Shown here in pieces: positions 1 through 30,311 of a stretch of DNA of 30,311 bases. A model generated the notes under the pieces. The model saw only the letters and a program-made list of their open reading frames with translations. It was not told where the DNA came from and did not search any database. Position numbers and translations under genes: made by a program. How positions within the stretch are numbered: position 1 is the first letter of the stretch; every line of letters starts with the position of its first letter. The stretch is from a virus, in the IMG/VR virus record IMGVR_UViG_3300006793_000158, positions 1 through 30,311 of that record. One strand, written 5' to 3'.

Positions 1-644
1 AGGAAATGCACTGAAACTCTCATTTCTGTTGAAGGTATGTTTGCACTACTTGTTGCAACAGATGAACCATCAACAAAAAATTCTACATTAGAACCATTGT
101 AATAAAATTCAAGTTCTATATCAGTTGCATCAACCAGTGTACCAACTGAATCAGATTGTGTTTCTGTACTTCCTGATTCTGTCACTGCTGACAAACTTGC
201 TGAACCATCTACACTTTCAAAGTAAATAGCATTAGCCACACCACCTAAAAGTGTTGTGTCTGTTACTGCAAGACCAACAAACAAATCTGTTTGGTCTGCG
301 TCATTGATTTGTAGTTTTGTGCCAAAATACAATTCATTTCCATCTGTCTTAAATGACTCACCATTTAATTGGAAATTACCACCATCATCTTCATTTCCAG
401 CAGTAGTGATTATAACTGCACCACCACTTTTGTCTGTAGATGCAATTGTAGTGTTACCACTACCAGCTTCAACCATTGTTGATGTCCATGCTACTGGGTC
501 ACCTGTTGTGTCATCTACTGGAAAGCTAGTGAAGTCATCAATGTATTTAACAACTCCTTCACCTGTTGCATCTAAAATTCTTTTTTGGTGCGTTGACCAG
601 TAAGCCAGGTTACCACCTATTCTTCTACTTCTTAAATTTGGCAT
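1..644 (-). CDS. Partial structural protein with concanavalin A/LamG-like lectin fold (C-terminus off the left edge)
   Basis: An open frame of 214 codons starts at ATG 644 and runs off the window without a stop. An SD (AAAGGAG, 651-657) lies 6 bases upstream. The N-terminus is basic (MPNLRSRRIGGN). From about residue 40 come alternating short beta-strand-like stretches (FQLNGESF, ELYFGTKLQI, IELEFYYNGSNVEFFVDG), the pattern of a jelly-roll lectin-like domain. Its place three genes after the capsid protein suggests a virion surface or head-decoration protein that may bind polysaccharide. The fold call rests on pattern only, and ligand and location are inferred. A 115-codon frame on the opposite strand inside it is a shadow. 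Confidence 0.75.
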   Translation of the reverse strand, partial: MPNLRSRRIGGNLAYWSTHQKRILDATGEGVVKYIDDFTSFPVDDTTGDPVAWTSTMVEAGSGNTTIASTDKSGGAVIITTAGNEDDGGNFQLNGESFKTDGNELYFGTKLQINDADQTDLFVGLAVTDTTLLGGVANAIYFESVDGSASLSAVTESGSTETQSDSVGTLVDATDIELEFYYNGSNVEFFVDGSSVATSSANIPSTEMRVSVHF

Positions 645-666
645 ACGTTACTCCTTTATGTTTGTA

Positions 667-685
667 ACGCAGTTTTTAACTGCGT
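667..685. repeat. Perfect 8-bp hairpin between genes
   Basis: ACGCAGTT (667-674) and AACTGCGT (678-685) are perfect inverted arms around a 3-base loop. The hairpin sits between the 41-codon frame ending at 694 and the SD of the gene starting at 644. In the direction of transcription no U-run follows, so an mRNA-stability or processing hairpin is more likely than an intrinsic terminator. Confidence 0.5.
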
Positions 686-693
686 ATGCCTTT

Positions 694-819
694 TTAAATT
701 TGTTTTACTTTTTCAGCCTTCTTAATTTGTTTGTGCTTCATAGGGAAGGGAATAGACTTGTTAGAAGGCTTAGATAACTTGTTATGAATCAACTTTATCT
801 TTTTCTTTTTTTTATCCAT
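694..819 (-). CDS. Small highly basic protein, 41 aa, unknown
   Basis: An ATG frame of 41 codons fills the gap between the decoration-like protein and the lectin-fold protein. It begins MDKKKKKIKL and is rich in Lys throughout, with no Cys and no membrane segment. A weak SD (AGG about 9 bases upstream, then GGGA touching the ATG) could serve it. The size, charge and neat fit between a stop at 846 and a hairpin at 667-685 favour a real gene, perhaps a nucleic-acid or capsid-interior binding peptide. A low-complexity Lys frame can also arise by chance in AT-rich DNA, so confidence is limited. Confidence 0.45.
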   Translation of the reverse strand: MDKKKKKIKLIHNKLSKPSNKSIPFPMKHKQIKKAEKVKQI

Positions 820-845
820 TCCCAATACCTATGAAAAAACATCAA

Positions 846-1313
846 TTAAGGTGTTACATAAACCTTTGAACCAGTTGATGCGTCACCATTTTTCTCTTTT
901 ACTTTATGCTTTGCGTCATGTCTGATAAGCATTCCAAATACATTGTCTGTACCTGAGTTGCCACCTTCAGCAGTTGTTAAAGCAATGTGGGTAAACCCAT
1001 TGTCTGTGTCCAAATCTTCTGCTCTGATGTCTATAATTACATAGTCACCATCTGCGTCAATAGGATTATCTGTGTCATAATTCCCACCTGAAGCAGAAGT
1101 TGTTAAGTCTTTTGCACTTGTTCCTGATGAATCAGTTGCTTGTTTAATTCCACAAGTATCTAAGTCATCACTTGAATCCCAAGTACCAAGTTCAACATAA
1201 GCAGTTGCTCTGTTAAACCCTTCCATTGAAACGTATGATGTAGTAGCAGATGTGCCACCTATATCAGCTTGTTCTAATGGTGTAAACGCCATATCTTCTG
1301 AACCTTTTCCCAT
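846..1313 (-). CDS. Small virion protein, probable capsid decoration/stabilisation protein
   Basis: This 155-aa acidic protein starts at ATG 1313, 38 bases after the major capsid protein stop, with a strong SD (TAAGGAG). It has no signal peptide or membrane segment. The sequence is Gly/Ser/Thr/Asp-rich with beta-type stretches (DYVIIDIRAEDL, FTHIALTTAEGG, VFGMLIRHDAKHKV). A gene of this size directly behind the HK97-fold capsid gene is commonly a head decoration protein, and that assignment comes from position and composition. No family motif is recognised with certainty. An alternative is a head-completion protein. Confidence 0.75.
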   Translation of the reverse strand: MGKGSEDMAFTPLEQADIGGTSATTSYVSMEGFNRATAYVELGTWDSSDDLDTCGIKQATDSSGTSAKDLTTSASGGNYDTDNPIDADGDYVIIDIRAEDLDTDNGFTHIALTTAEGGNSGTDNVFGMLIRHDAKHKVKEKNGDASTGSKVYVTP

Positions 1314-1351
1314 AATAAATACTCCTTATTTATTAATTATTGTTTATAAAT

Positions 1352-2530
1352 TTAACTTCTTGTTGCTAGTGCTACGATTGGGGACATAGTGTTGCTACCA
1401 TTTTCAGGTGTAATAGCTGAATCAAGTAACATACCACCATCAATTCTTTCTGTAAATCTCCAAACAGTTTCGCCATTTGCAAATCTGTAATGTGGACTAG
1501 AAGCAATTGTGATGCCTTGTCTATCACCAATGTAGTAATAAGATAAGTCAGCGTAGTATATATCACCAACTGTACCTAATGTCTTTGCGTGTTCTGTTAA
1601 TAACAGTGGTCTGCCAAATATAGTCATTGGAACACCATCTGATGCGTTATTAACAAAGATTGCACTACCACCAGTACCAACGTTTAATGCCATTTGCATT
1701 AACTGTGGCATCACATCAGGGTGTGCTATCCATACTGCGTTGTTGTGTGAATCAGGCAACATTCTTGAATACATTTTAATTATGTTTTCATAAACAATTG
1801 TTGTTGCAGATTGTCCTGTTTCCTTTGCTACTGAAATCAGTGCATCAGAATTAAGAATACCTTCAGGGTCACCAGCACCACCACCACTTATGAATGACTT
1901 CTCTTCAAAATGTCTGATAGCATTACCAAACAAATTAATCAAAAGTGACTCAAGTGCAATAGCTGAATCCTGAACTAACTCATCACTTGCTTGTGTGTAA
2001 CCAGTTAACTTTTTAGCAGTTAGCTGGAATTGTGCAAAGTCAGGTTCTGAAGCAGTATGACTACCAGCTTCTTCAACCCAGTAACCTTTAACACCACCAT
2101 ACACATTAGATGCGTGTGATGTATCTTTAATTCTAGGAATTTTTACTGTATTTGAAGCCATAGGTATTACAGTTGCTCTTGGTCTTACCACTGCTTCTTC
2201 TAAAGCAACACTTAATAGTTCTGCTCTGAATTCTTCAGGTACAAGGAAGCCACCAGCTTCACCTGAACCTTCATTTAATGCTTTCAATCTAAGGTCATCA
2301 GATTGTCCTGATGATTTGTCATAGATTGCTTTTGCAAACTCACCAAAAGATTTGAATTTACCATTGCCTTCTTTAGCTTTGGTTTCTTCTCCACTCATTG
2401 GAAGTCTTTGAGAAGGCACGTTGGATTTAATAACATCTTCAACAACTGCTTTAGTGTTGTTTTCAATTTCATGTTTCAATTCATTGAAATCCTTCTCTGA
2501 CATAGTTGACTTTATTTCATCTTCTGCCAT
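1352..2530 (-). CDS. Major capsid protein, HK97 family
   Basis: At 392 aa this has the usual HK97-type layout. An N-terminal charged helical delta-like segment of about 90 residues (MAEDEIKSTMSEKDFNELKH onward) is followed by the shell domain, beginning near GGFLVPEEFRAELLSVALEE. Hallmark stretches are VIPMASNTVKIPR, YWVEEAGSHTASEPDF with AKKLTGYTQASDELVQDS, ISGGGAGDPEGIL and MTIFGRPLLLTEHAKTLG. It lies one base after the prohead protease stop, the standard order portal-protease-capsid. The protease is expected to remove the N-terminal scaffold-like segment during maturation. The family is well supported; the cleavage site is not determined. Confidence 0.96.
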   Translation of the reverse strand: MAEDEIKSTMSEKDFNELKHEIENNTKAVVEDVIKSNVPSQRLPMSGEETKAKEGNGKFKSFGEFAKAIYDKSSGQSDDLRLKALNEGSGEAGGFLVPEEFRAELLSVALEEAVVRPRATVIPMASNTVKIPRIKDTSHASNVYGGVKGYWVEEAGSHTASEPDFAQFQLTAKKLTGYTQASDELVQDSAIALESLLINLFGNAIRHFEEKSFISGGGAGDPEGILNSDALISVAKETGQSATTIVYENIIKMYSRMLPDSHNNAVWIAHPDVMPQLMQMALNVGTGGSAIFVNNASDGVPMTIFGRPLLLTEHAKTLGTVGDIYYADLSYYYIGDRQGITIASSPHYRFANGETVWRFTERIDGGMLLDSAITPENGSNTMSPIVALATRS

Positions 2531-2531
2531 T

Positions 2532-3515
2532 TTATTTCTCCTTATTTTTATTGTTTTTAATTTTAATTTTATTTAAACCAGCATTGACACCTTCCCTAAT
2601 AGCATCAGCAACAGTGTAAATTTTTTCTGTTTGCTTTGCTCTTAGTTTATTAATACTATCAACTGCTTTCATTAAATTCTCTTTTTCTTCTTTTGTAAAA
2701 GTTACTGCATTAACACTTCTGTTTTCTTCACCATACCCATCAGGATTTTCTTCTTCTCCTTCTTCATCATCTCCTTCTTCTTCAGATGGATTCATAATTT
2801 CATCATATTCTTCATGTGTAGAACATGGCATATAAATTGTGTTTCCATCTTCGTCCATACTGTGAGTACCTTCACAACCAATTTCTTCAGCTCTTTCCAT
2901 TGCTTCTTCTTCAGTTGTGAATTGGTCAGTTTCAGGAAGTGGTGCTTTAGCTTCATCTTCTTGCACTTCTGCTTCAGGATATAATTCTTTTGCAATCTCG
3001 TCTGCAACTGGATTTAACCCTTTGCTTCGCATTGTTACCAATGAATCTCTATTGCTTGGAATTGTAACTTGTGAAATTTCAAGAAGTTCAACGTCTGTAT
3101 AAGTACGTTTTGCATTATCTTCACCATTGCCTTCCTGGTAGTCATAAGCCATGAATCCAACTGAATATGCAGATTTACCTTGTTTTGCTAACTCATATCC
3201 CCAATCAGCTTCAGCATTGCCTTTGTCAATGTAGTATTTAGCCACACCTTCAAGACCCTTGTCTGTTACTTCTAGTGATACCCATTCACCTAACTGTTTA
3301 GTTAAGTCATTATAGTCATGTGATGAAATTAGCACTGGGTGTTTCATAAAATCATCTATGGTTTTACGCCAGGCTGATGAAAGTATTACTTCCCCATCTC
3401 TGTCCACTGCTTCAGTTGACACAATAGCTTTGATATAACCATCTTGGTCATCAACTGCTTTTGTTTCTGCTCTGTAACTTTTGAAAATCTTTTTTACTTC
3501 ATTTTCAGAAGCCAT
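2532..3515 (-). CDS. HK97-type prohead protease with acidic C-terminal scaffold-like extension
   Basis: The 327-aa protein starts at ATG 3515 with SD AAGGAG. Residues ~15-160 match the S78 prohead protease pattern: a strand with EAVDRDGEVI, catalytic His66 in ISSHDY and catalytic Ser118 in SAYSVGF. It would process the capsid assembly during maturation. The remaining ~150 residues are atypical. They hold a Cys-containing stretch (CEGTHSMDEDGNTIYMPC), a run of Asp/Glu around residues 245-262, then a basic Lys/Asn-rich tail (IKIKNNKNKEK). This suggests a fused scaffolding function, which fits the absence of a separate scaffold gene nearby. The protease call is firm; the scaffold role is inferred. 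Confidence 0.9.
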   Translation of the reverse strand: MASENEVKKIFKSYRAETKAVDDQDGYIKAIVSTEAVDRDGEVILSSAWRKTIDDFMKHPVLISSHDYNDLTKQLGEWVSLEVTDKGLEGVAKYYIDKGNAEADWGYELAKQGKSAYSVGFMAYDYQEGNGEDNAKRTYTDVELLEISQVTIPSNRDSLVTMRSKGLNPVADEIAKELYPEAEVQEDEAKAPLPETDQFTTEEEAMERAEEIGCEGTHSMDEDGNTIYMPCSTHEEYDEIMNPSEEEGDDEEGEEENPDGYGEENRSVNAVTFTKEEKENLMKAVDSINKLRAKQTEKIYTVADAIREGVNAGLNKIKIKNNKNKEK

Positions 3516-3556
3516 GTGTACTCCTTATTTGTTAAAGTTTTAGACCTTTTTTACAC

Positions 3557-3583
3557 AAAAAAAGACCCTTATACAAGCTGGTC
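3557..3583 (-). terminator. Intrinsic terminator candidate between portal and protease genes
   Basis: On the minus strand a bulged stem (GACC 3583-3580 with GGTC 3567-3564, inner CTT/AAG, loop GTAT) is followed directly by seven T (3563-3557). The stem is short, but a run of seven U after a GC closing helix is a normal intrinsic terminator layout. It would end the short transcript started by the promoter at 3662-3691 and may attenuate read-through from the portal gene. Confidence 0.5.
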
Positions 3584-3655
3584 ACTTATAAAAAACGATC
3601 TCTTAGGATTCACATTATTGGCATTGGTGTCATGCACTCTAGCCATATTTAATTT
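3557..3655 (-). ncRNA. Candidate small RNA (~99 nt) between portal and protease genes
   Basis: A promoter with both consensus hexamers ends at 3662, predicting a start near 3655. The terminator above ends near 3557. The predicted RNA is noticeably less AT-rich in its middle (3590-3645) than other intergenic DNA here. It contains a 25-codon ATG frame (3646 down to 3569) with no SD, whose stop falls in the terminator hairpin loop. A non-coding regulator, a leader/attenuator for the protease-capsid operon and a microprotein mRNA are all possible. The elements are visible in sequence; the RNA is inferred. Confidence 0.45.
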
Positions 3656-3661
3656 GTAAAA

Positions 3662-3691
3662 ATTATAAACTATTTATTTTGTAGTTGTCAA
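3662..3691 (-). promoter_or_regulatory. Sigma70-type promoter with consensus -35 and -10
   Basis: On the minus strand TTGACA (3691-3686) is separated by 18 bases from TATAAT (3667-3662). It overlaps the last codons of the portal gene and points towards protease and capsid genes. This is the best match to the bacterial housekeeping consensus I found in the window. Confidence 0.7.
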
Positions 3692-5950
3692 ACTTTTATC
3701 ATTAAATTTAATTTCTTTTTTACATCTACTGCAATATAAACTAACAGTTCCAAGTAGTTTTTTAGCAAGTAATTTATCACAATCATGACATCTTGCTTCC
3801 TGTAGTGGATATTGATAATCAGATTCTTTTGTTTCTATATTTTCTGATTGTCCATCACCAAGTTGATTAACATAATATGTATGTGGGTCATTAATTTGAA
3901 CACCAGCATCAACAAATTCTTGAAGCATATCAACATCAATTTCTTCTAGCATAGTGCATCTGCAATTAACATTGTTTGCTGGGTCACCACCTAAAGCTGG
4001 TGCATCTAACAATTCGCCACCTACATTAAATGGTTCTTGCACTGGAACTCTTTGCCCATCAGCAAATGAATGGTCATCTCTAGTTTCATTATCTTGCGTT
4101 GTCAACCACACTTTGTTTGTTACCACTTCAGATTGTTTAGATGATTCAAGCACTGCATGGTTTAAAGCTGAAGCAGTTTCAGTTCTTGCTACTTTTGTGG
4201 CATAAGATTTGTTAAATGGATAAACTGCATCATCTCCAAATGATTGATTTATTTGCGTTGCCAGTCCATCAACACCAACACCTTCTATATCTCTTGATGC
4301 AATTATCAAATCCCTGACTTCTTTTGCTTGTGTCCCAATAAGAAGTTTAGATTTAGACAACGCATTTTGTCTAATAAAATTAACAACTGCATCTGATTCA
4401 GAATCAAAGTCATAACTGTATGGTGTTGTTTGTTTAACTGACCTGGTAAGTAATCTGTTTGCCCTTCTCATTATTTCTTCTTGTGTATCTTTACCAGCTT
4501 TGGCAATAGACTTTTTGTAGAAAGCAGTCAATGATTCTTCCATTACTTCAAGCCACTTCATTTCATTAAACGGATTTTTCTTAGGGTCATCTTTTAAATT
4601 AGCAACAATTTCTTTCTTTTGCTTGGCATATATTTTTTCAAATTCATTTTCAAGTTGATTTTGAAAGTTATCATACTTATCAAGAAATGACTTTGCCCTG
4701 TAGCTTTTGTATTCTGTTGTAAAGTCATTCATTTCTTTTAACGCTTTCTGTCTTGTAACTGCTTCAGGTACAGATGCTAGTGGCATCATAAAGACATCAC
4801 CATTTCTAACTGATTCAAGTCCAACCAGTGTTCTTGCTTCATTCCTGGTAATGTAACCTGATTTAAAACCTGTATCTGCCACTGATAAATTACGCTGGAC
4901 ATCTTCAGGCACTGGTGAGTCATAATCAAAATATAAATTTTCACCAAACATAGGAATAAACTGTTCATTTAGTTTTGCCCTTATCCTGTGCAATCTTGGT
5001 TTTAATACCCATCTTGCAAATGTGTATTCACTTGCTTCAGCGTTTGCCCTGTTTACAGATTCACTTATTCCAAGTATATGCAGTGGCATACCATAAGCAC
5101 CAAGAATGACATCACGATTCATTAACCTTAAATCTTTAAACTGCATATCCCTTTGGTTTACAGTTTTGCCTTGCCAGGTAGCACCACCTTCAAGTATTGC
5201 CACCTTATGACTTCTTGAAACCCCTTGATGTTGTTCATTCCATTGATATCTCAAGCGTTCATATTGTGAATCAGTAAGTGTGCCTTCAAAGTTTATAACA
5301 CCTGAAGGTTCAGCACTGTTTTGAAAGAATGATTTGTTATATTGACTACTAAATTTTTCAGCTTCAATATCTGACATGATAGAAGCAATGGGTGACTGAC
5401 CCCTGTAAGGATTATTAGGATTAGGAAGTTTAATGTGTATAACTTCATCTGTTTCTAATGGAATCTTCTCATGTCCATTTACATATACATATCCAGCAAT
5501 ATAATCTTTTGAATGTGGCACAACTTTTATTTTACTTGGATTTATTGCCCACAATTCTGCTGGACGTCCAATCCTATCTTTTATAACAAGCCAAAACGCT
5601 TCACCAACCAGGTCAACATATGTCTGTGTCTGTTCCATCATTTCAAGTCCAGTAGTATATTCATTAACAAAATCAAATAATTTTAATACTGGGTGATTTA
5701 TAATTTCTTCTTTCTCTTTATTAGTTTCATTTACTTGGTATAATCTCCAATTAGTTTCTGCAACTGCACTAGATATTCTTGATACACAAGCAAACACCCA
5801 CCCTACCTGACCATAAGCAGATATGTAATCACTAGGTGTAACGTTTGATAACGTGCCACCTATTGTGTAATTTTGAAACATTGAATTGTCCAAGCTAGGT
5901 GCTTTTTCTTCTGTCTTTAAAAATGGATTTATTTTGTTATACCATGCCAT
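3674..5950 (-). CDS. Portal protein fused to a MuF-type head morphogenesis domain and a Com-like zinc ribbon
   Basis: At 758 aa this is far longer than a typical 400-450-aa HK97-type portal. Residues ~1-400 are the portal (YGQVGWVFACVSRISSAVAE, GRPAELWAINPSKIKVV, MNRDVILGAYGMPLHILG). Residues ~400-550 are a charged helical linker. Residues ~555-665 match the MuF head morphogenesis domain (VARTETASALNHAVLESS, DDHSFADGQRVPV, ending NVNCRCTML). The last ~40 residues form a zinc ribbon with Cys721/724 and Cys740/743 (RCHDCDKLLAKK, CSRCKKEIKFN) that resembles Mu Com. The portal forms the DNA entry ring. The start has SD AAGGAG, 10 bases after the terminase stop. Confidence 0.95.
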   Translation of the reverse strand: MAWYNKINPFLKTEEKAPSLDNSMFQNYTIGGTLSNVTPSDYISAYGQVGWVFACVSRISSAVAETNWRLYQVNETNKEKEEIINHPVLKLFDFVNEYTTGLEMMEQTQTYVDLVGEAFWLVIKDRIGRPAELWAINPSKIKVVPHSKDYIAGYVYVNGHEKIPLETDEVIHIKLPNPNNPYRGQSPIASIMSDIEAEKFSSQYNKSFFQNSAEPSGVINFEGTLTDSQYERLRYQWNEQHQGVSRSHKVAILEGGATWQGKTVNQRDMQFKDLRLMNRDVILGAYGMPLHILGISESVNRANAEASEYTFARWVLKPRLHRIRAKLNEQFIPMFGENLYFDYDSPVPEDVQRNLSVADTGFKSGYITRNEARTLVGLESVRNGDVFMMPLASVPEAVTRQKALKEMNDFTTEYKSYRAKSFLDKYDNFQNQLENEFEKIYAKQKKEIVANLKDDPKKNPFNEMKWLEVMEESLTAFYKKSIAKAGKDTQEEIMRRANRLLTRSVKQTTPYSYDFDSESDAVVNFIRQNALSKSKLLIGTQAKEVRDLIIASRDIEGVGVDGLATQINQSFGDDAVYPFNKSYATKVARTETASALNHAVLESSKQSEVVTNKVWLTTQDNETRDDHSFADGQRVPVQEPFNVGGELLDAPALGGDPANNVNCRCTMLEEIDVDMLQEFVDAGVQINDPHTYYVNQLGDGQSENIETKESDYQYPLQEARCHDCDKLLAKKLLGTVSLYCSRCKKEIKFNDKSLTTTK

Positions 5951-5960
5951 ATCTTACTCC

Positions 5961-7232
5961 TTATAGCCAACGTATTGATGGATTTCCTGAACCACTTAGT
6001 TCAGATAACGCCCAAACAAGTGCATCAAGTCTGTCAGGACTTGGGTCACCTGAATTTGCTTCCCAATTGCAAAGTTGGTTTTCTAATCTTTCAAGATTAC
6101 CAACATGATGTACCTTGCCTTGTTCATAAAGTGATGCAATTGGTTCTGCTCTTGTACGTTTTCCACGTGAAGCGTGAACAGATTTGTATGGTACATTTTC
6201 TGATTGTGTACGCAGTGTATGTTCAACAAGTTGTCCCCCATTGTTGACTTCTGCAATTATTTTGTCACATTGATATTGATTGAATAGCATTATTGCTTTT
6301 TCACTCCAAGCTGATGGTGTGTATCTTGCACTGGAATCATTAAGGACATAAAACTTACCTTCACTATCTTTACCAGCTACAATAATGCCTGTTTCATCAC
6401 TTGTTTTTTTAGATGTCACTGCTGGGTCAATTGCCACAACAACTCTTTCTAAATCTCCAGGACCAACTTCCAATCTCCCTTCATCAAGCCATTCACGTTT
6501 CCACATAGCGTTGTCTGATTCTTCTAGTATTTCTGCATATATTTCTTGCATACCTAGTCTTGTATTTTTGTATTTAGATAATATTGAATCAAAAAATTGT
6601 TGGTTTAAATTCTCCCTGTTGTCATAACTTGTACCTTTTGTAAGTACAGTTGTTTTTGCATCTCTTAAATTTATAAGTAGTTGCAATGGTCTTGGTGTAG
6701 TAGTTACGCAAACCTGTGGTTTTTCACCTAGTCTTAAAGCAAACATAAGGTTATCCCATGTTTCTTCAGGGTATTCCCATGATGCCATTTCATCTGCCCA
6801 TGCAGTGTCAAACTGACTACCACGCAATTGGTCAGGTTCGTATGATGAAAATGTTTGTGCTATTGCACCATTGTCCCATGTCAATCTTCTTTTAGATGGT
6901 TCATAAGTTGGCATATTGTAAGGGGGACTGATGTTAAGCAATCCTGATTCCCCTTCTATCATTACATCACGCACATCTGCTGGAGTCTTACCAATCAATG
7001 CTATGCGTTTTGACAACCCTGACTCCACACGTTCTCTTACCCATTCTGCACCTGTTCTTGTTTTACCAAAGCCACGCCCAGCAAGAATAAGCCAAGTTGT
7101 CCAGTTGCCATCAGGTGCTATTTGATTTGGACGTGCATTAAGTTCAGAACGCCAATCAAATAACTTTTTAATTGCTTGTTCTTTAGTTAGATTCTGTACT
7201 TGCTTTATCAGTGATTCTGTTGTTTCTTGCAA
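5961..7232 (-). CDS. terL: Terminase large subunit (packaging ATPase/nuclease)
   Basis: The 423-aa protein has both terminase engines. The N-terminal ATPase shows Walker A around residues 50-59 (LAGRGFGKTRTG) and Walker B AWADE at 144-148, with the coupling region TTTPRPL near 177-183. The C-terminal RNase H-like nuclease has Asp269 (AIDPAV), Glu328 (AEVN) and Asp403 (RLDALVWAL). It drives DNA into the prohead and cuts the concatemer. The Walker A wording resembles terminases of marine and gene-transfer-agent type phages. Its first 50 bases overlap the small subunit gene in another frame. Packaging strategy cannot be read from sequence alone. Confidence 0.96.
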   Translation of the reverse strand: MQETTESLIKQVQNLTKEQAIKKLFDWRSELNARPNQIAPDGNWTTWLILAGRGFGKTRTGAEWVRERVESGLSKRIALIGKTPADVRDVMIEGESGLLNISPPYNMPTYEPSKRRLTWDNGAIAQTFSSYEPDQLRGSQFDTAWADEMASWEYPEETWDNLMFALRLGEKPQVCVTTTPRPLQLLINLRDAKTTVLTKGTSYDNRENLNQQFFDSILSKYKNTRLGMQEIYAEILEESDNAMWKREWLDEGRLEVGPGDLERVVVAIDPAVTSKKTSDETGIIVAGKDSEGKFYVLNDSSARYTPSAWSEKAIMLFNQYQCDKIIAEVNNGGQLVEHTLRTQSENVPYKSVHASRGKRTRAEPIASLYEQGKVHHVGNLERLENQLCNWEANSGDPSPDRLDALVWALSELSGSGNPSIRWL

Positions 7233-7710
7233 TGTATTTTTTTATTTTATCTTCTAATAAATCATTTGGACTTTCATCTTTGTCCCATACAACTGTTTGA
7301 TTCCTGGCATCAATGTTAATATCTTGTTTCTTTAAATCAGCACCCCACAACTGCCTGATATCATTTAAAATTTTTCTTGAAAATTCTGCTGATTCAATAT
7401 CACCTTCAAATTCACCAATGTCATTTATTGCAGTTGCTTTCATGTAATATGGAACAAGTAAGTTTTCTAATCTTGCATTTGTAAGCACACGCATTTTCTC
7501 TACGTTCTTGCTTGTTGAATCTTCCAGTGCTTGTAGTGATGCTTTGATATCACTTGATACTACAGAAGGTGAAACGTTTAATTTTTCAGCAATTTTTTGA
7601 TTTGTAAAACCAGCAATTTTATATTCTAAAATTTGATTTCTTCTTAATTTTATTGCTAAATTTTTTGACACACGAATACCCACATATTGTATGGTATTAT
7701 AATATACCAC
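7183..7710 (-). CDS. terS: Terminase small subunit (DNA recognition)
   Basis: This frame lies directly before terL and overlaps it by 50 bases. A helix-turn-helix (TNQKIAEKLNVSPSVVSSDI) sits near residues 36-56, followed by a helical oligomerisation region and a charged C-terminus, typical of small terminase subunits that bind the packaging site. The first possible start (GTG 7710) is doubtful. It lacks an SD and sits in a 16-bp imperfect palindrome, GGTAT-TATAAT-ATACC (7693-7708), that looks like a promoter or operator. A downstream GTG at 7671, preceded by GTGGG, is an alternative. The function follows from position and HTH. Confidence 0.85.
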   Translation of the reverse strand: MVYYNTIQYVGIRVSKNLAIKLRRNQILEYKIAGFTNQKIAEKLNVSPSVVSSDIKASLQALEDSTSKNVEKMRVLTNARLENLLVPYYMKATAINDIGEFEGDIESAEFSRKILNDIRQLWGADLKKQDINIDARNQTVVWDKDESPNDLLEDKIKKYIARNNRITDKASTESN

Positions 7711-7734
7711 AACATATAGGGATTTTACAAACTA

Positions 7735-8388
7735 TTAATTGTAAAAATATTTTTTTATCATTACTGGTGTAATTATTGGAAGGTATTTTTGTATTAGTTT
7801 ATCTGCATGGTTATCACTTAGCAGATACCATTTGTTAATCTCTTTAGTATGGTCAGGTGTTTTGTTACCAATTGGAACATCTTCAAACACGCCTAAAACA
7901 TGATGCCCTTTGGGTCTGTCTTTATCTTTCAAATCTCTCCATTTTTGTGCAGAATCTTTATATATTCGTAACTTACCTGATTTGGAAAGGTCATATTGAT
8001 TTTTTAAATAAACATCAATGCCTTGTTTCATATCTAGTTCAGGATTGGTAATAATTATATTGTTTCCAAAACCATATTCACTTCCAATGTGTAATAACAA
8101 TTGGTATGCGTGTTGTTCCATTGTAAAACCAGCCCACATTCTTGCAATCCTTCCATGCACTTCATCACCAGGAACGTTTTGTTCTTTAATCAGTGTTTCA
8201 AATTGCGTAAGAATTGTATTTTCAAATAAAGCAAGGGAAGGAATGACAGTGTCCTGTAACATTAATTTATCAAATGTATCTGCAACATATCCAAATTTGA
8301 AATCATGCTTTTTAGGGTGTCCAAAAGTCTGACTTATGTCAAACCTTTCATCACTTTCAAGAAGGTGTTCTATTTCTTTTAAATACAT
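7735..8388 (-). CDS. Unknown protein before terminase; possible nuclease-like fold
   Basis: The 217-aa soluble protein starts three bases after the previous stop with little SD, so translation is probably coupled. Middle residues (ARMWAGFTMEQHAYQLLLH, then DMKQGIDVYLKNQYDL and GKLRIYKDSAQKWRDL) combine a Glu-bearing helix with a GIDVYL strand, which faintly resembles restriction-endonuclease-type PD-(D/E)XK folds. The catalytic set is not convincing, so this is only a suggestion. Its place next to terS would suit a packaging accessory or homing-type nuclease. No signal peptide or membrane segment is seen. Confidence 0.8.
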   Translation of the reverse strand: MYLKEIEHLLESDERFDISQTFGHPKKHDFKFGYVADTFDKLMLQDTVIPSLALFENTILTQFETLIKEQNVPGDEVHGRIARMWAGFTMEQHAYQLLLHIGSEYGFGNNIIITNPELDMKQGIDVYLKNQYDLSKSGKLRIYKDSAQKWRDLKDKDRPKGHHVLGVFEDVPIGNKTPDHTKEINKWYLLSDNHADKLIQKYLPIITPVMIKKYFYN

Positions 8389-8391
8389 TTG

Positions 8392-8985
8392 TCAACTGTT
8401 AATAGAATACAGTGTAACATTATCTACTTCGCCATAATCATTAACTGTTCTAATCAACTTGCCCCATCTTTGTCTGTAACCAAGAAGGTTATTAATACTA
8501 GTACCCTTGTTGTCATAAATTGCTTCATCAAATAAAACAAAAGTCATTCCCTGAAACTGAATCAAATCACCTTCTTCCAGTGACACATGACCTACTTGAA
8601 GTTTATCCAACATTGGTCTTACTAAAGTATCTTTATAAAAATCATTTGTTTTTTTATTTGTTTCCCAAGCACACGCCCAATATCCTTCTTGCATAACATC
8701 TTGCACTCTACCAAGTGACATCTGCAAATCATCAACTCTAAATCTCATCTGCTCTGAATCTAATTCACCTAACAACTCATGCGTTCTAAAAAATTGATTA
8801 CCTTTGTCCCAGCCTATGTTTGCTAAAACATTTACATCTTCTCTCCACTTCCTTTCATCTCTAAACTTCTTCAGCTTGTAGAATACTTTAACATCTGCAT
8901 TACCACGCTTCATAAGTGGACGCATAATTTCTGCATCATTGATTTCTCTGTAATAATAGCCATCAGGCATTGATTGTGTAAACAT
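8392..8985 (-). CDS. Unknown protein, 197 aa, first gene after the packaging-region promoter
   Basis: The start chosen is ATG 8985 (MFTQSMPDGYYYREI), because AAAGGGA lies 7 bases upstream. A longer in-frame start at 9090 would cover this SD and has none of its own. The product is soluble and charged, with aromatic-rich stretches (EGYWACAWETNKKTNDFY, LLGYRQRWGKLIRTV). I recognise no family. It is followed at 3 bases by the next unknown gene and then terS, so it probably belongs to the packaging operon driven by the promoter at 9149-9177. An accessory packaging or early-head role is a guess. Confidence 0.8.
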   Translation of the reverse strand: MFTQSMPDGYYYREINDAEIMRPLMKRGNADVKVFYKLKKFRDERKWREDVNVLANIGWDKGNQFFRTHELLGELDSEQMRFRVDDLQMSLGRVQDVMQEGYWACAWETNKKTNDFYKDTLVRPMLDKLQVGHVSLEEGDLIQFQGMTFVLFDEAIYDNKGTSINNLLGYRQRWGKLIRTVNDYGEVDNVTLYSINS

Positions 8986-9074
8986 TGCATTTCCCTTTGT
9001 GTTTATAGGAAGGAACACAACAAAAAAGAGTCTATGAAAACTATGTTGATGCGTAACTGCTTGGCTCATCATTG

Positions 9075-9103
9075 ACAAACAATGGGTCATGGCACAAACA
9101 ATG
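9075..9103. repeat. Two 10-bp direct repeats, 19 bp apart
   Basis: ACAAACAATG occurs at 9075-9084 and again at 9094-9103, a 19-bp pitch close to two helical turns. They lie in the leader between the promoter (9149-9177) and the gene starting at 8985, a place where a regulator bound to DNA or RNA could act. Confidence 0.45.
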
Positions 9104-9148
9104 CGTTACATATCAGTTGGTGTCCCTTCCATTTATATATATCTAAAA

Positions 9149-9177
9149 AGAATAAAGGCATATGCAACCAATGTCAA
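9149..9177 (-). promoter_or_regulatory. Sigma70-type promoter for the packaging/head operon
   Basis: On the minus strand TTGACA (9177-9172) is followed after 17 bases by TATTCT (9154-9149). It stands 164 bases upstream of the start at 8985. That leaves a leader of about 150 bases which holds the ACAAACAATG repeats. It would transcribe the two unknown genes, terS, terL and portal. Confidence 0.6.
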
Positions 9178-9334
9178 TGTCCATTTTGGTTTTTTTTAAA
9201 ATTTATAAATACCTAGTTGACGTATACATATTGCCTATCTGCGTAAATATGATACCCCCCCTGTATGCGTGTATATGCGTATATATAGGTATACCTGGTA
9301 TTAGGCATATATAAGCATTATTATATGCCTATAT
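9178..9334. promoter_or_regulatory. Palindrome-rich AT intergenic region
   Basis: This stretch without a gene holds several dyads. TAGGCATATA (9302-9311) faces TATATGCCTA (9322-9331) around a 10-base loop, just after the stop of the gene above. AGGTATACCT (9287-9296) is self-complementary. ATGCGT repeats occur in CTGTATGCGTGTATATGCGT, and a run of seven C (9255-9261) stands out in AT-rich DNA. No U-run follows the dyads, so operators, an unwinding element or a transcript-end hairpin are more likely than an intrinsic terminator. Confidence 0.4.
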
Positions 9335-9739
9335 TTATCCACGCATATCTTTAGGACGTTTAGGTTTTAATCCTGAATTTATTTTGCGTTGAATATAAGT
9401 TGGTTCTAAATTTACTACCTTGCACCAGTACCTACCTGTGTCACTGCGTAGCCATGCAACACCCTGTTCAGCTATGCCACCACGAATCACTTCACCTACC
9501 AGCAGAATTATTTTATCCTGAACGTGTCTGTCACTTGCATCACCTATCAAGCTGGTGTCAGGGTGCAAGTCCTTCCATGTGGCATACCTAGATAGCCTTA
9601 TCTTCTCATTAGGATAAGCATACTCTTCAGTAGATTTTTTGCGTTGTGCCTTTTGGGAATTGTTGGCGTATGTGGATTTTGTGTATTTATCCTTCAACGC
9701 CAACTTTCTAATACTGTCAAAAAACTTATTCATCTGCAT
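9335..9739 (-). CDS. Unknown basic protein, 134 aa
   Basis: The frame starts at ATG 9739 or two codons later at 9733 (MNKFFDSIRKLAL). Neither has a visible SD, unusual here. The protein is basic at both ends (KDKYTKSTYANNSQKAQRKK and the C-terminal LKPKRPKDMRG) with a central, more ordered stretch (DKIILLVGEVIRGGIAEQGV, RYWCKVVNLEPTYIQRK). No family is recognised. It is an isolated gene flanked on both sides by repeat-rich intergenic DNA, so it may be expressed on its own. A DNA- or RNA-binding role is only suggested by charge and context. Confidence 0.7.
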   Translation of the reverse strand: MQMNKFFDSIRKLALKDKYTKSTYANNSQKAQRKKSTEEYAYPNEKIRLSRYATWKDLHPDTSLIGDASDRHVQDKIILLVGEVIRGGIAEQGVAWLRSDTGRYWCKVVNLEPTYIQRKINSGLKPKRPKDMRG

Positions 9740-9748
9740 ATAATAACA

Positions 9749-9775
9749 ATATAACTATACGAAGTATAGTTATAT
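9749..9775. repeat. Perfect 12-bp inverted repeat
   Basis: ATATAACTATAC (9749-9760) and GTATAGTTATAT (9764-9775) are exact complements around GAA. The dyad lies immediately upstream of the gene starting at 9739, where an operator would be expected. Confidence 0.6.
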
Positions 9776-9785
9776 GTTATAGGAG

Positions 9786-9800
9786 TACGTTATATACGTA
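9786..9800. repeat. 15-bp word shared with the 17.0-kb intergenic region (copy 1)
   Basis: TACGTTATATACGTA here is identical to 17030-17044. It is nearly self-complementary. The two copies lie in different intergenic regions 7.2 kb apart, which argues for a protein-binding site rather than coding constraint. Confidence 0.5.
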
Positions 9801-9817
9801 TATAGAAGGGTAATCCA

Positions 9818-9886
9818 TATAACAGAATAAAGCAAACGTTATGTATCTTATGAAGAGATATAACAGTTATATAACAAGGTATAACA
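9818..9886. repeat. Iteron-like TATAACA repeats
   Basis: TATAACA occurs at 9818-9824, 9859-9865, 9870-9876 and 9880-9886; the last three are spaced 11 and 10 bp, one helical turn each. A related TATAACT is part of the dyad at 9749. The 166-bp stretch 9740-9905 contains no convincing gene. Candidates are a replication origin, cooperative operator sites or tandem -10-like boxes. Confidence 0.45.
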
Positions 9887-9905
9887 AGTTAAACCATGTT
9901 ACTTA

Positions 9906-10133
9906 TTAGTCATATCCTTTATTAACAATACCATTAAGTATGACATTCCACATTCCTTCCTGTATCAATGCAGATTCAATTTCTTCTGCACTGGACATAT
10001 CAGCAATGTCAAACATATTTTGAATTGCCACTTCATGTTGTTCAGGTGTCCTTGCTCTATTCATTAAAGCAAATGCCAGTCTTAATGCTTCTGTATTATT
10101 ATATGGTTTCTTGTTCCACATTTCATTTCTCAT
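9906..10133 (-). CDS. Unknown helical protein, 75 aa
   Basis: The ATG at 10133 shares a base with the previous stop (TAATG), so the two genes are translationally coupled. The product is mostly helical and acidic in its second half (NTEALRLAFALMNRARTPEQ, EVAIQNMFDIADMSSAEEIE). No Cys pair or membrane segment is present and no family is recognised. It is the last gene of the methyltransferase operon before the iteron-like region. A small accessory or anti-host protein is possible. Confidence 0.75.
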   Translation of the reverse strand: MRNEMWNKKPYNNTEALRLAFALMNRARTPEQHEVAIQNMFDIADMSSAEEIESALIQEGMWNVILNGIVNKGYD

Positions 10134-10333
10134 TAATCATGCTTACAATACTTGCAACTATCTTGATTATTTATATCTGTAATGTGTATATGCCAATCAG
10201 ATGGGTCTGCTTCATTCTCTTCTAAAAAATCAACTGCTTCTTCAACAGTGTCATATTTCAAAAGATTATCATTTTCATCTAATGCCCACAATCTGCCATT
10301 AACTGGTGTGTCATTTCCTATAATAAATTGCAT
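10133..10333 (-). CDS. Unknown small acidic protein, 66 aa
   Basis: The start at 10333 has the AAAGGGGACAA-type SD leader. The product is acidic with a short beta-alpha layout (GRLWALDENDNLLKYDTVEE, DWHIHITDI). It ends in CKYCKHD, a single CxxC with nearby His that could bind a metal if it dimerises or pairs with His49/His51. The following 75-aa gene overlaps its stop by one base. No family is recognised, and the position behind the DNA methyltransferase gives no clear role. Confidence 0.75.
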   Translation of the reverse strand: MQFIIGNDTPVNGRLWALDENDNLLKYDTVEEAVDFLEENEADPSDWHIHITDINNQDSCKYCKHD

Positions 10334-10353
10334 ATTTTGTCCCCTTTAATTAA

Positions 10354-11631
10354 TTAAAATAATCCCATTTGCTTGGTTCTTTCAAGACACATATCAAGAT
10401 ATTCTGCTTTAACATCTATACCTATTGCCTTCCTACCTAATTCTTGTGCTACCATTAACGTTGTTCCTGACCCAGCAAATGGGTCTAATACAACATCACC
10501 TTCCCTTGTACCAGCTTTGATACAATTCATTGGTAACTCTTTTGGAAACACTGCAAAATGTGAACCCTTGTATGATGCAGTGCCAATACTCCATACACTT
10601 CTCTTATTCCTAAATGGATATGTTTTGCCTGTTATATTTGGGTCAACATTGTATTCTCTAAGTGTAGTCTTTTTATACTCTTCTGAATTTGGATTTCTTT
10701 CTCTTCTACCTATAAAACTTTCTGCATCAACACTAGGCTCTTTTATAGCATCAGCATCATAATAATATTTAGATGACTTACTTAACAAGAATATATACTC
10801 ATGTGATTTAGTACACCTATCCTTAACTGATTCAGGCATTGGAGCTGGTTTGTGCCATATTATATCTTGCCTTAAATACCAACCATCTTCTTGCAATGCA
10901 AACGCAACTTTCCAGGGTATGCCCATCAAGTCTTTTGGTTTATATCCATCATCTTGCCTTTTAAACTTATCCCTAAATGATTCATTTACACCACCAGCAT
11001 TACTGCTATTCTGACTTGCCACTGTTTGCTTGTAACCATTTCCATTGGACCCAGCATAGCTATCACCTAAGTTTAACCACAATGTCCCATCTTTAACCAA
11101 AACTCTTTTAATCTCTTTAAATACATCTACTAAATTTTTTACAAACTCTTGTGGTGTTGATTCTAAACCCAATTGATTATCTTTCCTTACTGCATGACAA
11201 TGTGGACAAACATGACCATTTTTAATTGCTTCGTCACCAAAACTACCTGTGTTATTTAATTGCATTTCTGTTAATCCACCCCTTGTTGACCTACCTACTT
11301 CATGCTTACAATTTATGTCATTACCTCCTATCCATTCTGCCATTTTCTCAGCACCACAACTGGGACAAGCATTATAAAAATCCACACCCATTCCTTTGTT
11401 CATACTGTCTTGAAGATAGCCAACTCCACGCTTTGCAAACTTTGATTTGTGGTCACAGTTTTCATCACCACCCATCCAGGTATCACTACCATAATCCCTT
11501 AAAGCATAATATGGAGGCGAAGTTACAACGCAATTAATTGATTCGTCAGGTAACGTTTTTAATACATTAATATTATACCCTTTGTATAAAGTTACCTGAT
11601 TGCTCTTACTATATAAATATTTGTTGTCCAT
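10354..11631 (-). CDS. DNA methyltransferase, beta class (N4-cytosine or N6-adenine), with Cys-rich insertion
   Basis: The 425-aa protein has catalytic motif IV TSPPYYALRDYG near residues 37-48 and the AdoMet-binding motif DPFAGSGTTLMVAQELG near 383-399. The order IV-to-I defines the beta class. Between them lie pairs of Cys/His (CDHKSKF, CPSCGAEK, CKHEVG, CPHCHAVRKD, residues ~60-155) that look like zinc-binding treble or ribbon elements within the insertion. It transfers methyl groups to phage DNA, most likely protecting it from host restriction. No matching restriction enzyme gene is seen. N4 versus N6 cannot be decided from TSPPY alone. Confidence 0.93.
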   Translation of the reverse strand: MDNKYLYSKSNQVTLYKGYNINVLKTLPDESINCVVTSPPYYALRDYGSDTWMGGDENCDHKSKFAKRGVGYLQDSMNKGMGVDFYNACPSCGAEKMAEWIGGNDINCKHEVGRSTRGGLTEMQLNNTGSFGDEAIKNGHVCPHCHAVRKDNQLGLESTPQEFVKNLVDVFKEIKRVLVKDGTLWLNLGDSYAGSNGNGYKQTVASQNSSNAGGVNESFRDKFKRQDDGYKPKDLMGIPWKVAFALQEDGWYLRQDIIWHKPAPMPESVKDRCTKSHEYIFLLSKSSKYYYDADAIKEPSVDAESFIGRRERNPNSEEYKKTTLREYNVDPNITGKTYPFRNKRSVWSIGTASYKGSHFAVFPKELPMNCIKAGTREGDVVLDPFAGSGTTLMVAQELGRKAIGIDVKAEYLDMCLERTKQMGLF

Positions 11632-11641
11632 TTTTATTCCT

Positions 11642-11845
11642 TTATCCCTTTATTTGTATTTCATTTGGCACACAATCATCACACCACATCACTACCCTAA
11701 ATGCTTTTTTATCACCCCATACCTTGCCTTCATATCTGTTCCTTGCACACTCAACAATAGTCATACGCACACCACAAGTGTAGCAATCCATATAACCATC
11801 ACCCTTGCCTTTTACTACCATTATATCTTCTATCATAGTAACCAT
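11642..11845 (-). CDS. Small zinc-ribbon-like protein, 67 aa
   Basis: The protein carries two CxxC pairs (CYTCGVRM at ~21-24 and CDDC at ~55-58) separated by 30 residues, a layout that suits one zinc ribbon. There is no other recognised domain. Start ATG 11845 follows the previous stop at 2 bases with AAGG upstream; a second ATG three codons later is possible. It lies between a basic 48-aa protein and the methyltransferase, in an operon rich in Cys-pair proteins. Nucleic acid or protein binding is likely but unproven. Confidence 0.75.
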   Translation of the reverse strand: MVTMIEDIMVVKGKGDGYMDCYTCGVRMTIVECARNRYEGKVWGDKKAFRVVMWCDDCVPNEIQIKG

Positions 11846-11847
11846 AA

Positions 11848-11994
11848 TTATACCTTACCTTGTCTAGTGGTTCTTGCCTTTCTCTTCCATTGGTCTTGCA
11901 TATAATCATTCTGTGCTTCTTGTTGCAACTTCTTCTTATTCAACTTCCCAACCCAATTGCCTGTCTTAGGATTGTATTTCAATAACATCTTCAT
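11848..11994 (-). CDS. Small basic protein, 48 aa
   Basis: ATG 11994 has a strong SD (AAAGGAG) at 7 bases and overlaps the previous stop in an ATGA arrangement. The 48 residues are strongly basic (begins MKMLLKYNPKTGNWVGKLNK; ends KRKARTTRQGKV) with no Cys. The end lies 2 bases before the next ATG. Clean SD, overlap and packing make it a real gene despite its length. A nucleic-acid-binding role is suggested by charge only. No family is recognised. Confidence 0.75.
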   Translation of the reverse strand: MKMLLKYNPKTGNWVGKLNKKKLQQEAQNDYMQDQWKRKARTTRQGKV

Positions 11995-12914
11995 TGTGCT
12001 ACTCCTTTAATTCCACAACAATCAACGCAAGTATTATTACTGCCTATCTTGTTCTTCTCTTGTATTGGTAAGGCATGATATTCTTTCCAGGTAAACTTGC
12101 CTTGCCAAAGCACTAATTCTTTTTTGTAAAACTCAATTCTTTCTTTTGATTCATACCAGTTAGTATTATTTTTTTGTGCTAACTCCTGATATGGTCTTTG
12201 TCTTTCTTTGAAATATTTATTTCCATATATAAATCTTCCATCTGAATTTCTTGAATGTTGTTTGTCTGAATCAAAATCATAATATTCTTTTAACAAACTC
12301 AAAAGCCTGTCACCTTCTGCTTCTATCAATACATCATCTATATTAATTACTGGTGCTAGTTCTTTTACTTCTTGCCTAAACTTATCTTCACACTTATAAC
12401 AATAGCCTTTAGACCCTTTGTCATACTTGTCAGAATTTAGAATATTTAGTTCAGCAGTACGCTTTCTTGTTCTGCTTATCCATTCTTCTTCTGTTTCATA
12501 TACCCATTCATTATAATTTCTTTCTACTTCAGTTTGATATTTAGGCATATCCCAAACGTGTTCCCAATGAAAGTTTTCATGAGCAGTGCCACTCCAACCA
12601 CCATGTCCATATCCAAGAAAATAATTACCACAATAGACACACGTTGTAACATCTCCTATCTGATAATTGTCTTGCATTCTCTGAACATGATATGGCATCA
12701 CATCTTCATCATTCCACCACCCCCAATCATGTAATTGTCTTTTTGTTTCCCAATCAATACAAGTACATTTTTCATTGTCAAAAATTAAACTTAAACAAAA
12801 CCTATCTTCTTCTGACTCATGTCCAAGTAAGTCCCAAAATCTAATAATCTCTTCTTTTGATAACCTACTAAAATCCAGCTTTGTTTCCATACAATTTTGT
12901 TTCTCTCTATCCAT
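11991..12914 (-). CDS. Cys/His-rich unknown protein with several zinc motifs, 307 aa
   Basis: The start is taken at ATG 12914 (MDREKQNC) because AGGGAG lies 7 bases upstream; an in-frame ATG at 12938 precedes that SD. Zinc-type pairs occur in CTCIDW (~50-52), CVYCGNYFLGYGHGGW (92/95), followed by His112, His116 and His119 in AHENFHWEHVW, then CYKCEDKF, and CVDCCGIKG at the C-terminus. The Cys-pair plus clustered His recalls HNH-type or treble-clef domains, but no complete HNH motif is visible. It overlaps the previous gene by 8 bases. Function unknown; DNA/RNA binding is likely. Confidence 0.8.
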   Translation of the reverse strand: MDREKQNCMETKLDFSRLSKEEIIRFWDLLGHESEEDRFCLSLIFDNEKCTCIDWETKRQLHDWGWWNDEDVMPYHVQRMQDNYQIGDVTTCVYCGNYFLGYGHGGWSGTAHENFHWEHVWDMPKYQTEVERNYNEWVYETEEEWISRTRKRTAELNILNSDKYDKGSKGYCYKCEDKFRQEVKELAPVINIDDVLIEAEGDRLLSLLKEYYDFDSDKQHSRNSDGRFIYGNKYFKERQRPYQELAQKNNTNWYESKERIEFYKKELVLWQGKFTWKEYHALPIQEKNKIGSNNTCVDCCGIKGVAQ

Positions 12915-13179
12915 TTTGCATCTCCCTTTGCTCATCAACCATTGGTTTGTCTATTGGGTCATTATGGTCATAAGAATATGTGCTTTCATCTTTGACCATA
13001 TCAAGTAATGATTTCCAAGTGCTAGGGTCATCACCACGTTGCTTCATCATAATTTTACTTGTGATGTCCCAAAGCATTGCCCTTGCTTCCTTGTTCATTT
13101 CATTAACGTCCACAACTCTGCCATACATGACATTGTTTAAAGTTGTTTTAATAAATTCTAATTCATTTTTTGTAAACAT
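12907..13179 (-). CDS. Unknown helical protein, 90 aa
   Basis: Start MFTKNELEFI at ATG 13179 is preferred because AGGAG is 6 bases upstream; the ATG at 13185 touches the SD. The protein is helical with an acidic C-terminus (STYSYDHNDPIDKPMVDE). No motif or family is recognised. Its mRNA begins just after the terminator at 13196-13227, so it must be served by read-through or an unseen promoter, and it overlaps the next gene by 8 bases. It is likely early or accessory. Confidence 0.75.
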   Translation of the reverse strand: MFTKNELEFIKTTLNNVMYGRVVDVNEMNKEARAMLWDITSKIMMKQRGDDPSTWKSLLDMVKDESTYSYDHNDPIDKPMVDEQREMQNG

Positions 13180-13195
13180 TTGCATCTCCTATGCT

Positions 13196-13227
13196 AAAAA
13201 GGGTCTAGCTTTTACACTAGACCCTTT
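13196..13227 (-). terminator. Strong intrinsic terminator
   Basis: AAAGGGTCTAG (13198-13208) and CTAGACCCTTT (13217-13227) form an 11-bp perfect stem with an 8-base loop. On the minus strand the stem runs into TTTTT (13200-13196). It lies 18 bases after the stop of the gene above and separates the replication block from the methyltransferase block. The A-run on the other side could also make it act weakly on plus-strand transcripts. Confidence 0.85.
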
Positions 13228-13245
13228 AGTTATTAATTTGTTAAT

Positions 13246-13647
13246 TTATAATGATTTTGGTAAATCATAATCTAATGCTTGTTCTTTCTTTACCTTTGCT
13301 TCTTTTTTTGCCTTAACCCATTCTGAATTTTCATATATTATTTCTAACATATTTGGGGGGACATTCCATTCATTCCAAGTTGATTCAATTTGTTGTACAG
13401 AAACTGTTACTTTGTTTACTTTTGTGATTGTGCCATAAATAGTGTCACCACTATCTGTAGATACAAATTTAACTCTTGCCCCTTTTGAATAACAACCCTT
13501 CATTAACTTTGTAGCATTCTTTGAAGTAATTTGTCCTAGTCTTTCCCATGCTTGTATGTTAAGACCAGCATAGTCAACTATAGCTTTAATAATTTTGTTT
13601 TCTTCGTCACTGTTTGGTAATTCATTTATAATGTTAAATTGATTCAT
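13246..13647 (-). CDS. Unknown protein, 133 aa, monocistronic
   Basis: This gene has its own promoter (13682-13711), SD AAAGGA 6 bases before ATG 13647, and the strong terminator behind it, so it is a self-contained unit. The N-terminal half is helical (EENKIIKAIVDYAGLNIQAW). The middle has strands (GARVKFVSTDSGDTIYGTIT, VNKVTVSVQQI) resembling a small SH3-like or KOW-like barrel, a guess from pattern. The C-terminus is Lys-rich. No family is recognised. Separate control suggests a product needed at a different time or dose from its neighbours. Confidence 0.8.
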   Translation of the reverse strand: MNQFNIINELPNSDEENKIIKAIVDYAGLNIQAWERLGQITSKNATKLMKGCYSKGARVKFVSTDSGDTIYGTITKVNKVTVSVQQIESTWNEWNVPPNMLEIIYENSEWVKAKKEAKVKKEQALDYDLPKSL

Positions 13648-13681
13648 TGCATTTCCTTTATGCTAAATTAATATTAAGTAA

Positions 13682-13711
13682 ACCATAAAACATATCTACT
13701 ACCATTGTCAA
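13682..13711 (-). promoter_or_regulatory. Sigma70-type promoter for the 133-aa gene
   Basis: On the minus strand TTGACA (13711-13706) and TATGGT (13687-13682) are 18 bases apart. The predicted start is about 28 bases before ATG 13647. A second TTGACA at 13775-13770 has no good -10 at the right distance. Confidence 0.6.
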
Positions 13712-13771
13712 CCCATATAAAGTTTCAGTTTGCATTAATCTGTTTTTTTAACTGATATACTTCTACTTTTG

Positions 13772-13864
13772 TCAATTCAAAGCATATTTTGTTATAGAAT
13801 GGCACAAATAAGCAATGTAAATAATTACCAATAGTAATATTGCTATTTTAATATCATTGCCCAT
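13772..13864 (-). CDS. Candidate 30-aa single-span membrane peptide
   Basis: An ATG frame (start 13864) overlaps the end of the gene 13854-14198 in another frame. It encodes MGNDIK followed by a hydrophobic run (IAILLLVIIYIAYL) and a short polar tail. This looks like one transmembrane helix with Asp/Lys in front. The SD is weak (AAAAGAAATGAT), so translation would depend on coupling to the previous gene. AT-rich DNA easily encodes Ile/Leu runs, so this may be chance. Confidence 0.3.
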   Translation of the reverse strand: MGNDIKIAILLLVIIYIAYLCHSITKYALN

Positions 13865-14198
13865 TTATCATTTCTTTTAATATATTAAATTCTCTTTCAA
13901 CTATAGCCATTTGTTTATTGATTCTGCTCATTTGAATCCAGCTTAAAGTTTTTGTTGGTTTGTCTTTATTGACCCAGTTTCTAGCAATATGTTGAATACT
14001 AGGAACTTCATCTTTTTCAAGATACATATTCAAATACTCAAGCACTTGCGTTGCTCTTATGTCAGGATTTTTAACAAGTAACATAACTGTAATGTCTTTT
14101 GCTTTTGGAAACTTAGTTTTCCTACCAGCCTTGCTATATTTTTCTACTTTAAAAAATGGGTCATTTTTCATGTGCCATTCTAATTCTCCACAACTCAT
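13854..14198 (-). CDS. Unknown basic protein following the RepA-like ATPase, 114 aa
   Basis: Begins 3 bases after the ATPase stop. The middle is basic (YSKAGRKTKFPKAKDITVML). Helical segments follow (DIRATQVLEYLNMYLEKDEV, SIQHIARNWVNKD), and the second could be a recognition helix of a helix-turn-helix. The C-terminus is a probable coiled coil (INKQMAIVEREFNILKEMI). Position directly after a helicase-like gene suggests a replication partner such as an initiator or loader. No family is recognised with confidence. Confidence 0.75.
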   Translation of the reverse strand: MSCGELEWHMKNDPFFKVEKYSKAGRKTKFPKAKDITVMLLVKNPDIRATQVLEYLNMYLEKDEVPSIQHIARNWVNKDKPTKTLSWIQMSRINKQMAIVEREFNILKEMINGQ

Positions 14199-14201
14199 AT
14201 A

Positions 14202-15536
14202 TCACCAACTTATTGAACTTGCATTGTTACCATAATTTTTACCCTTGACACCCCATAATCCATTTCCAAAATGTATCATGTTATCATTCCTGGACATTGA
14301 TGCTCTAACACTGTTTAACTTTGAATCATCTAGTTCTAGTGCATATAGTATTTCATTTAAACTTAACTTCTCACTACTTCTTGCCAGTATCTGATATATC
14401 TCATCAGTTCTTGTTCTTGCAACTTCATAATTCTGTATTTCTTTTGCGTCTGCATTATTAATCATTATTGAATCAGGTAAGAACTTTAAATTAAAGCCAA
14501 TTGGTTTTTGCAATGAACCATTGTTTATCTTTCTGTGATGAAGTACGCTATTTATTTCTGATTCACCTTGTTCTTGACTCTTTTTAATCTCCCATATACT
14601 TCTAGCACCATTCCACCAAAAAACGCTTCCAAATGGTGTTTTCTTGGCAGTATTCTCTTTTGATGTATGTGCAATATTAATAAAAGTAACTTCAGGAAAT
14701 GTACGCATGGCATTAAAATATTTGTTTGTTTCTTTATCACTAATAGGTTCAGGACAAGCATAGCCAACAGAATCAACAACAATAAATCCAATATCATTCC
14801 TGTCTATCTCTTCTCTTAAATGCTCAACCATATCAACCAGTGGTGAATTGTATCTTCTATACCAAATGTTTGCATAAGGCATATCAAGACCCATGCCCTT
14901 AGATAATTTGTCACCACGTCTTTTAAATTCAGCTTCACTTGTTTCATAATCCAAATACAAAACATTCTTCTTTTTAGCAGATAACCAATCAAATCCAAAG
15001 CCTTCAGAAACCAATCCAGCTATCCAAAGTGTTATTACACTTTTACCTGTACCACCTTCACCAAATATAATTGATGGTTCATTAGCTGGAAATAATGGTG
15101 TAACTAACATACCTTCATCTGTTGCTTCAGCCAGGTCACGCAAGTTTATAGCTGGTGCAGTTTCATCTTCTCTAAATGCTTCAAGAACACTGACACAAGA
15201 ATATTCAATAATTGCGTCCCATTCTTCATAGTTCAAATCATCTGCCCTGTTGTAACAAGTCTTAACCATTGATGTCTTTCCATTAGCACCTGATGACTGG
15301 TCAATGTTAGCTTTAGATTGAAATATGTGATGTGCCTGAAACTGTAGTGGTTTCAAATACTCAACTCTAACATCTGCTGAAGTATATCTATCTTGTGATA
15401 TCTTATCCAACCTAATCCTTATATTCTTTTTAGGAAAATCAAATTTGAACACGTTGCCAATACGATTGTATATAACATCTTCTAATGGATTTTCTATTTC
15501 TATTATTTCTTCATTCTCTATTTGTTCTTGTTCCAA
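14202..15536 (-). CDS. RepA/RecA-like hexameric ATPase (probable replicative helicase)
   Basis: The 444-aa protein has a central AAA_25/RepA-type core: Walker A GEGGTGKS at 159-166, strand with acidic pair VLYLDYETSEAEFKRRGDKL at ~192-211, and Walker B FIVVDSVG at 251-258. Downstream are sensor-like IAHTSKE and FGSVFWWNGARSIWEIKK. This fold is shared by plasmid RepA helicases and DnaB-like motors. The last ~70 residues (EIYQILARSSEKLSLNEIL and following) look like a winged helix. It probably unwinds DNA during phage replication. The SD is weak, and the start overlaps the previous gene by 26 bases, suggesting coupling. Helicase versus other recombination ATPase is not settled. Confidence 0.9.
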   Translation of the reverse strand: MEQEQIENEEIIEIENPLEDVIYNRIGNVFKFDFPKKNIRIRLDKISQDRYTSADVRVEYLKPLQFQAHHIFQSKANIDQSSGANGKTSMVKTCYNRADDLNYEEWDAIIEYSCVSVLEAFREDETAPAINLRDLAEATDEGMLVTPLFPANEPSIIFGEGGTGKSVITLWIAGLVSEGFGFDWLSAKKKNVLYLDYETSEAEFKRRGDKLSKGMGLDMPYANIWYRRYNSPLVDMVEHLREEIDRNDIGFIVVDSVGYACPEPISDKETNKYFNAMRTFPEVTFINIAHTSKENTAKKTPFGSVFWWNGARSIWEIKKSQEQGESEINSVLHHRKINNGSLQKPIGFNLKFLPDSIMINNADAKEIQNYEVARTRTDEIYQILARSSEKLSLNEILYALELDDSKLNSVRASMSRNDNMIHFGNGLWGVKGKNYGNNASSISW

Positions 15537-15849
15537 TTTGTATTCCCCTAATTTTTCTACTTTGTTTATTTCTTTTAACGCCTGTAATTGTCCCTAACAT
15601 AAAATCAACATCACCTTGTAACTTGTCTAGCTTCATTTTCTTTTTTGTTTCATTCATTGTATTGTATGCCATTCTTGATTCTGTAGCTGATTTTTGAACC
15701 ATATCTGCTAAGTATCTATTTTGTCTTAATGACTGACACAATAACCTAATGATTGTTTCATTAAACAAATAACCTTCTTTTACAATAGGATTGCTTAAAT
15801 TTTCTTCTAGCTGGTCAATCTGCTTATAAGTCATGTTGCTTAATTCCAT
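15511..15849 (-). CDS. Unknown helical protein in replication operon, 112 aa
   Basis: ATG 15849 uses the last base of the preceding stop (TAATG). The product is almost wholly helical (MTYKQIDQLEENLSNPIVKE, LLCQSLRQNRYLADMVQKSA) and ends in a basic tail (KRNKQSRKIRGIQIGTRTNR). It overlaps the ATPase gene by 26 bases. Strict coupling on both sides implies it acts with the ATPase and the protein before it. No family is recognised. Confidence 0.75.
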   Translation of the reverse strand: MELSNMTYKQIDQLEENLSNPIVKEGYLFNETIIRLLCQSLRQNRYLADMVQKSATESRMAYNTMNETKKKMKLDKLQGDVDFMLGTITGVKRNKQSRKIRGIQIGTRTNRE

Positions 15850-16532
15850 TACACACCTTTCATTTCTTCACTGCCAAGTATTTCTGTCATTAGTGAATGA
15901 ATTTCATTAGTGTCATGTTCAATGCTTTTAAGTGCATCATTCAATTGTGTCTTTCCTTCAATTAAGTCAGCACCTATTCCTACCAGGTTCATTAACACTA
16001 TAGCCTTTGTAGGTGTTACTGAATCAACTTTGTTTATACTGGCAACAATAATGTCTTTAGCAATTGCTTCCCTACTATTCCTTGCCCTAGCCTGTCTGTC
16101 TAGTTCTCTAAAATCATCAACTGCAACTGTTACTGCCCTACCTGTATTTGTTGGTTTTGTTGCATTGTTTTGTGGTTCAAATAATTCAGTTGGACTATCT
16201 GTTGTTTGTACTTCAGCTATTTGCCTTGTTGTCCAATCAACTGTATGCCAATAGTGGTCATCATAGTCACCTGATTTGGCATTGCCATCTTTGTCAGATT
16301 TTAAACTGTCCCTTGATACCATAGCCTTATAAGTATCATTAGGTTTTGGGTCAAAGCCTTCTGTCTTTTTTGCAAACACTGTTTCATTGTGGTCATACTT
16401 ACCTGAAAAATCAGGTATGCTAATTTTCATTTGCCAATCCCCACTTTGTGCAGTCTTTACTTCTTTTATAACAACATTTCTTAATTGTGTTTGATGTTGT
16501 CCTGTTTGTAATTCTATTCTTTCATAAGCCAT
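15849..16532 (-). CDS. Unknown replication-operon protein, possible ssDNA-binding role, 227 aa
   Basis: The start is MAYERIELQTG at ATG 16532, 4 bases after the previous stop with AAGGTG upstream; a longer frame to 16616 would overlap the neighbour by 80 bases and lacks an SD. The N-terminal ~100 residues are strand-rich (LRNVVIKEVKTAQSGDWQMK, IPDFSGKYDHNETVFAK), like a beta-barrel or OB fold. A linker rich in Thr/Asn/Pro follows, then a helical C-terminus ending acidic (LMTEILGSEEMKGV). Layout and position before a helicase gene suggest an SSB-like protein, but no signature is definitive. Confidence 0.8.
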   Translation of the reverse strand: MAYERIELQTGQHQTQLRNVVIKEVKTAQSGDWQMKISIPDFSGKYDHNETVFAKKTEGFDPKPNDTYKAMVSRDSLKSDKDGNAKSGDYDDHYWHTVDWTTRQIAEVQTTDSPTELFEPQNNATKPTNTGRAVTVAVDDFRELDRQARARNSREAIAKDIIVASINKVDSVTPTKAIVLMNLVGIGADLIEGKTQLNDALKSIEHDTNEIHSLMTEILGSEEMKGV

Positions 16533-16536
16533 TTTT

Positions 16537-16941
16537 TCACCTTCTGTCTGTAACTTTAAAATAAAATGATTTTGGTAGTTTGATTCTTTCCAGTAATTCA
16601 GCCACTTCACTTCCACGCTTCCTAAACTTGTTTAGAATCCTTATATCCCATTTTTCTTCAATCTCAACCATCTTGGTTTCTTTTGGAGTATAAGCACCTG
16701 AAGATACCAAATCTTCAGATGGTATTAATTCTAACAATGGTGTTAGTCTTGATTTATCATAATCCCAAGTTCTAACCATTGTGATTACTTTAGCATCATC
16801 AATTAATTCTTCTGCACCTTTTTCGTCCATGAATTTTTTAACGTGGTACTTTGCCTTGTCTAGTTCATCATTTGCTTTCTCTTGATTAGCTAGTGCTTGA
16901 AGATAATTTTTGACTACTTCTGTTTCTGTTCTATTTGCCAT
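16537..16941 (-). CDS. Unknown protein, first gene of the replication operon, 134 aa
   Basis: ATG 16941 has the leader AAAGGGACAAT. The N-terminus is a long charged helix (YLQALANQEKANDELDKAKY). A strand-rich stretch follows (VITMVRTWDYDKSRLTPLLE), with Arg/Lys near the C-terminus (IRILNKFRKRGSEVAELLER). Lengths and composition resemble small phage proteins found beside recombination/replication genes, but no motif identifies it. The 13-bp palindrome at 16974-17004 lies 33 bases upstream and may be its operator. Confidence 0.75.
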   Translation of the reverse strand: MANRTETEVVKNYLQALANQEKANDELDKAKYHVKKFMDEKGAEELIDDAKVITMVRTWDYDKSRLTPLLELIPSEDLVSSGAYTPKETKMVEIEEKWDIRILNKFRKRGSEVAELLERIKLPKSFYFKVTDRR

Positions 16942-16973
16942 ATTGTCCCTTTAACTTATGGTTTATATACGTC

Positions 16974-17004
16974 ATTAACAATAACGCTTAACGTTATTGT
17001 TAAT
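16974..17004. promoter_or_regulatory. 13-bp perfect palindrome upstream of the replication operon
   Basis: ATTAACAATAACG (16974-16986) and CGTTATTGTTAAT (16992-17004) pair perfectly around CTTAA. It lies between the zinc-ribbon regulator gene and the start of the replication operon. Position and symmetry suit a dimeric repressor operator, though an origin or transcript hairpin is possible. No U-run follows on either strand. Confidence 0.6.
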
Positions 17005-17029
17005 ACTTATATACATATATACGTATATA

Positions 17030-17044
17030 TACGTTATATACGTA
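17030..17044. repeat. 15-bp word shared with the 9.8-kb intergenic region (copy 2)
   Basis: TACGTTATATACGTA, identical to 9786-9800. It stands in alternating pyrimidine-purine DNA (17008-17044, TATACGTATATATACG-like) between the regulator gene and the palindrome at 16974-17004. Confidence 0.5.
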
Positions 17045-17060
17045 ATAGGTAATACAAGAT

Positions 17061-17342
17061 TTAGTTTTGTCTAATAAAATCCCTAGTTTGCTTTGGAAGT
17101 TTCATAAAGCAATCCCTACACACTTTCCATTTTTTTGGATAGTTAGCAATTCTGCTATATGCTTTACCACACCTTGTGCAATGTGGTTTAACTTGTTTAG
17201 TGAAAGTAGGAAGATTATTATTTATCAAGATTTGTCTTACTCGTTCCCTTGATATATCATATTTCCTACCTATTTCAGCCATAGACATAGCTGGGTCAGT
17301 AAGTCTTTCAGATATTATTTTTGTTGGGTCAACTTTTTGCAT
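17061..17342 (-). CDS. Sigma-region-4-like HTH with C-terminal zinc ribbon, putative transcription regulator, 93 aa
   Basis: Residues ~18-42 (SMAEIGRKYDISRERVRQIL) reproduce the sigma70 region 4 helix-turn-helix, including the RERVRQI recognition helix that reads the -35 element. Cys55/Cys58 and Cys75/Cys78 form a zinc ribbon, followed by a basic helical end. The start is ATG 17342 (MQKVDPTKII), with AGGA 7 bases upstream. A longer frame from TTG 17390 would put the -35 and -10 of the gene's own promoter inside its coding region. It is too small to be a whole sigma factor. It may redirect or block host RNA polymerase, or act as a simple DNA-binding regulator. Confidence 0.85.
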   Translation of the reverse strand: MQKVDPTKIISERLTDPAMSMAEIGRKYDISRERVRQILINNNLPTFTKQVKPHCTRCGKAYSRIANYPKKWKVCRDCFMKLPKQTRDFIRQN

Positions 17343-17361
17343 AAACATTTCCTGTTCAAGT

Positions 17362-17390
17362 ATTTTAAAACTATTGTTTACAGATGTCAA
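17362..17390 (-). promoter_or_regulatory. Sigma70-type promoter for the HTH/zinc-ribbon gene
   Basis: On the minus strand TTGACA (17390-17385), 17 bases, then TAAAAT (17367-17362). The start would fall about 13 bases before ATG 17342, leaving just room for the AGGA SD. This promoter drives a very short leader typical of an early phage gene. Confidence 0.7.
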
Positions 17391-17492
17391 ATGATAGACA
17401 GATAAAAATTATTCAGTTATAATTTTTTGCAAGTAAGTCATCATTTTTGATGATGGTTTGCATTTCCTTAAAACGTCAGGGGGACAACAAGT

Positions 17493-17561
17493 ATGGACAG
17501 AATCCATTATAACCAAAATAATATAATTCCCCCTGATGCTTTTAGTTTGGTCCTGGTATAA
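17493..17561 (+). CDS. 22-codon leader frame before the resolvase gene
   Basis: ATG 17493 is preceded by AGGGGGACAACAAGT, the same SD leader type used by several minus-strand genes here. The frame encodes 22 residues (begins MDRIHYNQNNIIPP, ends AFSLVLV) and stops 4 bases before the resolvase ATG, which has no SD. Ribosomes ending here could restart at the resolvase. The alternative is a spurious short frame. Confidence 0.4.
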   Translation: MDRIHYNQNNIIPPDAFSLVLV

Positions 17562-17565
17562 ATTT

Positions 17566-18015
17566 ATGAAAAGAAATTTAAAATTTTTTACTGGTAACTA
17601 TATTAATTTTTCAACTGATTTACCACCTTCACAAATTCGTGGAAATCATAGGTCACATTTTAGAACTTTTAGAAAGTATTACAAAAATTATCAAGAACAA
17701 GGTATTGTTGCTTTGCATAATGCTTTGTTAAAAACAACGTTTGAATTACCATTTAAAAAAGCAATTATTGTTAATACTTTTTACAACAATAGATTGTTAG
17801 ATTTAGACAATTTTGGATATGGCATGAAATGTATTCAAGATGTGCTGGTATTACAAAATGTTTTAATTGATGATGATGCGTTAAGCATTACACCTATTAA
17901 TAGGTTTCGTAAATGCACTAAAAATGAACGTAGAGTAGATGTAATGGTATTTGATACCACTAATTACAAAAGCGTGTCTATTGTGGCTGGTTCTGATTTT
18001 CTTTTAACGCTTTAA
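17566..18015 (+). CDS. rusA: RusA-type Holliday junction resolvase
   Basis: This is the only clear plus-strand gene. The 149-aa product has the RusA signature: Asp79 and Asp81 in LLDLDNFGYGMKCIQDVLV, Lys88, Asp92 and the acidic cluster IDDDALS at 101-107, matching the catalytic carboxylates of RusA. It would cut branched DNA from replication or recombination before packaging. The start is ATG 17566 (MKRNLKFFTG); a frame from 17536 has no SD either. Translation may be coupled to the leader frame ending 4 bases earlier. Its 3' end overlaps the convergent gene at 17978-18015. Confidence 0.85.
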   Translation: MKRNLKFFTGNYINFSTDLPPSQIRGNHRSHFRTFRKYYKNYQEQGIVALHNALLKTTFELPFKKAIIVNTFYNNRLLDLDNFGYGMKCIQDVLVLQNVLIDDDALSITPINRFRKCTKNERRVDVMVFDTTNYKSVSIVAGSDFLLTL

Positions 18016-18190
18016 TTAATTTCCAATATTTGGACATTAATTGACTACGTTCTTCATTTGTTATTTTACCATCTGCAACTGCATTTTTAGATGTTTCAAT
18101 TAATTCCATCAACTCATCTAATGCTGATACATTTTCCATTGCAAATTTAAAAACCTTTTTCCATTTAATTTCCATAAGTTTCTTAATCAT
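17978..18190 (-). CDS. Unknown small charged helical protein, 70 aa
   Basis: ATG 18190 overlaps the nuclease stop (ATGA) and has GGAG 6 bases upstream. The product is Lys/Glu-rich and helical with two likely helices (VFKFAMENVSALDELMELIE, ITNEERSQLMSKYWKLIKAL) separated by a short loop. There is no membrane segment or Cys. It is the last gene of the membrane/nuclease operon, and its final 38 bases overlap the end of the resolvase gene on the other strand. Function is unknown. Confidence 0.75.
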   Translation of the reverse strand: MIKKLMEIKWKKVFKFAMENVSALDELMELIETSKNAVADGKITNEERSQLMSKYWKLIKALKENQNQPQ

Positions 18191-18594
18191 TCTTTACTCC
18201 AATCTTTTACTTTTGTGCCACCCCAGTATTCAACTGCAAGTCCACATTTAATTAATTCACTACCAGCATTTTGCCATATATCACCATTTTTAACAAATAA
18301 ATGTCCTAATACCCTACCATATTTACCTGTACCTTTTGCAGATACAGATTGTATAGCAAGGTCATTGTCACCTATTATTAACCTTAACATATCCCTTGCT
18401 TGATAGCCTTTTGCTTTTTCTATTTTGCTTTTTGTTCTTAGTTCAGGTGTATCAATTCCTATGATTCTAAAACTATTTATGTATTTCATTTTAAAACCCA
18501 TATCAATTACCAGGTTTGATACAGTGTCACCATCATAAACTGAGTCAATTCCCCTTTTTGTTTCTAAACTTGCTTTGTATGTATAAAAATCCAT
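18187..18594 (-). CDS. Thermonuclease (staphylococcal nuclease-like)
   Basis: The 135-aa protein matches the SNase fold: VYDGDT with Asp21, Arg43 and Asp48 in FRIIGIDTPELR, Glu51, and Arg94 in KYGRVLG, corresponding to the calcium ligands and two catalytic arginines plus glutamate. It cleaves DNA or RNA to nucleotides. No signal peptide is seen, so if it acts outside the cell it would need lysis or another route. The start overlaps the previous stop by one base, in a chain with membrane proteins, hinting at action at the envelope or on host DNA during lysis. Confidence 0.9.
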   Translation of the reverse strand: MDFYTYKASLETKRGIDSVYDGDTVSNLVIDMGFKMKYINSFRIIGIDTPELRTKSKIEKAKGYQARDMLRLIIGDNDLAIQSVSAKGTGKYGRVLGHLFVKNGDIWQNAGSELIKCGLAVEYWGGTKVKDWSKE

Positions 18595-18767
18595 TATTCA
18601 TTCTCCAATACTTTTAGTGAAACACCACCAAGAAATCCAAAAATTCCACCTATAACGGCAGTAATGATTTCAGTTCCTTCCATCTTGTAACCAATCCATA
18701 TTGCAAAAAGACTAAATATAGTGGCACACAAGATTGCCAACGCTATTTGTGGTCTGAAATTACTCAT
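18594..18767 (-). CDS. Small two-span membrane protein, 57 aa
   Basis: ATG 18767 overlaps the holin-like stop (ATGA), and its stop overlaps the nuclease start by one base. Two hydrophobic segments are clear: IALAILCATIFSLFAIWIGY and IITAVIGGIFGFLGGVSL, with a charged turn KMEGTE. The second is glycine-rich, suited to helix packing. Size and topology suit a second holin, antiholin or pinholin. Function is inferred from topology and context. Confidence 0.75.
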   Translation of the reverse strand: MSNFRPQIALAILCATIFSLFAIWIGYKMEGTEIITAVIGGIFGFLGGVSLKVLENE

Positions 18768-19048
18768 TTATTACTCCCAAAAACACTGCCACTTAGGATA
18801 GCACCAAAACTTAAATGGAACAATCCCCCATTTTTCAAGGTGAACGGCTCATGTTGACTAACTAACTTCTTAAGGTATTCCATTTGCACTAAAGGGTCTT
18901 CTATGCTTTCTAAATGTGACATATAATCAGCCAAGTCCAAACCCATTCTAGCTATTCCATAGTAAATAGGAACTACCATAAAATCATATATACATATAAC
19001 TAAATAAACTATCAAAGCAGTCCATCTCCATCTATGTATGTTGTTCAT
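18764..19048 (-). CDS. Holin-like membrane protein, 94 aa
   Basis: The protein begins with a short basic segment (MNNIHRWRW) and a long hydrophobic span (TALIVYLVICIYDFMVVPIY). A polar middle follows, then a C-terminal hydrophobic stretch (GGLFHLSFGAILSGSVFG). The pairing of an N-terminal span ending PIYYG with a C-terminal GLFH...FGAILS resembles the holin family called 'holin of 3TMs, for gene-transfer release'. It would form lesions in the inner membrane at the end of infection. It overlaps its neighbours on both sides by 4 bases. The family assignment is from memory of pattern, not a search. Confidence 0.8.
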   Translation of the reverse strand: MNNIHRWRWTALIVYLVICIYDFMVVPIYYGIARMGLDLADYMSHLESIEDPLVQMEYLKKLVSQHEPFTLKNGGLFHLSFGAILSGSVFGSNK

Positions 19049-19200
19049 TTACTGTCACCTTTGAACACGTTTTTAAAATCATCATATTTATTCCACACCT
19101 TATCTTCTAAGCCACTATGCTTGTACCAGTGTTGAATTAAATATGTTACAGATGCAGTAAGTATGATTGTACTAATTGCAATATTAACTTTTTTTTTCAT
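19045..19200 (-). CDS. Small single-span membrane protein, 51 aa
   Basis: ATG 19200 has SD AAAGGGACAAC. The N-terminus is MKKKVN, then a span (IAISTIILTASVTYLI) and a charged C-terminus (KHSGLEDKVWNKYDDFKNVF). This could be a type II-like anchored protein or a small spanin component; no lipobox Cys is present. It overlaps the holin-like gene by ATGA. Because of clean SD and overlaps I regard it as a real gene. Function unknown. Confidence 0.75.
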   Translation of the reverse strand: MKKKVNIAISTIILTASVTYLIQHWYKHSGLEDKVWNKYDDFKNVFKGDSK

Positions 19201-19216
19201 GTTGTCCCTTTATGTT

Positions 19217-20545
19217 TTATTCTGTTGGTAAACTTGCTGGTTCTGATGTAAGCAATTCAGCGTTATCATCAACCACCCAGTGAACTGCATTCACTGATGC
19301 TTCAATTTTAAAATCTTTTGTACCAAATCCATCTCCAGCACCTATTCTGTTGTGACTAATAATCACTGTGTCAGCCTTTACTCTCTTAATGTTACAAGTC
19401 CCCCCTTTGCTTACAATATTGGTCATTGTCAGTTTGCCAATTTGCCCATTAACATTGTTAGTATCAGCAGATAAATGGATTCTGTCATATAATCCATAAT
19501 CAGTTTTAAGTGACTTAGATTGAAAATGCCCACCAATTATTGCTCTTCTTAATCCTGTACCAGCACTTTGGGTGATGCTCTGTCCATCTGATAGGTTTCC
19601 AATGATTTGAATTTCATGTGCAATAACATTTTCTACGATTAACTGTTTACACCTGTTATAGCTAAATTCTAGCGTTCCCACTTCCAACCAGGTAGAAACA
19701 CCACCTGAATTTGTTCCTTCTACAAGAATTGCTTCTGTTTTACCTGAAGGCAACGTGCTACTATTATAAGCAGTTCCTATACTAGTATTTGAAATAGACA
19801 CTTCAGCAATTGGCAGTGTCCCAACAATAACTCTAAGCGTGTTATCACCATCTTGCCTTTTAAGTGCTTGTTCTAGTGTTTCATCAGGTATATTTATATT
19901 ACCTGTAGGATTGTTACTAGAATAATACCCAGCATCACCATTTTCAAAAGTCCTGTCTGCCAATATCGTTTCATTAACCACAACACCTGTTGATGCAACT
20001 GAACCAGCTACAAGAAGAGAAATTGCAGTATTTGGACTGAAACCAGCCATTCTAAGCAAACTATAAGGTGTTTTAGCTATATTAAAAGCAGTACGCCATT
20101 TTGTAGATTCTGAATTTAAAAATTCTATTTTTGCAAACAACCAATCACGCCATATTCTAATTTTGTTATAAGCATTTACTGGAAAGTTTATAATTGCTCT
20201 AGGACTAGACTTAATTGCTCTTATTACCTTGCCAATACTTCTTATATGAATTGCTAAACCAAGTGCAATCATACCACCTGATATAGACCATGCTATGTAA
20301 CCTTGTTCTTGCCACCATTTGACGTCAGCAAACAAGGTTTCAAGCGTATAATTTCCATATTGTAAATCAGGTAAATAACTTGCTATAAATGGCACTGGAT
20401 TTATATAGCTACTAAAAGCTAAAATACCACCACCACTGATAATGACTATAGTGAATGTATTTAACGTAAATTTGCCAATACCTTTTAAAATTTTTTTTAT
20501 ATTAGGTTTTTTAAATCTTGGTAATTTTATATTTAATTTTTTCAT
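19217..20545 (-). CDS. Membrane-anchored protein with repetitive beta-rich C-terminal domain, 442 aa
   Basis: Start MKKLNIKLPR at ATG 20545 is preferred: AGGAG is 6 bases upstream, while the ATG two codons before touches the SD. A very basic N-terminus (Lys/Arg/Pro, 2-20) precedes hydrophobic spans at about 27-47, 84-101 and 172-190 (NTAISLLVAGSVASTGVVV). After residue ~220 the protein becomes a chain of short strands (ATLE-like turns, QLIVENVIAHEIQIIGNLSD, RAIIGGHF) typical of beta-helix or beta-solenoid folds. Membrane spans fused to a solenoid are unusual in phages. It could be an injected or envelope-located protein. Unrecognised. Confidence 0.8.
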   Translation of the reverse strand: MKKLNIKLPRFKKPNIKKILKGIGKFTLNTFTIVIISGGGILAFSSYINPVPFIASYLPDLQYGNYTLETLFADVKWWQEQGYIAWSISGGMIALGLAIHIRSIGKVIRAIKSSPRAIINFPVNAYNKIRIWRDWLFAKIEFLNSESTKWRTAFNIAKTPYSLLRMAGFSPNTAISLLVAGSVASTGVVVNETILADRTFENGDAGYYSSNNPTGNINIPDETLEQALKRQDGDNTLRVIVGTLPIAEVSISNTSIGTAYNSSTLPSGKTEAILVEGTNSGGVSTWLEVGTLEFSYNRCKQLIVENVIAHEIQIIGNLSDGQSITQSAGTGLRRAIIGGHFQSKSLKTDYGLYDRIHLSADTNNVNGQIGKLTMTNIVSKGGTCNIKRVKADTVIISHNRIGAGDGFGTKDFKIEASVNAVHWVVDDNAELLTSEPASLPTE

Positions 20546-20557
20546 AAGCATCTCCTT

Positions 20558-20743
20558 TTAAATTAGCAATGCAACAATTAAGCCTATTATAAGTATAACA
20601 AGTGTTGCTAACAAGACGTTTCTTGTTTTAAATAACGTGTTTAAAATTTCATATTTCCAGTGAATCATTTTTATGTTTATTGCATCTATTTTTCTTTCTA
20701 TTAATTCCATATCTTTTTCAGTTATTTCTTTTTTGTTTTTCAT
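20558..20743 (-). CDS. Small protein with C-terminal membrane anchor, 61 aa
   Basis: The first ~40 residues form an amphipathic helix (ITEKDMELIERKIDAINIKM) and the last 20 are a hydrophobic anchor (VLLATLVILIIGLIVALLI). This tail-anchored layout recalls XhlA-type holin-associated proteins, but the sequence match is not clear. The start at 20743 is preceded by TAGGA, which immediately follows the last stem of the structured RNA at 20751-20843, so the RNA could gate its translation. First gene of the membrane-protein block. Confidence 0.75.
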   Translation of the reverse strand: MKNKKEITEKDMELIERKIDAINIKMIHWKYEILNTLFKTRNVLLATLVILIIGLIVALLI

Positions 20744-20750
20744 ATTCCTA

Positions 20751-20843
20751 CCAATTTGTTAATAAATTGGCACTAATCACCTACACAAAGGGACAACGTT
20801 CCACATAGGTAACTAGTGCCTATCCAAACACTAGGTTTGGATA
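20751..20843 (-). promoter_or_regulatory. Compact multi-stem RNA element with alternative pairing
   Basis: In transcript order: stem 1 TATCCAAAC/GTTTGGATA (20843-20835 with 20829-20821); stem 2 GGCACTA/TAGTGCC (20820-20814 with 20775-20769) enclosing ACCTA/TAGGT (20810-20806 with 20783-20779); stem 3 CCAATTT/AAATTGG (20770-20764 with 20757-20751). Stem 2 and stem 3 share two bases. The loop of stem 1 (CTAGTG) can instead pair with CACTAG in stem 2. The element fills nearly all of the gap between the fibre gene stop and the SD of the 61-aa gene. No U-run follows, so it is not a standard terminator. Confidence 0.6.
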
Positions 20844-20845
20844 TA

Positions 20846-21523
20846 TTATGCAGTGTATATTTCTCTAACACTAATTGCCCCATCAAATGTTGCTGAACCA
20901 CTTCCACCACCTTCAACACTCATTTTAAAAACTTTTGAAGATGTAGCTGGATTATTAACTGTTTGATTAAATATAATCCTGTTTTGCCCAGCAGATAATT
21001 GCCCAGCAGTTCTTGTTTCTGTTTCTATAACAGAACCATCAAAATAAAACTTAAATGTTCCTGTTAAACTTGAATGTCCAGCTCTTATAACTATTATTGC
21101 ACTGGCAACATAATACCTTCCACTGCCACCAGCAGTTATACTAAGTGTAGTGCCAAAATCTTTTTCTCCACTGTCACTACTCATGTCATAAGTTTGAGCA
21201 GTGTTGACTTCAACAATTTGTCCTACTGTTAAAACATCTGATGATAGTGCTAACCTAGTGGCAGAACCACCATACGCCCTGTAATACAAGCCATCAGATT
21301 TTGTATATAAAGTTGTATGACCTGATGCTGGTGCTGAAGGGTCTGACCCTTGATGGTCATAAGTTATTGTATCAACATTATCCAAAGCACTTGCCCCATC
21401 TCCAGCACTTCCTGAATGTGTATGTAATGATACTGCACTAAAATTATCCCTAATGTGCGTATTCATTATTGAATGTGTTACTAATTCTCCACTTGTCCAA
21501 TCTCTTGGTGTTGTCCATGCCAT
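20846..21523 (-). CDS. Tail fibre/appendage-like protein with HTHSG module, 225 aa
   Basis: Residues ~1-90 are a paralogue of the next upstream gene product: MAWT start, then NTHIRDNFSAVSLHTHSGSA, DHQGSDPSAP, and SDGLYYRAYGGSA. The HTH (His-Thr-His) motif resembles metal-binding His triplets in phage fibre tips. Residues ~95-225 are a separate beta-rich domain (GRYYVASAIIVIRAGHSSLT, KFYFDGSVIETET, FDGAISVREIYTA), probably a jelly roll that recognises the host. It is the last gene of the tail module before the structured RNA. Receptor binding is inferred. Confidence 0.85.
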   Translation of the reverse strand: MAWTTPRDWTSGELVTHSIMNTHIRDNFSAVSLHTHSGSAGDGASALDNVDTITYDHQGSDPSAPASGHTTLYTKSDGLYYRAYGGSATRLALSSDVLTVGQIVEVNTAQTYDMSSDSGEKDFGTTLSITAGGSGRYYVASAIIVIRAGHSSLTGTFKFYFDGSVIETETRTAGQLSAGQNRIIFNQTVNNPATSSKVFKMSVEGGGSGSATFDGAISVREIYTA

Positions 21524-21534
21524 AATTTACTCCT

Positions 21535-21819
21535 TTAAGCAGTTTGAACCTGGTCTGCTGAACCACCAGCTTGTCTAATAAACAACCCACCTGATTTAAA
21601 ATATACAATGCAATGATTTGAAGATGGTGCAGATGGGTCACTTCCTTGATGGTCATGTGTAATTGTATCTACATCACTTAAATTTGAAGAACCATCACCA
21701 CTAGCACCACTGTGTGTATGCAAACTAATTGCATCAAAATTTGCTTTAATGTAAGTATCACACCATGCTTCAGTAATTTGTGTTCCTACATCTACATAAG
21801 GTACATCTGTCCATGCCAT
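21535..21819 (-). CDS. Short tail appendage protein with HTHSG module, 94 aa
   Basis: This is the N-terminal module alone (MAWTDVPY, then ISLHTHSGASGDG, HDHQGSDPSAPSS, SGGLFIRQAGGSA), without the C-terminal beta domain of the following paralogue. It starts 2 bases after the hub-like gene stop. The pair suggests a duplication in which one copy keeps only the attachment module, perhaps to make a mixed or spacer complex. Truncation of a longer protein is also possible, but the frame ends cleanly with a stop and the next gene has its own SD. Confidence 0.85.
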   Translation of the reverse strand: MAWTDVPYVDVGTQITEAWCDTYIKANFDAISLHTHSGASGDGSSNLSDVDTITHDHQGSDPSAPSSNHCIVYFKSGGLFIRQAGGSADQVQTA

Positions 21820-21821
21820 AA

Positions 21822-23399
21822 TTAATATCCTATATATGTTTCTGATTCTAATAAACTAACACCCATTACCCAAAACTTTCCAATAGAAGATACTGGAGAT
21901 AACGCATATACTACAGTATGTATTTTATTATTATTTACAAAATGACTTTCATTTTCAATAAAAAAATCTTTATCTGCTGAAAGCAATCCTGTTTTAGTAT
22001 GAGCATCTAAAGTTATTCTATGTGATATGTCTAAAGCCATAACATTGTCTAGCGTTGTATCATTTCTGTTTGCTGGAATAGTAACATTTAGTATTTGCAA
22101 TGGGTCTTTAAATCTTACAAGATTATATTGACAATATTGAAATCCTTCTTCGCTATTGGGTACAAAAGGTGCATCTGAATCATGCACCCTTTTACCAAAT
22201 GCAGTTTCACTTGTAGAATCACTTGCAGTAATTTGAGTATCATCAAGTGATGAAGTTACTGTTGCTCTTGCCTGTAGTTTAGTTATATAAACTGTACTTG
22301 CATTGCCATTAGTTAAAGTAATATCCATAAAATTAGCAGTTTTTACATTTGCTATAGTTAAATCACTTGTTGCATTACTTCCTGAACCATCAGCAGAAGT
22401 GTTTGCCAGTACATCTGTTGTAGTTGCAGTGCTTGTCCAAGTATCAATACTATCAGCACTTGTGTATAAAGTTTGTGTTGTATCACTTGTTAATTGTGGA
22501 AAAAACGCCCTGTATATTCTTGTTTGTCCTGGTGGGATAGATGGTGAATCTGACCCTGTTTCTGCATGAATCCACACTACATCAGCACCTGATTCTGTTT
22601 GATAGTTTTTAATATTAACAGTAACTTCATTGTATATATTTCTAATGGAATCTTCTTGTTCTATTAAAGTAAAACTGAAATTGCTTGTACTAGTAGCATC
22701 AGATAAAGTAGCCTGACTTGTAGTAGCAGTTGTATCTACTTGTCTTGCCTGACGTTTTTCAAACTTTATTTTTCCATCTTTTGTTTCAGATACAAAACCA
22801 TTTTCACTGTTTTCAACCATTCTTAATGCTTTAATTGTTTCTGTATCTGCTGGTATTGTAAATCTTTTTATTGTTGTATTACCTGTATCTAAATCCCTAT
22901 CACTTGCCCCCCAACCTGAAGCATCTAAAATATCACCTATTGCAGTGCCAGTGTTTCTATTTGTTTGTGGTGCAACCTTTACTGTTTTTTGATTAAGAAA
23001 GCCAAGTGAACCAATTGCTTCTAATACTGCAAAGTCATTTCCTTGTAAACTAGGAAATGGAACAATAGATTTTACAAATCCTGTCCATTGTGTTTGATTA
23101 AATTTGAATGGAAACGTATAAGCAAAGCTACCAGCACCCATTTGCAAACTTACCTTCCTACCTGGTACAAGATTACCAAACAAAGCACCATCACTTTTAA
23201 ACGGACTAAATATGCCAGTTGTATTTCTTAATATTGCCTTTAATGTTCCACTAACAGAATTACCTGTAAGATTGTTCCCAAAGTCACGCCCCCTGTCCCA
23301 ATTTAATTGTTGGACATAAGAACTTATGTTTTCATTAGAATCTGCATAATCTCCATCATTATTCCAATCTACATATAATTGATAATTTGTTGTTGCCAT
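21822..23399 (-). CDS. Minor tail/hub-like protein, 525 aa
   Basis: The N-terminal 130 residues (QLYVDWNNDGDYADSNENIS, then LNWDRGRDFGNNLTGNSVSG and LRNTTGIFSPF) match the pattern of phage minor tail proteins that build the tail-tip hub. There a WxRGR stretch precedes a Gly/Asn-rich strand and a 'NxxGxFsP' turn. The Asp-rich VDWNNDGDYAD resembles a calcium loop in GEVED-type domains. Middle and C-terminal parts are strand-rich. The ATG shares one base with the previous stop. It comes late in the tail order, after the fibre-type genes, which is unusual for a hub. Hub identity is tentative. Confidence 0.85.
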   Translation of the reverse strand: MATTNYQLYVDWNNDGDYADSNENISSYVQQLNWDRGRDFGNNLTGNSVSGTLKAILRNTTGIFSPFKSDGALFGNLVPGRKVSLQMGAGSFAYTFPFKFNQTQWTGFVKSIVPFPSLQGNDFAVLEAIGSLGFLNQKTVKVAPQTNRNTGTAIGDILDASGWGASDRDLDTGNTTIKRFTIPADTETIKALRMVENSENGFVSETKDGKIKFEKRQARQVDTTATTSQATLSDATSTSNFSFTLIEQEDSIRNIYNEVTVNIKNYQTESGADVVWIHAETGSDSPSIPPGQTRIYRAFFPQLTSDTTQTLYTSADSIDTWTSTATTTDVLANTSADGSGSNATSDLTIANVKTANFMDITLTNGNASTVYITKLQARATVTSSLDDTQITASDSTSETAFGKRVHDSDAPFVPNSEEGFQYCQYNLVRFKDPLQILNVTIPANRNDTTLDNVMALDISHRITLDAHTKTGLLSADKDFFIENESHFVNNNKIHTVVYALSPVSSIGKFWVMGVSLLESETYIGY

Positions 23400-23599
23400 T
23401 ATTTCTTACTTTCCTTCATAGAATTTGCAGTTGGTCCTGGATTAATTTGTTTTAATTGATTAATTTCTTTTACTAAATTTTCATTTGATTCAGATAAAAC
23501 GCAAAACATTAACTTATGCCACGCTAGGTCATCATATTCTCTTAATTTTTGTAATGTTGTATCTGTAATATTCACTTTGTATTGTAAATTTTCTTGCAT
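23399..23599 (-). CDS. Unknown small protein in tail module, 66 aa
   Basis: ATG 23599 has the AAAGGGGACAA leader. The product is mixed helical (TTLQKLREYDDLAWHKLMFC, NENLVKEINQLKQI) with one Cys and a Lys-rich end. Its stop overlaps the hub-like gene start by one base, suggesting coupled production, so it may be a chaperone or small component for the 525-aa protein. Role inferred from coupling only. Confidence 0.7.
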   Translation of the reverse strand: MQENLQYKVNITDTTLQKLREYDDLAWHKLMFCVLSESNENLVKEINQLKQINPGPTANSMKESKK

Positions 23600-23621
23600 A
23601 ATTGTCCCCTTTATTTATTAA

Positions 23622-23984
23622 TTATGTACTGGTGTATTTATCTTGTATAGCCTTCCATTCTTTATAGACATCAGAATTTTTAGCATCATCACCAAAATGA
23701 CCATCACCAACTTCAGTCATGAAATTATTTAAAAAATTATAATAATTATTCATTTTATTATTAGACATTATTGCATCTTCTCTCATTTGTAAATAATCTG
23801 CACTACTTCCACCACTTGCAAAAGTTTCATCATAGCTTTGTTGTGCAGTCATATTAGTTGCTTGTCTAGTTATTTCTGCTTCATATTCAGAATCAGTTAA
23901 TTTGATTCTTTCACCATTAATATTCTTGTACAATTCTGCATTTGCATTTTTTAATGTAGTTTTATTTTCTTCTAATGTAGCCAT
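23622..23984 (-). CDS. Unknown helical protein in tail module, 120 aa
   Basis: The acidic, helical product begins MATLEENKTTLKNANAELYK and contains no Cys and no hydrophobic core typical of membrane proteins. Its second half has a probable coiled coil (MREDAIMSNNKMNNYYNFLN). It lies between a repeat-domain appendage protein and a small coupled protein and has SD AAGGAG. It could be a tail-fibre chaperone or connector. No family is recognised. Confidence 0.75.
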   Translation of the reverse strand: MATLEENKTTLKNANAELYKNINGERIKLTDSEYEAEITRQATNMTAQQSYDETFASGGSSADYLQMREDAIMSNNKMNNYYNFLNNFMTEVGDGHFGDDAKNSDVYKEWKAIQDKYTST

Positions 23985-23993
23985 AATTACTCC

Positions 23994-24554
23994 TTATTTT
24001 TTAATTCCATAAACACAGATTTCACCCCCAGCCAAGTTACCTGAACTTGCATATAAAGTAAATCCGTCCATTTGAGTAGCGTCATCAAGTACAGATATAA
24101 ATTCGTGTGCATAATGATTGCTACTATCAGATATAGTAAAAGCATCATGAAAGGAATATTTAACATTTGCACTTCTAGGAAATAAATACATAACTGCATT
24201 TAATGATTCCCTTGTTGCACTAGTACCAAAAGAATAATCTGTTATAACATTGTAGTTAGTAGTAGTTGCATTACCATATTGTGCAGTGTTGTCACTATTC
24301 ATACTAATTGACCTTTGATTTCTATAATGCGTACCAGTAACATCACTGCCACCACTTCTGTATTTGTAATAAATTTGAATGCCACTAGCACTACTTACTG
24401 TCATATTAAATAAAGTTACCCAATATTCGTCAAACTTGTCATCAAACACTCCATCAAATGTAATAGATGACACTGCTGAAGGAATTGTGTCCTTTCTTAA
24501 TAAGACTGGATTGCCTTTATTTTCAACTCCAATATAACTACTTTTGTTTGCCAT
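23994..24554 (-). CDS. Tail appendage protein, single copy of a YIG...YG repeat domain, 186 aa
   Basis: The start is ATG 24554 (MANKSSYIGVEN), overlapping the previous gene by 17 bases with AAGGA upstream; a longer frame to 24674 duplicates coding space of the neighbour. The protein is one copy of a ~175-residue domain: SYIG, ITFDGVFDDKFDEYWVTL, a variable middle, and SSGNLAGGEICVYGIKK. The same domain occurs twice in the gene before it. The pattern suggests a beta-sandwich exposed on the virion. Function inferred from location among tail genes. Confidence 0.85.
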   Translation of the reverse strand: MANKSSYIGVENKGNPVLLRKDTIPSAVSSITFDGVFDDKFDEYWVTLFNMTVSSASGIQIYYKYRSGGSDVTGTHYRNQRSISMNSDNTAQYGNATTTNYNVITDYSFGTSATRESLNAVMYLFPRSANVKYSFHDAFTISDSSNHYAHEFISVLDDATQMDGFTLYASSGNLAGGEICVYGIKK

Positions 24555-25674
24555 ATATCCTTGCCTTTCCCATTTCAAAATTTCCAGCAGACCAGTAGAA
24601 CCTAATGCCATTGAAAGCTGATGTACTTGCATAACTTGTGGCTGATTTCCAACTCCTGGTTCTTGAATCATCATCAGATGACATTTGCCCTATTCCCCTT
24701 TGTATTAACCATTTATCAATAGTTGTACTCATAGGTGTGCAATAAAAAGTACCTGTTGCACTTTCTCTGCCGTCTGTTCCTGTATTGTTTGATAATATTG
24801 CTATGTTTTGGTTTTCAACTAATCCTTGACCACTTTCGCCCAAACTATCTTCATACCAATACATTGTTTGATATGTACTTTCTTGTGGTGTTGAATCATC
24901 AAGCCATAAAAACAAAAGATTCTTTTTATCTGTTGCTGGTCTAAAATCTTCTATTGTAATTTTGTACATATCGTATTTGCTACTAAAACAATTTTGAAAT
25001 TCCATATTAGAATCTCCATCACTAGCAGTAGATTCAGCAGTTAACACCCAACCTTGTCCATCAGTTGTAGCAGAATCGCCAATATAATTAGACTCAACAA
25101 AATTACTTTGCCTGTCAGATTGATTAATAGATTTAATTCCATTTAATTGTTTACTTAATCCATATATTTTAAAAGTACCACCATTGATATTCCCACTAGA
25201 CATCTCAAAACCTATGCCATCACATAAAGTTGCAGTTGATAAACTAAAATTAGATTCTGAAAACTGATGCGTTCCGTCTGCTAACTCTATTCCAGCTTCA
25301 AATTTAACAACTTTTTCATTTGCAGTATATGGAACTATCCAAGCACGAATAAAAGAACCTTCACCTGTATCATTACCAACACCTGTATGCACATCATCTG
25401 ATGTACCATTGTGTGCAGAACTACCACCTGTTGTGTCAGTAAATGCCCACCATTTGCCCCTTTTTGTACTACCACTTATTGCTGACCCACTTGCTCTTAA
25501 TGAAAATTCTAAAGCAACATCATCACTTACTGCATCACAATCCAGGATTTCTATAAAATAATGGTCATAATTACTGCTAAAAACTCCATCAAAATTTATT
25601 GCTGAATCATTACTTGCAGTAGTTTTTGCAATTAAAACCATACCTTCTCTAGTATCAGTTCCTATATATTCCAT
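24538..25674 (-). CDS. Tail appendage protein with two YIG...YG repeat domains, 378 aa
   Basis: Two homologous halves are seen. Half 1 (residues ~2-175) reads EYIGTDTREG, INFDGVFSSNYDHYFIEIL and SSGNINGGTFKIYGLSK. Half 2 (~193-378) reads NYIGDSATTDG, MEFQNCFSSKYDMYKITIED and SAGNFEMGKARIYGKQK. The start 25674 follows the previous stop by 4 bases. Conserved ends and variable middles suggest diversification of a surface-exposed domain after duplication, expected for receptor-interacting appendages. Confidence 0.85.
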   Translation of the reverse strand: MEYIGTDTREGMVLIAKTTASNDSAINFDGVFSSNYDHYFIEILDCDAVSDDVALEFSLRASGSAISGSTKRGKWWAFTDTTGGSSAHNGTSDDVHTGVGNDTGEGSFIRAWIVPYTANEKVVKFEAGIELADGTHQFSESNFSLSTATLCDGIGFEMSSGNINGGTFKIYGLSKQLNGIKSINQSDRQSNFVESNYIGDSATTDGQGWVLTAESTASDGDSNMEFQNCFSSKYDMYKITIEDFRPATDKKNLLFLWLDDSTPQESTYQTMYWYEDSLGESGQGLVENQNIAILSNNTGTDGRESATGTFYCTPMSTTIDKWLIQRGIGQMSSDDDSRTRSWKSATSYASTSAFNGIRFYWSAGNFEMGKARIYGKQK

Positions 25675-25678
25675 AGTA

Positions 25679-26038
25679 TTATGTTCTTTCCAAGATAGAT
25701 AAAGTTACACTGACTTTGTCTGCAACACTGCAAGACACTTGTAATACATCTGTTACTTCTACTACTTGTCCTTTCAACACATTTATAGATGTGCCTACTG
25801 GAATATTAACATCATTTAACAAAAATGAAGTGTCATTTGTTTCATCATTTGTTCCACCTCTACTTCCTGTGTCACTAACTAATTTTACATCTACTGTTAC
25901 ATCAGCAGTATGTATATTAGCTATAACTAAAGCCATTACTATTCCTGTTACTCCACTTCCAGCAGTATACAAATCTTCAGGGGTGTCGCCACTGGCTGAC
26001 ATTCCATCAAATGTAATTACCTTAAATGTATTTGCCAT
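25679..26038 (-). CDS. Small beta-rich virion protein, 119 aa
   Basis: The product is strand-rich (NTFKVITFDGMSA, GVTGIVMALVIANIHTADVTVDVKLV-like alternation, LNDVNIPVGTSINVL, SVADKVSVTLSILER), with no Cys pairs or membrane spans. Such proteins often decorate the tail tip or fibre in marine siphophages. It lies between the fibre-like protein and the repeat-domain appendage gene. The composition supports a small beta-sandwich; function is not recognised. Confidence 0.8.
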   Translation of the reverse strand: MANTFKVITFDGMSASGDTPEDLYTAGSGVTGIVMALVIANIHTADVTVDVKLVSDTGSRGGTNDETNDTSFLLNDVNIPVGTSINVLKGQVVEVTDVLQVSCSVADKVSVTLSILERT

Positions 26039-26064
26039 TTTATTCCTTCCTTCTTAATTAATTA

Positions 26065-26772
26065 TTATGTTAATGCTATTATTAATGCAACAACATCATC
26101 TTCACTTATTCCACTACTTGCAGTTGCCCATTTAACGCCTGTTGTTTCGCCACTGTCAGCAGTTAATACCTGATTATTACTACCTATTGCTAACATTTGT
26201 GGATTACCTGAACCATCACCAATTAATATATGACCTTTAGTAGTCATATCAACAGATGTTATTGCTGATGTGCCATTACCAATTAAAACACCATTTGCAG
26301 TTAGTGTTGATGCACCTGTACCACCATGTGCTACTGCCAAATCTCCACCAAGTGTTATGCTACCAGCAAAAGCTACTGTACTACTACTAGCAGTTGCATT
26401 AGGAGTTACTGTCATGTGTGTTGCATAAGCACCACCTATAAAGCTATCTAGTGTCATTGTGCCACCATCTGCCACACTCCAACGCCATTTGTCTGCACTA
26501 TCTTCCCCAGCATCAGCAAACCAATATTGGTTCATTGCAGAACCACTAGCACCTTGAATTGTTATATCTTGTACCCATTCAGGTATGTTACTGCCACCCA
26601 TTTGTAAAAATGTATTGTCAGCACCCTTTCCTAACCTGGAAAGTTGTGTACTGGAACTTGCGTAAACAATATCACCTGTAGCTTGAGAATCAAATACATG
26701 AAGTCCTACGCCTTCAAATTCTGATTGTGTCAGTTCAGTTCCTACTGAACCATGTTTTAATTCATTTGCCAT
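26065..26772 (-). CDS. Tail fibre-like protein, 235 aa
   Basis: Residues ~40-210 show the Gly/Ala/Ser/Thr-rich repeats seen in phage fibres (SVADGGTMTLDSFIGGAYAT, LAVAHGGTGASTLTANGVLI, TKGHILIGDGSGNPQMLAIG, NNQVLTADSGETTGVKWATA). The GGTGASTLT word is common in fibre and collagen-like phage proteins. The start shares a base with the tape measure stop. It is probably a trimeric fibre subunit. A short C-terminal helix (ISEDDVVALIIALT) may assist assembly. Receptor and tip position are unknown. Confidence 0.85.
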   Translation of the reverse strand: MANELKHGSVGTELTQSEFEGVGLHVFDSQATGDIVYASSSTQLSRLGKGADNTFLQMGGSNIPEWVQDITIQGASGSAMNQYWFADAGEDSADKWRWSVADGGTMTLDSFIGGAYATHMTVTPNATASSSTVAFAGSITLGGDLAVAHGGTGASTLTANGVLIGNGTSAITSVDMTTKGHILIGDGSGNPQMLAIGSNNQVLTADSGETTGVKWATASSGISEDDVVALIIALT

Positions 26773-28265
26773 TATTCACTCCCTTGCATTTTTGCATCTT
26801 TTAAACCAGCATTTATTTGTGCTATGTTTGTTAAAACTACGTTTGATGAACCTTGATTTGTTGGAAAATTAAAAGCATTAAAACCACCAGCATTAAAAGG
26901 ATTTTTACTACTGTCTAGCCATTGTTTTGCTTTAGCTGGGTCACCACCTACTGATGGCAATCCCAATACTCCTTTAAATAATTCACTTTGACCTTGTGTA
27001 CCCATCATGCTTGGAAATTCATCATAAATACTGCCACCACCACCAGCATCAGGTGATTGAAAGCCACCAATTGCCATATGATAATCAATCCATGATTCTG
27101 TTGCAGATTGTACTGCACTTGCTTGTTCTAACATTTTTTGTGATTGTTCTTCTGTTGCTTCTATTAAAAATTGTCCTATGTAATGAACATTATCAATAGC
27201 ACCTTCATTTGTTCTTAATGCTTCATTCAAAGTCTTTAAGGCTTCTATTTCTTTATCTGTTAAAACTACAGTATGTTCTTTAAATTCATTCATCTTGCCT
27301 GTCATGTTTTTAAATCTTTGCGTTTCATCTATTAAAGGAACTAGTGCATCTGCCTGTGTGCCAAATATCTTTGCCAACTTAATTGCTTCAGCTTCAATTC
27401 TCATCATTTTAAATTTTTCTGTTAATTTATCCATACCTTTATTCACTAACTGAGTTGGCATAAGTTGGAAAGCTAATATTCCAAAATCTGTAATCATTTT
27501 TTTCATAGGACTTTCAGCATCTTCTACTGCATCAATATAATCATTCATTGCAGTTACAGTAGTTATTAAAGCTGGGACAAGGTGACTTGCTAATTCTCTT
27601 TTCAAGTTGTCCATTTGCCCTTCTAATATTGTTATATCATCTGCTAAATCTTCAGCCATTTGTGATTCTTCATCTGTCCAATTTGACATTGCATCAGCTT
27701 CTTTTAGCAAATCTCTAAAACCTTCTGCACCATTTTCTAAAGCTGGTAATAATGAGTTACCAAACTTACCACCAAGCAAATCAGTTGCAATTGCTTGTTG
27801 TTGTAATTCACTACTTACTTCAGCAATTCCACCAGCAACACGCATAAATAATTCTTCAGGTTTTAATCCTTCAAAATCATTAACGCTTATACCAAGTTGT
27901 TGAAAGGTGTCTATAAATTCAACATTGCCTTTCCTTGCATCATCAACACGCATGACCAAAGTACGCATACCTTTTTCAAAACCTTGTATAGTTGTACCTG
28001 ACAAATCAAGTGCAATCCTTAAAGAATCTAGTGCTTCAACTGATATCTTGGTTCTTGATGCCATTTTTCCAAGCATATCCCCAATTTCAATAAAATCTTT
28101 AACTGAAGCAATTGCAAAACCAGTAAATGCAGTACTAACTGCTAGTATGCCAACTTTCATTTTTGAAAAAACACTGCCCATGCTTTGCCCAAAGCCTTGC
28201 ATTTGTTGACTTGCTTGTTTTGTATTCGCTTTTAATAATACGCTTAATTCACTTATATTAGCCAT
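26772..28265 (-). CDS. Tail tape measure protein (short, 497 aa)
   Basis: The N-terminus has the usual phage tape measure start: a charged amphipathic helix (SELSVLLKANTKQASQQM), then a hydrophobic stretch (VGILAVSTAFTGFAIASVKD), long helices with DDARKGNVEFIDTFQQLG, IEALKTLNEALRTNEGAI, and a disordered Gly-rich C-terminus (AGGFNAFNFPTNQ). It sets tail length; at about 0.15 nm per residue this one predicts a tail of roughly 75 nm. It overlaps the chaperone frame by 8 bases, as expected for genes read after the frameshift product. Confidence 0.92.
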   Translation of the reverse strand: MANISELSVLLKANTKQASQQMQGFGQSMGSVFSKMKVGILAVSTAFTGFAIASVKDFIEIGDMLGKMASRTKISVEALDSLRIALDLSGTTIQGFEKGMRTLVMRVDDARKGNVEFIDTFQQLGISVNDFEGLKPEELFMRVAGGIAEVSSELQQQAIATDLLGGKFGNSLLPALENGAEGFRDLLKEADAMSNWTDEESQMAEDLADDITILEGQMDNLKRELASHLVPALITTVTAMNDYIDAVEDAESPMKKMITDFGILAFQLMPTQLVNKGMDKLTEKFKMMRIEAEAIKLAKIFGTQADALVPLIDETQRFKNMTGKMNEFKEHTVVLTDKEIEALKTLNEALRTNEGAIDNVHYIGQFLIEATEEQSQKMLEQASAVQSATESWIDYHMAIGGFQSPDAGGGGSIYDEFPSMMGTQGQSELFKGVLGLPSVGGDPAKAKQWLDSSKNPFNAGGFNAFNFPTNQGSSNVVLTNIAQINAGLKDAKMQGSE

Positions 28266-28919
28266 TAAAAAATTCTTCCCTTAATTTATTCCACATCTTG
28301 ACCTGTTCAGGTGACATTTTACTTGCATCTGAATTGAATGTTCTTTTTGAACTTTCAGCCAATCTGTATTCTAATATTTGTTTTACCAAATTCCAATCCT
28401 GTTTTAATGCCACATCAGGTGTGCAATTAAAAGATTCACAAACTATTGACACAAGTCCCTGTTCAGGCATTCCTACTGACCCTGTTGAGTCAAAGATATA
28501 TCTTGCAAGGGACTTTATACGTTTTTTTCTTCACCTTTTGTTTCACCTGACGTTGCAGTTATTAACCAAAGTATTTCTTCATTATACAAATCCTTAAAGA
28601 CTTCAGGATTTTTATAAGGTTTAGCTTTAGGCTCTCCATCAATGCTTGTCCAATTCCAATCAACTACCCTGTTTGCTAAAGACTCACAAATTGTGTCCAT
28701 TGCAACAGATAGCTTTCCTTCATCAACAGAACTTCTGAATGTACCCAATGCCAAACTTTCTTTTATTGTTACTACAGGGAGAACCATCACCCATTCATTT
28801 TCATGAAGTTTCACTGGTTCTCCCTGTTCTACAATTTCTTCTCCTTCAATTACTTGCCCTATATGAATAATGCAATCTGAAGAATCTACTTCTTTTGGTT
28901 TTATTTTAAAGTTTTTCAA
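28258..28919 (-). CDS. Tail assembly chaperone frameshift fusion (GT-type), 220 aa via -1 shift
   Basis: The upstream frame (28919-28515) ends at TAA. The slippery heptamer A AAA AAC (28527-28521) is in the correct zero-frame phase just before it. Shifting -1 reads on through 17 codons (RIKSLARYIF...) into the frame that begins MPEQGLVSIV at 28470, giving a 133+87 residue fusion. An 8-bp stem (28515-28508 with 28460-28453) starts 5 bases after the heptamer. This matches lambda G/GT logic: the fusion binds the tape measure during tail assembly and is not in the virion. The heptamer is canonical. Confidence 0.85.
28515..28919 (-). CDS. Tail assembly chaperone, unshifted product (G-type), 134 aa
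   Basis: This 134-aa acidic product begins at TTG 28919 behind AAAGGGGGACAAC, a strong SD. It lies between the tail tube genes and the tape measure gene, the standard location of G-type chaperones. Strand-rich N-terminal half (HIGQVIEGEEIVEQGEPVKL) and helical C-terminal half. It is the major unshifted form of the pair. Two Cys residues are present but without metal-binding spacing. Confidence 0.85.
   Translation of the reverse strand: MKNFKIKPKEVDSSDCIIHIGQVIEGEEIVEQGEPVKLHENEWVMVLPVVTIKESLALGTFRSSVDEGKLSVAMDTICESLANRVVDWNWTSIDGEPKAKPYKNPEVFKDLYNEEILWLITATSGETKGEEKNV
28521..28527 (-). promoter_or_regulatory. Programmed -1 ribosomal frameshift site A AAA AAC
   Basis: The heptamer lies in frame as GAA AAA AAC before GTA TAA. 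Five bases later AAGTCCCT pairs with AGGGACTT 47 bases on, and the loop holds TGAC/GTCA. This is the heptamer plus spacer plus stem layout of efficient -1 sites. Confidence 0.85.
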
Positions 28920-28943
28920 AGTTGTCCCCCTTTAATTAATTGT

Positions 28944-29351
28944 TTAACTTACTGCCCTAGTTAATGCACCACTTACTTGGAAATCAGCACTATAAGTAGT
29001 AGCACCACCTACATCAGAAGTTATTGAATAACTACTGACAAAAGCAGAACCACTATATACTGGTGCGTTAGTTCCAGCAGAAGCACCTGTTGTTTCAAAA
29101 CTTGCAGTTGCACTTCCACTTCCTATCCTGGTAAATATAGTTGCATCACCTTGTGAAGCAGATGGGTCAAAAAACCCACTTACAGAATAATTTGAAGTTG
29201 GAAGTCCTTCAACAAAAGTACTAGCTGAATCCCCAAATGCAGTAACGTCTACAATGTTGACGTCTGTTGTCTGCGTTATAGATGATAATTCATCTTCAAT
29301 AGCCACGCTATTAAATGAAAAATCAGCAGTCTTTCCTGATTGTCTTGCCAT
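28944..29351 (-). CDS. Tail tube-like protein, short paralogue, 135 aa
   Basis: It starts MARQSGKTADFSFNS and has the same landmarks as its larger neighbour: DVTAFGDSASTFVEGLP and FFDPSASQGDA. Mostly strands, no Cys. This is the fold and size of small phage tail tube (major tail) proteins. SD AAGGAG is present. It lies between the larger tail tube-like gene and the chaperone pair. Which of the two forms the tube is unknown; this compact one is the better candidate for the main subunit. Confidence 0.88.
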   Translation of the reverse strand: MARQSGKTADFSFNSVAIEDELSSITQTTDVNIVDVTAFGDSASTFVEGLPTSNYSVSGFFDPSASQGDATIFTRIGSGSATASFETTGASAGTNAPVYSGSAFVSSYSITSDVGGATTYSADFQVSGALTRAVS

Positions 29352-29393
29352 TTTTTACTCCTTATTTTGTTAATAAAATTTTTAATAAACTAT

Positions 29394-30149
29394 TTAATAT
29401 GTTCCTACTTCAACACCCATTGATACCATGCAGTTGAAATTGGTTAATCCACTATATTGCGTAACATTAATCTGCAAATAGCGTTCACACGCATCAGTGG
29501 TTTGAACTGACTGAACCCCTACACCTGATATTTGTGCAAATGCAAGGAAGTCCCCATATCCACTACCACTTGATGATGAATCTTGTATTTTAATTGTTGC
29601 AGTACCACTACCACTTACTGCCGTTATTCTTAATGTTGCAGTTTTAGTGCTACCAGCACTTAATGTACCTATTGAAGATGCTGAACCTGTGTCAACTCTT
29701 GAAGATGCCACTGCACCTGTTCCTGACAAGGCAGTTGAACCTGGTGTATATAATATTGCACTTCTTCTTATACTTTCTGTTGATGTTGCATTTGTATTTA
29801 TCGCAGTTGCACCTTCAACTGGATTATCTATAGTTTCACTTGTCAAATTTGCTTTAACTTCATAAGCATTGTTGCCTATTGTTAAACCACTTGGTGCAAT
29901 CATAACTTCACTTGTTCCTGTTAAAGCACTGTTTATAATTTCATCTGATTCATTATCTGTAGGACTGAAAAAACTATTTAAAGTAAAATTGGCATTTGGA
30001 TTGCCTTGCACAAATGTACTGCCTTCATCACCAAATGTGGTAACATCAGGTAGTTCAGTATTTACATTAAAAGTAAATGAATTTGTAAACGTTTCAAACT
30101 GTGATGTATCAATATATATGTCTGTAGACTTACCACTTATTCTAGCCAT
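29394..30149 (-). CDS. Tail tube-like protein with extra C-terminal domain, 251 aa
   Basis: Residues ~1-130 parallel the next gene: MARISGKSTDIYIDTSQFE, PDVTTFGDEGSTFVQGNP, FFSPTDNESDEI. Residues ~145-251 are an additional beta-rich domain (SSIGTLSAGSTKTATLRITA, GTATIKIQDSSSSGSGYGDF, ERYLQINVTQYSGLTNF) that resembles carbohydrate-binding or Ig-like decorations displayed on tails. The ATG uses the last base of the previous stop. Either a minor tube form carrying a surface domain or a second tail protein. Confidence 0.88.
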   Translation of the reverse strand: MARISGKSTDIYIDTSQFETFTNSFTFNVNTELPDVTTFGDEGSTFVQGNPNANFTLNSFFSPTDNESDEIINSALTGTSEVMIAPSGLTIGNNAYEVKANLTSETIDNPVEGATAINTNATSTESIRRSAILYTPGSTALSGTGAVASSRVDTGSASSIGTLSAGSTKTATLRITAVSGSGTATIKIQDSSSSGSGYGDFLAFAQISGVGVQSVQTTDACERYLQINVTQYSGLTNFNCMVSMGVEVGTY

Positions 30150-30311
30150 TATTCACCTTCCTTAATTTCTGTTTTCTCTTCAATATCTAATTTAGGACCA
30201 TCTTTCTTTTTGCGTGGTTTTCTAACTTCTTTTAAAAAGCCATTTGTTACTAGTGAATCAATATCATATCCATTATCTATATCTTCTTGCCCTAACTCTA
30301 CAACATCACCA
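30149..30311 (-). CDS. Partial gene: acidic-to-basic C-terminal end, 53 codons seen
   Basis: The frame runs from the right edge to TAA (30151-30149), overlapping the next ATG by one base. Visible residues include GDVVELGQEDIDNGYDIDSL, then a Lys/Arg-rich stretch (VRKPRKKKDGPK) and an acidic end (EEKTEIKEGE). The N-terminal part lies outside the window, so no start or family can be given. Its place just before the tail tube genes suggests a neck, connector or tail-completion protein. Confidence 0.8.
   Translation of the reverse strand, partial: GDVVELGQEDIDNGYDIDSLVTNGFLKEVRKPRKKKDGPKLDIEEKTEIKEGE

Follow-up and report, generated by a model that had tools for sequence, protein, structure and literature searches.

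A conserved structured RNA unit directly upstream of the prohead protease gene of uncultured phages, a candidate gate for head-gene expression

Most of what is known about RNA control of late (head) genes comes from lambdoid phages. The window analysed here is the whole 30-kb stretch of an IMG/VR virus record from an uncultured, probably marine phage, and the element under study (3557-3691) places a consensus promoter and a terminator-like hairpin between the portal and prohead protease genes. An earlier note on this DNA had seen there a candidate phage small RNA and, as an alternative, an attenuated leader of the protease and capsid genes. The location raises a simple question: is the predicted transcript a small RNA in its own right, or does the element control the head genes that follow it?

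Anatomy of the element in the window

The window contains HK97-type head genes, and nearly all of its genes are carried by the minus strand. On that strand lie the terminase gene (7232-5961), a portal-MuF fusion gene (3674-5950; PHROG 2662, 1e-115), the HK97-type prohead protease gene (2532-3515, with its ATG at 3515; PHROG 80, 4e-23) and, next downstream of the protease, the HK97-type major capsid gene (1352-2530; TIGR01554, 5e-75). The protease gene also matched TIGR01543 at 1.6e-14 and 54.3 bits, slightly below the cut-off of 59. Reading along the minus strand, the end of the portal gene overlaps the promoter, after which come a 5′ hairpin, a linker, a two-tier hairpin, a U7 tract, the protease Shine-Dalgarno sequence (AAGGAG at 3521-3526, taken from the sequence, ~30 nt past the U tract) and the ATG.

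The promoter is of the sigma-70 type (TTGACA-18-TATAAT, 3662-3691, minus strand), with the −35 box at 3691-3686, the −10 box at 3667-3662 and an 18-nt spacer between them. Indeed, both hexamers are exact (12/12), just as the earlier note had read them at the end of the portal gene, and this is the only 12/12 match in the 30-kb window, for which a first-order Markov simulation gives an expectation of ~0.10. Judging from the spacing to the −10 box, transcription would start at ~3655 and, ending at the last U, would give a predicted non-coding RNA of ~99 nt (98-99 nt; 3557-3655, minus strand); the coordinates and the transcript length estimated previously were correct, as predicted from the promoter and U7 positions. 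No promoter was evident between the terminator and the protease ribosome-binding site (RBS), either in the promoter scan of the window or on inspection of the sequence.

The predicted RNA opens with a 5′ hairpin (3619-3645, minus strand), in which P1 (4 bp, 3645-3642 with 3622-3619), a 4x4 internal loop (UAGA/CAAU) and P2 (3 bp, 3637-3635 with 3629-3627) lead to a 5-nt loop. An unpaired linker follows (3602-3618, minus strand), with a conserved core (C)G(A/U)GAG in the alignments A10 and A11 described below and GUGAAU in the window. The remainder is a predicted two-tier terminator hairpin with U7 (3557-3601, minus strand): its base P3 pairs AGAUC with GGUCU (3601-3597 with 3567-3563), an internal loop comes next, and the upper stem P4 (7 pairs, 3590-3584 with 3578-3572) surrounds the ACC loop (GACCA, 3583-3579). 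The seven U reported earlier stand at 3563-3557, minus strand, and end 105 nt beyond the −10 box, but the structure before them is not the simple GC-closed stem that had been described. A simple terminator scan of the window missed this hairpin because it is two-tiered, and our own scan picked it up, with no other intergenic hairpin with a U tail on the window's coding strand. Its folding energy is −12.1 kcal/mol in the window and −11.9 to −33.4 kcal/mol in relatives. Past the terminator (3545-3563, minus strand), U7-GUGU-A6 can pair with the U tract as a second hairpin, in the AT-rich group only. Taken alone, this sequence does not fold significantly better than its shuffled versions (z −1.37, with 17/200 shuffles as good), and the case beyond chance therefore rests on the relatives.

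Conservation, fixed position and covariation

Relatives were found by protein searches with the protease, portal and capsid, and those with a readable pre-protease region gave seven distinct versions, namely the window (= L001), L005, L006, L010, L011, L168 and L170, most relatives being fragments. Across these versions, protease identity goes from 100 down to 50%, and all seven share the promoter, the 5′ hairpin, the linker and the two-tier terminator hairpin with its ACC(G) loop. The earlier note had made its proposal depend on promoter and hairpin being present in close relatives that share the gene order; both were looked for there and are present. The exact 18-nt spacer is kept in 7/7 AT-rich versions (promoter score of 12/12 in five, 11/12 in L168 and 10/12 in L170), and the −10 end lies 103-105 nt from the end of the U tract in 7/7. 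The spacer is constant in length and differs in sequence among the window group, L011, L168 and L170. In addition, other ORFs separate the portal gene from the promoter in L011 and L168, which lack the overlap, so that promoter conservation does not merely reflect portal coding sequence. When the window is compared with L011, L168 or L170, capsid four-fold degenerate sites are only 46-57% identical and the RNA is 70-76% identical. The 25-codon frame pointed out earlier does exist (3646-3569), but it is not conserved: its length varies among versions and its ATG is absent in L010, L011 and L170, and a coding leader peptide or leader-peptide attenuator was rejected for this lack of a start codon.

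The element directly precedes the protease gene in every version whose sequence includes both (window, L005, L006, L010, L011, L168, L170, and the further versions L392, L394 and L400 treated below). The upstream neighbour varies: the window has the end of the portal gene there, L011 an ORF in reverse orientation and L168 extra ORFs, and in L170 a strong hairpin-U7 terminator stands immediately before the −35 box. As a separate observation, the protease genes of L009, L010 and L011 have ~140 additional mid-gene codons relative to the window (alignment A4).

In A10, a plain sequence alignment of six versions, the structure described above has 94.6% paired cells, and double-sided changes occur in 5/19 pairs (shuffle mean 1.2, 0/500 shuffles; slid controls 0-2). 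P1 covaries (UGGC/GCCA, UCGU/ACGA, AAGC/GCUU), as does P2 (GUG/CAC to GUU/AAC). In the model-fitted alignment A11 (nine distinct rows), 13/19 pairs covary, with 22 cells versus 5.6, a figure that leans towards the model. A covariance model, R1, was built from the six A10 versions; the E-values of R1 and of a second model, R2, are rough because calibration was short. Without having seen them, R1 picked out L170 (E 4e-12) and, among capsid relatives, L392/L393 (E 3e-4), in each case directly before the protease, with an element of 49% G+C that retains in L392 the 5′ hairpin, the 4x4 internal loop and the CUAGA loop. The R1 match in L400/L421 was weak (E 0.78) and again directly before the protease (element 62% G+C); the L400 linker UCCGAGAGGCUUUAAGCCCGA matches UUCGAGAGUCUUUAAGACCGA of L170, and the terminator loop in L400/L421 retains ACCG. 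R2, which was trained on L392, L400 and L421 and whose scores for those three are not independent, matched L394 (element 68% G+C) with E 1.7 only, and by eye L394 displays TTGACA-19-TATGCT, CGAGAGGCCCGACC and an ACCG loop. The R1/R2 match in the window is at 3654-3545. The ACC(G) terminator loop is present in every version; termination requires neither it nor the CG(A/U)GAG linker, and yet both are conserved. Conservation together with covariation, as far as sequence comparison can tell, strongly support a discrete, structured, non-coding transcription unit of ~100 nt.

The element adds a structured RNA family absent from Rfam, since Rfam 15 gave no gathering-score match in the window, in the stretch around the element or in five relatives. 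The annotated phages tested gave no DNA match, and R2 found no member in the head regions of Streptomyces phage Dagobah, Bradyrhizobium phage ppBdUSDA122-1, Geobacillus phage GBK2, Desulfofustis phage LS06-2018-MD02, Roseobacter phage CRP-6, a Manatee Spring phage, Brevundimonas phage Polewnik and Microcystis phage Mae-JY09. A portal search of bacterial genomes for prophage copies gave no relative, and no free-standing copy was seen elsewhere in the genomes searched, the sole extra match (G002, E 0.67) being at chance level. Two sequence patterns were discarded: AGAGTGCNNGACACCA matched 98 viral-contig stretches as a chance pattern, with promoter and terminator only in the element's own family, and AGAGTN{4,9}ACCAN{42,72}GGTCTTTTTTT had many chance matches in viral and bacterial contigs, with a consensus promoter only in protease-linked versions among the matches listed. 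Since the scans of the whole collection relied on DNA or peptide patterns, they under-sample distant versions. A literature search, under the terms tried, did not find such an element described, and the element, probably a control gate for head-making, appears to be previously undescribed.

Small RNA or gate for the head genes

The anatomy, conservation, covariation and fixed pre-protease place of the element have to be explained together. The predicted terminator is co-directional with the protease gene and upstream of its RBS, and must be passed by polymerase coming from this or any promoter further up; read-through is therefore needed whatever the short RNA does, and for this reason we favour a late-gene gate before the protease and capsid genes, similar to lambda pR′/tR′ or to put, over a trans-acting small RNA. 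We put the chance that such a gate is the right reading at about even; that the unit is transcribed and terminated, that read-through is regulated and which factor might take part are inferences. In this scheme, host sigma-70 RNA polymerase would start just downstream of 3691-3662 and make a ~99-nt folded RNA ending at the U7 terminator. Head-gene mRNA would be made once polymerase passes the terminator, at a low level through leakage and fully upon an antitermination event later in infection. The 5′ hairpin, the CGAGAG linker and the ACCG loop would be the likely recognition site, and the recogniser could be polymerase itself, as for put, or a phage or host factor. The RNA is conserved and the sequence of the promoter spacer is not, which makes recognition through the RNA, as for put, likelier than recognition through promoter DNA, as for Q. 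A conserved RNA gate in uncultured, apparently marine phages and their G+C-rich relatives would offer a testable handle on late switching outside enteric models.

The terminated-leader reading is favoured by the fixed protease side, the changing other side, the terminator facing into protease and capsid, and the additional terminator of L170, which stands directly before the promoter, so that the head genes there probably depend on this promoter. Thus, of the two possibilities raised in the earlier note, covariation supports the ~100-nt unit itself, but these facts favour the leader alternative, and we favour the small RNA as a product or by-product of a terminated leader controlling the head genes. 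An alternative antiterminator pairing conserved across versions was looked for by eye and not found, which argues against a classical two-state attenuator; together with the lack of a recognised N- or Q-like protein in the window, this counts against the gate, and the strong sequence conservation in the loops would suit a trans-acting RNA as well. Two capsid relatives with 42% identity display a comparable layout: L450 has TTGACA-17-TATAGT, a short leader and a strong two-tier terminator abutting the protease RBS (L450:880-1014), and in L448 a leader and a terminator of the same strong two-tier kind likewise abut the protease RBS (L448:3940-4076), both relatives being unrelated to the element in sequence here. 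That the layout recurs with different sequence suggests a use for the layout itself.

The most serious competitor, which we hold possible and clearly less probable than the gate, is a trans-acting phage sRNA, whose ~99-nt transcript would pair with host or phage mRNAs or bind a host protein via the ACCG loop and the CGAGAG linker, its place before the protease being simply inherited gene order. It would account for a complete unit with a consensus promoter, a constant 103-105 nt and a terminator with U7-8, as well as for conserved unpaired positions in loop and linker and the lack of a conserved reading frame. However, phage genes reshuffle, and under this reading the element would not be expected to stay tied so strictly to a single downstream gene across such a wide divergence; the terminator would block the head genes all the same, and no free-standing copy turned up in the genomes searched. 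Unlikely, in our judgement, is an autoregulated leader, in which the capsid, the protease or another late protein would bind the leader and tune read-through or translation of the head operon in the manner of ribosomal-protein leaders: a location immediately ahead of the protease and capsid RBS would suit it, as would conserved internal and hairpin loops, which we take as typical of protein sites, but the Shine-Dalgarno region lies outside the conserved structure and the ligand is only putative. Slightly less credible still would be an ordinary promoter with a leaky terminator that sets the head-gene dose, the RNA having no role of its own. This would explain the position, and the arrangement recurs in L448 and L450 although their sequence is unrelated; yet it accounts neither for covariation in the 5′ hairpin nor for the persistence of the linker and terminator-loop sequences across a G+C range of 28% to 62%. 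As for a structural RNA of the particle, e.g., a packaging RNA like phi29 pRNA, its position among the head genes would fit, but no resemblance to phi29 pRNA was seen beyond position, phi29 pRNA belongs to another type of packaging motor, and HK97-type motors are not known to require an RNA, which makes this reading highly improbable.

Known systems, candidate regulator and neighbouring features

The lambda pR′/tR′ module precedes the lysis genes, whereas the element sits inside the head operon. Both nevertheless place a promoter, a short transcript and a terminator before late genes, whose expression needs read-through in lambda and phage 21 with Q (PMC6606751), and by its sequence anatomy the element, like the lambda module, has a predicted terminator that separates the late promoter from the late genes. 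The DNA site of Q lies between −35 and −10 (PMC6606751), whereas in the element this spacer sequence is not conserved while the RNA is. The phage proteins gave no match to the Q family, and protein family searches recognised no N- or Q-like protein in the window. The put RNA alone renders polymerase terminator-resistant through the beta′ zinc-binding domain. In HK022, putL and putR are promoter-proximal phage RNAs of ~70 nt with two stem-loops (PMC9378689), and the element is likened to them by description, not by sequence, for its two stem-loops, promoter-proximal place and putative RNA-level control of termination. In contrast, put acts on early operons with terminators further downstream, and the second hairpin of the element is the terminator itself. 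The B. subtilis rplJL leader (PMC4538822; ribosomal protein attenuators) is also structured and also ends in a terminator shortly before the first gene, but no antiterminator pairing conserved across versions was seen by eye in the element. Finally, the phage sRNAs OOP, aQ, DicF, IsrK and StxS (PMC12197685) are likewise short transcripts, some with terminator-like ends; many RNAs in that review are antisense or prophage RNAs, and none of capsid, structural genes and lytic phage turned up when it was searched for them.

A protein of 109 aa that combines sigma-70 region 4 with a zinc ribbon (17061-17390, minus strand; Pfam Sigma70_r4, 1e-6) has 46% identical homologues in the RNA-carrying, near-complete L168 and L170 phages, and our guess is that it is a candidate phage transcription regulator and candidate partner of the RNA. 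Rather doubtfully, the element may even stand for a new class of phage RNA antitermination, in which the nascent 5′ hairpin and CGAGAG linker, with or without this protein, would switch polymerase through the terminator and so turn on the head genes; if true, the class would differ from both the put and the Q systems and would cover phages whose elements have a G+C content of 28 to about 65%. A RusA-like gene (17536-18015) lies near the sigma-4/zinc-ribbon gene on the opposite strand.

Several neighbouring features are recorded here as observations. The L168 phage (L501, L502) has two near-identical TTTACA-17-TATAAT promoter-like sequences at record positions 11256 and 23085 (minus strand), which, with their shared spacer motif, perhaps represent a phage promoter class. 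Just upstream of the element in L400 (766-837), and the same in L421, there is a tRNA-like cloverleaf with a CAU anticodon (Rfam tRNA, 42.7 bits), which ARAGORN missed and which possibly shares one transcript with the element. In L392, a long inverted repeat CAGGGCGGGATgctaATCTCGCCCTG (3930-3990) lies between the −35 box and the RNA and overlaps the −10 region, and the L392 terminator also contains CAGGGCG. A small membrane-like protein is common to the window (18764-19048, minus strand) and to L392 (3646-3927, plus strand), where it stands directly upstream of the element.
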